From Paludibacteraceae bacterium (GTDB lineage: Bacteria > Bacteroidota > Bacteroidia > Bacteroidales > Paludibacteraceae): DNA of 64,000 bases. Made by a program: the position numbers and the translations under genes. This document shows, in pieces, positions 1-64,000 of the stretch. The notes beneath the pieces are model-generated. The model saw nothing but the letters and a program-made list of their open reading frames with translations. It made no database searches and had not been told where the DNA came from. The stretch's first letter is position 1, and every line of letters starts with the position of its first letter. Location: NCBI GenBank assembly GCA_905233375.1, contig CAJOEJ010000001.1, forward strand, positions 55,585 to 119,584. The letters are read 5' to 3'.

Positions 1-1
1 A

Positions 2-409
2 GGCGTACATCTGGCTCCGACGTGGTATCTGCTGCTCTTCCCCGTACTGATACTCATGATCCAGTGTCTGGCATTGGGGCTGGGACTGATCGTCTCGTCG
101 TTGACGACCAAGTACCGCGACCTGACCAATTTCTTCGGGGTGTTCGTCTCGCTGTGGATGTACGCGACTCCGATCGTCTATCCTTTGAGCGAGGTCAAGA
201 ATCCCACTTTGCATCAAATCATGCTCATCAACCCGATGACGTCGATAATAGAGAGCTTCAAGTACGGAGCGTACGGCAAGGCGCTCCCTGCGGAGCAGGT
301 GTTCGACTGGACGGGGCTGGGCATCTCTGCGGTGGTGATCGCTGTGCTGCTGGTCATCGGCATCGCCATGTTCAACCGCAAGCAGAAGTACTTCATTGAT
401 ACGATTTGA
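2..409 (+). CDS. ABC-2 type transporter permease (polysaccharide/O-antigen export-like), 5'-truncated by window edge
   Basis: C-terminal membrane segments ...YRDLTNFFGVFVSLWMYATPIVYPLSEV...NPMTSIIESFKYGAYG typical of Wzm-like permeases; frame open to the window start. Confidence 0.85.
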   Translation, partial: GVHLAPTWYLLLFPVLILMIQCLALGLGLIVSSLTTKYRDLTNFFGVFVSLWMYATPIVYPLSEVKNPTLHQIMLINPMTSIIESFKYGAYGKALPAEQVFDWTGLGISAVVIAVLLVIGIAMFNRKQKYFIDTI

Positions 410-441
410 TGTGCAAAAATGCCCCGTTTTGTAAACTATAC

Positions 442-472
442 TTTGCAAAAACAAGAAATATAAGTACTTTTG
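442..472 (+). promoter_or_regulatory. Bacteroidetes-type promoter (TTTG-N19-TACTTTTG)
   Basis: TTTG 442-445, TACTTTTG 465-472. Confidence 0.5.
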
Positions 473-482
473 CCTGCAAAAG

Positions 483-514
483 TTTGCGTAATCTATAAAA
501 ATGTTGTAACTTTG
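483..514 (+). promoter_or_regulatory. Bacteroidetes-type promoter (TTTG-N20-TAACTTTG) upstream of lipoprotein pair
   Basis: TTTG 483-486, TAACTTTG 507-514. Confidence 0.65.
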
Positions 515-575
515 CGCGAAATTATAGCATATTGTTAGCAATCAATATAATTATTAACTAAAAAATTAAACAGAA

Positions 576-1418
576 ATGAAAAAGTTTTTTGCATTCGCAG
601 CTGTAGCGCTGATAGCGTTCAGTTTTGCATCTTGTAATCCGAACGACCCCCAAGGCGGCGGTTCCAATTTCTTTAAAATTAATGTTACCAACATTGATTT
701 CACCACTGCTGATCTGGAGATTATTCCGGCAGATACGTCGGTGTATTACTTCCCCGGTATGGTGATCGGAGAGGAAGGCATCAAGAGTATGGACTCGCTG
801 ATCAACGTGCAGATGAAGAAATTGAAGGGATATGACGCAAGCGATTTGATTGATGCTAAAATCCTTGTTAAAGGTACCTTCAAGGTTACGATTGAAGATA
901 TGGAGTCGAATACGGATCATGCCGTTTTTGCCTTTGATGTAGTAATCAACGGTGAGAATTTTGAAAAGGGTAAAGAGTTTACCTACAAGACCTTCAAGAC
1001 GAAAGCACCTGAGAATGAAGATTTAGGCGTACTCGAAGGCGGCGGCTTTGAGGACTACCGTGACGAGGACGGTTCTTACCTCGCTGATGCTGTGAAAGAA
1101 GGTGAATATGATGTTACGCTCAATATCGTTGATGCCGATTTCATCGGTAACTTCACGGAAGCTGATTTGATTTTGGAATATTCGTATATCTGGACGAAGA
1201 ATATGCACGCGCAGTATGGTCAAGATATCGTACAAGCCCAGTTGGAGAGCAAGCTGGCAGGCGAGGACGCTGCTACCATCAGCGGATGGGTTATTGCTGC
1301 GAACGGCGCCAAGTACACCTTCACGTTCACGCACCCGACCGTAGAGGCTAAGAATGCTCCGAAGAGAGCTCCCAAGCATAACGAGAGCAAACCGGCTATC
1401 AAGAGCCTGGCTAAGTAA
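576..1418 (+). CDS. lipoprotein, single FN3-like/'PADT..YY' domain, paralogue of the next gene
   Basis: lipobox ...FSFASC; shared N-terminus MKKFFA..AVAL.AF.FASCN with 1468-2778. Confidence 0.7.
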   Translation: MKKFFAFAAVALIAFSFASCNPNDPQGGGSNFFKINVTNIDFTTADLEIIPADTSVYYFPGMVIGEEGIKSMDSLINVQMKKLKGYDASDLIDAKILVKGTFKVTIEDMESNTDHAVFAFDVVINGENFEKGKEFTYKTFKTKAPENEDLGVLEGGGFEDYRDEDGSYLADAVKEGEYDVTLNIVDADFIGNFTEADLILEYSYIWTKNMHAQYGQDIVQAQLESKLAGEDAATISGWVIAANGAKYTFTFTHPTVEAKNAPKRAPKHNESKPAIKSLAK

Positions 1419-1467
1419 TATGCGTGATGCGCAAGTAATACATTAAATTAAAGAGATAAAGAAAAGT

Positions 1468-2778
1468 ATGAAAAAGTTTTTTGCAATCGTAGCTGTTGCT
1501 CTCGTGGCATTCGGCTTTGCATCCTGCAACGGAAACAATCCTTCCGCTAATGCATTCAAAATCACCGTTAGCGATATCACCGCTACCGGTGCTACAATCG
1601 AGGTAGTTCCTGCTGACACTGCAGCTACCTATTATTGGGATATTCTGGAGGCTTCCGAGGCTGCCAAGATGGACGATGAGGCGGTAGGTACATATCTGAA
1701 AGAGCTGTTGGAAGAGGCAGTTGAGTATTATACCTATTATGGTTATGATGTTGTTTTCGAGGACTTCCTTGTAAAAGGCAAGGACAGTTATGACTACACC
1801 AAACTTACCGCCGAAACGGAGTACACCGTTGTAGCTATTGCGCTGGACAAGGACGGTAAATCAAGCGGTGCAGCTTCCCGTCAGAACTTCAAAACTCTGG
1901 CGGAAGAAGTAGTGCCCGTACCCGATAACATGACCTTCCAGATCGCAGTGGACGATATCACCTACTCGGGGGCAAGTGTTTCCGTAACTCCGTCTATTGA
2001 CGATGCAACCTATTACTGGAATGTCTTTGAGACGGCTGATATCGACGGTATGAGCGATGCAGACCTGGGTGCAGCTCTCAAGAGTAATATCGAGTACATT
2101 ATTCAGATGTACGCCTATTACGGTCAGGAGTTCACTATCGCGGATTTCCTGTCCGAGGGTGCGGATGCTTATGACTTCGCAGAATTGGATTCCGAGACAG
2201 AGTATACTGTTGTGGCTGTTGCGATGAATGCACAGGGTACCACCAATGGCGCGGTAGCCAAGAAGAACTTCAAGACAGCTGAAGTTGTTGCGCAGTCCGA
2301 GGTAACGCTGGACTTCCACGATGCTCTTATCAAGGACTACCGTGACTATGACGGTTCATTCATGATCATTGCCGCTCCGGCTGACTCTTCGGTTGTTGTT
2401 CTCCTGACTCCGTATAGTGATGAGTTCGTTGGTGACTTCACGCAGGCTGATCTCGATCCGGACTACTCGGGTATCGTGATTAAGGCTGACCAGAAGAGTT
2501 ATACTGTCGCTAAAGCTGCGTTCGACGGAACTCTGAGATCGAGAGAGGAAGACTACTTCTACAGCGGCTGGTTCATTGCATCCAACCTGGTTAAGTACAG
2601 CTTCGAGTTCTCTGTTCCTGCTGACGAAAGCGCATTCGAACAAGGCGGCGAAGAAGGCGGTGCCAATGTTCCTGCCAAGAAGGTCGCTGGGAAAGTTCTG
2701 GATAAGAAAAATGCGTTCCTCAAGAAAGGCAATATCGAGAAGAACGTTCGTCGCTCCGAGAAGCTTTTCAACCGTTAA
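1468..2778 (+). CDS. lipoprotein with two tandem FN3-like domains
   Basis: lipobox FGFASC; internal repeat FKITVSDITATGATIEVVPADTAATYYWDI / FQIAVDDITYSGASVSVTPSIDDATYYWNV. Confidence 0.7.
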   Translation: MKKFFAIVAVALVAFGFASCNGNNPSANAFKITVSDITATGATIEVVPADTAATYYWDILEASEAAKMDDEAVGTYLKELLEEAVEYYTYYGYDVVFEDFLVKGKDSYDYTKLTAETEYTVVAIALDKDGKSSGAASRQNFKTLAEEVVPVPDNMTFQIAVDDITYSGASVSVTPSIDDATYYWNVFETADIDGMSDADLGAALKSNIEYIIQMYAYYGQEFTIADFLSEGADAYDFAELDSETEYTVVAVAMNAQGTTNGAVAKKNFKTAEVVAQSEVTLDFHDALIKDYRDYDGSFMIIAAPADSSVVVLLTPYSDEFVGDFTQADLDPDYSGIVIKADQKSYTVAKAAFDGTLRSREEDYFYSGWFIASNLVKYSFEFSVPADESAFEQGGEEGGANVPAKKVAGKVLDKKNAFLKKGNIEKNVRRSEKLFNR

Positions 2779-2798
2779 TAGGTAGGAACTGATTCCTG

Positions 2799-2832
2799 AA
2801 AAAAACTGTCACTTCGATGGCAGTTTTTTTTT
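2799..2832 (+). terminator. intrinsic terminator
   Basis: aaaaaactgtcacttcgatggcagttttttttt: stem plus T tract 3' of 1468-2778. Confidence 0.85.
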
Positions 2833-2924
2833 GTGTTGTTTCGTGTAGATGTGCCCCTCTGACCGTAGCCGATCGTTATCCTTTGCTCATGCTTTCCTTG
2901 GCTTGTCGTAGTAGTAATATCCCC

Positions 2925-2968
2925 GTTATCACCCTGTAATCACTCCGTAATCACCCCGTAATCACCCC
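2925..2968. repeat. 11-bp tandem array (GTAATCACYCC x4)
   Basis: gttatcaccct gtaatcactcc gtaatcacccc gtaatcacccc. Confidence 0.9.
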
Positions 2969-3205
2969 CTTTTTGCTCGTTATTGTGTCGTGATGGAATC
3001 GGGGAAAACAGGGTAAGTCTTTGTATTTCTTCGTGAAACAAAGGCGTTCGGGGTTGTTGCGAGGTGGGAAAGGAGAAGTTATTAACAATTTTTCGTTTTG
3101 GAAAACTTTTTGTGTTAATAAAAATCGCAAAGTATTGAAAATAAGAAGAAATAGTAAAAGTTTTGGAAAACTTTGTGAATTTTTCAAAAAATATTTGCCA
3201 AAAAA

Positions 3206-3237
3206 TTTGCACAATTCAGAAATTTGTTGTAATTTTG
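3206..3237 (+). promoter_or_regulatory. Bacteroidetes-type promoter (TTTG-N20-TAATTTTG), predicted start of a long nrdD leader
   Basis: TTTG 3206-3209, TAATTTTG 3230-3237. Confidence 0.55.
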
Positions 3238-3329
3238 CACCCGAATTCGCGCTTGATGAATAGGGGATAGAAAAAAACATAAAATAACGTAAGAAAAAAT
3301 AATTTTGGATTAGTTGTGTTGCGATAAAT

Positions 3330-3492
3330 TTAGAAAAAAACAAACAAAACCCTTTTGAATGATTATGAGCTTCGCTCCTTGTGTCAATTGCTGCTAAAAA
3401 GTACCTAAAAGTAAACTTTTGCACTTTTTACCAACAATTACCACAACTCTTCGAGTTAAATCATTAAAAAGACATAAACATAAAAAACAATT
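3330..3492 (+). ncRNA. Candidate structured cloverleaf-like element, copy A (RNA or DNA element)
   Basis: 13-bp closing inverted repeat with one mismatch (3352-3364/3459-3471), hairpins GAGCttcGCTC, AATTG..TAAAAAGT..ACTTTTTA..CAATT and AACTCttcGAGTT; homologous to the reverse complement of 63690-63843. Confidence 0.6.
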
Positions 3493-3563
3493 TAGGGGGT
3501 AAGCGCGGTGAGGAAGAGAGCGCACATGAATGTGCGCGCAAAGACGCTATATGATACAAAGCC

Positions 3564-3697
3564 GGATAATGTACAATGGGACAAGGTACAATGTACAAAG
3601 GGGGAAGATGCTAATGGCGGCGGGCATGCCGACAAAATGCATGATGATGCGATAGGGGCGGCGGATGACATCCGCCTGCAATACGAAGAAGAGGATT
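3564..3697. repeat. Composite repeat, left copy flanking nrdDG
   Basis: GGATAATGTACAAtGGGACAAgGTACAATGTACAAAGG...TAATGGCGGCGG...GGCGGATGACATCCGCCTG.AATACGAAGAAGAG; same word order at 6512-6602. Confidence 0.75.
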
Positions 3698-3740
3698 ATA
3701 TGCCGGATAAAATCCGGCGGAAACGGAGGAAGAGATTTTA

Positions 3741-3839
3741 AGTACCAAGTGACCAAGTACCAAGTACCAAGTGACCAAGTACCAAGTACAAAGGGACAAA
3801 GTTCAATGTACAAAGTGACAATGTACAATGTACAAAGGA
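3741..3839. repeat. AAGTACC/AAGTGACC and TACAATGTACAAAGG word array
   Basis: aagtaccaagtgaccaagtaccaagtaccaagtgaccaagtaccaagtacaaagggacaaagttcaatgtacaaagtgacaatgtacaatgtacaaagg. Confidence 0.9.
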
Positions 3840-3896
3840 AGGGCGAAGCGTGGTTGATGATTGAAGAATGAAGGTTTAAGATTTTATTACTATATT

Positions 3897-5996
3897 ATGG
3901 AAACATACATTATTAAGAGAGACGGTAAGAAGGAACTTTTTGCCATTGACAAGATTAAAAACGCTATCAGCAAGGCATTCTTAGCTGTGGGAGCGTTTGC
4001 GACCGAGGAGACACTCGGATGTGTTTTATCCCATTTGCGCGTTCATAACGGAGCTACGGTGGAGGAGATTCAGAACCAGGTAGAGGTAGCGCTGATGGCG
4101 GAGGGTTATTATCAGGTAGCGAAAGCGTTTATCCTGTATCGTCAGGGGCACACGGAGGACCGTGAGACGCAGCAACGTCTGGACTTTATGATGAACTATG
4201 TTCAGGCATCCAATGCGGCAGAGGGTTCGAAGTTCGATGCAAATGCGAACGTGGAGCACAAGAACATCGCTACTCTGATCGGCGAGCTGCCCAAACAGGG
4301 CTTTATCCGTCTGAACCGCCGTCTGTTGACCGAGCGTATCAAGACGATGTACGGCAAAGAGCTGAGCGACCGCTACATGAGTCTGCTCAACCAGCACTTC
4401 ATCTACAAGAACGACGAGACGAACCTCGCCAACTACTGCGCGTCCATCACGATGTACCCTTGGCTGATCGGCGGGACGAAGAGTATCGGCGGCAACGCTA
4501 CTCCTCCTCACAACCTCAAATCGTTCTGCGGCGGATTCATCAACATGGTGTTCATGGTGAGCTCGATGCTCTCAGGCGCGTGCGCTACGCCCGAGTTCCT
4601 TATGTATATGAACTACTTCATCGAGCAGGAGTACGGCGAGGACTACTATCTGCGTGCGGACGAGGTGGTGGATCTGAGCAAGAAACGCCGTACGATCGAC
4701 AAAGTGATCACGGACTGCTTCCAGCAGGTGGTTTACAGTCTGAACCAGCCGTCGGGTGCGCGTAACTTCCAGTCGGTATTCTGGAATATCAGTTACTACG
4801 ACCGTTACTATTTCCAGAGCCTGTTCGACAACTTCCGTTTCCCGAACGGCGAGGCGCCGCATTGGGAGAGCCTGAGCTGGTTGCAGAAACGGTTCATGAA
4901 CTGGTTCAACGAGGAGCGTACGCGCTGCGTGCTGACCTTCCCGGTAGAGACGATGGCTCTGTTGGCGGAGAACGGCGACATCAAGGACAAGGAGTACGGC
5001 GATTTCACGGCAGAGATGTACGCGAAGGGTCACTCGTTCTTCACGTACGTGAGCGACAACGCAGACAGTCTGTCGAGCTGCTGTCGTTTGCGTAACGCTA
5101 TCACGGACAACAGTTTCAGCTACACGCTCGGCGCCGGCGGTATCTCGACGGGTTCGAAATCGGTATTGACGATCAACCTGAACCGCGCTATCCAGTACGC
5201 CGTACGCAACAACATCCCGTATCAGGCATACATCGAGGACGTAGTGGATCTTATGCACAAGGTGCAGTTGGCATACAACGAGAACCTGAAGAACCTGCAG
5301 GAAAAAGGCATGCTGCCTCTGTTCGATGCCGGTTACATCAATATAGGTCGTCAGTACCTGACGATCGGTGTGAACGGTCTGGTGGAAGCGGCTGAGTTCC
5401 TCGGCTATGAGATCAAAGACACGCCGGAGTATGCGCACTTCGTACAGGAACTGCTCGGTATCATCGAGAAGAAGAACAAAGAGTACCGCACGCGCGATGT
5501 CATGTTCAACTGCGAGATGATTCCGGCGGAGAACGTGGGTGTCAAGCATGCCAAATGGGACCGCGAGGACGGCTATGTCGTGCCGCGTGACTGCTACAAT
5601 AGCTATTTCTACATCGTGGAGGACAAGAGCCTGAACGTGCTGGACCGCTTCCGTTTGCACGGCGCGAAGTACATCGAGCACCTGACGGGCGGTAGTGCGC
5701 TTCACTGCAACCTGGAGGAGCACCTGAGTCAGGCGCAATACCGTCAGTTGCTGCGCGTGGCGGCGGTAGAAGGATGCAACTACTTCACGTTCAATATCCC
5801 GAACACGGTTTGTAACGACTGCGGTCATATCGACAAGCGCTACCTGAAGGAGTGCCCGCATTGCCACTCGAAGAACGTGGACTACCTGACGCGCGTGATC
5901 GGTTACATGAAGCGTGTATCGAACTTCTCGGAGGCACGCCAGAAAGAGGCGGGACAGCGGTACTATGCCGAGAAGGGGAAAGCGCCGGAGTGTTGA
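3897..5996 (+). CDS. nrdD: Anaerobic (class III) ribonucleoside-triphosphate reductase
   Basis: N-terminal ATP-cone-like region (METYIIKRDGKKELFAIDKIKNAISKAF), CNDCGH...CPHC Zn site and RVIGYM glycyl-radical loop; start moved from 3861 to METY. Confidence 0.95.
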   Translation: METYIIKRDGKKELFAIDKIKNAISKAFLAVGAFATEETLGCVLSHLRVHNGATVEEIQNQVEVALMAEGYYQVAKAFILYRQGHTEDRETQQRLDFMMNYVQASNAAEGSKFDANANVEHKNIATLIGELPKQGFIRLNRRLLTERIKTMYGKELSDRYMSLLNQHFIYKNDETNLANYCASITMYPWLIGGTKSIGGNATPPHNLKSFCGGFINMVFMVSSMLSGACATPEFLMYMNYFIEQEYGEDYYLRADEVVDLSKKRRTIDKVITDCFQQVVYSLNQPSGARNFQSVFWNISYYDRYYFQSLFDNFRFPNGEAPHWESLSWLQKRFMNWFNEERTRCVLTFPVETMALLAENGDIKDKEYGDFTAEMYAKGHSFFTYVSDNADSLSSCCRLRNAITDNSFSYTLGAGGISTGSKSVLTINLNRAIQYAVRNNIPYQAYIEDVVDLMHKVQLAYNENLKNLQEKGMLPLFDAGYINIGRQYLTIGVNGLVEAAEFLGYEIKDTPEYAHFVQELLGIIEKKNKEYRTRDVMFNCEMIPAENVGVKHAKWDREDGYVVPRDCYNSYFYIVEDKSLNVLDRFRLHGAKYIEHLTGGSALHCNLEEHLSQAQYRQLLRVAAVEGCNYFTFNIPNTVCNDCGHIDKRYLKECPHCHSKNVDYLTRVIGYMKRVSNFSEARQKEAGQRYYAEKGKAPEC

Positions 5997-6041
5997 AAAG
6001 TACAAAGGGACAAAGGACAATGTACAAAGGATGATAGAGAA

Positions 6042-6503
6042 TTGAAAGTAGCATCATTTGATATTGTATTTCAGGAGATTCCGGGCGAGGTAACACTCGC
6101 CCTGAATCTGTCCGGATGTCCGTGTCATTGTCCGGGGTGTCACAGTCCGCATCTGGCGGAGGATATAGGCGAGGAAGTGGACGAGGCGTTGCTGGACGGG
6201 CTGTATGCGCGTTACGGCAAGATGATCACGTGCGTTTGTTTCATGGGCGGTGATGCGGAGCCGGAGACAGTAGCCCGTTGGGCGAGGTACGTGAAAGAAT
6301 TACGAAAGGAGAATTCGGAATTACGGACGGCGTGGTATAGCGGACGAACGAGTATGCCGCGGGATGAGGAGGCGTTTGACTATGTCAAGATCGGTCCGTA
6401 TATCGAAGCGTTGGGCGGACTCAAGAGTAAGAATACCAACCAGCGGATGTACAAGCGAGTAGGGAAGGAATGGGAGGATATTACGGGGGAGTTCCGGAAA
6501 TAG
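6042..6503 (+). CDS. nrdG: Anaerobic ribonucleotide reductase activating protein (radical SAM)
   Basis: LNLSGCPCHCPGCHSP Fe-S motif; directly 3' of nrdD; TTG start in the ORF track. Confidence 0.93.
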   Translation: MKVASFDIVFQEIPGEVTLALNLSGCPCHCPGCHSPHLAEDIGEEVDEALLDGLYARYGKMITCVCFMGGDAEPETVARWARYVKELRKENSELRTAWYSGRTSMPRDEEAFDYVKIGPYIEALGGLKSKNTNQRMYKRVGKEWEDITGEFRK

Positions 6504-6511
6504 GGGAGCCA

Positions 6512-6602
6512 GGATAATGTACAAAGGGACAAAGTACAATGTACAAAGGATTGAAGGTGTTAATGGCGGCGGATGACATCCGCCTGAAATACGAAGAAGA
6601 GA
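6512..6602. repeat. Composite repeat, right copy flanking nrdDG
   Basis: ggataatgtacaaagggacaaagtacaatgtacaaagg...taatggcggcggatgacatccgcctgaaatacgaagaagag. Confidence 0.75.
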
Positions 6603-6605
6603 GAA

Positions 6606-6640
6606 ACAACAAGCCTCGCGGGGAACGCGAGGTTTGTTGT
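6606..6640. terminator. Bidirectional intrinsic terminator between convergent nrdG and the 1896-aa gene
   Basis: acaacaagcctcgcg-gggaa-cgcgaggtttgttgt, 15-bp stem with one mismatch. Confidence 0.85.
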
Positions 6641-6654
6641 TTAATAGATCAGTA

Positions 6655-9600
6655 CTAATAAATCAGGACTTTGTGGGTGGTGGTATGCTCGTTGCCGTAG
6701 CGGGTGCGGATGAAGTAGATACCACTGTTGGCGGGCAGGGTGATCTGGGTCTTGCCTTCGTTCAGATGTCCGGATTCGAGGAGGAAGCCGGTAGCCGAGA
6801 AGACGTCGTACTGCCCTTTGTCCGGAGCTTCGACGGTTATCACCGGAGCATGCTTCGGCGCCTGGGTCGGGTAGATGATCACCGGCGTGTCGTGGGTCTT
6901 GGTCTCGAACTCCTGAATGATGATCGGGCAACTCGGAATTGCCACGTTCTCCCCTCTGCGTACCGCCATCATGTACACTTCGTCTCCGGGCTCCAATACG
7001 GAGCTTTGCAGGTAGAGCGTTCCGCCCGCAGGTTGCAGCACATGGTTGACGTACCATTCGGTCTTGATGAAATCATATCCGCCGTTATACTCGGCATTGA
7101 GCGGCATGACGATATCGTTCCAGTTCTGCTCGATGACCCACGCGGGGTAGCGAATGAGCATGGAGATGCTGTCGGAACGCTCGATGCCGCAGATGTCGTT
7201 ATCAATCTCAATGCGCAGGCTGTAGTAGTTAGGCTGTACGTACGCAGTATGATTCCGGTACAGCACATTCTTGAACTTGGGCAGGTCGATATGCGCCTTG
7301 AAGGTCGGGTCGAAAGGTACATCATCGACGTCAACAAAGCCGGCTTTCTTCGCGAGGTTGTCAAAGCGGACGCTGTACTTCGCCGGTTTGCTTCCCATGA
7401 ACGACAAGGTGACATCAAACCCTTCCGCGTCCGCGCATAGATCTTCCTCTATCTTCGCGTAGGTGATACGTGCCGGATCGCTCACATCGAGCAGCAGAGT
7501 GTGGATATAGGACTGCTTGACATCGAGCAGGCGTACGGTATCGCGGTAACAGCCTGTCTGTGTGTAGGTTTTGCCGCGCCATGTGTATGTCATTCCGCTA
7601 CATATTCTATCCTCGAGGGTATCGCGCACGGTCTCCACTACCGTCAGTTTCAATGTGAAGGTGCTATCACAGAGGAAGCCTTTGGTCGGTTCCCTATGGT
7701 GATAGACACCGGTGGAGTCGTAGGTGGAGCTGAACCACTTGACGGGCTGGTCATAGTCCGCAAGCGTGATAATGGTGTCGTGGTGATAGACAGGATGCAC
7801 GGTGAGATCCAGGTGCATGATACTGTCACACTGGTTCCTGGTCTTGAAATACAAGTCGTACTTGCCGGTGGTCGTGAATTTCTTTCCTCCGAACTCGACG
7901 GTATCGCCCTGACATATCTCCCTTACTTCGGTAGGCATGTCGTACGCGGGGGCGTCATAGATGTGTACGCAGTACAGGCTATCGAGCTTTTGCGAAGAGG
8001 ACGGACGGACGAAGGTGTATAGTCCGGCTTCTGTAATGACTCTGTCGTCTATCTTGATCTGCGCACCCGGACAGAGCGGAATAGCGTCCCACGCCGAGAC
8101 ATGGTCGGTGACCACCAGATTGATCAGCACGACGCTGTCACAATGGAAGCGGTTGGTCAGGGTGTCGTAATACATGCCGCTCTGCATATATTCCTTATTA
8201 TGGATAATATACGGCGGTGCTATATAGGATCCGATCAGGGTATCCATCCGAGTGAGACTCGTCCGGTTCACGTGGAGGGTGAGAGATACCAAGGAATCTA
8301 TGTTGGGCGACAGATACTGATACGTTCCTTCGCGGGTGTATTTGTTGCCATAGAACATGCAGAAATCCCCATCGCAGATGGTCGTGTCTTTTTCAAGAAC
8401 CACTTTAGGGTGTACTACATTGACACTGAACTCGTATATACTGTCGCACCCGTACCGGTCGAAATACTCCACTCTGTGCTTGCCTGTCTGGGTGATCTCA
8501 ATACCGTGTATAATCTCCCTTGTTCCGGCAGGTATGTTGTAGTTCTCCTTGATGATCGTGTCATTATGCGCCCCGACGCGCAGCTCGTAGATACTGTCGT
8601 AAGCGAATCCCACCGTTTGGAGGTAGTCGTAATAGATGCCGGCTTTGGTGATCCATTGTCCATGCCATTCCAGGGTGTCGGGCAGACAGAGATGGACGGA
8701 GTCGGTCAGATAATACGTCTTTCCGATGGTGAGGGTGAGGTGGTAGCGGATCGAGTCGCACTTACCGTCCGCATATCGTACCGTGTCTGTCCGTTCCACC
8801 TTGCCCGTACTGATATTCTTTGTCGGGATGGTATAGGTCCGTCCCTCGGGCGTGGTCCATACAAACGGATTCTTATCGCTCGTTGTCTGGGGCACTTCGA
8901 TGGTTTTCACTTTGCGGAAACGCATATCGATGGAATGGATCGTCTTGGCGCATCCCAGTTCCGAATAGGCGGTGTCATGGATGAGCGTATCGCGCATATA
9001 CCGCTTGCCGCTGTAGTCGTAGAAATCGCCTTCGCAGAGGATAGGATGAATGGTATCCCGCAGGGCACGCAGCACTCTGAAGTTGATCACGTTGATGGTA
9101 TCCACAATCTTCGACTTGACGGTATCCATCAGGACGGTGTCATTGTAGATGGGTTTCACATTCCGCCATAAGTAGGGCAGGTTGTCCTCACATTCCTGCA
9201 CGGAATGATTGCGGATGATTTCCTTCTCGTGTACGGTCAATTGCAACTCGAGGATACTGTCGCACCCGTTCACCGCCTTCAAGGTGTCGTAATAGGTTCC
9301 GGAGATCCGGTATGTCTTGTCCGGGTGTGTGGGTACGGACCATGTATAGGAACCGTTGACATGCATCTCCTGTACGGTCTTTATCTGCGCCAACTCCCTT
9401 ATCTGCAGGACAATGATACTGTCGCAACCGAACTGGTTCGAGAGGCGCTGAGTATATCTGCCGCCTTGGGTGTATGTTATGCCGTGGTAGATGTACGGGT
9501 TTCCGTAACACATGTCGTGACGGAGATACGTGGTGTCTGTCTTCAGCACTTTCAAGTGCAAGGTCACGAGCGAGTCATAGTGCATGACGGTCTTCAACGA

Positions 9601-12345
9601 ATCGATATAGACCGTGTCGGTTGTAAACAGTTTGTTGTGCCATTCATAAGGCAGTTCGGAAGCGCAGACCGTAGCGTTGGTCACATCGGCATTGTAGGTC
9701 GGCCATACCTTGAGGTCGAGGATAAGCACGCTGTCGCAGCCACGGGATGACTTGACGGTGTCGCGATAGAGTCCCGTCCAACTGTAATCACGGGTGCTTT
9801 TGAGCGAACCGTCCGCATTATAACACGTCCATTGGTACGGAATCTCTTTGTCGGAACGGTTGACCGTAAGGAGTGTGGGCGAGGCAACGGGAATGATATT
9901 GAGGATCCATTCGGTGATCGAGTCGCACCCGTGCGCTTTGGTGTAATCCAAGTGGCGGTATATACCGGCATCCTTGATCCACTCTCCGAAGAAATCAAGC
10001 GAATCCCCCTGACAGAGCTCATGGCTCTCGCGAATCCGATAATGGGGGAAGGTATCCACTACCAGCTTATAGACACTGTCCACGTTGGTCACTCTTGTGC
10101 GCAGACTATCCCAATACACTCCGGCTTTGTCTATCACGTACGGCTTGCCTTGCCACAAGTGTCCTTCCCATACATAGGGACGGTTGTTATCCACCTCCCC
10201 GTGGTTGCTTTGCGGGCAGATGGTGACGTGCTCCTCGTATAAGTAGGTCGTGTCCGTGACTAACTTCAACCGGTAGATCACGCTGTCGCAGCCATAGACA
10301 GCGGAGCGGAGGGTGTCATAGAAGAACTCGTAGCCCAACTCTTTATGTACGGGCACCGTGATATACTTGTTCCATTCGCGTATCTCCCATACATACTGCG
10401 TTGCCGTATCCGGCACATGTACCTCCGGTAAGGCTCTGCGGTCGGGCTTGTGTACATTCACCCAATACTCCACGATGCTGTCACAGCCCTGCCGTCCGGC
10501 TCCGATCGCGGGGAAGGTGTCCAGATAATAGCCCTCTGCGCTGATCACCTTGTTGCTACCGTCACTCCAGGGTATCTGACAGGAACTGCCTTCGCAAACA
10601 TGGATGGTTTCGCGGTGGATATTCTGCTTGACGACATGCAGATTCAGCCAGTGTGTCGAGTCCTTGTTGTAGAAGACGGAATCCCGGTATCCATTCGCGT
10701 CCTTGTTCAAGGGGAGCGGAATATGTTCGTCTCCGTTGTGCCAGATGAAGTTCTCTCCGTTCAACAGCCGTTGTTCGCAAACGGTGTCGGTGAAGTCTCT
10801 CTCAAAGGGATACCACCACCTCAACTGCCAATGATAGACGGTGTCGCAGAGCCCGACGATATGGTTCTCCGGTATATAATCGTACCACCCTTCGTTCGCG
10901 CCGAGTATCTGACCATGCCAATCGACGGTCGTACCGTATTGAATGCGCTTGTAGAAGACGGTATCCTGCGGATTGTATTTGACGGTGATGACGAGCACGG
11001 AGTCGCACCCGTATTGGTTGGAAAGCGTGTCGTAATGGACGCCTTCTTCCTTGATGTGGGGGAAGTCCTCCACACCTGCGCCCTTGCTACATAACTCGCG
11101 ATAGAGGTATGTCGGCTCGGAGGCGTAGCGTATATGCAGATTGAGGGTAAACGCCGTATCCGGTTCCGTTTCGTAGCGGGCGAGGATGGTATCAAAGACG
11201 GTGGTGTCTTTGCCTAACTGGAACTTGTCATGCCAATAGAAGTACGGTTCCTCTTTCGACCAACAGAAATCGACATCTTCTGTCTTCTCGAACATAGGCC
11301 AGTATGTAATGATAAGCCGGTGCGTACTGTCGCAACCGTATTGGTTCGTGCCGCTGACGAAGATGTTTTGCCGGTTCGCGTCCAGCCATGTATAGGTACT
11401 GTCGTTTATCCATGTATAGGTTTTTCCGGGCCATAAGCGGACACTATCCACATAAATATTGTTCGGCAGGTTGGTGACTACCACCTTGGTGATGGTGTCG
11501 CAACCGGTGACGGAAGGAATGGTGTCGTAATAGATGCCTTCTTTATAATAGGTCTTTCCGCGGTAGGTCTGGCTGCTCCCGGGACAGAGGTTGATCGTAT
11601 AGGTCTTCTCGGGGTTGTCGTTGATGGTCAGATACAGACGGTAGATAATGGAATCGCCGCTGTTGTTTTTGTAGCGGATGGTGTCGTCTTTGTAATACAC
11701 ACCCAAGTCCCTGAACTCGTTGCTGCGCCATACATAGGGCGTGTCCGCCTCGCAGATGGTCGCCGTTGTCACGCGCACATTATCCTCCACGACAAAGACC
11801 ATCCGCTCATAGACGGAGTCGCATCCCTGCCGGTTGGTATAGCGGTCCACCATCAGACCGGGTCCCGTCACTTCCATTCCGCGCCAATAGATCGGCTTGG
11901 CATCACTGGTATGGATGACCATTGTGTCTCGTCTGCGGAACTCCTGACCGAAACGGATGTCGTGCGTGATGATACTGTCGCAGCCTTTCACCGTCTTGTA
12001 ACTCTCGGTGAAGACGGTATCCTTGGTGTAATTCTTTCCGTTGTAATAGATGGAACTCCGGTCGCAGGCAGGAATGAGATTCGTGATGTAATATGCCTTG
12101 TTGACGGTCAGGTTGAGCACATGGTACGCGCTGTCTTTGCCGCTCTGGTCTTTCTCGGTATAGCGGTAGATACCCGTGTGCGTACATTTCTGGTTATACC
12201 AGTCATAGGTCTCGCCATCCGCCAGACAGGTGGAGAAGGTAATGGAATCCTTCACTAATTCGGGCGTGGTGGCACCGTACATCATGCGTGATGCCGCCAG
12301 CACCGCGATACAAGTCAATACTCTCAGTACGTGTATTCTTTTCAT
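6655..12345 (-). CDS. Giant repetitive surface protein (1896 aa) with GCDS-type repeats and a T9SS type A-like C-terminal domain
   Basis: many ~60-70 aa units ...G.YyDTl....GCDSi..L.L.V; C-terminus ITLPANSGIYFIRTRYGNEHTTTHKVLIY; N-terminal signal peptide. Confidence 0.85.
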   Translation of the reverse strand: MKRIHVLRVLTCIAVLAASRMMYGATTPELVKDSITFSTCLADGETYDWYNQKCTHTGIYRYTEKDQSGKDSAYHVLNLTVNKAYYITNLIPACDRSSIYYNGKNYTKDTVFTESYKTVKGCDSIITHDIRFGQEFRRRDTMVIHTSDAKPIYWRGMEVTGPGLMVDRYTNRQGCDSVYERMVFVVEDNVRVTTATICEADTPYVWRSNEFRDLGVYYKDDTIRYKNNSGDSIIYRLYLTINDNPEKTYTINLCPGSSQTYRGKTYYKEGIYYDTIPSVTGCDTITKVVVTNLPNNIYVDSVRLWPGKTYTWINDSTYTWLDANRQNIFVSGTNQYGCDSTHRLIITYWPMFEKTEDVDFCWSKEEPYFYWHDKFQLGKDTTVFDTILARYETEPDTAFTLNLHIRYASEPTYLYRELCSKGAGVEDFPHIKEEGVHYDTLSNQYGCDSVLVITVKYNPQDTVFYKRIQYGTTVDWHGQILGANEGWYDYIPENHIVGLCDTVYHWQLRWWYPFERDFTDTVCEQRLLNGENFIWHNGDEHIPLPLNKDANGYRDSVFYNKDSTHWLNLHVVKQNIHRETIHVCEGSSCQIPWSDGSNKVISAEGYYLDTFPAIGAGRQGCDSIVEYWVNVHKPDRRALPEVHVPDTATQYVWEIREWNKYITVPVHKELGYEFFYDTLRSAVYGCDSVIYRLKLVTDTTYLYEEHVTICPQSNHGEVDNNRPYVWEGHLWQGKPYVIDKAGVYWDSLRTRVTNVDSVYKLVVDTFPHYRIRESHELCQGDSLDFFGEWIKDAGIYRHLDYTKAHGCDSITEWILNIIPVASPTLLTVNRSDKEIPYQWTCYNADGSLKSTRDYSWTGLYRDTVKSSRGCDSVLILDLKVWPTYNADVTNATVCASELPYEWHNKLFTTDTVYIDSLKTVMHYDSLVTLHLKVLKTDTTYLRHDMCYGNPYIYHGITYTQGGRYTQRLSNQFGCDSIIVLQIRELAQIKTVQEMHVNGSYTWSVPTHPDKTYRISGTYYDTLKAVNGCDSILELQLTVHEKEIIRNHSVQECEDNLPYLWRNVKPIYNDTVLMDTVKSKIVDTINVINFRVLRALRDTIHPILCEGDFYDYSGKRYMRDTLIHDTAYSELGCAKTIHSIDMRFRKVKTIEVPQTTSDKNPFVWTTPEGRTYTIPTKNISTGKVERTDTVRYADGKCDSIRYHLTLTIGKTYYLTDSVHLCLPDTLEWHGQWITKAGIYYDYLQTVGFAYDSIYELRVGAHNDTIIKENYNIPAGTREIIHGIEITQTGKHRVEYFDRYGCDSIYEFSVNVVHPKVVLEKDTTICDGDFCMFYGNKYTREGTYQYLSPNIDSLVSLTLHVNRTSLTRMDTLIGSYIAPPYIIHNKEYMQSGMYYDTLTNRFHCDSVVLINLVVTDHVSAWDAIPLCPGAQIKIDDRVITEAGLYTFVRPSSSQKLDSLYCVHIYDAPAYDMPTEVREICQGDTVEFGGKKFTTTGKYDLYFKTRNQCDSIMHLDLTVHPVYHHDTIITLADYDQPVKWFSSTYDSTGVYHHREPTKGFLCDSTFTLKLTVVETVRDTLEDRICSGMTYTWRGKTYTQTGCYRDTVRLLDVKQSYIHTLLLDVSDPARITYAKIEEDLCADAEGFDVTLSFMGSKPAKYSVRFDNLAKKAGFVDVDDVPFDPTFKAHIDLPKFKNVLYRNHTAYVQPNYYSLRIEIDNDICGIERSDSISMLIRYPAWVIEQNWNDIVMPLNAEYNGGYDFIKTEWYVNHVLQPAGGTLYLQSSVLEPGDEVYMMAVRRGENVAIPSCPIIIQEFETKTHDTPVIIYPTQAPKHAPVITVEAPDKGQYDVFSATGFLLESGHLNEGKTQITLPANSGIYFIRTRYGNEHTTTHKVLIY

Positions 12346-12363
12346 AACTTGTCTCCTTTCCCC

Positions 12364-13323
12364 TTAATTATAGCACATACATCCGTGGTGGAAGCCGGCT
12401 CGTGCGGTTCTGCTGCCTCCGATCATATAGGTCAGTTTGACTCCCGCGAAGAACGGAACCGTCCGGTCTGGCCGGGCAAATGTATTGAGGTAGGGATTCA
12501 CCCGGACGTTCATCGCCGGAGTGGTCCGTCCTTCCCCTATCGCTTCGATATGGGGCTGGGGCGTATCCCATTTGCTTATCTGGTTGTTCAGCCCGTACTC
12601 GAAATAAAAACCGAGTTTGAGTACGTGGCAGGTACGGTCGCTGGTCGGCATGGACGACAACAAGTCATATCCGATCTCTCCGATGAGCGAAGCCGTTACA
12701 TTGAGGCGGTTCTCCCGCTTGTCTGCAAAACCATATTGCGTGTATCCGTGCTGCGGCTGGTCGGATACCAGTTCGGGATAGCCGTCATACTTGCCGCTCA
12801 GATCAAAGCTGCCATTTGTGCGGGTGACAGGATGGATGGCGTAACTGAGTTTCAAACCGGCTCCCAGATACAAACCGCTATAGTAATATCCCACCATAAC
12901 GGGAACGTCCACGTAATTCCATTGGATTTCATCGGTCTCGTTGACGCGGTACACGAGCTGTACATTCTTCCCCTGGGTGTCCTGCCCCGGCAGTTCGAAC
13001 GTGTATTCGTCCACAGCGAGACTGGAACGGTGAAAACTCATCTGTACGCCCAAATTGACCCACAAGCCGCTGTTCCGGAATTCATATCCCAGACCGACCG
13101 ACCCGCCCAAATTGCCATGAGGCGTCACCGTTGTCATGCCTGTTTGCAGCATCGAATAGCCGACACTGCCGCTGACATAGCCGAAATGAAAATCGTCTCC
13201 GTCCTCGAACACCGTGTGACGGGCACGCCATGTCTGGGCGGACAACGGACTCATCATAACCAGAACCAGACAGCAGCATATAAAACGCCCGGCTGATTTC
13301 AAAGAAGATGGTTTGCTTTGCAT
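12364..13323 (-). CDS. Outer-membrane beta-barrel protein (hypothetical)
   Basis: signal peptide ...MMSPLSAQ; alternating aromatic/Gly beta-barrel pattern; 18 nt upstream of the giant protein gene, same strand. Confidence 0.6.
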   Translation of the reverse strand: MQSKPSSLKSAGRFICCCLVLVMMSPLSAQTWRARHTVFEDGDDFHFGYVSGSVGYSMLQTGMTTVTPHGNLGGSVGLGYEFRNSGLWVNLGVQMSFHRSSLAVDEYTFELPGQDTQGKNVQLVYRVNETDEIQWNYVDVPVMVGYYYSGLYLGAGLKLSYAIHPVTRTNGSFDLSGKYDGYPELVSDQPQHGYTQYGFADKRENRLNVTASLIGEIGYDLLSSMPTSDRTCHVLKLGFYFEYGLNNQISKWDTPQPHIEAIGEGRTTPAMNVRVNPYLNTFARPDRTVPFFAGVKLTYMIGGSRTARAGFHHGCMCYN

Positions 13324-13404
13324 ATATATTTTTCTCTCTTATTCCTAACTTATGCACACACGTTGCGCGTGTGCTGCGTACACATGTACGCACATAAAAT
13401 CAGG

Positions 13405-13436
13405 CAAAGGTACAACTTTTTTTTGAATTGACCAAA
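13405..13436 (-). promoter_or_regulatory. Bacteroidetes-type promoter for 13323->6655
   Basis: reverse strand TTTG (13433-13436)-N20-TACCTTTG (13405-13412). Confidence 0.65.
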
Positions 13437-13475
13437 TTTTTTATAATATTTCACGTGTTTTTGCCCATTCGCACA

Positions 13476-13502
13476 CAAAAAAAGCGAGTTTTTCACTCGC
13501 TC
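13476..13502 (-). terminator. Intrinsic terminator of der
   Basis: aaaaaaagcgagtttttcactcgct. Confidence 0.8.
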
Positions 13503-13526
13503 TCTTGTTTTTGACGAAACCGTCCG

Positions 13527-14843
13527 TCACTTCGCCCGTATAAACAGCTGAACCGGTGTACCGGTGAAATCCCACCATTCGCGCAGCTTGTTCTCGAGGA
13601 ACCGGCGGTACGGTTCTTTGACATACTGGGGCAGGTTGGCGAAGAACACAAAGGTCGGGATCTGGGTGTTCGGCAACTGGGTGCAGTACTTGATTTTGAT
13701 GTACTTGCCTTTCCATGCGGGGGGGGGATAGTTCTCGATGAGGGGCAGGAACTTGTCGTTCAGCTGGGCTGTGGGCACCTTCTTGTTCTTGTTCTCATAG
13801 ACATGCAACGCGGTCTCCACCACCTTGAAAATGCGCTGTTTGGTGATAGCGCTGGTGAAGATGATCGGGAAGTCGGTAAACGGTGCAATGCGCTCCCGGA
13901 TCGCCGCTTCGTACGCCTTGATATCCGCATTGGTCTTGCTCTCTATCAGGTCCCATTTGTTGATACAAACGACGAGACCTTTCTTGTTTTTCTGGATGAG
14001 CGAATAGATATTCAGATCCTGCGCCTCGATGCCGCGTGTGGCATCAATCATGAGGATGCACACGTCGCTGTTCTCTATCGCGCGGATGGAACGTACTACA
14101 GAGTAGTATTCCAGGTCTTCCGTCACTTTCGCTTTCTTCCGGATACCGGCGGTATCGACGAGGTAGAAATCCTTTCCGAACTTGTTATACCGCGTATAAA
14201 TGGAGTCGCGTGTCGTCCCGGGGATATCGGTTACGATGGTCCGTTCTTCTCCGATGAAGGCGTTCAGGATACTGGACTTGCCGGCGTTGGGACGACCGAC
14301 GATCGCGAAGCGGGGCAGGTCCTCCAGTTCCTCGTCGCTGTCATCCTCTTTGCGGAACCGGCTCACTACCTCGTCGAGCAGGTCACCGGTGCCCAGACCG
14401 TTCTCCGCGGAGATGATGAACGGCTCGCCCAGACCGAGTTTGTAGAACTCCGCCGCGCCGTACTGGTGTTCAAAGGCATCGACCTTGTTGACCGCCAGGA
14501 TCGTCGGTTTGTTAGCTTGTCGGAGGAGGTGTGCTACCTCGGTGTCGAACTCGGTGACGCCCTGATCCACGTCCACTACCAGAAGGACTACATCCGCTTC
14601 GCGGATAGCGAGGTTCACCTGGCGGTTGATCTCGCTCTCGAAGGTGTCGTCGCTGTTGACCACCCATCCGCCGGTGTCGATCACGCTGAACTCGCGTCCA
14701 CACCATTCGGCTTTACCGTACTGGCGGTCGCGCGTCGTGCCCGCCGTGTTATTCACTATCGCCCGACGCGTGCCCGTCAAGCGGTTAAACAGGGTCGATT
14801 TCCCGACATTGGGACGACCCACTATCGCTACAATATTTGCCAT
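13527..14843 (-). CDS. der: Ribosome-associated GTPase Der (EngA)
   Basis: two G domains: [16 protein letters not shown]...NKVD and [16 protein letters not shown]...NKWD, C-terminal KH-like region. Confidence 0.97.
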
Positions 14844-14880
14844 AGATATTTACAATTTACAAAGTACAATGTACAATTTA

Positions 14881-15474
14881 TTATTCGCAACTGTTACATC
14901 CGTTGCAACTGTTGCAGTCACCGCAGGATGATTCGCTGTCGGAGCCTTTCTTGTGGCATCCCCCTCCGCAACAACCGCGCGGGTTGCGGATGGCTCTCAG
15001 TTCGCCTTCGGTCACGTCGCGGATATCGAGGATGACGCCTTTGAAATGCAGGGTCTCGCCCGCATAGGGGTGGTTGAGGTCAATGGTCACATGGTCGTCC
15101 GTGATCTCGCACACCTGCGCCTTGACGATCTGTCCGTCGGTCGTGTTCATGGGTACGACAGCACCTACGAACACCCGCTCCGCGTCGAACTCTCCGTCGC
15201 CGTTAAAGAACATCGTTTTGGGCAGGTCCATCAGCCCTTCTTCCAGATACGGACCGTACGCCTGCTCCGGCTGGAGAACAAAGTCAAACGTGTCGCCGGG
15301 CTCTTTGCCTTCCATCTGCTCTTCGAGTGCCGGAAGCATCATCCCTTCGCCCTGACACCATACAATGGGCGCTTCCTCCGTGCCTTTTTCCATTAATTCT
15401 TCCGTGCCGTCCTCGTTGCGGATGTACAACTCATAGGTCGCACGGACTACTTTCAAATTTTCTACTTTCACCAT
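14881..15474 (-). CDS. slyD: SlyD-like FKBP-type peptidyl-prolyl isomerase with Cys-rich tail
   Basis: EGMMLPALEEQMEGKEPGDTFDFVLQPEQAYGPY; tail GCCGGGCHKKGSDSESSCGDCNSCNGCNSCE. Confidence 0.85.
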   Translation of the reverse strand: MVKVENLKVVRATYELYIRNEDGTEELMEKGTEEAPIVWCQGEGMMLPALEEQMEGKEPGDTFDFVLQPEQAYGPYLEEGLMDLPKTMFFNGDGEFDAERVFVGAVVPMNTTDGQIVKAQVCEITDDHVTIDLNHPYAGETLHFKGVILDIRDVTEGELRAIRNPRGCCGGGCHKKGSDSESSCGDCNSCNGCNSCE

Positions 15475-15521
15475 AATATTTACAATTTAACAATTTACCA
15501 TTTTATGATTTATGGACGGTT

Positions 15522-18329
15522 TTACCACCAGTTCACCTTCGCGTTCGTGCTCGAGTTGCTGCTCTTGTCGTATTTGAGGTCGCTGAGCATGGAGGCGTTG
15601 ACGCCGATGTGGAAGGTGTAGCTCTTGAACATACCGATCGGGTTGATGCTTGCCGTCATGTTCCAGCAGTGCAGGTCGCGGCTGATATTGATGGTACATG
15701 CCGTTACTTTCTTGTAGTCGAAGTTGTATGTCAGCGATGCGCTGGCTTTCCATCCCTTTCCCAAGCCTATATTGCCGTTCATGGTCAGCGAGTGGGTGAA
15801 CTTCATCTTGTAGTACATCTTCTCGTAGTCGAACTCACTGCCGTTGGTGTAGGCGAGCGAGTAGTTGACGGACAGGCTCCATGGTATCTCTGTTTTCAGG
15901 TAGCCATCCTCGACCTCCGCCTCCCCTTTGTTGTTCGGCTTGGCATTCTTGTCCGTACCGTCTTCGTTCTTCTCAACGGCGGTAATGACCTCCTCTTCGC
16001 TCGTTTCGCCTGTTTCTGTCTTGGCTCGCGTCTTCTCCTGCCGCGCTTCTATCTTCTCCTTCCATTTCTTGATGGTCTGGTTGTTGAAGGTGTAACTGAA
16101 ACTCCACCGCAGTCCGTTCCAGTGGGGGAAACGTCCGTTGTGCCAGTACTGTTTGTTTGTCCTGACCGGCGTCCCGTTCGCGTTGAGCTCGTACATGTAC
16201 GGATCGAGGGTGGTGTTCAGGTTCAGACTGTAGTTGTTCAGTTTCGGGAATTTGAGACGCAGGTTGACGCTGAAATTACTCCAGTTCATCGAGTCGGCTG
16301 CGAAGTTATACCCGCCCGATACGCTGAAATTATCAATCAGGCTGATGACCTTGTAGGGTTGCTTGCCGGTGGTGTCGTTCTTGTTGACCACCTTCATTTC
16401 CAGGTTGTTGGACACGCCGAAACTCAGCGTCGCCGCCATGCCGCGGCTCGCGTTGCCGTAGATGCCGCTCGTGAAGCGCGAATAGACCTGATGCATGTAC
16501 ACGGGGTTCCCCGCTTCGTCCGTTTTCTGTATCTTGCGCCCCGTCACGCTGTCCCGCTCGTTCGTATAGACGGGCTGATCGTAACTGCCGTAATAACCCC
16601 AACCGGAGGCGGCAAAGTCCGGGTGGTAGGTCATACTGAGCGTCGGCGTGATGACGTGGCGGAACTTCTCCACTTTGCTGTTCGGGAACAGTTTTTTCAG
16701 CGGCGTGTAGAAGCCGTACAACTTGGTAATCATGCTCACGCCCACATCAAAATCAAACACGTTGTAGAAACCCGTTGTGGTGTCCCGCGCCAGGGCTTGC
16801 GCCTCGTCGTCCCAGCGCTGGTCGATGCGCTGGAAATACATCCGGTCACGCAGGTTAATGGTCGGCGTGATATTGAGGTATTTGAACAGCGTGAACGAGG
16901 CGTTGATGGGTATCGTGTGACGGATTCCCGTTTGCCAGTCGCGGAAGAAATCCGAGGTGAGGAAATCCTTCTCTTTGATGCTGCTGACAGCGATTCGTCC
17001 GTTCAGCGTGTAGCTCATTTTGATTTTCTCGTACCATTTCTCCTTGCCTCCCACTTTGCCTTTCCGTTTGAGCGTTGCCTGGCGCCATAACTTGAACGGA
17101 TAGATACTGCTCATCGACACCGCCAGCTCCGGCGCAGTGAGCGAGATTGTCGAGTCGCTGGTCCGTTGTGTCAGGCTCGCACTCATACTCAGGCTCCACG
17201 GGCTGTCGGGAAAACGCTGGGTGTAGTTGATGGTACTGCTCTTCGTGTTCTCCGAATAGAGGTCGGAGTTGTAGTAGCTGTTGATATTGCTGCGGTTGTA
17301 ACCGCTGGTAGCAAAGTTGACGCTTGCCGAGAAGGTAGAGTAGGGGTTGAACTTCGAGTCCTGGCTGTGTGTCCACTGGACGCTGAAATTCTTGCGCGCC
17401 GAATAGTCCGGCAGTCCTTTCTCTCCCGTCACGTCGTTGCGGTAACTGATACTCAGGTTTCCCGAGAACCGGTACCGCCAGACATACTTGCTCTGCGCCC
17501 GGATAGCCCATGTGCCGCGACTGTAGATATCGCCGGTCACCTGCAGATCCAGATAGTCGCAGATGGCGAAGTAATATCCCAGCCCCTGCAGATAGAGTCC
17601 GCGTGTGTAGTCGTCGCCGAACTGGGGCATGATCAGACCGCTCGAGTAGGTGTTCGTGAAGGGGAAGAAACCGAACGGAATAGCTACCGGCAACGGAACA
17701 TCGCCTACCACCAGGTATGCCGGACCGCTTGCGATATACTCGCCGGGCTTCACCTTCGCTTTGGTCAGCTTGAGGTAGAAATGCGGATGGTCGTGGTTGT
17801 CGCAGGTCGTGTATTGTCCGCCCGCCATCATCATCTCGTCCCCTTCCATTTTCTTTGTCCGGTCGGCGATGATGTAGCCTTCGCCCTGCTGGGTCACGAC
17901 GCGGCGGATGTAACCCTTCTGGGTCTTGATGTTATAGGTGATCTCGCTGGTCTCGTAACTGTCGTTTCCGTCTTTGAAAACGGGTCGTCCCTTCCACTCC
18001 TCGTATAAATCGTCCCACACGCCGCGGGCATAGATGAGGCTGGAGTCCATGTTCATACGGATAAAATCCGACTGCAACTCCATGGATTCGTATTTGAGAT
18101 CGCCTGCGCCGTGCAGATAAGCGGTACCGTCCCCCATCATGATCATGGAGTCCGTCGCCTGATAGTGAACCGGACCCTTGAGACTGCTCTCCTTGTGCCG
18201 CACAACGGGCGTTGTACTTTGTACATCCACGCTGTCCGGTAGAGGAATGCTGTCCTCACACCACGCCCCTGCCGGCAGAAGAGCCAGCATCAGGAACCAC
18301 ATAATATGTTTGCGTACGCGTATGGGCAC
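15522..18329 (-). CDS. lptD: LptD/OstA-like LPS-assembly outer membrane protein
   Basis: N-terminal OstA-like beta-jellyroll (YQATDSMIMMGDGTAYLHGAGDLKYESMELQSDFIRM...) and a long beta-barrel C-terminus. Confidence 0.85.
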   Translation of the reverse strand: MPIRVRKHIMWFLMLALLPAGAWCEDSIPLPDSVDVQSTTPVVRHKESSLKGPVHYQATDSMIMMGDGTAYLHGAGDLKYESMELQSDFIRMNMDSSLIYARGVWDDLYEEWKGRPVFKDGNDSYETSEITYNIKTQKGYIRRVVTQQGEGYIIADRTKKMEGDEMMMAGGQYTTCDNHDHPHFYLKLTKAKVKPGEYIASGPAYLVVGDVPLPVAIPFGFFPFTNTYSSGLIMPQFGDDYTRGLYLQGLGYYFAICDYLDLQVTGDIYSRGTWAIRAQSKYVWRYRFSGNLSISYRNDVTGEKGLPDYSARKNFSVQWTHSQDSKFNPYSTFSASVNFATSGYNRSNINSYYNSDLYSENTKSSTINYTQRFPDSPWSLSMSASLTQRTSDSTISLTAPELAVSMSSIYPFKLWRQATLKRKGKVGGKEKWYEKIKMSYTLNGRIAVSSIKEKDFLTSDFFRDWQTGIRHTIPINASFTLFKYLNITPTINLRDRMYFQRIDQRWDDEAQALARDTTTGFYNVFDFDVGVSMITKLYGFYTPLKKLFPNSKVEKFRHVITPTLSMTYHPDFAASGWGYYGSYDQPVYTNERDSVTGRKIQKTDEAGNPVYMHQVYSRFTSGIYGNASRGMAATLSFGVSNNLEMKVVNKNDTTGKQPYKVISLIDNFSVSGGYNFAADSMNWSNFSVNLRLKFPKLNNYSLNLNTTLDPYMYELNANGTPVRTNKQYWHNGRFPHWNGLRWSFSYTFNNQTIKKWKEKIEARQEKTRAKTETGETSEEEVITAVEKNEDGTDKNAKPNNKGEAEVEDGYLKTEIPWSLSVNYSLAYTNGSEFDYEKMYYKMKFTHSLTMNGNIGLGKGWKASASLTYNFDYKKVTACTINISRDLHCWNMTASINPIGMFKSYTFHIGVNASMLSDLKYDKSSNSSTNAKVNWW

Positions 18330-18348
18330 AATAAGCCAAATTAGTCTG

Positions 18349-18380
18349 CAAAGGTACGAATAAATTTTGAAATATCCAAA
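18349..18380 (-). promoter_or_regulatory. Bacteroidetes-type promoter of the lptD-like gene
   Basis: reverse TTTG (18377-18380)-N20-TACCTTTG (18349-18356). Confidence 0.6.
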
Positions 18381-18415
18381 AAAAAAAACAAAAATCGCCC
18401 GAATGAGCGATTTTT
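18378..18415 (-). terminator. Intrinsic terminator of the ATP-binding protein gene
   Basis: reverse strand aaaaatcgctcattcgggcgatttttgttttttttt. Confidence 0.85.
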
Positions 18416-18433
18416 GGAGGGTTAAGACGTGTA

Positions 18434-19867
18434 TTATTCCCTATTGGGGAGGAAAAGATCGTCTAATTGGACTTGCTGCATTACTTCGTTTGCATACTCA
18501 TTGCTCTTCAGACCATATGGAGTTACAAAAGTAAGTTGAAGTCCTTTGTTTATTTGAGCCTCTGTCTGAAAAGCAAACAGACGGTTTTGCAATTTATCAT
18601 ATTCCGCTTTCTTAATCAAATAAGGAGCAGAGGAAAATTTCATCTCACAGACATTAACTATATCGTCCGATCTGTCCAATATCAAATCTATCTGGGCTGC
18701 CGGCTTGAGTTCTTTACTTCTCCATTGGTAGTAATCAACGCTTATGCCGCTTATCCCGAGTCGTTGCTTGATTTGGTTGATATGTTGCATCGCTACACGT
18801 TCGAATGCCAACCCCTCCCACGATAAAAGTTGCGCAGCCCGGTTGTTCTTGCTGAAATAGTGTTCTTCTTCTCCGATCAACGTGTTAAAATGCAAGTGAA
18901 ACAGTGTAAACATATCCGTAAGGGCATATAATTCAGCGTTTTGTTTTATTTTTGTGCTGTACACGCGATATGAACGGATAAAATCACAATTAGAGAGGTT
19001 TGTCAACAATTTTGTTAGTCTTCCACCACTGCTCATGTCTAACTTTTGGGCTATTTCATCCCGTGTTAAGCCCTGTTTGTTTTTCGAAAGGACATCAACT
19101 ATTTTATAATATGGCTCAGGGGACTTGAATAGCGAAGCCAGTAAACGGTCATATTCTCGTCGCAAAAGACCGGAAGGTTTGCTGTATAAACGGTCAAGTG
19201 ATTGCATCAAACTCTCATTCGATTGTAACAAACTTAAATAATATGGTATTCCGCCAAAGAACATATACGCTTGCGTTATCATCAGCCGTGTCCATTTGAG
19301 CCCATTCGAAAGGAGGTATTGTTCGGTCTCTGCGAGGTTGAAAGGGTGCAAATGGATTTCAAATGTGAGACGGTCATGCAAACCTCCATGACTGTCTATA
19401 ATATTCTTAATGATCCATGAAGTAGCACTACCGCATACAATAAGTTTTATATTAGGATGCTGAACAGCCCATGTGTTCCAAAAATGGTCAAGAGCAGGAA
19501 TAAACTCGGAACGTTGTATGTCGAAACATGGTATTTCGTCTAAAAAGATGATGGTTAATTTGCCGGCATCCACGCGAGGTTGTAGTCCTTCTTGCAGGCG
19601 GGCGAACAGCTTCATCCAACTATCTGTTTCTGTCCCGTTCACGCCAAGTTTATCCAAAGCGGCACAGAAAGATTCTTTCTGTCGGGCTGTCTTGCCATTC
19701 AGAACGCCGGAAGCATGGAACGCTAATTGGTCACGGAAATATTCCGTAACGAGATACGTTTTACCAACACGCCGTCTGCCGTAAACCGCAATAAACTCCG
19801 CTTTTGCACTCTTGCTTAACAGTTCCAGTTGTTGTTGCTCTACTGTTCTGCCAATAATATTTCCCAT
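18434..19867 (-). CDS. AAA ATP-binding protein (archaeal-ATPase/DUF234-like family), intact copy
   Basis: Walker A YGRRRVGKTYLV, Walker B IIFLDEIPCF, MFFGGIPYYLSLL; start MGNIIGRTVEQ at 19867. Confidence 0.9.
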   Translation of the reverse strand: MGNIIGRTVEQQQLELLSKSAKAEFIAVYGRRRVGKTYLVTEYFRDQLAFHASGVLNGKTARQKESFCAALDKLGVNGTETDSWMKLFARLQEGLQPRVDAGKLTIIFLDEIPCFDIQRSEFIPALDHFWNTWAVQHPNIKLIVCGSATSWIIKNIIDSHGGLHDRLTFEIHLHPFNLAETEQYLLSNGLKWTRLMITQAYMFFGGIPYYLSLLQSNESLMQSLDRLYSKPSGLLRREYDRLLASLFKSPEPYYKIVDVLSKNKQGLTRDEIAQKLDMSSGGRLTKLLTNLSNCDFIRSYRVYSTKIKQNAELYALTDMFTLFHLHFNTLIGEEEHYFSKNNRAAQLLSWEGLAFERVAMQHINQIKQRLGISGISVDYYQWRSKELKPAAQIDLILDRSDDIVNVCEMKFSSAPYLIKKAEYDKLQNRLFAFQTEAQINKGLQLTFVTPYGLKSNEYANEVMQQVQLDDLFLPNRE

Positions 19868-19892
19868 AGTAGTGTATGTTTGAAATCCGCTG

Positions 19893-19924
19893 CAAAGGTA
19901 CAAAAAATAATTGATATATACAAA
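19893..19924 (-). promoter_or_regulatory. Bacteroidetes-type promoter of the ATP-binding protein gene
   Basis: reverse TTTG (19921-19924)-N20-TACCTTTG (19893-19900). Confidence 0.65.
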
Positions 19925-19929
19925 CAATT

Positions 19930-20083
19930 TTAGCCAAAATATGTGAATTTTGTGCATTTTTGGCTAAAACTGAATATTGAGTTTGAGCCAAAGTTGATGT
20001 TTTTAGTGCGTTTTTGGCTAAAACTGGATAGTGAGTTTGAGCCAAAGTTGGTATTTTTAATACGTTTTTGGCTAAAACTGATG
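19930..20083. repeat. 54-bp tandem repeat, about 2.8 copies, with internal inverted TTTGGCT/AGCCAAA
   Basis: TTTTTGGCTAAAACTG starts at 19957, 20011 and 20065 (period 54). Confidence 0.9.
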
Positions 20084-20551
20084 AGAACACGTCTCCCATG
20101 TCTCGCGGCAGAGTTGTTGGATCCGGTCGAGTCCGTTCCCTTTCGGGTACACCATATAGCCGGAAGAGGAGACCTCCGTTTCGGAGTTGGCAAATGTGAG
20201 GTGAATGCGCCACATGGAGCCGCCGCTCACATGGCGGTGCCGCCACGAAGAGTAGTTCGCTTTGTAGGCAAGCATGCGCTCCTCGATGACGATTTGCCGG
20301 AGTTGTTCAGCGAAGGTATCGGGCACTTGGACGCAAGGAGCATGCACGATGTCGCATCCGGTGCCGTTGGTGAGCCAATAGTGTCCGTCGGAGTCACGGC
20401 GGAGTGCGTAATGGAGGGTGGGATAGAGGGTGGCGTTATCAACGCGGTACTCCATGGAGGCGACAGGGGTATCCGGTACAAGGCGTGCATGCGTGCAGCC
20501 CGTGAAAAGATTCAGCAACATAGTCAGAATGATTAACAATCGGGTTTTCAT
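20072..20551 (-). CDS. Small lipoprotein, paralogue of 26820-27269
   Basis: lipobox LLNLFTGC; shared VPDTPVASMEYRVD...LRRD.DG.Y.LTN...SSSGYM..PKG.GL.RI.QLC. Confidence 0.75.
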   Translation of the reverse strand: MKTRLLIILTMLLNLFTGCTHARLVPDTPVASMEYRVDNATLYPTLHYALRRDSDGHYWLTNGTGCDIVHAPCVQVPDTFAEQLRQIVIEERMLAYKANYSSWRHRHVSGGSMWRIHLTFANSETEVSSSGYMVYPKGNGLDRIQQLCRETWETCSHQF

Positions 20552-20578
20552 TTTTATCAAATCAGCTAATAACACATT

Positions 20579-21439
20579 TTATTGTCTTTTCCAATTCCCG
20601 TCGAAGCGTTTGAATGGTTCGCCCTGCAGGGTGATAAATTCGGATATGGACCCGTTGTCGGGATCCACCTGCCAGACGTATTCCGCCTGGTTGGGGTGGA
20701 TAGCGGTCCCGGATCCGCTTTCATGGAGCGTGATGCCGTTGAAATGCACGGAGTCGTCGATGAGAGTGGCTTGGTAACAGACGTCGCCGTTGGTCCAGTA
20801 ACTGCCGGCAGGTATGTTCACGGGCAGGGGCTCGAGGGCGGTTCCGTTCCATTGGTAAGAACCGTATCCGTCGGTGAGAAAGGCATGGGTGGGTTCATCC
20901 CAATACGAGATGATCTCACGCCATACTTCGAGGGCTTCGTATTCAAAGCCGGTCTGTTCGACGAGTTGCCCTTTTGCATCGCGAATAAGGGGCACGCGCC
21001 GGAGGGAGTGTCCGGTACGCTCGTAGGTGACAAGTCCGGTATAGGCTACCGCCGACCATTCGCGGAAATAACTCTCGAAGAGGTAGAGATGCCGGGTAGG
21101 ATGCGGCAGGGTATAGATGCCGGTTATGAGGGACATATCGTCGTCCGACCAGTCCGGCAGACCTTCAAACACCCTCACTACGTTGTCTTCATCGCGGACG
21201 GTATAGACGGCAGACCAGTTGATCATCTGTCCGCCTGTCCGGTTGTCCCAGCCATAGATACAAATGGCGCTGTCGGACGAACAGACGGTATGTACGGGGA
21301 TGAGGCTGTCGCAAGGGATGAGAGCCAGGACAGAATCTATATAGACGGGTGACTGGTTTTGGGTGACGGGTGATTTGCTGCACGCGCATAACGCAAACAC
21401 CACGACCCAAAGCAAGACTCTGCCGGAGATGTTTCTCAT
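20579..21439 (-). CDS. Hypothetical lipoprotein
   Basis: lipobox VVFALCAC; long ORF. Confidence 0.65.
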   Translation of the reverse strand: MRNISGRVLLWVVVFALCACSKSPVTQNQSPVYIDSVLALIPCDSLIPVHTVCSSDSAICIYGWDNRTGGQMINWSAVYTVRDEDNVVRVFEGLPDWSDDDMSLITGIYTLPHPTRHLYLFESYFREWSAVAYTGLVTYERTGHSLRRVPLIRDAKGQLVEQTGFEYEALEVWREIISYWDEPTHAFLTDGYGSYQWNGTALEPLPVNIPAGSYWTNGDVCYQATLIDDSVHFNGITLHESGSGTAIHPNQAEYVWQVDPDNGSISEFITLQGEPFKRFDGNWKRQ

Positions 21440-21667
21440 ATGTTATAAAATATTATATTTTAGTCCAAAATGTCCCAAAATGATTCCCAAAGACATGAAA
21501 CAAACGGAACCGTTTGATTGGATTACTGATGGGTGGGGAATGTGTGGCTTAATATAGGAAACCTATCATCCAAAGAGGCTGTTTTGAGCATTATCAAATC
21601 AATTGTGCTTTATGTATTAAACATATTTGTAGAATATATGCTTTATGCATTGAGCACAAATCCGCTG

Positions 21668-21699
21668 CAAAGATACCACTTTTTTTTGATATATGCAAA
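21668..21699 (-). promoter_or_regulatory. Bacteroidetes-type promoter for 21439->
   Basis: reverse TTTG (21696-21699)-N20-TATCTTTG (21668-21675). Confidence 0.6.
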
Positions 21700-21754
21700 T
21701 ATTTTTGCATTTTTTTCAGTAATCCAATATGTCAAGGACCGATTTCATTAGTAA

Positions 21755-21780
21755 CCATGCGGGGGATCAGCCCCGCATGG
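21755..21780. repeat. Intergenic hairpin family member 1
   Basis: ccatgcggggg-atcag-ccccgcatgg; flanks attagtaac / ctgaag. Confidence 0.75.
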
Positions 21781-21799
21781 CTGAAGTTTCTGTTGAATA

Positions 21800-22180
21800 T
21801 CAGTTCTGCTCCAGGTGGGTGTTCATCATTCCGTTGCGGTTAACGGTCACGGCTTTGTATCCGTTCACGTTGCCGTTACGGTCGAATGTCTCGAAGATGA
21901 AGAGCAGTTTGTCCTCCAGAAGGAACTCGGCTTTCGCAATCACGAAACGGGCGGATCCGTATTCGCCTTCGGTCTCCTGGACGTCTTTGGCTTTCGACGG
22001 GTCTGCCAGGATCGCTTCGGAGCTCCTTCCGGAATACATATACACTTTCTCCCCGACTACGGGCTGACCTTGTGCGTTACGGACCTCCACCACTACTTCG
22101 GAGTCATGTCCCATCAGCGCGCAGCCCGTCATCATGGCGGCGCATACCAGTACGGCAAAGAATAAAATAAGCTTTTTCAT
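21800..22180 (-). CDS. Small lipoprotein, paralogue of the next gene
   Basis: lipobox AAMMTGC; VEVRNAQGQPVVGEKVYMYS. Confidence 0.7.
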   Translation of the reverse strand: MKKLILFFAVLVCAAMMTGCALMGHDSEVVVEVRNAQGQPVVGEKVYMYSGRSSEAILADPSKAKDVQETEGEYGSARFVIAKAEFLLEDKLLFIFETFDRNGNVNGYKAVTVNRNGMMNTHLEQN

Positions 22181-22192
22181 ACGATGATAGTT

Positions 22193-22585
22193 TTAATAGG
22201 AACTGTTATGGATGGTATTGGAGCTGTGTCCGTGCCGCTTGACGGTAACGGATGCACGTCCGTTCTCCTGGTCGCCTTTGTACGTCACGAAAACGAATGA
22301 GGCTTCGTCCTGATAGAGCATCTCGATCTCCTTGATACTGAACTCGACGCTGCCTTTGCTGTTGGTAGCGAGATTCTGATACGCATCGCTCTTGGCGGAG
22401 CTTCTGCTGTACGAGGCAGCAGAGAACATATACACGATCTCGTCTGCTACGGGGTTGCCTCCCGGGTCTTCCACATAAATGGTGATCGTTGCGGCTTTGC
22501 TGAACGAATACATCAGACATCCGGAGAAAAGCGATGCCACGCCGATAAGGATGGCAAGCATGCCTAATTTCTTGAACTGTTTCAT
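22193..22585 (-). CDS. Small lipoprotein, paralogue of 21800-22180
   Basis: lipobox SLFSGC; IYVEDPGGNPVADEIVYMFS. Confidence 0.7.
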   Translation of the reverse strand: MKQFKKLGMLAILIGVASLFSGCLMYSFSKAATITIYVEDPGGNPVADEIVYMFSAASYSRSSAKSDAYQNLATNSKGSVEFSIKEIEMLYQDEASFVFVTYKGDQENGRASVTVKRHGHSSNTIHNSSY

Positions 22586-22616
22586 ACGTGTGAGTTATTG
22601 TGGTTAATATTGGTAA

Positions 22617-22642
22617 CCTTGCGGGAAACCAATCCCGCAAGG
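22617..22642. repeat. Intergenic hairpin family member 2
   Basis: ccttgcggga-aaccaa-tcccgcaagg; flank attggtaa. Confidence 0.75.
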
Positions 22643-22651
22643 TCAGACTTC

Positions 22652-23779
22652 TTACTTGATCTCAATGCCCTGTGCATTGTACCATTTGCCGTTGTACTCG
22701 ATCATGAGTTCGCCGTTCTCGATTTTCTTGCGTGCGGGAGCACTTGATGATCCTCCATGCGGGTTCGACTCCGAGCTCTTAGGCATGTTGGCGAAGTATT
22801 CGGGGCAGGTGAATTCCGAGTGTCCGTTCTTGTCGCTGACAAGGACATAGTAGCGCTCGGTCGTGCTCGGGGTGCCGTTCGTGCGGTACCACTGCTTGGT
22901 CGCTCCGTCTATTTTCTTGCCTTCTTTATACCACTGGTAGGAGACGATCTCGCCTCTACCGCCGTTGGGACCGTTATCCACAAACATGAAGTCATCCCAT
23001 TTGCGATATACGAATCCGCTCAGACAGCTGCCGGTGGCTGAGGTCACGGTGATGTTAAAGCGGTCACACCAGCAGATGACGCCTTTGTCGTCGATCATAT
23101 AAACCGAATAGGTATAGGAGCCTTCCGCCAGCGAAACCACGTCGTTGACTTTCGAAGCATCGTAATTGATGACTTTTGCGCCGGATACAACCTCATTGTT
23201 CGTCGGATCCACTGCGTATTGGTATCCCAGACCGCAGTAGGTCTTGCCGTTTGACGGATCAGTGGAACCCGCGGTGGTGAAGAGCTGGTAGTCACCCTTA
23301 CCGCTGATCATATCCGCCGGAACGGAAACGGGGTGAGTCTCTGTATGGTACTTAACCGTCACGTAATAGATATCATAGCGGTCAACCAAAGCTCCGTCGA
23401 AACTGGGGATAGGCAGTTGGTCGGTCGGCAGTTCGCCTGCGGCTGCCTGTACACGGCGCTTCGGGGCATTAATGACCTGGATGGGGGATTCGGCAACGAT
23501 AAAGATATATTCGCCGATTCCCAAGGTCACATCAAGGGTCTTGGATACATAGTTTCCGTTAGCGTATGCGAGAAACTTGGGAGTGCCGTCCACCAGTTCG
23601 TAGAACGCGAGGTAGTATGGACTGCTGTATTTGGACTCCAGGGTGTAGTTTGCGGTACAGGTGTACAGGTCGGCGTCGAGCTCCACGTTCCAGACGTACT
23701 GCTGACCGTAGGACCAACCTTGAGCCGCCATGGAGAGGGACATCAGACATCCCGCTAAGAATAATATATACTTTTTCAT
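22652..23779 (-). CDS. Exported protein with short C-terminal GQL-type tail
   Basis: signal peptide; C-terminus KKIENGELMIEYNGKWYNAQGIEIK. Confidence 0.7.
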   Translation of the reverse strand: MKKYILFLAGCLMSLSMAAQGWSYGQQYVWNVELDADLYTCTANYTLESKYSSPYYLAFYELVDGTPKFLAYANGNYVSKTLDVTLGIGEYIFIVAESPIQVINAPKRRVQAAAGELPTDQLPIPSFDGALVDRYDIYYVTVKYHTETHPVSVPADMISGKGDYQLFTTAGSTDPSNGKTYCGLGYQYAVDPTNNEVVSGAKVINYDASKVNDVVSLAEGSYTYSVYMIDDKGVICWCDRFNITVTSATGSCLSGFVYRKWDDFMFVDNGPNGGRGEIVSYQWYKEGKKIDGATKQWYRTNGTPSTTERYYVLVSDKNGHSEFTCPEYFANMPKSSESNPHGGSSSAPARKKIENGELMIEYNGKWYNAQGIEIK

Positions 23780-23831
23780 AATGGTTTTCTTTTTTAAATT
23801 TGACTCTTAACTTTTAACGCTTGTCTTTTCC

Positions 23832-25394
23832 TTACTCGCTGATACGGTCTTTCTCGAATACCGGGATGATCTCCACGCGGCGGTCGAGCGAAATATCATG
23901 GTAGGGGTTCTCGCTGTCGTCATACTGCTGCGTATAACCGAAACCTTTGCTGACGATCTGGTCGGAAGGAACGCCTTTTTTCTTGAGCAGGCGTACGATC
24001 GAAGCCGCACGGCGCTCGCTCAGGTTCTGGTTGTACTCCTGCGAACCTTCTTTGGATGCGTGACCATACACGAGTACCATCTGCTCCGGGTGCTCCAACA
24101 GCACGGCGGCGATCTTGTCCACTACATCCGCCGGTTTGAGTTTCGGCTTGTCGCTGTCGAAATCGAACCAGATAACGGATTTCTTCATGATCTCGTTGAT
24201 CTTCTTGGCGGCAACAGGCACGTTCTCCACCTCCTCGCGGCGTGCGAGCGTGTAGGTCGTGTCGTTCATCACCAGCGTCTCGTATTTCTTCGGCTTGCGG
24301 TTCGGCGTGTTCCAGCTGATACCTACTTTCACACCTACGTCCCACGGGCGTACTGCGCTCACGTAGTCGGTGGCGATCACACCGTCGTAGCTCTCCATGA
24401 ACGAGTGCTGGCGGTAGCCGCTCTCGTTGTCGTTGCGCCATCCGATCTCTTTCGTCTTGTCCTGGCGGAGGTTGTTGAACGTGTAGTTGGCATAGATGCC
24501 CACCATCAGATCCAGATGCTCCATCAGAGGAATCATGAAACCGAAGTCAAACATACCGTCCACAGAGATGTTGGCGAGGCTCAGGTTCTTCTTGTCCGTC
24601 ATCCAGCCTTTGCTCGTTCCGATCGTCTCCGTGTAGTAGTCGCGGTCGGTACCCATCTCTTCGTCGATCGTCAGACCCCATTTCTTGTACTCACCCGAGT
24701 GCGAGATAGAACCGCTCACGAGGTTGTACTTCTGTCCGAGCAGGTAGTTCACTTTTGCACCTAAATCCGCGTAGATACGCAACTGGTTGTTGCGGTGGCT
24801 GACGCTTTTCATGCGGGCGATCGGGTATTGCAGCTGGATGCCGATCGGCAAACCGAGCAGGAAGGAGGTCTGACGCTCTTTCCAGTCGTTCATCGTGACC
24901 GTGTGGCTGTACTCCTCACCGCCGTCCGAGTCACCGTTGCTCGTCCATGTCTTCGTTCCGTTCAGTACCGAGTAGCTCGTCAACTGCTCTGCCTGAAGAC
25001 CGACCATGAAACCCCAGTTCTCGTGGAAGTAATACACGTAGTTGAACTGAGCCAGCCAGTTGAAACCGCCGTTGTTGCGGGCGTTCTGAAGACCCTGCTT
25101 CAGGTCATACAGGCTGTAACCCATAGAGCCGTAACCCGCACCTACCAGCGCCTGGAGGTAATGACCCTTGCGCGTCCAGGTCGTGTCTTCCTCCTGGGCG
25201 ATCTCCTGACGGATTTTCTTCGACGTGTACGTGTAAGTCGTGTCCATGTACACGTGGATGATCTCCGTCTGTTTCTCGATGTTTTCAGACGGTGTAGCGG
25301 CGGGAACCGACTTGGTCGTCGTGGTCACTTTGTCTGCCGCGATACCCGTCATCATGCAGCATAACGCTGCAACAATGAATAGTGTTCGTTTCAT
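23832..25394 (-). CDS. OmpA family outer membrane protein
   Basis: C-terminal VIWFDFDSDKPKLKPADVVDKIAAVL...GHASKEGSQEYNQNLSERRAASIVRLL; start MKRTLF. Confidence 0.92.
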   Translation of the reverse strand: MKRTLFIVAALCCMMTGIAADKVTTTTKSVPAATPSENIEKQTEIIHVYMDTTYTYTSKKIRQEIAQEEDTTWTRKGHYLQALVGAGYGSMGYSLYDLKQGLQNARNNGGFNWLAQFNYVYYFHENWGFMVGLQAEQLTSYSVLNGTKTWTSNGDSDGGEEYSHTVTMNDWKERQTSFLLGLPIGIQLQYPIARMKSVSHRNNQLRIYADLGAKVNYLLGQKYNLVSGSISHSGEYKKWGLTIDEEMGTDRDYYTETIGTSKGWMTDKKNLSLANISVDGMFDFGFMIPLMEHLDLMVGIYANYTFNNLRQDKTKEIGWRNDNESGYRQHSFMESYDGVIATDYVSAVRPWDVGVKVGISWNTPNRKPKKYETLVMNDTTYTLARREEVENVPVAAKKINEIMKKSVIWFDFDSDKPKLKPADVVDKIAAVLLEHPEQMVLVYGHASKEGSQEYNQNLSERRAASIVRLLKKKGVPSDQIVSKGFGYTQQYDDSENPYHDISLDRRVEIIPVFEKDRISE

Positions 25395-25699
25395 AAGCAT
25401 ATTGTTTGTTTTGTTGGATTTTCGTATAGAAAACACATTTCGGGCGCAAAGATACGAAAAATAATTTATATATGCAAGAAAATAGTGAATTTATTGTCAC
25501 CGAAATGCATTTTTCTGCTCCCATCCGCCCCCTTGCCCGAAAAACACAACATATAATGTTTATTTTTCCTTGGCTGAAGGTTGTTTGAGATCGTTTGATG
25601 CTTTATCAAAAGCGCCGAACCTTTCGAACGTCTTGCCTGTATGTCTTATTTTCTGCCATAAGTGGCGTTTTTTTGTGCGGTATGGCGAAAAATAATCAG

Positions 25700-26717
25700 T
25701 TATAAAAAAAGCTCTTTTAGAGTTATATTGTTGTATATAAGCTGATTATAGTATGCATTCTTCTTTGCTGAATTGTTTGTAATGAGCACAGAAATGATGC
25801 TTCTTCCTCGAAGTAGTGAAGATAGTTCTTGAATCCGGTTCTGGAGTTTCTCCGCTTCCGGTTTGGATAGGGCATATGCGCCTCCGGTATATTTCATCTC
25901 GCAGAGATTAACGATATGGTCTGCTCTGTCGATGACCATATCCATCTGTGCAGTAGAGGTTTGTAGGGCATAGGTCTTCGTTGCAATGCCGGAGATACCC
26001 AAGGCTTGTTGAATTTGCCGGATATGCGCAAAACAGAGCCGTTCAAAGCTCAGACCGAGCCAATTGGTATAGGTGCTGGATGTTTGCATATGCAGCCACA
26101 TGTTCTGATCGTAGGTCTCTTTCGTCCCTCCGAAATGCAGGTGGAAGAGCGTAAAGAAATCTATCAATTGGTAGATATGGGTTTTCCCGCTGATAGGCAG
26201 GTATTTGCGAATGAATCCGCATTGCTCCAACTCTTCCAGGCGACGAGTGAAACCACCGCCTCCTTTTTGTTTCAGGGCGGTCATTAATTCTGTACGGGTA
26301 TAGCCGCTTTTCTTTTTGCTTAGTTGGGTAATAATTTTGACATATTCGTTTGCTTGCTTAAAGAGCGACGAATATAAATTGTCGAACTCATCTGCCAAGA
26401 GGGCAGATTCTTCAAAGAACAAACGATCTATGTTCTGCGCGAGACTAAGCGATTTGTCCAATAAATGCAGGTAGTAAGGAATTCCGCCCAAAATCATATA
26501 GCAGTTTGCGACCATCTCGTCTGTCCAACGACAGCTGCCTGCGATTCCCTTTGGCAAAGCCTGTGCAGTAAAAGGAAAATTTATCATCAAAGAAGCTGCG
26601 GACAAGATATGTCTTGCCGACACGACGTCTGCCATATAGCACAACTAACTCTGCTTGAGATGACTCTTTCAATCGGGTCAATTCTTTCACTTCTCGCTCT
26701 CTACCAATAAGTTGCAT
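25700..26717 (-). pseudogene. Decayed AAA ATP-binding protein: central deletion plus frameshift
   Basis: N-terminal ORF 26445-26717 (MQLIGREREVKELTRL...YGRRRVGKTYLV) and C-terminal ORF 25700-26644 (...WTDEMVANCYMILGGIPYYLHLL...) in different frames; region with Walker B in the 18434 homologue is missing. Confidence 0.85.
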
Positions 26718-26744
26718 AACACCGGACTATTTTATTTTTGGCCG

Positions 26745-26775
26745 CAAAGGTACAAAAAATAATTTATATGGCAAA
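26745..26775 (-). promoter_or_regulatory. Bacteroidetes-type promoter of the decayed ATPase
   Basis: reverse TTTG-N19-TACCTTTG. Confidence 0.55.
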
Positions 26776-26819
26776 AAATAATTGAAGTTTTTTTCGTTTT
26801 TTCTGCTTTTCTGCTATGT

Positions 26820-27269
26820 TTATTCCCACACGCTTTGGCAGAGCTGCTCGATGCGGGCAAGACCTTCGCCTTTGGGGTGCTTCATGTAGCCGGAGGAGGA
26901 GACGCCGGCATCGCTGTGTTCAAACGCGATGGAGAAACGCCATGCCATCCCGCCGCAGATGATGTTACGGCGGGAGTGATAGCTCTCTTTGTAGGCAAGC
27001 ATATGTTCCTCACGGACGATCTGCTTCACCTGCTCCGCAAAGCTCTCCGGCACTTCGACCGTTTGTCCCTCTTCCGGAGCGCAATGGGAGGCGTTGGTGA
27101 GCCGGTAACGTCCGTCCGCATCGCGGCGGAGGATGAAATGGACGTCGGGATACCGGCTCGAATAATCAACCCGGTACTCCATGGACGCGACCGGGCTATC
27201 CGGAACCTGACGCGAGGGCAGGCAGCCGGTGAACAGGCACGTGAGTGCCCAAAGAATCGTTTTACGCAT
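26820..27269 (-). CDS. Small lipoprotein, paralogue of 20072-20551
   Basis: lipobox CLFTGC; VPDSPVASMEYRVD. Confidence 0.75.
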   Translation of the reverse strand: MRKTILWALTCLFTGCLPSRQVPDSPVASMEYRVDYSSRYPDVHFILRRDADGRYRLTNASHCAPEEGQTVEVPESFAEQVKQIVREEHMLAYKESYHSRRNIICGGMAWRFSIAFEHSDAGVSSSGYMKHPKGEGLARIEQLCQSVWE

Positions 27270-27273
27270 TCCC

Positions 27274-27741
27274 TTAAGGCAGCGTGGTGAACTGCTGGAC
27301 TGCCACTCTGCTGATCACATTGAGGTCATGATCCACTGCGCAGACATAGATAAGGTAGTCCGATCCGGGATAGTACCCTCCGCTGATGTTATGCGTACGT
27401 TTGCCGTGGCATATATAATCCCATTGCTCGAGATACTCGTAGTCATGTCCGGCGATGGTCTTCTGGTAGTTCAGATCCCGCGTCGCCATGTCGTAGTACG
27501 ACTTGTAGCCGTTGGTCTTGTACAGCTCTGCCGGACGGTCGGCGTTCCAGTACCACGCGATGTCGTCCCGGGAGGGGGTGATGGTGAACTCCACCTCGCA
27601 GCATACATCGTTGGGAATGTTACGCACCTGGATGTCAAACGTGACATCTATCTGCGGTTCCGGCTCCTGATCCTTGTTGTTGCAGGATCCGAACGTGAGG
27701 GCTACCAGAGAGGCAGCGACAAAAGCAAACAGTTTTTTCAT
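27274..27741 (-). CDS. Lipoprotein with a single domain resembling the 576/1468 family
   Basis: MKKLFAFVAASLVALTFGSCNN; FDIQVRNIPNDVCCEVEFTITPSRDDIAWYWN. Confidence 0.65.
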   Translation of the reverse strand: MKKLFAFVAASLVALTFGSCNNKDQEPEPQIDVTFDIQVRNIPNDVCCEVEFTITPSRDDIAWYWNADRPAELYKTNGYKSYYDMATRDLNYQKTIAGHDYEYLEQWDYICHGKRTHNISGGYYPGSDYLIYVCAVDHDLNVISRVAVQQFTTLP

Positions 27742-27766
27742 ACGTCGTGTTTTTTATAATTGGAAA

Positions 27767-27792
27767 CCCGGCGGGGAACCAACCCCGCCGGG
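27767..27792. repeat. Intergenic hairpin family member 3
   Basis: cccggcgggg-aaccaa-ccccgccggg; flanks attggaaa / ctgaat. Confidence 0.75.
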
Positions 27793-27804
27793 CTGAATAA
27801 GCGA

Positions 27805-30800
27805 TTAATGAACGCGTTGACCGGTGATGGTGTAGATCTGCTCGCCGTTGATGAGCAAGAGCTGACCGTTGATCATTACCTTATAGGTCTTACCGTTATA
27901 TATCTCGCCGTTGCTATAGACGAGCTCGATATCTTCCTTACGCTCCTCGTCCGTCGGTTCGTAGATGAAGATGGCATCGGTGATACCGTCGCCGTAGTTC
28001 TCTTTACCTACGATGATGGATGCGCAAGAGCTCTCCATACCGAGTTCGGCATCCGTCTCCGCGAAGCCGACCGAGTTCGGTGCGCCTTCGCCGGCACGTG
28101 CCTCTACGCGGGTTACTTGGTTGGTCAGACGGATTGCACCGCAGCTTCCGCTGGTACCTGCACCGATACCCGGAGCTCCCGGACCGCCGATAGCCAGTAC
28201 CGAACCGCCGTTGATGGTGATGGTTCCGCAGTTACCGAGCGTTCCGCCGCCGATACCCGGGTGACCGGCACCACCGGTTGCCGTGATGTTGGCACCGTTG
28301 ATGAGGATGTTACCGCAGTTCTTAGGCTTACCCGTTACTGCATCCACGTAACCACCGATACCGGCTGCCATCTTCGGATTGCTGTCATCAGCGGCTACAT
28401 AGCGTCCGTTGACTTTCTTGAGCGTGTTCAGACGAACTACATTACCCTTGCTGCTTGCATCCAGCGCTGCATCCGTCGAGCCTACGAGGGCGTAGAGAAT
28501 GAGCGTGGAACCTTCCGGTACATAGATACCCGGATAGCTCGGGTTGAAGGACTGTACGGTGCTGTGACCGGTCAGGATGATACCTGCATCGCCCTCGCAA
28601 TATACACCCGGCTCGTTGTAGTCGTATTCCGCCTGACCGCCGATGCTTACATTATTGAACCATACGACAGCATTCGGAGCGATACGTACGCGGTACGGTA
28701 CTTCGCCTTCGATGGACTCTTGGTTACGGAGCGTGCGAACCGACAGACCGGCTGAACGCGGGTAGATAAACGGACTCTCCTCGATACCGTTTTCATAAAC
28801 TTCAGGAGCTGCACTTTCACCGTCATTGTAGAGCGAAATCGTGCCGCATTCAGCACCTTCGGATGCTCCGATGCTGTAACTGCAACCTTCGCCTGCCGTA
28901 GCCGTGAACGAAGTGAGAGTGTTATACAGTTTGACGCTTCCGAACTTGGAGTTACCAAACTGACCACTTCCGCATGCACCTACTGCCGGAGCATTCTTTC
29001 CGCCACGGAGAGTAAACGTACCGTTCTTGAATACGGCTTCGCCCATTGCGTTAAGACCGCCATTCAAAATGCCGCAACTACCGATAGCCGGACAATTATC
29101 TCCGCCTTGTATATCATAAATACCGCCGTCGAAGACAATCTTTCCTGCCGTAGCCGAACTTGCCGGACCGATACCCGTCGTTTGGGCACTGGTGATAATC
29201 AATCTGTGTCCACCCAATGCATTGCTCGTACTAGCTTTAAAAGTAGTAGTACCCGAGTAGGGAGTGAGGATAGCCGGCCAGTTCGTACCGATCTGCTTGA
29301 TTTCGTTTTTGCTATCAAACGTGAATTCATTGTTTCCGTTACATTGGATATAGCAATCCTCCGACTCAGGCATGAATTTGAATTGCATCAAAGTTACCTT
29401 GGCATCTTTTGCCAATTTAAGTCTCCATCTGGTGAAGGTACCCATTAGCAACGTACCATCTTCTACTTCGGCATCTATAATATCATTGCCGTCAGAATAG
29501 GTGAAGGTGTTGTTCTTGCAGAAACCATGGATATAGTTGAAAGAAGGACCACTTTGTACACTACCGAATTTTACACCTGCTTCTGCATCAACGTCACCAC
29601 CGAGACAATAGGTGGCACCGGATCCTTTGGTCGCCTTAAGTTCGGTTGCACCATAAATTCGGATGGAACCGGAATGACCACCGGGACCTGCACCGATAGC
29701 CGGAGCACCGGAACCACCGGTAGCGTGGATCGTACCGCCCCAGATGTCAATGGCGCCATATACTTTCTTGCCTGCGGCTGCACCGATAGCCGGACAGTTC
29801 GTTCCACCGGTAGCATAGATCTTTACATCATCACAAAATGCGAAATCTCCGCTATCATACTCCTTGGTACCGCCCATTGCCGGCGCTTTACCGTTGCTAC
29901 TGACGTTCAGCGTTCCGTTACCTCTGAATATAACAGAGCTATTGGCATCCACATAAATACCCGGATAATCCTCATGGAAGCCGCGAATCGTATTCGTACC
30001 TTCCAGGATGACCTTGTTTGTACCACTGGTAAACGTCAGACCGGCGAACTTGGCATCGGAACTATTTGTTCCGTTGATGGTTACGTTCCTTAATGTTACA
30101 CCGTCTATACTGCGGTTTTGTATGATGATTTTTACTTTAACACCGGCAGGAAGCGTACCTGTTATCACCGTACCCTCTGTTTGCACGTACACTTCAGGTC
30201 TGTCGTTTGTCAGGGTCGACAAGTCAAGATAATACGGGTCATAGGTTTGTTGTGCCGGGTAGTAATACGGACTTTCGGTTATTGCACCGGTTCTATAACC
30301 GATGGTGACAGTTCCGCACGTACCATTCTTTGCCGCACCGATGGTATTCGGAGCGGAAGCACCTTTCTTGGCTGTGAGGGTAACGCCCTCCTCTATCGTT
30401 ATCTTACCGCATCCGTTGCCGTACTGGCTACCGATAGCCGGGCAGTAGCTGCCGCCTTCCAGATCATACGTACCGTTGGCAAGAACAATATTACCGCAGT
30501 TGGTATCGAGTTTACCGCCGATAGCCGGAGCACCGCCCTTGCTTTTTGCCGTAAGTTTACCCACACCGCTGAACTGTAACGTGCTGTTTTCCGGAACAAA
30601 GAATGCAGGATACTGCGAATCATTACCGGTTACCTTGTTGGTACCTACTAACTTGATATTGGCATCGCCCTCGCAAGTAATAGCTGCATAGCCATACTTT
30701 GTGTCGTTGACACCATTGATCGTTACATTGTCAAAAGTAACGGTAGCACCTTTGACAATAGATACAAACATCGCTTTGGGAAGCGTACCGGTAATACGGT

Positions 30801-33800
30801 CTCCGTGAACGAGAATCAGTTTGTTCCAATTGCCCAGAGAGTCGAGTTTGATCGTCTTCGGATCACGATAACGCGCTGCTACCGCCTCGGACGGGTAGTA
30901 GAATACCTCTTCGGTAATGCCCTCATATACCTCGTCTTCTATCTGGATAGGACCGCACTTGGTCGTTTTGTCAGGACGGAGTATGGATTTACCGATGCTG
31001 TAAATAGCACCTTCACCTGCCTCGGCGCGGAGGAACTCTACATCGTCTGTAATCACTACACCGCTGATCTGGCTGCCCCAACCGGCTCCGATCGCGGGGG
31101 CATTCTTACCTCCGTAAGCATACGTAATACCGCCGAGAATATAAATCTTCTTGTTGGTAGAGGGGAATCCGTCTGCGCCGGTTCCGATACCCGGGGCTTC
31201 TGAGTTACCACGAGCGATAACGGTACCGCCGGTGATGATAATATTTCCACACCAACCGTTGGTGGTGCCACCGATACCAGCGCCATAGTACGATGTCTCA
31301 GGCTCTAAGTTATATGCCTCAATACGACCGCCTTGGATCTCGATATTTCCGCAAGGTTTGGAAACGCCGGCGCCGATAGAAGCCGGAGCTCCTTGGGCGT
31401 GAGCATAAAGCGTACCGGGACCTTGGATAAAGAGAGTCTTGTTCTCCGGAACAAAGATCGCCGGATTGCGACGGTCCATACCGGTTACGGTATTCGTTCC
31501 CTCCAGTTTGATAATCGCCTTGCCTTTACAGGTAATACCAGGCCAGTAGGTGTCTGTCGCCTGAGCATAACGCTTGATCTCCGCATTACGGAGAGTAACC
31601 GTTGCACCATCCTCGATAAAGATTTGATGCAAACCATTCAGTTTACCGGTCAGAATAGAACCGTTGTAAGCTGTAAAATCAGATGTAACCGTAGCTAAGT
31701 CGATCACGTTGTTCGGATAATAATACGGGCTGAGATCAATTCCGTTAGAGAAGAACTGGTCATCCATCGCGATACCGCCGTGCTGGGAAGCCGCGCCGCG
31801 TCCTTTTCCGATACTGTGATCGGACTCGGGACCTTTCACTGCCTTCAGGCTGCGGATAGTGGAGTACAAGTAAATCATACCGCATGTACCACGACAAGCC
31901 GCACCGATAGCCGGAGATCTGTCGCTACCTTCCGCATTGACACTACCGCCCTTAATGATGATCTTGTCGGCTCTACTGCTGTCATAGCCCGAACCGATAC
32001 CGGTTGCGTCCTTGCCGCCTTTTGCGTTCACGGTTCCATCCGTCCAAATAACGATCTCACCGCAGTTGGACAGATAACCGCCGCCAATACCGGCACCCTG
32101 GTGACCGCCATACGCATTAACCGATGCTTCGCCAAGAATCATGATATGACCGGCATCCACATCTTCACCGCCACCTATACCGGCTGCATTTCTGCCTCCA
32201 TATACGTTCAGAATACCATCGCCCTTGATTTCCAGTACTTTATTGGCGGGGATATAGATTCCCGGGCATCCGTCACCTTTGCTTCGGATTGTGGTCTCTC
32301 CCTTCAGACGAAGCACTGCATTACCTTTGAGCATCAGACCGGAGCGGTTCATGTTCACACCTGCCGCCGGAGCACGATTGGCTGCCGGAGCACTGGCGCT
32401 TCCGCCGTCATTATCGATTCCTACGCCGTCCAGGATAACTTCTGCGCCGTCCTCAATCTCGATGATTACACCACTGGGCAGATTACCTGTCAGGGTATAG
32501 CCGTCAGGAACAGTGAGGTTATTTTGCTGGCTGGCGAGGTCAATCACCTTGTCCTCCGGATAATAATAAGCGTGGAGGTTGATACCGTCTGTATACGCCT
32601 GACCGTTGATGTACAAAGTACCTTCCGTACTCCAGAGACATTTATTCGCTACATCGCCCTTGATAGCCGTCACTTTGTTGACGGTATTCATAATCCAGAT
32701 ATTGCCGCTCTCGGCATTCCTGTAACTTTTTTCAGAACCGATAGCGGGAGCGTGTCCCTTACCGCGGGCATAGATGGTTCCGCCGCTCAGACGGATGTCG
32801 CCGCAAACGGTCGGATAATCCAGACCTGTCCATCCGGCTGCACCGATACCCGGAGCTTCACTACCGCCGTATGCCGATACCTTACCGCCAATAATCTGAA
32901 TCATACCGCAATGGGAGTGTCTTGCCGCACCGATACCCGGACCGCAGACACCACCGTAAGCCTCAATCGTACCGCCGTAAATAGTGATATTACCGCCGTC
33001 TCTGTTCAAACAGGAAATGATATCCTCCGTATTGTTTAATTCAATACCGGCGAAGGATTCTTTGTATGCGATAGAAGCACCTGTACCGATACCTGCGGAA
33101 TAACCACCACCGTGGGCACTCAGTTTTCCGGTACCACGGATAGACAAGGTCTTGTTCTCCGGAACGAAGATAGCAGGATAATAAGCACCACCGCGATGCC
33201 ATACCTCGTTGGTTCCGGTCAAGGTGATATCTGCATTACCTTTGCAATACAGACCGCAGCTGGAACCTTTGCCCAAAAGCTCAGGAATCTTCGCGTCACG
33301 CAGCGTAACATGTGCGCCGTCCGCAATTTTGATACTAATGCGGTCTTCACCCAGCGTACCCGTCAGGATATCGCCTTCCTCCATCGTGAAGTCACTGGTC
33401 ATCTTGCTCAGATCGATCGTATGGATGTCAGGATAGTTGAAATAACTGCGCTCTACACCGTTGGCATAAGTCGTACCGCCGATGGTGATAGTGCCGCACC
33501 AGTTAGCCTTGCAACCGTAGCCGATACCGATAGAGTTGACAGACTCTTTACCTTTGACTGCCGTCACATTGGTGTTTTTAGAGATGTTGATTACACCGCA
33601 TTCACCCATACAACCGCAACCGATACCTGCTGCGCGGAAACCACCTTCTGCATAGACAGTTGTAGTGGCACCTCCGGCAGGTTTAGTGATGTTGACATAA
33701 GCGGCCTTGCTGCTGTCGAAACCGGAACCGATACCGGCTGCACGGTCACCACCGTAAGCTTTTACCTTACCGCCGTAGATGTCAATCGTACCGCAGTTAG

Positions 33801-34320
33801 CGAGGAAAGCGCCACCGATACCTGCGCCATTGGAACCTCCGTGAGCTTCAATCTTACCGCCGAGAATCTGAATGCTACCGGCATCCACATCGTTGTACGC
33901 ACCGATACCGGCAGCCTTCGGACCACCCATTACATACAACGAATCGGCATCCGTACCATTGATCTTCAGCGTTTTGCCTTGAGGCACATAGATTGCCGAA
34001 TAATTCTTGGAGTTCAGGATCATGTTGTATTTACCCACAATGGTAATTTCAGCATTACCCAAACATTTGAGCGAAGGAGATGAAGGAGTAGGATCTCCAG
34101 AACCATTGTTGTTGTAGGTGATGTGGGCATTGCGCAAAGTCACCTTTGCATTGTCCGCAATCGAAACAACAATGGATTTTCCGGGTAGAATAGAACCGAA
34201 AATCACATCGCCATCAGCGGCTGTGAAACTAGCGTTCTGATCTTCCAACTTCCACTCTCTCGCTTGTGCATTTACCAGCACGGCAAGTGCTGTCAATGCC
34301 AAAAAGAAAAATCGTTTCAT
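27805..34320 (-). CDS. Giant modular surface protein (2171 aa), about 8 beta-helix-like units, C-terminal GQL-type tail
   Basis: recurring G.L........I.dGA.VTLrna.I...G.A.I.L.G.N.V......YPaIfVPenkTL.I.G.G.L.A.gG..aagIG.......CG.I.I.GG.i.A.GG..apgIGa; C-terminus MINGQLLLINGEQIYTITGQRVH. Confidence 0.8.
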   Translation of the reverse strand: MKRFFFLALTALAVLVNAQAREWKLEDQNASFTAADGDVIFGSILPGKSIVVSIADNAKVTLRNAHITYNNNGSGDPTPSSPSLKCLGNAEITIVGKYNMILNSKNYSAIYVPQGKTLKINGTDADSLYVMGGPKAAGIGAYNDVDAGSIQILGGKIEAHGGSNGAGIGGAFLANCGTIDIYGGKVKAYGGDRAAGIGSGFDSSKAAYVNITKPAGGATTTVYAEGGFRAAGIGCGCMGECGVINISKNTNVTAVKGKESVNSIGIGYGCKANWCGTITIGGTTYANGVERSYFNYPDIHTIDLSKMTSDFTMEEGDILTGTLGEDRISIKIADGAHVTLRDAKIPELLGKGSSCGLYCKGNADITLTGTNEVWHRGGAYYPAIFVPENKTLSIRGTGKLSAHGGGYSAGIGTGASIAYKESFAGIELNNTEDIISCLNRDGGNITIYGGTIEAYGGVCGPGIGAARHSHCGMIQIIGGKVSAYGGSEAPGIGAAGWTGLDYPTVCGDIRLSGGTIYARGKGHAPAIGSEKSYRNAESGNIWIMNTVNKVTAIKGDVANKCLWSTEGTLYINGQAYTDGINLHAYYYPEDKVIDLASQQNNLTVPDGYTLTGNLPSGVIIEIEDGAEVILDGVGIDNDGGSASAPAANRAPAAGVNMNRSGLMLKGNAVLRLKGETTIRSKGDGCPGIYIPANKVLEIKGDGILNVYGGRNAAGIGGGEDVDAGHIMILGEASVNAYGGHQGAGIGGGYLSNCGEIVIWTDGTVNAKGGKDATGIGSGYDSSRADKIIIKGGSVNAEGSDRSPAIGAACRGTCGMIYLYSTIRSLKAVKGPESDHSIGKGRGAASQHGGIAMDDQFFSNGIDLSPYYYPNNVIDLATVTSDFTAYNGSILTGKLNGLHQIFIEDGATVTLRNAEIKRYAQATDTYWPGITCKGKAIIKLEGTNTVTGMDRRNPAIFVPENKTLFIQGPGTLYAHAQGAPASIGAGVSKPCGNIEIQGGRIEAYNLEPETSYYGAGIGGTTNGWCGNIIITGGTVIARGNSEAPGIGTGADGFPSTNKKIYILGGITYAYGGKNAPAIGAGWGSQISGVVITDDVEFLRAEAGEGAIYSIGKSILRPDKTTKCGPIQIEDEVYEGITEEVFYYPSEAVAARYRDPKTIKLDSLGNWNKLILVHGDRITGTLPKAMFVSIVKGATVTFDNVTINGVNDTKYGYAAITCEGDANIKLVGTNKVTGNDSQYPAFFVPENSTLQFSGVGKLTAKSKGGAPAIGGKLDTNCGNIVLANGTYDLEGGSYCPAIGSQYGNGCGKITIEEGVTLTAKKGASAPNTIGAAKNGTCGTVTIGYRTGAITESPYYYPAQQTYDPYYLDLSTLTNDRPEVYVQTEGTVITGTLPAGVKVKIIIQNRSIDGVTLRNVTINGTNSSDAKFAGLTFTSGTNKVILEGTNTIRGFHEDYPGIYVDANSSVIFRGNGTLNVSSNGKAPAMGGTKEYDSGDFAFCDDVKIYATGGTNCPAIGAAAGKKVYGAIDIWGGTIHATGGSGAPAIGAGPGGHSGSIRIYGATELKATKGSGATYCLGGDVDAEAGVKFGSVQSGPSFNYIHGFCKNNTFTYSDGNDIIDAEVEDGTLLMGTFTRWRLKLAKDAKVTLMQFKFMPESEDCYIQCNGNNEFTFDSKNEIKQIGTNWPAILTPYSGTTTFKASTSNALGGHRLIITSAQTTGIGPASSATAGKIVFDGGIYDIQGGDNCPAIGSCGILNGGLNAMGEAVFKNGTFTLRGGKNAPAVGACGSGQFGNSKFGSVKLYNTLTSFTATAGEGCSYSIGASEGAECGTISLYNDGESAAPEVYENGIEESPFIYPRSAGLSVRTLRNQESIEGEVPYRVRIAPNAVVWFNNVSIGGQAEYDYNEPGVYCEGDAGIILTGHSTVQSFNPSYPGIYVPEGSTLILYALVGSTDAALDASSKGNVVRLNTLKKVNGRYVAADDSNPKMAAGIGGYVDAVTGKPKNCGNILINGANITATGGAGHPGIGGGTLGNCGTITINGGSVLAIGGPGAPGIGAGTSGSCGAIRLTNQVTRVEARAGEGAPNSVGFAETDAELGMESSCASIIVGKENYGDGITDAIFIYEPTDEERKEDIELVYSNGEIYNGKTYKVMINGQLLLINGEQIYTITGQRVH

Positions 34321-34398
34321 TTGGTTAATAAATTAGTTAATAATGTTAATTAATTAATATATAGTACGCGTATGCGTATATATGCGTATATAAAGGTG

Positions 34399-35910
34399 TT
34401 ATTGCACTTCCGAGCCGGACACATTATATGTCTTGCCGCCTTGGAGGATGAACAGCTGACCGTCCTTGATCAGCTTCCGGCTCTGCTCCCTTGGCTCCTG
34501 GCTTACATGCTCCGTGCCTTCCCATTCGCCCATGGTGAAATAGCCCGGATAGGCGCTTCCTCCGTCGGGACGGGCATACAGACCGTTGGTATGCTCCTCG
34601 CTGTATGCCGTACCGCTGCCTCCCACCAGACTCGTACAGCCGCGGAACATCTGGCTCGATCCCGAACCTGCTATTTTGTCACTGAGCAGGGACCAGTCTT
34701 TGAAGCAATAGATAGCGGTGAGCGACGAGCAGTAGTCGAACATCATCGAGCAGTCATTGACGTTGTGTACGTCAAACGCATTCAGATCCACCACCTTCAG
34801 CGCCTCGCATTGCTTGAATAGATTGACCATCTCCGTCACGTTAGAGGTGTTGAAATGGCTCAGATCCACCGCCGTCAGAGAGAGGCACCCGCCGAACATA
34901 CTGTTCATATTGGTCACCTCGTCCGTCTTCAGGTGCTCCATGCCTTCGATACGGGTCAGGTTGTTCAACGTATAATAACCGCCACTGAACATATACGCCG
35001 TCGTCGTGAGATGCGCATTCTCCATCGACTCGTCTATCACCGCTTTGGTGATGTCGTTGTGGTAGGTCTCGAAGCGCTTGTGATTGTCTTTGACAGAGGG
35101 ATAGAGCTCGATCTCGCCCGAACGGGTCGCCATCTGGTCGTCGAAATAATACGTGAGCGTGCCGTCCGCATAGACGGTATAAACTCTCATCTGCGAGAAA
35201 TATCCCGGAGCCTCTGCGCCTCCGTCCGGACGCGCGTAGGTCTTGTCCTTCATATTCGGGTTGTATGCCGTACCCGCATTGCCCTTGAGCGCACTGCAAC
35301 CGTCGAACATATCGGTATGCGAAACGAGCGTCTCGCTCGCGCTCCAGTCTTCGTCGCACAGAATGGTCTGCAATGCCGTACAGCCCTTGAACATGCCGTA
35401 CATGTTGCTTACCTTCGTCACATCAAAACTGCGCAGATCCAGCTTGGTCAGCGAACGGCAGTTGGTGAACAGATAGCGCATGTCGCGCACGTTGGACGTA
35501 CGGAAACTGCTCAGGTCGATCTCTGTCAGAGACGAACAGCCGTAGAACATACAGCCCATATCTTCTGCGCCGTCGGTGTTCAGGTTCTCCAAGCCGACGA
35601 TCTCCGTCACATTTTTAAGTGTTACCGTGCTGTTTCCACGAAACAGGCTGAAGAATACCTTACTCGGATCATTGCGCATCGTGAAATCGATCACCACGCG
35701 CGTGATGCGGTCGTTGTAGCCCTCGAAGCGGGGATTACTTGCGCTGTACAGCTCCACTGTCCCGGACCGGTACTCGCGGATATCGTCGTAATAATAGGTG
35801 AGCGTTCCGGTGTTCTCGTCAAACACGGTGTACCGCTCCTCTTTCGCCTGCATGCTCACTGCCGCCAGCACCGCTAACGCAATAAATAGTACACTTTTCC
35901 TCATAATCAT
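34399..35910 (-). CDS. BspA-like / DUF285 leucine-rich-repeat surface protein with GQL-type tail
   Basis: MGCMFYGCSSLTEIDLSSFRTSNVRDMRYLFTNCRSLTKLDLRSFDVTKVSNMYGMFKGC; C-terminus KLIKDGQLFILQGGKTYNVSGSEVQ. Confidence 0.88.
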   Translation of the reverse strand: MIMRKSVLFIALAVLAAVSMQAKEERYTVFDENTGTLTYYYDDIREYRSGTVELYSASNPRFEGYNDRITRVVIDFTMRNDPSKVFFSLFRGNSTVTLKNVTEIVGLENLNTDGAEDMGCMFYGCSSLTEIDLSSFRTSNVRDMRYLFTNCRSLTKLDLRSFDVTKVSNMYGMFKGCTALQTILCDEDWSASETLVSHTDMFDGCSALKGNAGTAYNPNMKDKTYARPDGGAEAPGYFSQMRVYTVYADGTLTYYFDDQMATRSGEIELYPSVKDNHKRFETYHNDITKAVIDESMENAHLTTTAYMFSGGYYTLNNLTRIEGMEHLKTDEVTNMNSMFGGCLSLTAVDLSHFNTSNVTEMVNLFKQCEALKVVDLNAFDVHNVNDCSMMFDYCSSLTAIYCFKDWSLLSDKIAGSGSSQMFRGCTSLVGGSGTAYSEEHTNGLYARPDGGSAYPGYFTMGEWEGTEHVSQEPREQSRKLIKDGQLFILQGGKTYNVSGSEVQ

Positions 35911-35945
35911 TCCAAAGGGTTTTGTTTGTTTTTTTCTAAACTTAT
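35911..35945 (-). repeat. Partial copy (C) of the cloverleaf element 5' flank, fused to the 35910 start codon
   Basis: reverse strand tttagaaaaaaacaaacaaaaccctttggaATGATTATGAG versus 3329-3370 tttagaaaaaaacaaacaaaacccttttgaATGATTATGAG. Confidence 0.75.
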
Positions 35946-35980
35946 CGGCATCAGTACAAATCAATTACACACGCAAACAA

Positions 35981-36008
35981 GCGGCACTTGACATCAAGTC
36001 AAGCACCG
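35981..36008. repeat. Hairpin in the 5' leader of the BspA-like gene
   Basis: gcggcacttgac-atcaa-gtcaagcaccgc, 10 of 12 pairs. Confidence 0.55.
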
Positions 36009-36131
36009 CCTGAGCGTTGCGAATCCTTTAAATCTACTACCCAACCGCCATTCGCAGTAATGGGGGGGGGGTAAAATTAAACATTTTATTCCGCATAATG
36101 TTCTATATGTACACTAATGCATTTTCGGCGA

Positions 36132-36163
36132 CAAAATTACAAAAAAATTTTCATATTTGCAAA
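36132..36163 (-). promoter_or_regulatory. Bacteroidetes-type promoter of the BspA-like gene
   Basis: reverse TTTG (36160-36163)-N20-TAATTTTG (36132-36139). Confidence 0.6.
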
Positions 36164-36189
36164 TAAATCCGCAAAAAAAATCATTTTTT

Positions 36190-36246
36190 CATTCTGAACC
36201 CGTCTTAACCTGGTCTAAACTTGGTCTTAACCTGGTCTAAACCCTG
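36190..36246 (-). repeat. 11-bp-period array ending in GGGTTCAGAATG (reverse strand)
   Basis: gtcttaacctg gtctaaacttg gtcttaacctg gtctaaaccct; CATTCTGAACCC at 36190-36201. Confidence 0.9.
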
Positions 36247-36274
36247 TAAAACACCCTCCCTTGCCGATTTACCC

Positions 36275-36738
36275 TTATAGCATCATTGCCATATACAATG
36301 GGAGGTAAATGATGTCGTTGTGTTGTTTATATTGAAATTTGTTCAGGACAAGGCTTCGCTCCACATACTCCGATTGCTCATCCAACACATTGTCCAATGC
36401 CGCATGTTTTTCATAGTCATTGCCTGATTTGACCTCAATAACAGTCACTTTTTTCTCTTCACGGATAAGGAAATCCAGTTCATTGCGGCTCTTGCGGTCA
36501 TAGTAATGAAGTGTGTGTCCGTGTTTGCTCAGTTCCGTAGCCACGAAATTCTCCGTAAGGGCTCCCTCATTGATGTCTATATCCCCGTTAAGCACCTGCC
36601 ATTGGATGTTATCGCCCCACATGGCACACAACAAACCTGTATCCAGCAGATAGACTTTGAATAGATTGCGGTTCTCGTACTGCTCAAAAGGCAGATTAAG
36701 TGCGTGCGTGTTATAGCAGAAGAGTGGCTTATAATCTT
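36275..36738 (-). pseudogene. N-terminally truncated AAA ATPase, DUF4143-like C-terminus only
   Basis: reading through upstream of the Met: ...KPLFCYNTHALNLPFEQYENRNLFKVYLLDTGLLCAMWGDN...GALTENFVATEL...YYDRKSRNELDFLI; no Walker A. Confidence 0.8.
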
Positions 36739-36815
36739 TCGTTTAAGCATATATTCGGTGTGTTATTTCAATATATATAGATATATTTTAGTGCGTTATT
36801 TCAGTAAAATCGCTG

Positions 36816-36847
36816 CAAAGGTAGTATGTTTTTTCGATATACGCAAA
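36816..36847 (-). promoter_or_regulatory. Bacteroidetes-type promoter upstream of the truncated ATPase
   Basis: reverse TTTG (36844-36847)-N20-TACCTTTG (36816-36823). Confidence 0.6.
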
Positions 36848-36958
36848 TATTTTGGTAAATATTTTGGGATTTTTACCCATTTTCGGCACTTGTGATCACC
36901 TTTGCTCCGTGTGACAGCGCGGAGAAAAGTTTCGTCCCACAGAAATTCCGCGACTTGA

Positions 36959-37046
36959 TCGAGACAATGTCGAGAAATGATAGAGAAAATCACGAGACAA
37001 TTCCGAGCAGACTCAAGCCAGATTCAGCCATACCTGAGCCATACCC
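36959..37046 (+). repeat. Degenerate 11-bp-period array, 8 units
   Basis: tcgagacaatg tcgagaaatga tagagaaaatc acgagacaatt ccgagcagact caagccagatt cagccatacct gagccataccc. Confidence 0.8.
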
Positions 37047-37130
37047 AATTGCGCATTTTTTTATTACTAAACTGCACAAAAATGCATATTTTTACGCAAT
37101 CAAACTGCATAAATATGCAAAACTATCAGA

Positions 37131-37235
37131 CCTCAATGAGTGATTTCACGTCATAAAAAAGAGACGGGGCACGAGCGTGCTCCGCCTCTCGGAATATTGG
37201 CTGTCAGATGTTTACCTGACCTCTACGCCGGTAGC
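37131..37235. repeat. 105-bp duplication, copy 1 (orphan gene end plus terminator)
   Basis: differs from 37274-37378 at about 4 positions; encodes orphan ATGVEVR-stop on the reverse strand. Confidence 0.9.
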
Positions 37236-37273
37236 TTTTTCCCTCAATAAGTGATGATTTTGAAAGAAAATTC

Positions 37274-37378
37274 CCTCAATGAGTGATTTCACGTCATAAA
37301 AAAGAGACGGGGCACGAGCGTGCTCCGCCTCTTGGGATATTGGCTGTCAGATATTTACCTGACCTCTACACCGGTAGC
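37274..37378. repeat. 105-bp duplication, copy 2 (overlaps 3' end of the 37355-38956 CDS)
   Basis: direct comparison with 37131-37235. Confidence 0.9.
37298..37333 (-). terminator. Intrinsic terminator of 37355-38956
   Basis: reverse strand gaggcggagcacgctcgtgccccgtctcttttttatg. Confidence 0.8.
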
Positions 37379-38956
37379 GTTGTAAGTCTTGTCGCCAACG
37401 AGGATGAACAGTTGTCCGTCACGGATGACCTTGGTCCCTTGTACTTTGTCACTTGGTACTTGGTCACTTGGTACTTGGTCAATGCCTTCGCCGCGGGTGC
37501 GGACATACTTGTAGATAGGCGGTTCGCCGTCCGAATCGCTGGTGGTGTAGAACGTGTTGTCATCCAGCCAGCAGATGGCTTCGCCCTGCCATTCGTACTC
37601 GTAGCAGTCGATGACCTGGGGCTGGCGCTTCACTGTCTCGGCGATGCTCTCGTTGCCCTCACGCTCCCAATAGAGCACCCATGAATAGGCGGCTTCGATA
37701 TTGTTGTGGTTCTTGATGAGCACATACTTGCCGTCTGCGGAGATGTCCGCGCCCGTTACCAGATGGAAACCGCGGCATTGCTGGTTCTTGGCATTCATGC
37801 CGATATCCGATTTCAGACCGAGGTCGCATACATAGGTGAGCGTCTGCGTCGCATCGCCGTAGTCCGTACGGAAAGGCAGGCTGAAGACCTGGCACACGTT
37901 GTAGTAAACCTTCGTGATGATATACAGTTTCTGCTCCACGTTGTCGTACATCAGCGCCTCGTTGTTATGGCTCAGCCCGTCCGGATAGACATAATGGATC
38001 TGCATCGGATCCACATTGATCTCGCCTCCCGTGATAGCCGGTTCCTCGAAATAGACAATGCTGTAGAAGTCATCCTCCTCGTTGTTGTCGCCGAACGCAC
38101 CGATGAAGAGGTAGTTCTTGTTGTTATACACACCGCCGCACAGGTCTTCCCAGTCCCAGTAACGGATGTTTAACGTCCTCAGATTCGGGAAGTTGACTTT
38201 CATTGCCTGATTCTGTCCCTGTTCGGTCGTGGCGATGATATAATCGCCGAAATTGTCACTCTCCATCCAGATGTAACCCGGTGTGGTACGCGAGCAGGCG
38301 ATACCGGACACTTCGTCCAGATTAAGGCTCTCGCTGACCGAACCGATCTGCGTGCGCGTGAACTCGGTGTTATGCGGCAGAATGACACCGTTGTACATCA
38401 GCGAATCGGGGTTGTCCGTTACCGGAGGCTCCTCGCCGTCGTCCAGCAGCGTGAGCTGGATATTGCGCAGGTCAAACGAACCGGAGGTCGATGAACCCGG
38501 ATTGACGATAAAGCCCAGACGGTTGAACGCCTGCGTGCCGATACTGTAACCCGGCTCGTCCCAGTCCAGGTTGCCGTCCGGCGTCGTGAGCTCGCTCTGC
38601 CAGGCGGTATTCTGTATATTGGGCCAGTAGTCGTTCTGTATCCAGCGGTTGCCTTCCACATCACGCAGATAGACGAACAGCACGATGCCGTCGTCAAAGC
38701 CCGGAGCACCGTCCCCTTTGTACTCATACGCGATAGTAGGGATCTTGGTCAGATTCTCCAGCGGGAACTCCACGCCAGCCCATTGCCAGCCTCCCGAGGT
38801 GTATTCGATATGCAGCACACCGTCCGCAACGGTCGGAGTAGCGGAACAACCTGTGTAGGCGATAGACGTGGCGGCATTCAGGTTGATGTTGATGACCTTC
38901 GCCTGAAGGGACACCGCCGCACATACAGCAATAACCAATAAGAATAATTTTTTCAT
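37355..38956 (-). CDS. Exported protein, CBM-like N-terminus plus propeller-like C-terminal part, GQL-type tail
   Basis: signal peptide; tail TKVIRDGQLFILVGDKTYNATGVEVR; linker QVPSDQVPSDKVQGTK encoded by an intergenic-type repeat. Confidence 0.7.
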   Translation of the reverse strand: MKKLFLLVIAVCAAVSLQAKVININLNAATSIAYTGCSATPTVADGVLHIEYTSGGWQWAGVEFPLENLTKIPTIAYEYKGDGAPGFDDGIVLFVYLRDVEGNRWIQNDYWPNIQNTAWQSELTTPDGNLDWDEPGYSIGTQAFNRLGFIVNPGSSTSGSFDLRNIQLTLLDDGEEPPVTDNPDSLMYNGVILPHNTEFTRTQIGSVSESLNLDEVSGIACSRTTPGYIWMESDNFGDYIIATTEQGQNQAMKVNFPNLRTLNIRYWDWEDLCGGVYNNKNYLFIGAFGDNNEEDDFYSIVYFEEPAITGGEINVDPMQIHYVYPDGLSHNNEALMYDNVEQKLYIITKVYYNVCQVFSLPFRTDYGDATQTLTYVCDLGLKSDIGMNAKNQQCRGFHLVTGADISADGKYVLIKNHNNIEAAYSWVLYWEREGNESIAETVKRQPQVIDCYEYEWQGEAICWLDDNTFYTTSDSDGEPPIYKYVRTRGEGIDQVPSDQVPSDKVQGTKVIRDGQLFILVGDKTYNATGVEVR

Positions 38957-38982
38957 AATGTATTGTATTTAAGGTGAAACAA

Positions 38983-39855
38983 TCATTTTGACAAGGCGTA
39001 CATGGCAAAGGCGGCGCAGCAGATACCCGCTATCTGGAGCGGGTTCGGGATGACGCTCAGGATGATGAGCGACAGCAACACCGTCACCATAGGCGACAGA
39101 CCCTCCATCGGCGATACGATGACCGCTTTGCCGTACCGGTAGGCATACACAAGCGTCAACGCACCGATCGAGTTCAGGATCTGGATACCGAAACAGCCGA
39201 AACTGGTTCCGGCGGAGGTCTGGGCGGCAAAGAACTCCGGGGCGTCGGGACTCATGAACCACGCTACCGGGATGAGTACCAGCCCGCTCAGCGCCATCCA
39301 CACGAAGATCGACTCCGCGTCCATCGAGTTATTGGCGAACTTCATGAAGAAGCCCTGGATACCCCATGCTAATAGCACGAGTACCGCCAATACGATCCAC
39401 AGCCAGCCGCTGACCGGACTGCCTTCCTGACCCGTCTCGAGTGACAATAGCAGGATCGCGACGAGCGCAACGGCGATACCCGCTACCTGCCAGCGAGTCG
39501 CTTTCTCCTTGAGGAAGACCGCGGCGAGCGTGATCACGATGACCGGAGACATCGAGATGAAAGGATAGATGATGTAACTCGGACCCAGGGTCAGCGCCTT
39601 GAACAGAACCAGCTGACCACCGGCGCCTAACAGTCCCACCGTGCAGCCGAGCAGCGCCGATTTGCCGTCGTGGAGGAACTTGCCCTTGTTGATGACCAGC
39701 GCCACAACGGCACAGGGGATCATGGACAGCGCCCAGAGGATATAGACTACGGTGTCCGGGATACCGTTTTGTATCTGGTACCCGGAGAATGCACCCCATA
39801 CACCCCACGTCAGGACGGTGATGAGGATGAATAAAAGCCAAAGACGATCTTTCAT
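38983..39855 (-). CDS. EamA/DMT family transporter
   Basis: 10-TM-like ORF; GPSYIIYPFISMSPVIVITLAAVFLKEKATRWQVAGIAVALVAILLL; start MKDRLW. Confidence 0.85.
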   Translation of the reverse strand: MKDRLWLLFILITVLTWGVWGAFSGYQIQNGIPDTVVYILWALSMIPCAVVALVINKGKFLHDGKSALLGCTVGLLGAGGQLVLFKALTLGPSYIIYPFISMSPVIVITLAAVFLKEKATRWQVAGIAVALVAILLLSLETGQEGSPVSGWLWIVLAVLVLLAWGIQGFFMKFANNSMDAESIFVWMALSGLVLIPVAWFMSPDAPEFFAAQTSAGTSFGCFGIQILNSIGALTLVYAYRYGKAVIVSPMEGLSPMVTVLLSLIILSVIPNPLQIAGICCAAFAMYALSK

Positions 39856-39877
39856 ACAATGAAGCATTTAGCAGTTG

Positions 39878-41284
39878 TTATTCCACCGTGATGACGGTGA
39901 GGTAATTGTATCCGTTGACGGGATCCCACATGTTCTCGTTGGCGAGGCGGATGGAGAAACGCGGGTCGTTATGCAGCGACTCGTACGGGTCGGGCAGGTT
40001 GAGGTACAGCTTGTACTTGCCTTTCATATTGGCATCCAGCGTACAGCCGAGATCGATAACACGTTTCTCCCCTGCCATCCAGAAACGCGGGTCTTCGGAC
40101 TGCGGATAGACGTATTTCTGGTCGGGATTATCGACGCTGACAAATACCAGTTCCACGTCCCGTTTGTTGGCGGGCGCCGCAAAACCTGCGTTATGCAACG
40201 TGATCTGTGCATCAAATTTCTGACCTGCCTTGGGCTCCTGGGTCAGGTAGGCATTGTCCAATACAAAGCGGTATCCCAGGCGGTTTTCAATCTCGTCAAA
40301 ATAACCGTCATTCACCCACTGCCGGAGAACCTCCGCACGATAGGAATTGCATAAGTACGACCAGTGGTATTTTTCCATCTCTTTTACCGCATTGGCTCCT
40401 CCGGAGTATTCGCATAGTTCGCAGGTCTCGCCTCCCATAAGGGTGTATTTGGTGTCCTCTGCCCAGAACTCGCGTTCCTCGTCATTATGGTAGGTTCCGA
40501 CATCGCTCTCCGAGGAAATGAAGCAGTCGTTATGTCCCGCCCAGCGCGCTTTGATGGTCGGCTGGTACGCCTCGCCCGCCGTGAGCGGAGCTACCTCCAT
40601 TCCGTGGGAACGCAGGTAGCGCATCTTGAACTGCGGTTGGCGGAAACAGATCTGTCGGTCTGACGGTACCGCTTCCATCAAACGCTCCGCTACCGGCCAG
40701 CGCGTGGCATACGCCTCATCTTTGGAAGGATTCATCGGATAGTTGGTGGTATAATACCACTCGCCCCATACCCCGATGAAGCCCGCCTGGACGCAATAAA
40801 TAACGTCTGCGTGCTTCTTCAGGTACGGGTCAAGTTGCTCGATATGCCGGATAGCCCATTCCGGGGTGGCATCCCAGGGCTTCTCGTAAACACTCTTCGT
40901 GTATTTGTATGAAAAACGCAATATCGCCTTGGCGCCTCCCGCACGCAGCGTATTCATATTACGCTCAAATCGGTCCAGAAACTCCTGCGGTAGATCACTC
41001 TCTATATAACTCGGCGAACCGCTTGCCGTGTCGGTCATATAATACGAGTGAAGATAGAGCGTGATATTGGAAAAATCTCTGTTGGTTTCGACCGTTATCA
41101 GCGCAATGGTATCCTCCAGGTCTGCCGGGGTGTAATATTTCTGCACGTAGAGTCCGCGCTCCGGATTCGTCAGTTTCTCACTGGTCTCGGTGAAAAAGAT
41201 GGTTCCTTCCGGTAGCGGAGTCTCATGGGTACATGCCGCAAAGAGCAGCACGAACACGGAAAATATCAAATAATGGTTTTTCAT
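39878..41284 (-). CDS. DUF4832/DUF4874-like lipoprotein (glycoside-hydrolase-like)
   Basis: NPERGLYVQKYYT...ILRFSYKYTKS...YCVQAGFIGVWGEWYYTTNY. Confidence 0.8.
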   Translation of the reverse strand: MKNHYLIFSVFVLLFAACTHETPLPEGTIFFTETSEKLTNPERGLYVQKYYTPADLEDTIALITVETNRDFSNITLYLHSYYMTDTASGSPSYIESDLPQEFLDRFERNMNTLRAGGAKAILRFSYKYTKSVYEKPWDATPEWAIRHIEQLDPYLKKHADVIYCVQAGFIGVWGEWYYTTNYPMNPSKDEAYATRWPVAERLMEAVPSDRQICFRQPQFKMRYLRSHGMEVAPLTAGEAYQPTIKARWAGHNDCFISSESDVGTYHNDEEREFWAEDTKYTLMGGETCELCEYSGGANAVKEMEKYHWSYLCNSYRAEVLRQWVNDGYFDEIENRLGYRFVLDNAYLTQEPKAGQKFDAQITLHNAGFAAPANKRDVELVFVSVDNPDQKYVYPQSEDPRFWMAGEKRVIDLGCTLDANMKGKYKLYLNLPDPYESLHNDPRFSIRLANENMWDPVNGYNYLTVITVE

Positions 41285-41301
41285 ACAAAAAGAGAATTTG
41301 A

Positions 41302-42060
41302 TTACTCGTCAAACGTTACTTTCAGTTTGGACTGACGACCGATCTGCTGACCATTGTCAGTAGCTTCTCCCTGTGGCAGCAGACCTACTCCGGTATAGTT
41401 GTCATCGTAGAGATCAAAACCGATCTCGAAGGCGTCTGACCATTTTTTCCAGGGAATCAAGTCACGGATCAGATAGCCTTCGATAACGCCGTCTGATACG
41501 AATTGGGACAAACTGATTTTTTCGTTGATATTGGCGATCTCCGTCCATTTCCAGTCATCTCCGCCAACCGGACCGCTCCAGTATTCTACGTGAGGAGGCA
41601 AATAACTGGTTTGATTTCCGTCATTATCCCACACGCTGCCTTCGAACAGAAGATCCTCGTTGCCTTTGTTCTGGGGACCGAACAGATCCCAATGCCCGCC
41701 GGTATTCGGATCATTGTCTGCATTCAGGTAGATATGATAACCTGCTGTTTCGTTGGGAGCGGTGATCGCTGTCGGATCAAAAGTCAGTGCATAGAAGATA
41801 CAGATGGAATCGGCATACACCTGAACTTTTTTCAGGGCAGGGAAATACGGATGCTCTGCCTTTAATTCGGCGACTGCTACTTTCGCCGGATCCAGGTTGT
41901 CCCAGTCTGCCAGGGATTTGTCCGTTACATCAATAGGAGGATTGTAACCGTCAAGGTCACCGCCGCCTCCACCGCCCTGGTCAGGGGCGTTTTGGGGATT
42001 ACATGCAGCCATTGCAATGGTTGCGAAACACATCAGTGCTAATTTCCAATTTGCTTTCAT
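41302..42060 (-). CDS. SusE/F-position lipoprotein (hypothetical)
   Basis: lipobox TIAMAAC; adjacent to SusD; NADNDPNTGGHWDLFGPQNKGNEDLLFEG. Confidence 0.65.
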   Translation of the reverse strand: MKANWKLALMCFATIAMAACNPQNAPDQGGGGGGDLDGYNPPIDVTDKSLADWDNLDPAKVAVAELKAEHPYFPALKKVQVYADSICIFYALTFDPTAITAPNETAGYHIYLNADNDPNTGGHWDLFGPQNKGNEDLLFEGSVWDNDGNQTSYLPPHVEYWSGPVGGDDWKWTEIANINEKISLSQFVSDGVIEGYLIRDLIPWKKWSDAFEIGFDLYDDNYTGVGLLPQGEATDNGQQIGRQSKLKVTFDE

Positions 42061-42102
42061 AATGTTAGTGTTTTTTAATGGGTTAATAAATATAGTTGAT
42101 TG

Positions 42103-43821
42103 TTAATATCCTGCATTCTGCTCAATACCGCTGACAGACAGTTCGGAATTGGGTATCGGGTATTGGATATGATTTTCTGTATAAGGAACCACTTTCCATT
42201 GCTGTACACCCGGATACCGGCGGTCCATGTCTTGCTTGTTGCGATAGACATCTATCATCCGGTGTCCCTCGAACGCGAGTTCCAGACGACGCTCATCCAG
42301 TACTACTTCAAGCGCATTCTTGTAACCGTGCATGTTCGCCGTAGAGAACATACCGGCATCCGGAATCTGGGCACGGGTACGGATGGCATTGACGAATTCC
42401 AGTGCGTGTGTATCGTCGCCCTCATGAGCATAAGCCTCGGCGGCGTTGAGGATCACTTCCGCCCAGCGAAGAACTACCGGAGAAGACAGCGTAGGGCTTC
42501 CGTTCTGATAGCCGAACTTGGTCATGTAGAACTTGGGATAGGTGTTGCGCGTTTCCAGATTATAGGGCATAATGCGCACGGGGACATCCTCTCCGTTGTA
42601 ATTGGCTACGTAATACTCGGAATACTCGGCTTGTGCCGCAGGACGTTTCTGTACGGTCCACGCCCCGTCGTCATAGAATGAATACGTGTCCGTGGAGGCG
42701 TCATACGTAACCATGGCTGACATCACGTCGCGTTTTTCGATGGAGCCGGCTGTACCAACGGGGATATATACGCAGAGAGTATCGCTTGCTTTTCCGTTTT
42801 TATATTGCGGAAGGATAAATGCCTTGTATCGTACATCATCCGGATAGCGCTCATAGAGGTTCAGCAGTGTGAAGGACGGGTATATCTCTCCCCAGCCTCC
42901 ACCGTCTTTGTTGTACATAGAACCGATAGACGATTGACCTCTGTCTTCCGTCACTTCGTGCGCGATGCAGAAAAGAGTCTCTTGGGAGGTCTTCGCGTTA
43001 ATGAAATAGGAGGCAAGATCCGGATCCAATTTGGCGAGCGCTGCCTGTTTGTCATTTCCGCCTAACATCTCTTCTACCAGTTTATAACAATCCTCATAGC
43101 GCTCCATATAGAGATAGACACGGCTGAGCAAACCCCGTGCTGCTTCCTTGGAAGGATAACCGGCATTGCCGCGCGATTTGTCCATTAATTCCGATGCTTT
43201 GATGAGATCCTTTACAATTTGGTCATACACCTCACCCACGGAGTTACGTTTGGTATCGGAAGAAATCGTTGTCGTACGTAATGGAATACCCAGGTTGTCA
43301 CGCTCGCCCGGATGATAGGGCTTGGCATACAAGGTCACCAGATTGAGATGCATCAAGGCGCGCATGAAATAGGCTTCGCCTAAATTCTGCTTGTTCTCCT
43401 CTTTGGTCTCGTCCAGCGTCTCAATGAGCGTATTGGTCATATAGATGATCTTGTAACCTAACATCCACAACGTACCTACATTCTGCAGGTTGTCGGTCAT
43501 GGTGTACGTCGTAGCCTGGAACAGGGGGTCGGTACTACGACCGGACAGGCAGATGTTGTCTGCCGGAAACTCAGCCATCTGGAACCAGTGACGGCAATAG
43601 GTGTTACCACTCGGATAACCGAGATACTCTACCTCATCTTTGAGCAACGCGTAGCATCCGTCCATGATCATACCGCTCGCTTCCTTCATAATCACATCCG
43701 TACTCTGCTCATCCGACGGGTAGTAATCCATGTCGCAACTGGCGAAACCGAGCAACAAAATAAAGTACAAAGGAAGCATGTACAATGTACAACGGGCTAA
43801 TTCATTTATTTTCGTTTTCAT
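42103..43821 (-). CDS. susD: SusD/RagB family nutrient-binding lipoprotein
   Basis: GEAYFMRALMHLNLVTLYAKPYHPGERDNLGIPLRTT...ALEFVNAIRTRAQIPDAG...VVLDERRLELAFEGHRMIDVYR. Confidence 0.95.
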   Translation of the reverse strand: MKTKINELARCTLYMLPLYFILLLGFASCDMDYYPSDEQSTDVIMKEASGMIMDGCYALLKDEVEYLGYPSGNTYCRHWFQMAEFPADNICLSGRSTDPLFQATTYTMTDNLQNVGTLWMLGYKIIYMTNTLIETLDETKEENKQNLGEAYFMRALMHLNLVTLYAKPYHPGERDNLGIPLRTTTISSDTKRNSVGEVYDQIVKDLIKASELMDKSRGNAGYPSKEAARGLLSRVYLYMERYEDCYKLVEEMLGGNDKQAALAKLDPDLASYFINAKTSQETLFCIAHEVTEDRGQSSIGSMYNKDGGGWGEIYPSFTLLNLYERYPDDVRYKAFILPQYKNGKASDTLCVYIPVGTAGSIEKRDVMSAMVTYDASTDTYSFYDDGAWTVQKRPAAQAEYSEYYVANYNGEDVPVRIMPYNLETRNTYPKFYMTKFGYQNGSPTLSSPVVLRWAEVILNAAEAYAHEGDDTHALEFVNAIRTRAQIPDAGMFSTANMHGYKNALEVVLDERRLELAFEGHRMIDVYRNKQDMDRRYPGVQQWKVVPYTENHIQYPIPNSELSVSGIEQNAGY

Positions 43822-43854
43822 AATTCTTTCATCTTTAAACGTTTGACATTCAAC

Positions 43855-46800
43855 TTAGAAAGAGATCTCTATACCACCTTGGAAGGTACGGCCCACCGGA
43901 TAATTCGAACCATACAGACCAGCAAGCGTGTTCTCGCCGGACACAAGGTTTACTTCCGGATCCATACCCGAGAACTTGGTAGCCGTCCAAAGGTTGTCCG
44001 CCGTGAAATAAATGCGGCACTTGGTCATATGCGCCTTTTTGATCAGGGAGGCGGGGAAATCGTATCCCACCATGAGATTCCTCAGACGGAAGAAACTGCC
44101 GTCCTCGAGGTAGCGGGAAGATACAGCGTTCGAATTATTGTCATTGGCGGCAACGGCTTTCGGATGGGTAGCCACATCTCCGGGTTTAGTCCAGCGGGTC
44201 CAGCCTTGCGCTGCTAACGACAACTGGTTGATATCGGTGTAAGCGCCATCGGCATCCGTCATCTCACGAGTCTGGTTGTAAATCAAATTGCCGTAGGTGA
44301 AATTGGTATTGATATGCAGGAAGATACCGTTCCAGCTGACTTGGGTGCTCAGACCTCCGGAGAATAACGGACTTGCGCTTCCTACTGCGCGGGCGTGCGT
44401 CGCGTTGTAATCATTGGTCACTTTTTTGGAACCGTCTGCATTATACTCATATTCTCCGTTTTCGTCCACTACGTACCATGTCGGATTTCCGGTGGCAGGA
44501 TCCACGCCTGCCCATTCCTTCATGTACCACGAGTAGATATCCTGTCCCTCTTTGACCTGCTGGCTTACGTTGATAGCGGTCTGCAGGAACGGCTTGTGAT
44601 CCGGCGTATGGGTCACACGGTTCTTGTTGTAACCGATGTTGAAACCTACATCCCAACGCCATTTGTTGCGGTCGAAGATATTGGCGTCAATGCGGTATTC
44701 GATACCTCTGTTCCGTACCGAACCTGCATTTTTCATTACTTTGAAGAATCCGGTTGATGGAGCTACCGGTACGTCTAACAGCAGGTCGGTGTTGTCCGTC
44801 TGGTAGAGGTCGATGGACATATCGATCCGTTTGATGAACGTCAGGTCGATACCCACCGCCGCCATATAAGCGGTTTCCCAGCGCAGGTCGGGACTGGCGA
44901 GACGGCTGGAGGAGGCGCCTACGTTGTTCTGGTACAGATTCGTCAGTGTATAGGTGGATAGATACTGATAAGGCGGGATATTGTTGTTACCCGTCACGCC
45001 GTACGAGGCGCGCAGTTTCATGAAACTAACCACCTTCTGATCACGCATGAAATCCTCGTTGCTGATGAGCCAGCTGGCAGCTACGGACGGGAAATGTCCG
45101 ACGCGGTGACTGGGCGCGAAGATCGAACTGGCCTCGGCGCGGTAGGTCGCGGTGAGGAAATAGCGTTTTGCGTAGTCATAACTTGCCTGAACGAATACCG
45201 ACCACGAAGCACCCGGAATTTCATATCCGGCTACGGAATACGGAGCAGATGCATTCAGGGCGTCGATACCGTTCGGCATACCCGTTCCGGCTGCGGTCGT
45301 ATATTCGCTGCGCCATACTCCGTACTCAAATCCCGCCATGGCGTTGAAACTGTGCGCTCCCCATTGGCTTCCCCCCTTCAGGATATTGGTCGTGCCGAAC
45401 GTCTTTGACAAGGAGTTTGTTTGTCCCAGATAGCCTTTCTTGTACGTGTCATGATACGTGCGGCGGTCGGTGTATTCGGATGATTTCGAATAGCCGGTAC
45501 TGAATGTGTTGGTGGTGGAGAAATGCAGCCAGTCGGTGAAATGCACGTTCAGTTGCAGCACGCCCGAGAAATCAAAATTATTGGATTTGGCGTAGTTGTA
45601 TTGCGCTGAATGGAGCGAGTTCCACTGCGTATGGCTGTACCACGGTCGTCCGTTGTCCGGACGCTTTTCATTGTTGATGTAGATGTAGTCTTTTGTGAGC
45701 TTGCCTGCGGCATCATATGTATATGGGCAGTCCCACGGCATCTTGTAGAACGCGTCATCGAGCATCATCCATGAGGGGGCGTAGTCAACGGACGATTTGG
45801 TGAAATCAACTTTCACGTTCATGTCCAGCCATTTGGCGATGTCGGCTTTGATGGAAGCGTGTCCGCTCACTTTCTGCATGCCTGTACCCATCAGCGTTCC
45901 TTGCTCTCCGAAGTAGTCCAGCGAGGTATAATAACTGAGGTGCTCTGAACCGCCTTTGACGGCAACGTTGTAGTTATGGATGAGTCCGAGTTTGAAGAAC
46001 TCGTTCTGCCAGTTCCAGTCCTGGTACTGAAGATAACTCTCCCAGTCTTTCTTGTAAAGCATATCGAATGTACCCGCGCGGAAAAGACTCCGTTGGAATT
46101 GATACATCTCCGTACCGTTCATCACCTTGAAGTTGCCGAACAGAGCCTGTTTGCCGCCGACGGTAGCTTTGAGATCAACGCTCACTTTGTCGCCCCGTTT
46201 GCCGGATTTGGTGGTGACGACGATGACGCCGCCCGCTGCGGCTGCTCCGTAGATACCGGTTGAACCGGCATCCTTCAATACGGAGATGGTCTCCACGTCG
46301 TTGGGGTTGAACGTACCGCCCATCACGCCGTCCACTACATAGACGGGAGCGGACGAAGCGGTGATGGATCCCGTACCGCGGATACGTATCTGCGCTGCGT
46401 CACCCGGCTGACCGCCCGCATTGGTGACTTGTACACCGGCTATCTTGCCCTGGAGCATGTTTCCCACATCGGATGTGGTGACATCGGTCAGAGCGTCGGC
46501 GGTGATGGTGACCACGGCGGAACTCAGTTCGGCTTTCTTGACGGCGGAGTAACCGAGTGACACCACTTCCTGCAGCTGTTGCGCTTCGGACTCCATGATG
46601 ACCTGCATGTTTTCCACCGCCCGCAGTTCGATGGTCTTGTAGCCGATATAGGACAGCTGCAGGGTCGCCTTGTCGGGAACCGTAATAGCAAAATGTCCGT
46701 CAAAATCGGTGACCGTTCCGAGCGATGTGCCTTTGACGAGAATACTGACACCGATGAGCGGTTCCGATCCGTCGGCATCGATGACGGTTCCCTTGACGCT

Positions 46801-46881
46801 GATGTCCGCCCACAGGGCACCGCTGCACATCAGGCAGGCAAGGAGAAGAATGGATTGAATAATGGATGGATATCTTTTCAT
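43855..46881 (-). CDS. susC: SusC/RagA family TonB-linked outer membrane protein
   Basis: carboxypeptidase-like domain GTVIDADGSEPLIGVSILVKGTSLGTVTDFDGHF and plug domain IRGTGSITASSAPVYVVDGVMGG. Confidence 0.97.
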   Translation of the reverse strand: MKRYPSIIQSILLLACLMCSGALWADISVKGTVIDADGSEPLIGVSILVKGTSLGTVTDFDGHFAITVPDKATLQLSYIGYKTIELRAVENMQVIMESEAQQLQEVVSLGYSAVKKAELSSAVVTITADALTDVTTSDVGNMLQGKIAGVQVTNAGGQPGDAAQIRIRGTGSITASSAPVYVVDGVMGGTFNPNDVETISVLKDAGSTGIYGAAAAGGVIVVTTKSGKRGDKVSVDLKATVGGKQALFGNFKVMNGTEMYQFQRSLFRAGTFDMLYKKDWESYLQYQDWNWQNEFFKLGLIHNYNVAVKGGSEHLSYYTSLDYFGEQGTLMGTGMQKVSGHASIKADIAKWLDMNVKVDFTKSSVDYAPSWMMLDDAFYKMPWDCPYTYDAAGKLTKDYIYINNEKRPDNGRPWYSHTQWNSLHSAQYNYAKSNNFDFSGVLQLNVHFTDWLHFSTTNTFSTGYSKSSEYTDRRTYHDTYKKGYLGQTNSLSKTFGTTNILKGGSQWGAHSFNAMAGFEYGVWRSEYTTAAGTGMPNGIDALNASAPYSVAGYEIPGASWSVFVQASYDYAKRYFLTATYRAEASSIFAPSHRVGHFPSVAASWLISNEDFMRDQKVVSFMKLRASYGVTGNNNIPPYQYLSTYTLTNLYQNNVGASSSRLASPDLRWETAYMAAVGIDLTFIKRIDMSIDLYQTDNTDLLLDVPVAPSTGFFKVMKNAGSVRNRGIEYRIDANIFDRNKWRWDVGFNIGYNKNRVTHTPDHKPFLQTAINVSQQVKEGQDIYSWYMKEWAGVDPATGNPTWYVVDENGEYEYNADGSKKVTNDYNATHARAVGSASPLFSGGLSTQVSWNGIFLHINTNFTYGNLIYNQTREMTDADGAYTDINQLSLAAQGWTRWTKPGDVATHPKAVAANDNNSNAVSSRYLEDGSFFRLRNLMVGYDFPASLIKKAHMTKCRIYFTADNLWTATKFSGMDPEVNLVSGENTLAGLYGSNYPVGRTFQGGIEISF

Positions 46882-46908
46882 GGTTCAAAAAGTTTTTCCG
46901 TGTAGTTG

Positions 46909-48777
46909 TCAGTCTGTTGGTTTGAGTTGGAGCAGGTAGTTCTTTTCGAACTTCGCCTCGATGAATGGGTGCGCTCCGTCCACGTCGTACTGCTTCGGTT
47001 CGTCCGCCGTGTATTCGACCGCCGTATAGTGCTTGTCCGCCTCCAGTCCGCGCAGCTCGATCGTGCCATCGAACGTATCGGCATAGAAAGCATAGTAGAG
47101 CGCGTCATGCTGACGGATAACGTGTGCCTCGGGGTAGTCGAACCCCCATGTATAGAGGTTCAGGTATTCTCCCCGCGCGAGGTCGTGCTCCTTGTATATC
47201 GCCATCCATTTGCGGATGAGCGCTTCTTTTTCCGGGGTGAGAACGAAAGGTCCGTCCGTCACGTCGGGGTTGTCGGCAGGGTAGGTGAACTTGGTTCCGA
47301 TGACGGAGCCCGTACCTATCTGCGAAGCAAAATCCGTACCGCCGTCCGTGAGCTCCACGTGGTCGCCGTAATAGGCGAGGTCAGGCGTCATGGCGGCGTA
47401 CGCTTTGCGTTTCATGCGTACCTGACGGGACGACATAGGGTCGGAAGCAACCGCCTGGTTGATATGCGGCAATAGGAAATAGTTGACGGCGCAGCCGCAA
47501 GGGCACACCTGAACGACGGCGTGCGGTTTGTAGGCACGCGCCTGCTGATATACTTTTTCAAAATATACCGGCATCTTCTCCGGCGCTTCCCACGGGTCGT
47601 CCAGTTCGGCTGTCTCGCCGTAGTCCGGCATGCAGCAGTTGAGATGCTGGCCGTCAATCTTGAGTCCGTCGAAGTTCCAGGTGTCGAGGAACATTTTCAG
47701 CAGGTCGCTGGTGTAGGCATCGGTCGCCTGGCTGACGGGCGACAGATACCAGCTGTCCCACCAGGTGATGAACTCCGGAGCCCACTCGGCGGTGCGCAGC
47801 AGCATCTCGGGATGCTCTTTGAGAATCTGCGTACCCGGATCGGCAGCCAGAGGTGCCCACCATAGTTTGGCTTTGAGCCCGTGGCTGTGGACGGCGTTGG
47901 TGATACGGCGCATGTCTTTGTCTCCTCCGGGGAAACGGCTGTTCGTCTTCCAGTCGCCTTCAGCGATTTGGTATCCGTCATCCACATCAACCCATTTGAA
48001 TCCGAGTTCGGTCACCTTGTCCAGCGTCCCCACCACCTCGTCGATGGTGAACGTCCGCTCGTATCCCCATGCACACCAGACGGGTTCGAACGACTCGTCC
48101 TCAGACGGTTGCATGTGTATGTTTTCGTGCGTCTGCATGTATTGGGAGAAGACACGCAAGGCATTGAAATAATCACCTTTGTGCGTGAGCCGGAACGCCT
48201 TGAAGCACTGCATCGTATCGCCCGCAGCCAGGGTCACCGGTTCCGGCAGCGTGTAGCGAAGCGCCATGGAGACCTGCTTGCCGTACCGTTTCCATTCGAC
48301 AGGCATGGAAATCATCTTCAGTACCGGCTCGAACAAACCGATGGCGATACCGCCGTTGCGTTGCCATATATCGACCATGGGGATACCGCCTCCGTAGTCG
48401 GTGTTGTTCATGCCGAGGTAGTTCTCCTTGCTGAATCCTTCGGTCACCGGCAGCACCCAGTCCAGCCGCTCGGCGGAGCTGCTCGGCTGGAGCGACCATA
48501 CGACGGTGTCTTCGGGCGTTACGACCGTGCGGCACAACTCATAAGCCTTGACGGTGACGGGCTTGCCTTCGTTCACGAAATAGGTCTCTATCACCTCCAG
48601 TCCTTCGACTCCTTCGACGGGTGTCACGGTGCGGTGCTTGACGACGCGCATGCCGTTTTCGCTAAAGGGGAATGACTGCATATCTGCTTCCTCGCATACA
48701 AGCCGCTCCGTGTCTGTCCGGGGCGCACATGCCGCAAAAGCTGCCGCTACAAGGATAATATAGAATAATTTTCTCAT
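46909..48777 (-). CDS. Alpha-galactosidase-like glycoside hydrolase (GH36-like)
   Basis: WCAWGYERTFTIDEVVGTLDKVTELGFKWVDVDDGYQ...LKAKLWWAPL...WNFDGLKIDGQHLNCC. Confidence 0.88.
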   Translation of the reverse strand: MRKLFYIILVAAAFAACAPRTDTERLVCEEADMQSFPFSENGMRVVKHRTVTPVEGVEGLEVIETYFVNEGKPVTVKAYELCRTVVTPEDTVVWSLQPSSSAERLDWVLPVTEGFSKENYLGMNNTDYGGGIPMVDIWQRNGGIAIGLFEPVLKMISMPVEWKRYGKQVSMALRYTLPEPVTLAAGDTMQCFKAFRLTHKGDYFNALRVFSQYMQTHENIHMQPSEDESFEPVWCAWGYERTFTIDEVVGTLDKVTELGFKWVDVDDGYQIAEGDWKTNSRFPGGDKDMRRITNAVHSHGLKAKLWWAPLAADPGTQILKEHPEMLLRTAEWAPEFITWWDSWYLSPVSQATDAYTSDLLKMFLDTWNFDGLKIDGQHLNCCMPDYGETAELDDPWEAPEKMPVYFEKVYQQARAYKPHAVVQVCPCGCAVNYFLLPHINQAVASDPMSSRQVRMKRKAYAAMTPDLAYYGDHVELTDGGTDFASQIGTGSVIGTKFTYPADNPDVTDGPFVLTPEKEALIRKWMAIYKEHDLARGEYLNLYTWGFDYPEAHVIRQHDALYYAFYADTFDGTIELRGLEADKHYTAVEYTADEPKQYDVDGAHPFIEAKFEKNYLLQLKPTD

Positions 48778-48819
48778 AACTTTTTCGTTTTACCGAAATA
48801 CCGGGTACCGGGATACCGA

Positions 48820-49923
48820 TTATTTATATTGGGTTAAAATCCGTTCCGCATTGTCGTGATACAGTTTCTTGAGCACCTCGTCCGGCAGGTTGAATCCGGA
48901 CAGCGCCCAGTGGTATTCCGATTCGGGCATGTAGAAATGCTCGTCGTTCGTTTCGAGTACGCGGAAGATGGTCTGGTACATCGGAGCGTCCATGCCGTTG
49001 TCCGTTCCGAACAACACGCGGTCCTGGTACTTGATGAGGAACTCGCGGGTCGCTCTCGGTGTGTGCGCCGATTCGGCTACGCGGGCGGAGATATCGAAAT
49101 AGAGGTTCGGATATTTGTCCAGCAGCGCTCCCAGCCGCGGCAGGTCGTGCGTCATGTTGAGATAGTGGCAGGCGATGAACAGCGTGTTCGGGTTCTCGCG
49201 TACGGCGTTCTCAAAGGTCTCCATGAGCTTGTCGTATCCGTAGCAGTTGGTGGTATCGACATGCCAGGTGACGGCATTGACCAAACCGTCATTCGTCTCA
49301 TCCATAGGCAGATACATCCAATAGGGCTCGGCAATATGAATACTGATTGGCATTTTCAGTTCGGCGCATTTCTCAATAAGCGGTTTCACACGCGGGTCGT
49401 CGATATGGATATCTTTTCCGTCCGCCGGACGGGCGTAGGTGTCTCCTTCGCCTTTGTCGCCTAACTCACCGACACCGACTGCTCCTAATTCCTTGCAGCG
49501 CTCCAGTGCCGCAAGCGCATTGGCAGGCCATTCGTCCCCGTCGATACCCGTATAATCGAAGCAACACCAGAAGCGGAAATGATCCTTGTACGGCGCATAT
49601 GCCTCCACGAACTCCTCGAACGGACGACCGATCCACGAGCAGTGCATGATGGCGGTGTTGAGCACGCCGACCTCATCCATCGTCTTGCACCAGGCGGCTA
49701 TCTCCTCCTCATTGGCGGCATAGTCATGCGCGTGCATGTCGATGATGTCAAACTTGGCACGGGGAACAAAAGTCTTAGGGATATTATTCACCACCTGCGG
49801 GGCGAAATCTTTCAGCAGAATGGTGTTGACCGGATTCTCCGGTGTCTGATCGCTGGTTGCTGAGGGCTTGCATGCTGTCATCAGCAGTGCTACAGCAAGG
49901 AAAAAATAAATAACATGTTTCAT
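48820..49923 (-). CDS. Amidohydrolase-family lipoprotein
   Basis: FDIIDMHAHDY...IACHYLNMTHDLPRLGALLDKYPNLYFDISARVAESAHTPRATREFLIKYQDRVLFGTDNG; start MKHVIYFF. Confidence 0.85.
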   Translation of the reverse strand: MKHVIYFFLAVALLMTACKPSATSDQTPENPVNTILLKDFAPQVVNNIPKTFVPRAKFDIIDMHAHDYAANEEEIAAWCKTMDEVGVLNTAIMHCSWIGRPFEEFVEAYAPYKDHFRFWCCFDYTGIDGDEWPANALAALERCKELGAVGVGELGDKGEGDTYARPADGKDIHIDDPRVKPLIEKCAELKMPISIHIAEPYWMYLPMDETNDGLVNAVTWHVDTTNCYGYDKLMETFENAVRENPNTLFIACHYLNMTHDLPRLGALLDKYPNLYFDISARVAESAHTPRATREFLIKYQDRVLFGTDNGMDAPMYQTIFRVLETNDEHFYMPESEYHWALSGFNLPDEVLKKLYHDNAERILTQYK

Positions 49924-49950
49924 GGCGTCTGTTTGTTTCAATTTTGCGTG

Positions 49951-49982
49951 CAAAATTACAACTTTTTCGGGAATTATGCAAT
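49951..49982 (-). promoter_or_regulatory. Promoter of the susCD-containing operon (weak -33)
   Basis: reverse TAATTTTG at 49951-49958. Confidence 0.45.
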
Positions 49983-50100
49983 ATGTTTTGAAATGTTTTA
50001 TGACATACTTTCGAAAGAAATTTCGTTAAAAGACATAGTATCAGTGCTTTGATGTGTATAAAAGCCCTTTCGCAATGTTTCGAAAAATGAGTTCGAAACA
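49981..50100. promoter_or_regulatory. Candidate DeoR-family operator cluster
   Basis: tatgttttgaaatg..actttcgaaagaaatttcgtt and tgtttcgaaaaatgagttcgaaaca; shared words with 61093-61190. Confidence 0.5.
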
Positions 50101-50107
50101 TTTTTTA

Positions 50108-50139
50108 TTTGCGTATTTCAAAAAATATTTGTAACTTTG
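50108..50139 (+). promoter_or_regulatory. Bacteroidetes-type promoter of the DeoR gene
   Basis: TTTG 50108-50111, TAACTTTG 50132-50139. Confidence 0.65.
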
Positions 50140-50163
50140 CAGCCGAAATGACAAAACGGCATT

Positions 50164-50940
50164 ATGAATCCTTCATCCGCAAAAGAGCGCAGAGCTTTTA
50201 TCCTGCGTCAACTGGAACAGCTTGGTGAGGTCAGTGTAACCGACCTGAGTAACACAACCGGCATCTCGGAGGTGACCATCCGCAAGGATCTGACCATCCT
50301 GCAGGCGCGTCATTTATTGTTACGTACGCGCGGAGGTGCGATGCGCAAGCCCGTCGAGAACCTCAACGAGGACACCACGATCGCCAAAAAACGCATGTTC
50401 AATGTGCGGGAGAAAGAGCGAATCGGGGAGGCGGCAGCCAAGATGATTAATGACGGGGACGTCATCATGCTGGACTCGGGCACGACGACGCTGGAGGTTG
50501 CCCGCCATTTAGGCAGGTTCCACAACCTGCGTATCCTCACCAATTCGATGCATATTGCTACCGAACTGCTCAATTACAAGCAGTTTGACGTGGTTTTGTT
50601 AGGCGGCAACGTGCGTGTCAACAGCCAGTCCACAGTCGGACCCCTTGCCTTGTCCGTCCTGCATAATTTCAGCCGCTACAAACTGTTTCTCGGCGTTGAT
50701 TCTTTCTCGCTGGAAAACGGTATATCGACCCCCAACCTCGAGGAAGCGCTGCTTAACCAGCTCATGATCCAGCAGGCGGAGAAGGTGATAGCCGTTTTTG
50801 ACTCCTCCAAATTCAACAAACGCAGTTATGTGCATGTAGCGGATGTGCAGGAAATCGACTGTATCATTACCGATCGGGCGATACCGGTCGGTATGAGTGC
50901 CAAACTCCGCGCCTTGGGCATTGAGGTGAAAACCGTGTGA
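50164..50940 (+). CDS. DeoR/GlpR (AgaR-like) transcriptional regulator
   Basis: RRAFILRQLEQLGEVSVTDLSNTTGISEVTIRKDLTILQARHLLLRTRGGA...MLDSGTTTLEVARHL. Confidence 0.95.
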   Translation: MNPSSAKERRAFILRQLEQLGEVSVTDLSNTTGISEVTIRKDLTILQARHLLLRTRGGAMRKPVENLNEDTTIAKKRMFNVREKERIGEAAAKMINDGDVIMLDSGTTTLEVARHLGRFHNLRILTNSMHIATELLNYKQFDVVLLGGNVRVNSQSTVGPLALSVLHNFSRYKLFLGVDSFSLENGISTPNLEEALLNQLMIQQAEKVIAVFDSSKFNKRSYVHVADVQEIDCIITDRAIPVGMSAKLRALGIEVKTV

Positions 50941-50962
50941 CGGCTGACTGTGTTTCACAAAC

Positions 50963-50998
50963 GAAACGACCCACATCGCTGTGAGCCGTTTCTTTTGT
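50963..50998 (+). terminator. Intrinsic terminator of the DeoR gene
   Basis: gaaacgacccacatcgctgtgagccgtttcttttgtt. Confidence 0.75.
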
Positions 50999-51055
50999 TC
51001 TGAAAGTAAGGTTCTCGGGACATGGTCCCGTGATGGTTCTGTTATAAACTTCACT

Positions 51056-52684
51056 TTAGAGGGCGGTACCCAGTACATTGTACTTCACGCCGTCGCGGAT
51101 GATGATGAGTTGTCCGTTCTCAATCATCTTCTCTATCTGCGTAGCCGCTTCGATATTGGTGATAGCGGTAACTACATCATTCAGCGAAGCGAACCATTGA
51201 TTCTTGTAGAAATACGGTCTGCCTTCCTTCGCGTCTGTAAGAGAGAGATTTGCAGTCTGGTTTCCGTCACCCCCGTTACCATTATTGAAGATGATACTGG
51301 TGCGGTTGTCTTGTACCACATAGGAGTAGATCTGGTAGCCCCAAATCGTTTGCTCGGTCAAGGTCATCTGCTCACCCGGCCATCCTGCAACTTCAGGACT
51401 CCATGCATAAGCGTGTACATTTGTCCAGTTGGGAGTGTTAACGAAGTAAACGGTGATATCCACCAAGTCAGGGAAGGTGATATCCAGTTTCTTCTCAGCT
51501 ATCGTCCATGTGAAGGTGTAGTCACCTGCCTTGTCGATCTGGAGCCAGAACGCTTCTTCCGAAGTAGCCTCGTGGTCGATATTGCTTGCGCTGGTCCATC
51601 CGCGGTGGAAACCGTACCATCCGCTATCATCCGGTGCAATGCAGTATGCCTTGTCGCCAACAAGCACCTTGAAGCCGTAGCCGCTGTTATCGTTCATATC
51701 CAGATGGATGGTAATGCTTGCCGTCAGTTGGTCTTCTGCCGGTACGAGTTCGTCACCTGCCCAACTGTTCATGTCACCGATAATAGCCATGTACGGCAGT
51801 TCTACAGCGGGAGCAGCAATAGTAATGCTGTTCAGCACTGCTTCTGACCATTGAATAGCATTCGTGAGGTGCACGATATAATTACCGGCAGCGGGTACAG
51901 TGATAGTGCCGAGTTCTTTAATACCAGTGTCACCTTTTTGACCACCTTCATTCACAGCACCGTAGCTTGTCTCTTCATCCTCTCCGATCAGTTCTACACC
52001 ATAGTTGTGACCGTTGGAAGCGGTAATATCAATCGTGACATTGTAAGTGCCTGCTTCAGCAAAACTTACGTTCCAATTAGCATACTCATTGGGAGCCGTG
52101 CTCGGTTTAAAAGCGATAGCGCCGTCTGTTAGCGAGGCGTTTGCAGACAATTCTGCATAAGCAGGAAGCAGTGTTCCCGGTAATGCAACCGAAACACCTG
52201 AATAGTTTGCTTCGAAGATCACATCTTTGAGTTTCATAGCCGACCAAGCGGTAGCAGCGTGTGCACGTACTTTGTAATTACCTGCTTCCAAATCACGCAT
52301 GTCTATAGACCCGATAGGGTAGTGTCCGCACTGACCGGATGAACCTTTGTAACGCAGTGATTTAACTGTATCACCGGCTTGGTTGAGGACGTAGAGTTGT
52401 ACGCGCCAGCTGTTCGTGTTATACACATCCACAGCGAGATTGTACTGAATCGATTCAATCGTTACATCCCACTCTGCATAGAGAAGCGTGTCGTTAGCAC
52501 TGTCATGAGCGCCCATGTCGAAGTACGTTCCGGCGTAGTCTCCTTCAGTTAATACGAAGTCAGGCATGCCCTCGGAACGGAAACCTACGTTTGTAACATC
52601 CAGCGTTGCTGGGAGAACAACGGGGTCTGCACTAACTGCAACTGCTACCAGCGCTGCAGCGAAGATTGAGAGAATTTTTCTCAT
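51056..52684 (-). CDS. Exported protein with CBM-like modules, a CBM26-like domain and GQL-type tail
   Basis: VYFVNTPNWTNVHAYAWSPEVAGWPGEQMT starch-binding signature; C-terminus EKMIENGQLIIIRDGVKYNVLGTAL. Confidence 0.75.
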   Translation of the reverse strand: MRKILSIFAAALVAVAVSADPVVLPATLDVTNVGFRSEGMPDFVLTEGDYAGTYFDMGAHDSANDTLLYAEWDVTIESIQYNLAVDVYNTNSWRVQLYVLNQAGDTVKSLRYKGSSGQCGHYPIGSIDMRDLEAGNYKVRAHAATAWSAMKLKDVIFEANYSGVSVALPGTLLPAYAELSANASLTDGAIAFKPSTAPNEYANWNVSFAEAGTYNVTIDITASNGHNYGVELIGEDEETSYGAVNEGGQKGDTGIKELGTITVPAAGNYIVHLTNAIQWSEAVLNSITIAAPAVELPYMAIIGDMNSWAGDELVPAEDQLTASITIHLDMNDNSGYGFKVLVGDKAYCIAPDDSGWYGFHRGWTSASNIDHEATSEEAFWLQIDKAGDYTFTWTIAEKKLDITFPDLVDITVYFVNTPNWTNVHAYAWSPEVAGWPGEQMTLTEQTIWGYQIYSYVVQDNRTSIIFNNGNGGDGNQTANLSLTDAKEGRPYFYKNQWFASLNDVVTAITNIEAATQIEKMIENGQLIIIRDGVKYNVLGTAL

Positions 52685-52744
52685 AATCATTAAATTTTAA
52701 AAAGGTTAATAAAAGGATTAATTAGTTAGTAACTATGCGGTACG

Positions 52745-55700
52745 TTATTGGGCAATTTTCTGCCCAATAACGTTATAAGTCATTCCGTTTTTCTTGATAA
52801 AAAGTTGTCCGTCGCGGATGAATTTCTCGCTTTGCGAGGGGTTGCTCATAAAGGTGTTGTCGGTGCTCTCGTACCAGCTGCGGCGGTTGTTCTTGACGCG
52901 GATGGTATTGTACACCTCTTTGTTGCCGTTCTCGTCCGTTTTGTAGGTAACGACTTCGATATAGTCGCTCGTCACGTTGAAGCGGCTGTAAGAGGGCGTA
53001 CCGGGTTGACCGAACTTGGAGGTGAACAGGTCGAAGTAGTTAGGCACGTTGTGGTGCTTCCAGTCGAACCAGTCTTCCTGATTGGCGGAGTACTGGCTCT
53101 CGAGGGTAGCACGGCTCTTGGGCTCGTAGCGTTTGCGTCCGCAGGTAGCGCCGATGAAGTACAGGGTACCGTCGTTGGTGGTGAAAGTACCTCCTTCGAG
53201 ACCGGTCTTGTTGTCGCTGTTACCCCACTGGGTGTTGTCTTCGGGGCGTACGCGCACGGTGTCGGTGACGGATCCGGGAACGACGGTCCATGTATCCGGA
53301 TCGACCGGACCGATGACTTCGTAGCAGTGGTCGTGTCCCTGGATAGCGAGGTCGATACCGCACTCTTTGAGGATCGGCAGCATCATGTTACGCAGCAGCG
53401 GTGCGTCGCTGTCCAAGTGGTGGTCGGCGCCGGAGAAGAGGTTCTTGTGGGTCAGCGTGACGCGGTACTTGGTGTTGGGGTGCTGCTCTATCTGGTCAAG
53501 GAACCAGTTGCGTACGTCGGTGGAGAGGTAGGTCGAAGCCATGCCCTCTTCGCTACTGCCATGTGCGCGCCACCAGTCTTCCACCGAATAAACGAGGAAG
53601 AGGACGTCGCCATAGACGAAGCTGTAGGTCACGCCGTGGAACTGCGGTTTGGTGGTCGCTATCTCATAGAAATTATGGTCGGTATTGAAGTGGTAGTCAT
53701 AATTGAGGTTGTTGCTCACGTCATGGTTACCGCCGGTGGGAACAAAAGCCATCTTGTTCAATGCCGGACGCATGGCTCCTTCGAACCAGCGTTCCCACTG
53801 CCACTCGGAGTTCTCATCGTCACCGGTCTCGACGAAGTCGCCCGGGAAGACGCAGAACTTGGCATCGGGTTCGTTTTGGGCAACCGCCCTGGCGCACTGG
53901 TTCGCCTGCTCGATATACTCGGCATTATGGATGTGGCTGTCAGTCATGTAGAGGAACGAGAAGCCGCGTTGCTGCTCGTCCTTGGTGACGAACTGTCCGA
54001 TCTCGCTCCAGTGTCCCGGATAGCCGGCACGCCAGCTGTAAGTGGTACCGGGTTGGAGGTTCTGCGCCAGCGCCTTGTGGCTCACGTAGGTGAACTTGGT
54101 GTTGCGCGGCAGTCCCGCTGCGGTACAGATGTCATATTTGGGGCTTTCCGATGCCTGAATCGGCGTGTAGTGGAGCGGAATAGTGGTGGTCGGAGTGGCT
54201 TGGAAAGAGAAGACGCAGTCGCAGGTTTCAAAGTCCTCTGCAGTGGCATTCGCCGAGGGGATGAGTTGTACCACACCGTTGTTGATGCCCTCGTTGGTGA
54301 ACCAGCAGAATCCCATCTGCGTTGCCGGGTCGCCGTTGAAGGTGGCGATCAGGTTGTACGGTTCTTCCTTGCCTACCAGTTGGGCAATTTTCTCCTGCAT
54401 AGCGGCTACTTTCGCCGGGATGACGCTCAGATCCACGTCTTCGCCCAGGCTGTCGATGCGCGCTTCCTCTTTGGCTACGAGGAACTCGATGAACGAAGGA
54501 ATCGTATATTCACCCATCTTATAGAGCGAGTCGGCTTCCACTACCTCGTGCGGGTATTTAACCGGCGGAACGGGCAGGATGATGACCAGTGCGGACGCCG
54601 AGAAGTGTCCTTCCATCGTCTCTACGTGTGCGGTCGTGCGACCTACCGCGAGTGCGGTGATCTTGCCGTTCTGGATAGAGGCGACAGTGGGGTCGTCGAT
54701 GGTCCATGTCACGCGTTTGTTGTCGGCGTTAGCCGGCTCAACCTGCGCTACGAGGGTGCCTGTTCTGCCTACGATGATCTCAATGGAGTCCTGCAGGATC
54801 GAGACGCCGGTTACATCGATATGTACGGCATCCGGGTCATACTCATAGGCACCGAGATCGACGCCGGTTCCTTTGGGACGCGTGACACCTTTGATATCCG
54901 TTGCGGGCGCCTGCGTAGCGTCTCCTGCGTTCAGCAGCGGAGCGGAAGCGCTGGTGATGGCGAAATCAGCATCTTTGACAGCCGTCATCTCGGCATCCGT
55001 CCTGGGGAGTCCGACAAAAGCGGTGGGGTTGCGGAAGTTCGGACCGTCGGTGGCGTTGTTGTCTGCTGCGAGTCCGGTCGTCATACCCGTACCTATATCA
55101 GCGATATTGTTCGACGAACCGGTACCGGACGCAAGATAGTTATGGTTGGTAGCCGAACCGTTGGGTACCACATTGCCCCAGAAGACATTGTTCACGGCTT
55201 TACCCTCGATACGGCAGCCGCCGTAGCGACCTTCCACACCTTGGTTATTGCAAACGGTGTTGTTAATGAATGTACCCTTGCCGTAGAGGCATCCGTTGTA
55301 GTCCACCTGGTTGTTGTACAGCACGCAGTTACGTACGACGGTTCCGGCTCTGGAGTAGATGGTCACGCCGCCTTTGCAGCCGCGGAAGATACAGTTCTCA
55401 ATGAGCGTGTTGATATTTACGTTATCTTCGCATGATACCGCTGCGGCTTGCTGGCTGGCGGTGTTGTTGCAGTTCTCAAAGAGGCAGTTGCTGATGATCG
55501 TTTGTGCATTCGTGGACGGATCCACAAAGATACCTCCGGCTTTGGAGCCGCTGGTGCAGTTGCGGAAGACGCAGTTGTTCACGGTCATGTTACCGCGGAT
55601 GAACATTGCGGCACCTCCCCATTCGCTGTGGTTGGCGTTCTGGAAGACCATACCGTCAATCACATCGCGCTGAGTCGGGTCATCGTCGTACTTGACGAGC

Positions 55701-56011
55701 AGCCAGGCGGTGGCGCCTGTTCCGTCAATGACCGATTCGTACAACTCGGGGTCGCGGACACCTGTCTCGGCATTGTATCCGCCAAGCAGCGTTACACCGC
55801 TACCGATGGACAGCCGCTCGACATAGACACCTTCTGCAACAAACACGGTGTCGCCTGCTTCGCGTCCGCCGAGCGCGGATGCCACCGACGTGAGTGCATT
55901 CGCCCAGGATTTGCCGTCTCCGTTCGATCCGGTCGGAGACACATACCGGTTACTTGCTGACGCACACAGCATAGCTGTGCAAGCGGTCAAAAGAAGTAGG
56001 ATTTTCTTCAT
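52745..56011 (-). CDS. Exported right-handed beta-helix / Big2-like / calcineurin-like phosphoesterase fusion with GQL-type tail
   Basis: RYVSPTGSNGDGKSWANAL; VTWTIDDPTVASIQNGKITALAVGRTTAHV; TDSHIHNAEY...PGDFVETGDD...GGNHDVS...IQGHDHCYE; tail EKFIRDGQLFIKKNGMTYNVIGQKIAQ. Confidence 0.88.
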   Translation of the reverse strand: MKKILLLLTACTAMLCASASNRYVSPTGSNGDGKSWANALTSVASALGGREAGDTVFVAEGVYVERLSIGSGVTLLGGYNAETGVRDPELYESVIDGTGATAWLLVKYDDDPTQRDVIDGMVFQNANHSEWGGAAMFIRGNMTVNNCVFRNCTSGSKAGGIFVDPSTNAQTIISNCLFENCNNTASQQAAAVSCEDNVNINTLIENCIFRGCKGGVTIYSRAGTVVRNCVLYNNQVDYNGCLYGKGTFINNTVCNNQGVEGRYGGCRIEGKAVNNVFWGNVVPNGSATNHNYLASGTGSSNNIADIGTGMTTGLAADNNATDGPNFRNPTAFVGLPRTDAEMTAVKDADFAITSASAPLLNAGDATQAPATDIKGVTRPKGTGVDLGAYEYDPDAVHIDVTGVSILQDSIEIIVGRTGTLVAQVEPANADNKRVTWTIDDPTVASIQNGKITALAVGRTTAHVETMEGHFSASALVIILPVPPVKYPHEVVEADSLYKMGEYTIPSFIEFLVAKEEARIDSLGEDVDLSVIPAKVAAMQEKIAQLVGKEEPYNLIATFNGDPATQMGFCWFTNEGINNGVVQLIPSANATAEDFETCDCVFSFQATPTTTIPLHYTPIQASESPKYDICTAAGLPRNTKFTYVSHKALAQNLQPGTTYSWRAGYPGHWSEIGQFVTKDEQQRGFSFLYMTDSHIHNAEYIEQANQCARAVAQNEPDAKFCVFPGDFVETGDDENSEWQWERWFEGAMRPALNKMAFVPTGGNHDVSNNLNYDYHFNTDHNFYEIATTKPQFHGVTYSFVYGDVLFLVYSVEDWWRAHGSSEEGMASTYLSTDVRNWFLDQIEQHPNTKYRVTLTHKNLFSGADHHLDSDAPLLRNMMLPILKECGIDLAIQGHDHCYEVIGPVDPDTWTVVPGSVTDTVRVRPEDNTQWGNSDNKTGLEGGTFTTNDGTLYFIGATCGRKRYEPKSRATLESQYSANQEDWFDWKHHNVPNYFDLFTSKFGQPGTPSYSRFNVTSDYIEVVTYKTDENGNKEVYNTIRVKNNRRSWYESTDNTFMSNPSQSEKFIRDGQLFIKKNGMTYNVIGQKIAQ

Positions 56012-56048
56012 AATATTACATTGTTTTGGTTAGTTTGGTTCGTGTTGT

Positions 56049-56993
56049 TCAGCTCCATCCGAATCGTTCGCGTCCGATGCGCTCTACTTCCTCGCGGCAG
56101 GTGAAAGCGGTCGTGCCTCCGGCTGCGGTGGTGTTGACCGCACCGGTCATGTTGCCGTACTCCTGACACTTGTCCAGAGGATCTCCTGCGGCGAGCCGGC
56201 TGATGAATCCGCTATTGAAACTGTCGCCAGCGCCGATGCAATCGACTACATGGTCGTTGAGCAGCGCTTTCTGCATCCGGTCGGGTTGACCCTTGCGCAT
56301 CAGTAAGCTACCCTTACTGCCGCATTTGATCACCGCCGCATTGGCATATGGACGGATCTTCTCGATAGCTTCGTCAAGCGTCTCGCTGCGGGTGAGGAAC
56401 TTGAGTTCCGTCTCGTTGGGCATGAATACGGTCAGCATCGGCAGCACCGCCTTATAGTCCAGGTCCCATGCCTCCACCGGATCCCATTGGGTATCCAGCG
56501 AAGTGGTCACCCCGTAGGCTTGGCACAACTCGAGAATCTTCATCAGGTCGCGCTTCACGCCGCTCTGCATGAAGATGGACGATATATGAATATGTTTCGC
56601 CTCTTTGAAAACCTCCGGGTTGATATCTGCCAGTGACATGAAGTCCATCGCTCCCTGATACGTCAGGTTAGCGCGGTCTTCGTCGTAACTCATGCAGATG
56701 GTAGCTCCGGTAGCATATTGGTTCTGCCGGATGAGGTAGCGTGTATCAACCCCTTTGGCTTTCAGACTGCTCTCTACCAGGTCGCCGAAACTGTCGTTTC
56801 CGATCATGCCGCAGAATGCCACTTTGGCTCCCAATGCCGCTGCATTGGCGGCAAAGATAGCCGTTGAGCTGCCCAGAGTAAGGGTCATCTGCTTGGCAAA
56901 CTTCTCTTTGCCGATCTCCGGTTCGCCTTCAATCTGATTGAGTATCAGATCCACATTCAGTTCGCCTAATGCGATAATATCAAACTGTTTCAT
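56049..56993 (-). CDS. PfkB family carbohydrate kinase
   Basis: IIALGELNVDLIL...CGMIGNDSFGDLVESSL...VVDCIGAGDSFNSGFISRL. Confidence 0.95.
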   Translation of the reverse strand: MKQFDIIALGELNVDLILNQIEGEPEIGKEKFAKQMTLTLGSSTAIFAANAAALGAKVAFCGMIGNDSFGDLVESSLKAKGVDTRYLIRQNQYATGATICMSYDEDRANLTYQGAMDFMSLADINPEVFKEAKHIHISSIFMQSGVKRDLMKILELCQAYGVTTSLDTQWDPVEAWDLDYKAVLPMLTVFMPNETELKFLTRSETLDEAIEKIRPYANAAVIKCGSKGSLLMRKGQPDRMQKALLNDHVVDCIGAGDSFNSGFISRLAAGDPLDKCQEYGNMTGAVNTTAAGGTTAFTCREEVERIGRERFGWS

Positions 56994-57053
56994 AATACTG
57001 GTTCTTTTAGTTTTCGATATGTCGATATATCGTTATTCCGATAGTTCGAAAAA

Positions 57054-58442
57054 TTACATTTTGTCGTTGAACAACTCGTTCATTTTGCTGTACCAGTTCG
57101 CCGGATAGCTGTGTCCCATCTCCGGCTCGATGATATATTCTTTCTGATCCGCCGGAGTGCCCAGGTTGTTAAACGGCACCAGGTTCAGCCGCGCCGGACA
57201 CACATCGTCCGCCAGACCGCTCGATGCCAGTACGGCACACGAGATCCGCGGCGTGAGGTGCTTGATGTCGAAATAGGGCAGGTATTGGATGCTTTGTTCC
57301 TGGGGCACACCATCTACCCAGTAGTGGTCGCTGATCTCCCAATATGCCAGACTCTCGATATCTTTCGCATCCGCAAAATCCCCCATGAACGCCACGTTCG
57401 CGGCAATAGCGGTGAACGGGTAGTCACTCAGAGCTGCGGCTGCATAGGTCAATGCGCCGCCCTGGCTCGAACCCTCGGCAAACAGCTTCGTCATGTCGCT
57501 TGACTCGCGCGTAGCCATGAAGCGCACCGCCTGCACGACGTCCATATACGCGCCCCTGTAATAATAGGTGTCTTTTTCGCCCAAGTGGTAGCGGAACCAG
57601 TCGCCGTAGATGTTTACCGTCTCCTCCGCCACGCCCAAATTCGTTCCGGCGGGACGGTTGTTCAGGTATTGTCCGCGGTGCGAGAGGTAGAACTCGGCAT
57701 TCGTGCCGGCGTAGGGGCAGTCAACAGGTCCCGTATAACCCTGGGTGTCGTAGCCGTAGAAATGCAAGATCACCGGATGCTTCTGACCATCCTGCGGCTC
57801 GCAGTAGTACCCGCGGATCTTCACCGGTTCTCCCTCGAGTCCGTCAGGCACCGAATACATCTCCACCAGATAGACCTTGACGTTCGCGTTGCTCCGTTCG
57901 GGGATCTCCGTCAACTGCGCATGCATGTCGATCGCTGCCAACTGGTCTTTGGCGGCTTGCCAGAAATCATCAAAATCTGCCGGTTTGTCATTGGGCGAAG
58001 TGATCAGAAACGGGTCGATGGCAAAATTGAAGGCACGGACTTTCGCTGTATCCACGTAGCACTCTGCATGGTAGATACCTGGCTCCATATCCGCTTCCGC
58101 GGTCATCACCGCATCCTTCTGACTCTTGGCGCTTATGATCACGCTGTCGGTCAGGGTGACTACCTCCGCTTTCTTGTCGGTCGTGATGACCACTTTCGTG
58201 CCCAACTTGACTGCACCCGCATTGCCGTTCGCGATCCGGATGGTGATTTGCGGTTTGCCGCTCCACACCCAGTTGTCCGTCACCGGAACCGACATTTCTA
58301 TCAGCGACATATCTGCCGGAACAATCTGCTCCTCCTGCGCCTGCGGCTCTTCCTGCGAACCCCTGTTATCGCATCCGCAAGCAGCCAGCAAAACAACCAA
58401 CATTAACAAAAATATGGAATCCCGTCTCTTCATAACTATCAA
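57054..58442 (-). CDS. Acetylxylan esterase-like (AXE1/CE7) lipoprotein
   Basis: KIRGYYCEPQDGQKHPVILHFYGYDTQGY...AEGSSQGGALTYAAAALSDYPFTAIAANVAFMGDF. Confidence 0.88.
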   Translation of the reverse strand: MIVMKRRDSIFLLMLVVLLAACGCDNRGSQEEPQAQEEQIVPADMSLIEMSVPVTDNWVWSGKPQITIRIANGNAGAVKLGTKVVITTDKKAEVVTLTDSVIISAKSQKDAVMTAEADMEPGIYHAECYVDTAKVRAFNFAIDPFLITSPNDKPADFDDFWQAAKDQLAAIDMHAQLTEIPERSNANVKVYLVEMYSVPDGLEGEPVKIRGYYCEPQDGQKHPVILHFYGYDTQGYTGPVDCPYAGTNAEFYLSHRGQYLNNRPAGTNLGVAEETVNIYGDWFRYHLGEKDTYYYRGAYMDVVQAVRFMATRESSDMTKLFAEGSSQGGALTYAAAALSDYPFTAIAANVAFMGDFADAKDIESLAYWEISDHYWVDGVPQEQSIQYLPYFDIKHLTPRISCAVLASSGLADDVCPARLNLVPFNNLGTPADQKEYIIEPEMGHSYPANWYSKMNELFNDKM

Positions 58443-58481
58443 CTAGACGACTTCTTTAAACTTTAAACTATCAACTATCAA

Positions 58482-59711
58482 CTACTTTAAATAATCATTC
58501 AAGTTCACGATATTGAACGCATTGTAGTACTTGTCCATATTGTGCTCGATGCGCATGAGGACGACCTCCTCGGCGTGGATGCCAAGACGCTCCAAGTTGT
58601 CGTACAGCGTCTGACGAGCCACGAGTACCTCCGGTTTCTGCCATATATAGCGGCAGCCGGTCTTGACGAGCCACAGCTGACGATCCGGCGTGCAGTCTTT
58701 GAGGTCCTTGCCGACCTCTTCGCCGTGCAGCCATTTCTTCCAGCGGTTGGACTCATACACGCATTGCCAGAGCACCTGCGTCATATTACTCAACTGCGCG
58801 ATCTTGCCCTCGGCGTACAGTTTCTTCTCTTCCTCTTCAAGTTCCGCCAGTGCGTCGTACTCGTTCATCGTGAACTCCGGTCCTACGTTAGCCGCACCCA
58901 TACCTGCCTTCGGGTAGTCCTCCGGATTCTCCACATCGTCGCTGTAGTGACCCTTGATATAACTGCCGTACGGACGCACTTTTGCCGTCAGGTTGCGTGC
59001 CACTTCCGGATCAAAGAATGTGGTGTGCAGGTCGGTTCCCACCTTGCCTACGATGAAGCAGGGCCATACATCGTCTAATCCGACTTCGTGCAAACCGGCT
59101 TTGAGCCCCTCGAGGAAGGTATCAAACGTCTTCTCGTTCGCCAGACCGCCGTGTACCTCTTCCGTACCAACCTCATAACTGATAGGAGCGATATGGTGCG
59201 CCTTGCGGAAGTCCTCGGCATGCTTGATGAGTTCGACCGTACGTTTGACGACCACGTGGATATCAATAATCTCGCCCTTCGGAAGGAAAATATCTACGGT
59301 CGGATCGACGTGAATGAGGTCGTATCCTGCCAAGATCGCCGCCTCGTAACTCTGCTTCACGCCGTTCATGGCGCGCTCGGTATCCCAGCGCTCGATACTC
59401 TGTTTGTCCTTGAGCCACGGACCGCCGTGATCGATAGCCACTACGTACGGACCCGTGTAATGAACCGCTGCCGCTTCTCGTGCCAGAATCTTGGTGAACG
59501 CTTCCTGGGTCATGCCGGTATAACCGCCGTCACAATCGACTTGGTTCAGCGTGGTAGCGAAATAGATCGGTGCGTTGTTCCGTTTCGCTGCGCGGAACGA
59601 TGCTTTGATGACTGCCAACGAGTTCGGACACGCTGCAAACAGCGTCATCGGAACTCCGGTTGCTTTTTTTCTCTCCTCCATCACCTGGAGAATATGTTCT
59701 GTCTTTTTCAT
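58482..59711 (-). CDS. GatZ/KbaZ-like class II D-tagatose-bisphosphate aldolase subunit
   Basis: LFAACPNSLAVIKASFRAAKRNNAPIYFATTLNQVDCDGGYTGMT...DHGGPWLKD; start MKKTEH. Confidence 0.8.
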   Translation of the reverse strand: MKKTEHILQVMEERKKATGVPMTLFAACPNSLAVIKASFRAAKRNNAPIYFATTLNQVDCDGGYTGMTQEAFTKILAREAAAVHYTGPYVVAIDHGGPWLKDKQSIERWDTERAMNGVKQSYEAAILAGYDLIHVDPTVDIFLPKGEIIDIHVVVKRTVELIKHAEDFRKAHHIAPISYEVGTEEVHGGLANEKTFDTFLEGLKAGLHEVGLDDVWPCFIVGKVGTDLHTTFFDPEVARNLTAKVRPYGSYIKGHYSDDVENPEDYPKAGMGAANVGPEFTMNEYDALAELEEEEKKLYAEGKIAQLSNMTQVLWQCVYESNRWKKWLHGEEVGKDLKDCTPDRQLWLVKTGCRYIWQKPEVLVARQTLYDNLERLGIHAEEVVLMRIEHNMDKYYNAFNIVNLNDYLK

Positions 59712-59768
59712 ATTGCTATTTTTTATTATTATGATTTTCATTTTTTATGAAGCCTCTTCAGGGATTTA

Positions 59769-59843
59769 GTATGTACTCACGAGCGGACATTAGGGAGTAC
59801 CGCGTAGCGGGGAGGGCGCTCCCATGAAGCGAGGAGTACATAC
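59769..59843. other. 75-bp imperfect stem structure between kbaZ-like and agaS-like genes
   Basis: perfect 10-bp arms GTATGTACTC (59769-59778) / GAGTACATAC (59834-59843) with inner complementary segments. Confidence 0.55.
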
Positions 59844-59876
59844 GCTATCCGCATGGCTCAGGCAGTTCGCATCCGC

Positions 59877-60998
59877 TTACTCATAAATGGTAACACCTTC
59901 CACCACGCGGTGAATATTTCCGCTTACGCTCGGGGCATCCGGATTCAACCCGTGTGCCAGCGAAGCGTAGTAGCCTAACAGCTGTCCTAGGAGCACATAT
60001 GCTACGATGCCGTAGAAGTCATTCTTCTTCGGACCGTATGGCATCCGAACGACCAGATCCGCTTTTACATCCGGCAACTCCGGTGCCTCACCTGCTATCA
60101 CGATGATCTGCGCCACCGGTTTGTTGTTGGCATCCACCTGCTTGACGAGGTCGCGCTCATAACGCTGCACCTCTTCCTGCTCGGTCATCAGATAAACCAC
60201 GATCGACTTGCTGTTCACCACCGCCTTCGGTCCGTGACGGAAGCCCAGGAACGAGTCAAACTTACATACCACCGCTCCGTCGGTCAGCTCTTGCAGTTTC
60301 AGGTGGCACTCCTCGGCGATACCTTTCAGCGCACCCGATCCGAGGAACACGCCGCGCTCAAACGGACGGCTGGCGATCTCTTTTAATTGCTCCTCGTACT
60401 CCGCCATCACCGCCTCTGCGTTCTGCGCCACCGAATCAATCATCTCCACGTCATTCTCCAGCGTGTCGATATGACCCAGCATCAGGCAGGTCAGCAGCAT
60501 CGTCGAGAAACTGCTGGTCATCGCCAGACTCTTGTCATCCGTCTCTTCCGGCAACAACAGCAGCAGGATATTGTCCTTGCCCTCTGCCTGCAAAGCGAGC
60601 TTGCCGTTCTTGTTGCAGGTGATATAGACGTGCGCCACGTTCTTGCAGAGTTTGTTTGCCAGGTTCACTGCTGCCACGCTCTCCGGGCTGTTTCCCGAAC
60701 GGGCAAAACTAACCAACAGCAGCGGACGCTCGGCATCTAACAGATACTTGGCATGCGTCACAAGGTCGGTCGTGGCTACCGAACGGACATTGCGCCACAT
60801 ACCGCGCATCACCGGACACAACGCGTCGCCGATAAACGCCGACGTACCTGCACCAGTCAGCACGATATCCGTGTCCGGCGTCAGATAGTTGTGCATAAAC
60901 GCACTCACTTCTTCCTGCTTCTCCAACAGCGCTTTCAGCTCTTTCCGCCACATGGCAGGCTGCTGATGAATTTCATTGAATGTAAAACTTGTGTTCAT
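59877..60998 (-). CDS. agaS: AgaS-like SIS-domain sugar isomerase/deaminase
   Basis: QPAMWRKELKALLEKQEEVSAFM...DIVLTGAGTSAFIGDAL...LLLVSFARSGNSPESVAAVNLA...FDSFLGFRHGPKAVVNSKS; start MNTSFT. Confidence 0.87.
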   Translation of the reverse strand: MNTSFTFNEIHQQPAMWRKELKALLEKQEEVSAFMHNYLTPDTDIVLTGAGTSAFIGDALCPVMRGMWRNVRSVATTDLVTHAKYLLDAERPLLLVSFARSGNSPESVAAVNLANKLCKNVAHVYITCNKNGKLALQAEGKDNILLLLLPEETDDKSLAMTSSFSTMLLTCLMLGHIDTLENDVEMIDSVAQNAEAVMAEYEEQLKEIASRPFERGVFLGSGALKGIAEECHLKLQELTDGAVVCKFDSFLGFRHGPKAVVNSKSIVVYLMTEQEEVQRYERDLVKQVDANNKPVAQIIVIAGEAPELPDVKADLVVRMPYGPKKNDFYGIVAYVLLGQLLGYYASLAHGLNPDAPSVSGNIHRVVEGVTIYE

Positions 60999-61092
60999 AG
61001 TATTTTGTGTTTTTTCTGTTGTCATGATAGACCCGCTTTATCAAAAGCGCCACAAAATTACTACATTTTTTTTATATACACACGCACGCAAA

Positions 61093-61190
61093 TTATGTTT
61101 TGAAACATATTTTCGAAACCGCATTTCACAATATGCTGTTTTTTAGCCTGTTGTACGTTTCGTTTCTTGTTTCGAAACCTTTCGAATTTG
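61093..61190. promoter_or_regulatory. Candidate AgaR/DeoR operator cluster upstream of agaS
   Basis: tatgttttgaaacatattttcgaaacc ... tacgtttcgtttcttgtttcgaaacctttcgaa. Confidence 0.55.
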
Positions 61191-61269
61191 TCACCTGCAC
61201 ATTTGAGCACATTGCCCCCTTGTACATTTGTACATTGTAAATCGTCCCTTCATTCATTCCGCGACTTTA

Positions 61270-61343
61270 TCGAGACATAGTCGAGATAGGATTAAGACAG
61301 AGTCAAGACAGAGTTAAGACAAGGTTTTAACGGGTTCAGAATG
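61270..61343 (+). repeat. 11-bp-period array ending in GGGTTCAGAATG
   Basis: tcgagacatag tcgagatagga ttaagacagag tcaagacagag ttaagacaagg ttttaacgggttcagaatg. Confidence 0.9.
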
Positions 61344-61390
61344 TTTTTTGCATTAAAACTGCATTTTTTTGCCCCAAAAATGCACGATTG

Positions 61391-61422
61391 TTTGCATATA
61401 TGCAATTTTTGTTGTACCTTTG
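61391..61422 (+). promoter_or_regulatory. Bacteroidetes-type promoter (TTTG-N20-TACCTTTG)
   Basis: TTTG 61391-61394, TACCTTTG 61415-61422. Confidence 0.7.
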
Positions 61423-61453
61423 CAGCGCAATTTTGTTTAAAAACTTACAAGTT

Positions 61454-63613
61454 ATGAAAAAATTTACCTTCTTTTCAAGTTTTGCGTTGATGGTATTGAT
61501 GCTCATGCCGTCTGTACGCATGTATGGTGAACAATCCCGTCTGACGATGTCTTTCGTGGACGCGACCGGCAGACCCGTACGAATGATTGAGGCGACGATC
61601 GGTCAAGAGGTCACCGAACCGACCTTACTTATTCGTCCCGCAGATGCGGATGTGCGCATCACGTATTCGTCTTCGGATCCGACTGTAGCTACCGTCGATA
61701 TGATGAGCGGCGAAGTGACTCCCCTCTCCGTCGGTACCACCGCTATTCAGGCTACCTCGGGGGAAACAGCCGAATATTATGGTTCCTATACCACCTACAA
61801 TCTGAGTGTGGTTGCCCCGCAAGACACCACGCCAGAAGAACCCACATGTCCTGAAGCGCATTTCTACATGAACGGTGCGCAAGTGACGACGCTCACATTG
61901 AAAGTTGGAGAGAGCGTGAGTGTGCCGATGCTGATGAGTGCGGCTGGCAGTATGCTCTCCGGTAATGTGAACATCGACAACCGCACGGTAGCAATGGTAT
62001 CTGCGGATAACATGATCCACGGTTTGGCAGCGGGTACAGCGACGCTCTTCGTGATGACCACCAGCACCGTGAACGGACAAATACTCACCTGCAACTACTC
62101 GCTGGATCTGGTCGTGGAAGAGGCTGCACCGCAGAAACAGAGTCCGGAATTGAGCTGGAGCGATACGGTCTTGTACGCCGAGTTGGGTGTACCGTGTGCG
62201 GCACCTGCCCTGTATAACCCGCACAACGTACCGATGAATAAAATCGAATCGCAGAACCCCAACGTGGCGGAAGTGTCGGAAGACGGAACTCAGTTAACAA
62301 TCAAAGGGGTAGGCGACGCACTCATCTTCGCCGAAAGTTTCGAAACATCGGAATATTTTGCGCAAAGCGTCAGTTACATCATTCATGTGAGCACGATCGG
62401 TCTGAGAGTCAAAGGCATCAACGTGACGAGCCTCAATGCGGCGGACGTGTTGGGCGACGGTTCGTACAACGTGACCTTCGACGTAACAAGCCGCACGCTG
62501 CATCTCAACAGCTGGCAGATCGATGGCGCAAACCTGAGTCTGGATGCGATGATCAAAGACGAAGGCGCAGAGCAACCGCTGACCATTATGCTGCATGGCG
62601 TCAATGCCATCACGAACGTGCAGACGTGCATCTTGGCTGCCGGCGTTCCAGTGATTGTGATGGGGCAGTCGATGCGCGATATACTGACTCTGAGTGCCGC
62701 CCAGGTAGCTGTCAATACACCGTATTTCAAGATTCATCAGTGCAGCGTAAGCGCACAAGCTCCGATTGCAGCTATCAAATTAGGCAACGAACTGGGTGTG
62801 TCCAGGAACTCGCATCTTTTGGCTACGTCCACAGGCTTGGCTATCCAGTGCAAGACTCTGGTGCTGGCGGAAGGAGAGGAAGGTGTGGCTATCCTGACAC
62901 CCGGTGTCCGTTTTGAGGCGCAGAAAGGGTTCATGACCGCCAATAACCAATATGCCAAAGACGTGGAGATCGGCAAAGTGCCGGTAGTGGCTCCGGCGGA
63001 CGAGGTGACAACGATCGACTTCACCGCGACCGATCCCGAAGGCAATGAGACCATCGTGTTCAGCGCATCGGCGGACGATACGTACAACGAAGAGACCGGA
63101 CAATTGGAACTCGCTACCTCGCTCACCGACGAAGCGGTGGCGCAGGCTCTGGAAGACCTCGTTCCCGGTTCGAGTGCATGGATCGACATGCTTCCGGGTT
63201 CGCTGGTATTCGACATCCCTGCAGGTGCAGGTAAGGTGCAAGTGCATTGTATGACGCTGGTAGGCTACACGCTGCAGGTGAAGCTGGAAGGTCAGGCTGT
63301 CGTCAGCATCTCGCAAACGGCACTGGGATGGGCAGAGGTGACGTATAACGTACCGGCACCCATCCACGTGGTCATCTATCTGCATGCACAGTCTGCAGCA
63401 TCCGCTCCTGCACGCATCGCAACACGCATGGAGGATGCCGTTTCGGCAGGTGCGTACATCCAAGCCGTGAAGATCGTTCCGGCGGATGCGCCTACGGCTA
63501 TTGAGCATGCTTTGATTGAATCGGATGGCACCTCCAAAGTGCTCATGAACGGTCAAATCTATATCCTGCGCGGAGAGAAGATGTACACCCTGGATGGTAC
63601 TCAAATCAAATAA
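61454..63613 (+). CDS. Exported protein with Big2-like Ig domains and GQL-type tail
   Basis: ITYSSSDPTVATVDMMSGEVTPLSVGTTAIQATS; C-terminus SKVLMNGQIYILRGEKMYTLDGTQIK. Confidence 0.8.
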   Translation: MKKFTFFSSFALMVLMLMPSVRMYGEQSRLTMSFVDATGRPVRMIEATIGQEVTEPTLLIRPADADVRITYSSSDPTVATVDMMSGEVTPLSVGTTAIQATSGETAEYYGSYTTYNLSVVAPQDTTPEEPTCPEAHFYMNGAQVTTLTLKVGESVSVPMLMSAAGSMLSGNVNIDNRTVAMVSADNMIHGLAAGTATLFVMTTSTVNGQILTCNYSLDLVVEEAAPQKQSPELSWSDTVLYAELGVPCAAPALYNPHNVPMNKIESQNPNVAEVSEDGTQLTIKGVGDALIFAESFETSEYFAQSVSYIIHVSTIGLRVKGINVTSLNAADVLGDGSYNVTFDVTSRTLHLNSWQIDGANLSLDAMIKDEGAEQPLTIMLHGVNAITNVQTCILAAGVPVIVMGQSMRDILTLSAAQVAVNTPYFKIHQCSVSAQAPIAAIKLGNELGVSRNSHLLATSTGLAIQCKTLVLAEGEEGVAILTPGVRFEAQKGFMTANNQYAKDVEIGKVPVVAPADEVTTIDFTATDPEGNETIVFSASADDTYNEETGQLELATSLTDEAVAQALEDLVPGSSAWIDMLPGSLVFDIPAGAGKVQVHCMTLVGYTLQVKLEGQAVVSISQTALGWAEVTYNVPAPIHVVIYLHAQSAASAPARIATRMEDAVSAGAYIQAVKIVPADAPTAIEHALIESDGTSKVLMNGQIYILRGEKMYTLDGTQIK

Positions 63614-63637
63614 GATTCTTCTCCGTCCCATACAACA

Positions 63638-63676
63638 AGAGAGTGTGTCAATTTGTTTTGGCACACTCTCATTTTT
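63638..63676 (+). terminator. Intrinsic terminator of 61454-63613
   Basis: gagagtgtgtc-aatttgtttt-ggcacactctc-attttt. Confidence 0.85.
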
Positions 63677-63689
63677 GAAACGAAAATGT

Positions 63690-63843
63690 TTTTTGTGTTT
63701 ATGTCTTTGAGTGATTTGTACTCGCAGAGTTGGACAAATTGGTAGTAAAAAGTGTCTGTAAGCGTGCTTATAAGCAATTTTTAGTGGCAATTTGTGCAAG
63801 AAGCATTGCTTCTAAATCACTCAAAGGGTTTTGTTTTTGTTTA
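63690..63843 (-). ncRNA. Candidate structured cloverleaf-like element, copy B (strand by homology to copy A)
   Basis: perfect 13-bp closing IR CTTTGAGTGATTT (63705-63717) / AAATCACTCAAAG (63814-63826); hairpins ACTCgcaGAGT, ACAAATTG..CAATTTGT, AGAAGCattGCTTCT. Confidence 0.65.
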
Positions 63844-63852
63844 ATGTTTAGT

Positions 63853-63912
63853 GGACACTAGTGTTATCGCATCTATACTATTTTGTTATATTTTTTCGAA
63901 ACACTAGTGTCC
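63853..63912. repeat. 13-bp inverted repeat GGACACTAGTGTT / AACACTAGTGTCC with 34-bp spacer
   Basis: 63853-63865 and 63900-63912. Confidence 0.9.
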
Positions 63913-64000
63913 CATTAAAATTTGGAACGGTTAAAAATTTATAAATAATTGCCCATTTTGGTCGTTTTGATCTTTGACATTTTGTAAATTAGTCTTATCG

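Follow-up and report, generated by a model that had tools for sequence, protein, structure and literature searches.

The window (the whole 64,000-nucleotide stretch of DNA that was analysed) carries two full copies of an element that we identify as a real, genus-wide and structure-conserved mobile DNA repeat, which belongs in kind with the MITEs and REPINs but has an unusual body, a four-way junction. The first-pass annotation had compared these two copies, proposed selection on their structure and offered three interpretations, namely a regulatory RNA, a small RNA or a single-stranded-DNA mobile element. It tied its reading to further copies in the genome, to covariation in a larger alignment and to the lack of a match to a known Rfam or IS-end family. 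Its third interpretation is the best supported, whereas a regulatory RNA of nrdD is not supported by the evidence given below. The explanation that we favor, and consider probable though not assured, is that the cloverleaf is a non-autonomous mobile DNA repeat that folds as single-stranded DNA and is recognized by its shape and loops, with DDE transposons spreading some copies as passengers.

The two copies align as the annotation had claimed, with copy B on the minus strand in its orientation, and every stem and flank that it quoted is present in the sequence. It had overlooked that the complementary strand folds better and that the stronger structure of copy A is hence antisense to nrdD, as well as a fragment at about 35912-35939 and the terminal repeats at 3311-3324 and 63851-63863. 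With RNA parameters, the strand opposite to the annotated one reaches -37.4 kcal/mol in copy A and -48.5 kcal/mol in copy B, as against -25.4 and -33.8 kcal/mol on the annotated strand. Relative to 200 dinucleotide shuffles, the annotated strand has z-scores of -4.7 (copy A) and -5.9 (copy B), and the opposite strand those listed here with the other features of the element in the window (R2 being the second covariance model, built on the better-folding strand of 28 diverse copies):

3330..3489, minus strand (the more strongly folding one): the whole of copy A, a cloverleaf with a direct repeat on either side; covariance model R2 149 bits, E 8.9e-24; R1 163 bits; fold z -5.9
3352..3471, minus strand: cloverleaf core of copy A, from sequence, RNAalifold consensus and covariation
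3352-3365 with 3458-3471: closing stem of copy A, enclosing the long middle arm with a short hairpin on either side of it
3330..3352, minus strand: 3' flank of copy A on the folded strand, the direct-repeat side adjoining GGGTTTTG, from the direct-repeat register over copies
3471..3489, minus strand: 5' flank of copy A on the folded strand, the direct-repeat side TGTTTTTTATGTTTATGTC, from the direct-repeat register over copies
3311..3324, plus strand: TAGTTGTGTTGCGA, a degenerate TIR2-type terminal repeat adjoining copy A
63687..63845, plus strand (the strand with the stronger fold): copy B, whole element; R2 134.8 bits, E 3.2e-21; R1 157.2 bits; fold z -6.9
63705..63826, plus strand: cloverleaf core of copy B
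63851..63863, plus strand: GTGGACACTAGTG, a TIR1-type right terminal repeat 6 bp past copy B
63867..63880, plus strand: TCGCATCTATACTA, TIR2-like, immediately after the TIR1 end of copy B
35912..35939, minus strand: element fragment (A-rich flank and left half of the closing stem); DNA search match 35900-35929

The fragment forms the immediate upstream region (window 35891-35939, minus strand) of an LRR/DUF285 (BspA-like) gene, whose probable start codon, ATGAGGAAAAGT, comes directly after the half closing stem. Downstream of copy A and still within the nrdD leader, CCGGATAAAATCCGG at 3703-3717 resembles the REP palindrome of the RAYT gene at locus L097, and short tandem-like runs (GTACCAAGTGACCAAGTACAAAGGGACAATGTAC) at 3740-3860 are repeated in further intergenic regions of the source genome (flanks of L009, L062 and L018).

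The family as a whole shares one anatomy: an intergenic unit of about 160 bp, in which a four-way junction of about 120 nt (a closing stem and three arms) is set between T-rich direct repeats of about 15 nt. Read along the better-folding strand, the 5' side consists of TTTATTTATGTTTATTGC (or TGTTTTTTATGTTTATGTC) followed by a closing stem of 13-15 bp. Of the three arms that follow, the first is a hairpin whose loop is GNA or GNNA; the middle one is long, has fixed internal mismatches and ends in a small hairpin at its tip; and the third is another short hairpin. The closing stem is then completed and leads into GGGTTTATCTATGTTTATTTTCT (or GGGTTTTGTATGTTTTTTTCTAA) on the 3' side. The register of the direct repeats is constant at -13 in 114 of 158 copies, and their mean score is 10.19, compared to 9.45 ± 0.12 with shuffled partners. 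The TTATGTTTATT flank bears what we take to be a distant resemblance to the Xer arm of dif. The closing stem of two copies has one or two insertions of a sequence of about 21-25 bp, CTTAGCCACAACGATTATTTC; at L062 (5482-5690) the insert separates the closing-stem arm from the flank, and the other copy is at L063 (8100-8207).

Selection on this structure, which had been proposed from two sequences, is borne out by very strong covariation in the larger alignment. MAFFT alone misaligns the divergent stems; hence, the covariance model was built from 28 better-aligned copies. In their alignment 90.4% of the cells are paired, compensatory changes on both sides are found in 37 of the 46 pairs, and the covariation score is 0.421; shuffles score 0.177 ± 0.009, and slid structures never exceed 0.114. 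Across 137 model-aligned rows both sides vary in all 46 pairs, which we take as supporting evidence only, since that alignment is fitted to the model and includes some opposite-strand matches. In the 13 source-genome copies read on the annotated strand, mismatched pairs are mostly A-C (about 20) versus 6 G-U cells, and an A-C mismatch on that strand is a G-T pair on the other; in the diverse alignment G-T is weakly preferred over A-C (54 versus 37). Covariation of this kind could be mimicked by template-switch correction of one arm against the other, but such correction leaves the retained loops, the three-armed layout and the strand preference unexplained.

The strand preference is nearly uniform. 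With DNA parameters the listed strand is more stable than its complement in every one of the 160 unique copies, and with RNA parameters in 154; the three-armed junction is the minimum-energy fold of 142 copies with DNA and of 114 with RNA parameters. Loops on the folded strand are mostly of the form C[GNA]G, with C[GCA]G, C[GTA]G, C[GAA]G and C[GGA]G dominating; the C(GNA)G triloop has exceptional stability in DNA, unlike the complementary TNC loops. The loop sequences are firmer evidence than the DNA energies, because the energy file may itself favor loops of the C(GNA)G type. That the three-armed fold also forms with RNA parameters, and that compensatory change is as extreme as in RNA families, would suit a structured RNA, non-coding and derived from the folded strand, whether as a dispersed sRNA gene or as a SINE-like (RNA-mediated) element propagated via a reverse transcriptase. 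We nevertheless regard this as improbable: DNA parameters and GNA triloops fit the copies better, G.T pairs make up only 3-7% of the pairs, there is no Rfam match, no gene recurs beside the copies, and many doublets, with 5' ends 5-60 bp apart, leave little room for separate promoters. We favor a folded strand acting as single-stranded DNA rather than as RNA.

The repeat proved to be far more widely dispersed than had been noted. A DNA search with copy A as the query recovered 14 full or nearly full copies and fragments in the source genome, and a covariance model made from 13 copies gave 16 matches with E below 1e-18 in addition to degraded ones; at least 16 full copies are therefore present. 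Within the genus, which is represented by rumen Paludibacteraceae MAGs, the covariance model finds copies in 15 of 25 genomes, and 160 unique full-length sequences were gathered in total. The first covariance model had no matches in 16 other families sampled, and R2, run over 295 genomes of the order, matched two, both of the same genus, and none of the 293 others, with strict filters and nine candidates scored per genome, such that weak matches outside the genus may have been missed. When public genomes were scanned with a pattern, nearly all hits fell in Bacteroidales or Paludibacteraceae MAGs, for the most part from the rumen or other gut sites; R2 did not confirm the scattered hits in Gillisia, Nautiliaceae, Ignavibacteria, Faecisoma and AG-426. 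The statement that the element belongs to no named RNA family also stands: the window has no Rfam match above the gathering threshold, nor at permissive thresholds, the best at copy A being a microRNA model (E 0.12, 21 bits against a threshold of 83). Literature searches of partial coverage yielded no description of a cloverleaf repeat.

That the element is mobile, as opposed to a conserved leader of nrdD, is established by comparisons between genomes. Where pgpH adjoins dus, a copy lies directly between the two genes in one species, six species have a short spacer alone and a seventh (G003) has a cloverleaf of unrelated stem sequence. Complete copies are nested within the outer stem of another such element (L132, L161). 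Locus L041 is a divergent doublet where L165 is a single copy, with flanks that are 78-84% identical; the difference, whether gain or loss, amounts to exactly one cloverleaf and one direct repeat, with AAACCTTAAAAAC left once. Near-identical copies also occur at unrelated sites within single genomes. The copies are intergenic, with 2 of 167 inside open frames, and are oriented in every way relative to their neighbors (35 ++, 44 --, 23 -+ and 13 +-), which include genes for PEPCK, a beta-eliminating lyase, a RecF/SMC-type ATPase, a sigma-54 regulator and sugar epimerases, among others. No transposase, recombinase or other protein family recurs among the genes beside the copies. The close species G001 and G319 have the compared copies in common at the same sites, so insertion there is not very recent, and G007 and G319 are too diverged in sequence for exact insertion boundaries to be placed.

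Certain copies are tightly placed between operon genes, and at two loci (L126, L128 and L169; L041/L165) the element and a few tens of flanking bases are 98-99% identical between species, amid flanking genes that are 71-84% identical. This looks like host constraint or recent transfer, and local constraint, short-tract exchange or same-site re-insertion could each explain it. Such near-identity at two loci and the tight placement would suit a host cis-element, a leader or 3'-UTR structure for the regulation of a gene such as nrdD. We hold this to be highly improbable, as copies occur in both orientations to neighbors of unrelated function and are absent from most of the orthologous junctions tested. 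Similar observations speak against a regulatory RNA of nrdD: the housekeeping genes that flank copies are unrelated to one another, the copies take either orientation, the orthologous gene junctions of relatives are without a copy, and the stronger fold of copy A is antisense to the gene.

Close neighbors among the copies (less than 300 bp apart) are divergent in 26 of 29 cases and convergent in none, and there are many doublets with 5' ends 5-60 bp apart. The folded strand is on the negative-GC-skew strand at 41 of 54 loci (p 1.8e-4) and in 29 of 38 20-kb windows (p 0.0017), the loci being from related species and thus not fully independent; coding orientation, unlike that of the folded strand, is unbiased. 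The leading strand is usually G-rich, and if this holds here, the lagging-strand template is spared the stronger fold, which fits the loss of palindromes from that template or a replication-coupled process. The strand bias could stem from palindrome instability and not from the mechanism of mobilization.

A subset of copies lies inside MITEs of about 280 bp with CATTAGTGTCCACT at the left and AGTGGACACTAATG at the right end (TIR1), and a second terminus, TIR2 (TCGCAACACTACTA), adjoins 20 of 172 copies, on the same side. A TIR1-like repeat is found on the right side of 22 of the 172 and a matching left one in about a dozen. Exact 9-bp target duplications are CAATTTATA (L012), TCTTCACTT and TTCGTGAAC (L061), ATAAGTAAT (L060) and AATTTTTTA (L280), and one copy with TIR2 (L143) has a single exact 9-bp duplication, ATTTACAAT. 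The terminal inverted repeats and target duplications show that a DDE transposase moved the MITE-borne copies. The supposition of the first-pass annotation that its element matched no known family hence holds for Rfam and in part for IS ends, this subset being bounded by DDE-type ends. The window also contains a related terminus:

63902..64000, plus strand: left end (CACTAGTGTCCCATTAAAA..., CACTAGTGTCCCATTAAAATTTGG...) of a multi-copy IS-like element with a TIR1-like terminus, truncated where the contig ends

Three other contig ends of the source genome carry this left end or one closely similar to it; neither the body of the IS with the CACTAGTGTCCCATTAAAA end nor its transposase gene was found in the source assembly.

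With two TIR types and their 9-bp duplications adjoining copies, and a matching multi-copy IS end in the source genome, the element might be seen as an ordinary DDE-type MITE, in which the palindromic core would be internal DNA, the covariation would arise from template-switch (quasi-palindrome) correction and the copies without TIRs would be old remnants. We find this unlikely on several counts. A DDE terminal repeat is recognizable in about 24% of the copies, about 130 of the 172 being without one, and 9-bp target duplications are absent or not seen in copies outside the MITE subset. The C[GNA]G loops are retained with all four N despite the replacement of the stems, and one strand consistently folds more strongly. 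The three-armed layout, the conserved internal mismatches and the direct-repeat register are unexpected from arm correction alone, and the doublets are strictly divergent. The cloverleaf is comparable to DDE MITEs in having a subset with terminal inverted repeats and 9-bp target duplications, but differs from them in that most copies are without such ends and the interior fold is conserved far beyond the needs of a MITE.

The inverted orientation of the doublets, and the presence of RAYT-like proteins in 17 of the 25 genomes of the genus, also bring to mind a REP/REPIN-type element moved by a TnpA_REP (RAYT) HUH protein. REPs are single hairpins of 21-65 nt with a GT[AG]G foot, and Bacteroidetes RAYTs of subclass 2.6 have been reported with 'atypical secondary structures' and without GT[AG]G (PMC6006769), the former lending this reading some appeal. 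GT[AG]G at a hairpin foot was not found in the cloverleaf alignments, where the 5' foot is GTTTATNNC-stem and the 3' foot G-GGGTTT; as subclass 2.6 is reported without this motif, its lack alone is compatible with that subclass. However, the RAYT loci examined carry repeats of their own:

L093 (G003): TTCGCTCATCATTGAGCGAA
L097 (G000 contig 10, source genome): TCCGAATAACATTCGGA
L090 (G019): TAGAGACGG...CCGTCTCT
L091 (G010): GTAGAGCC...GGCTCTAC

Each of these loci codes for a RAYT-like protein of about 160-430 aa with its own REP-like palindromes; at L093 a 77-bp tandem array of REP repeats adjoins the gene, and such repeats are also found within the RAYT reading frame. The subclass 2.6-like RAYT genes at L090 and L091 are flanked by simple palindromes and not by cloverleafs. 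The 1.5 kb around each of 15 Y1-protein loci contained no cloverleaf, and the PF01797 matches are RAYT-like, weak and not beside copies. The cloverleaf is present in three genomes in which no RAYT was hit, and five genomes show the opposite pattern; co-occurrence is not significant (Fisher p 0.19). A RAYT-driven origin thus seems to us a poor candidate. The cloverleaf is like REP/REPIN elements (BIMEs) in being intergenic, multi-copy, folded on one strand and frequently in inverted doublets, but it differs in its four-way junction of about 120 nt, its direct-repeat flanks and the lack of a recognized GT[AG]G foot or an associated RAYT.

Comparable differences separate it from other known systems. 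With the PATEs derived from IS200/IS605 it has in common a folded strand and, in most copies, no terminal inverted repeats; however, PATEs have one hairpin per end, as opposed to one junction per unit with direct repeats of about 15 nt, and no IS200/IS605-type TnpA was found beside cloverleaf copies. Integron attC sites, which are recognized by structure on a folded strand, have variable stem sequences and conserved mismatches, and resemble the cloverleaf in all these features, but attC is a single bulged hairpin, while the cloverleaf is a four-way junction with no cassettes and no recognized attC core consensus. Clustered copies had suggested an integron-like cassette array, which we rejected because the intervening genes are housekeeping genes common to copy-free relatives. 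Cassettes bounded by sites next to an integron integrase were not found; the neighbors are chromosomal housekeeping genes, none of them recurrent. Other small bacterial repeats include ERIC, RUP, Correia and BOX.

We return to the preferred reading, a mobile repeat that would act through its fold as single-stranded DNA read by a putative factor. The folded strand would be single-stranded during replication or repair, and it is there that the fold would matter, with recognition by shape and loops and not by stem sequence. A trans-acting single-stranded-DNA recombinase or nuclease might recognize the folded strand; alternatively, the structure might let the unit be copied or excised across its own direct repeats. 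DDE transposons could then spread the unit further as a passenger. A more specific version, which is conceivable but which we put forward only tentatively, is that the four-way junction is the recognition site of a putative enzyme acting on single-stranded chromosomal DNA, distinct from RAYT/REP, IS200/IS605, integron and DDE MITE systems.

If this is true, mobility depends on shape and loops and the stem sequence is free to drift. The small mobile repeats of bacteria are normally recognized by sequence, in the form of terminal repeats, or by short hairpins; here a complex junction is kept while nearly every stem pair has been replaced across the genus, an unusually clear case of selection for shape on mobile DNA. 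The approximately 160 natural variants make the rules of recognition (loops, mismatches and flanks) directly testable, and the family can now be annotated where genomes show just unexplained intergenic repeats and contig breaks.
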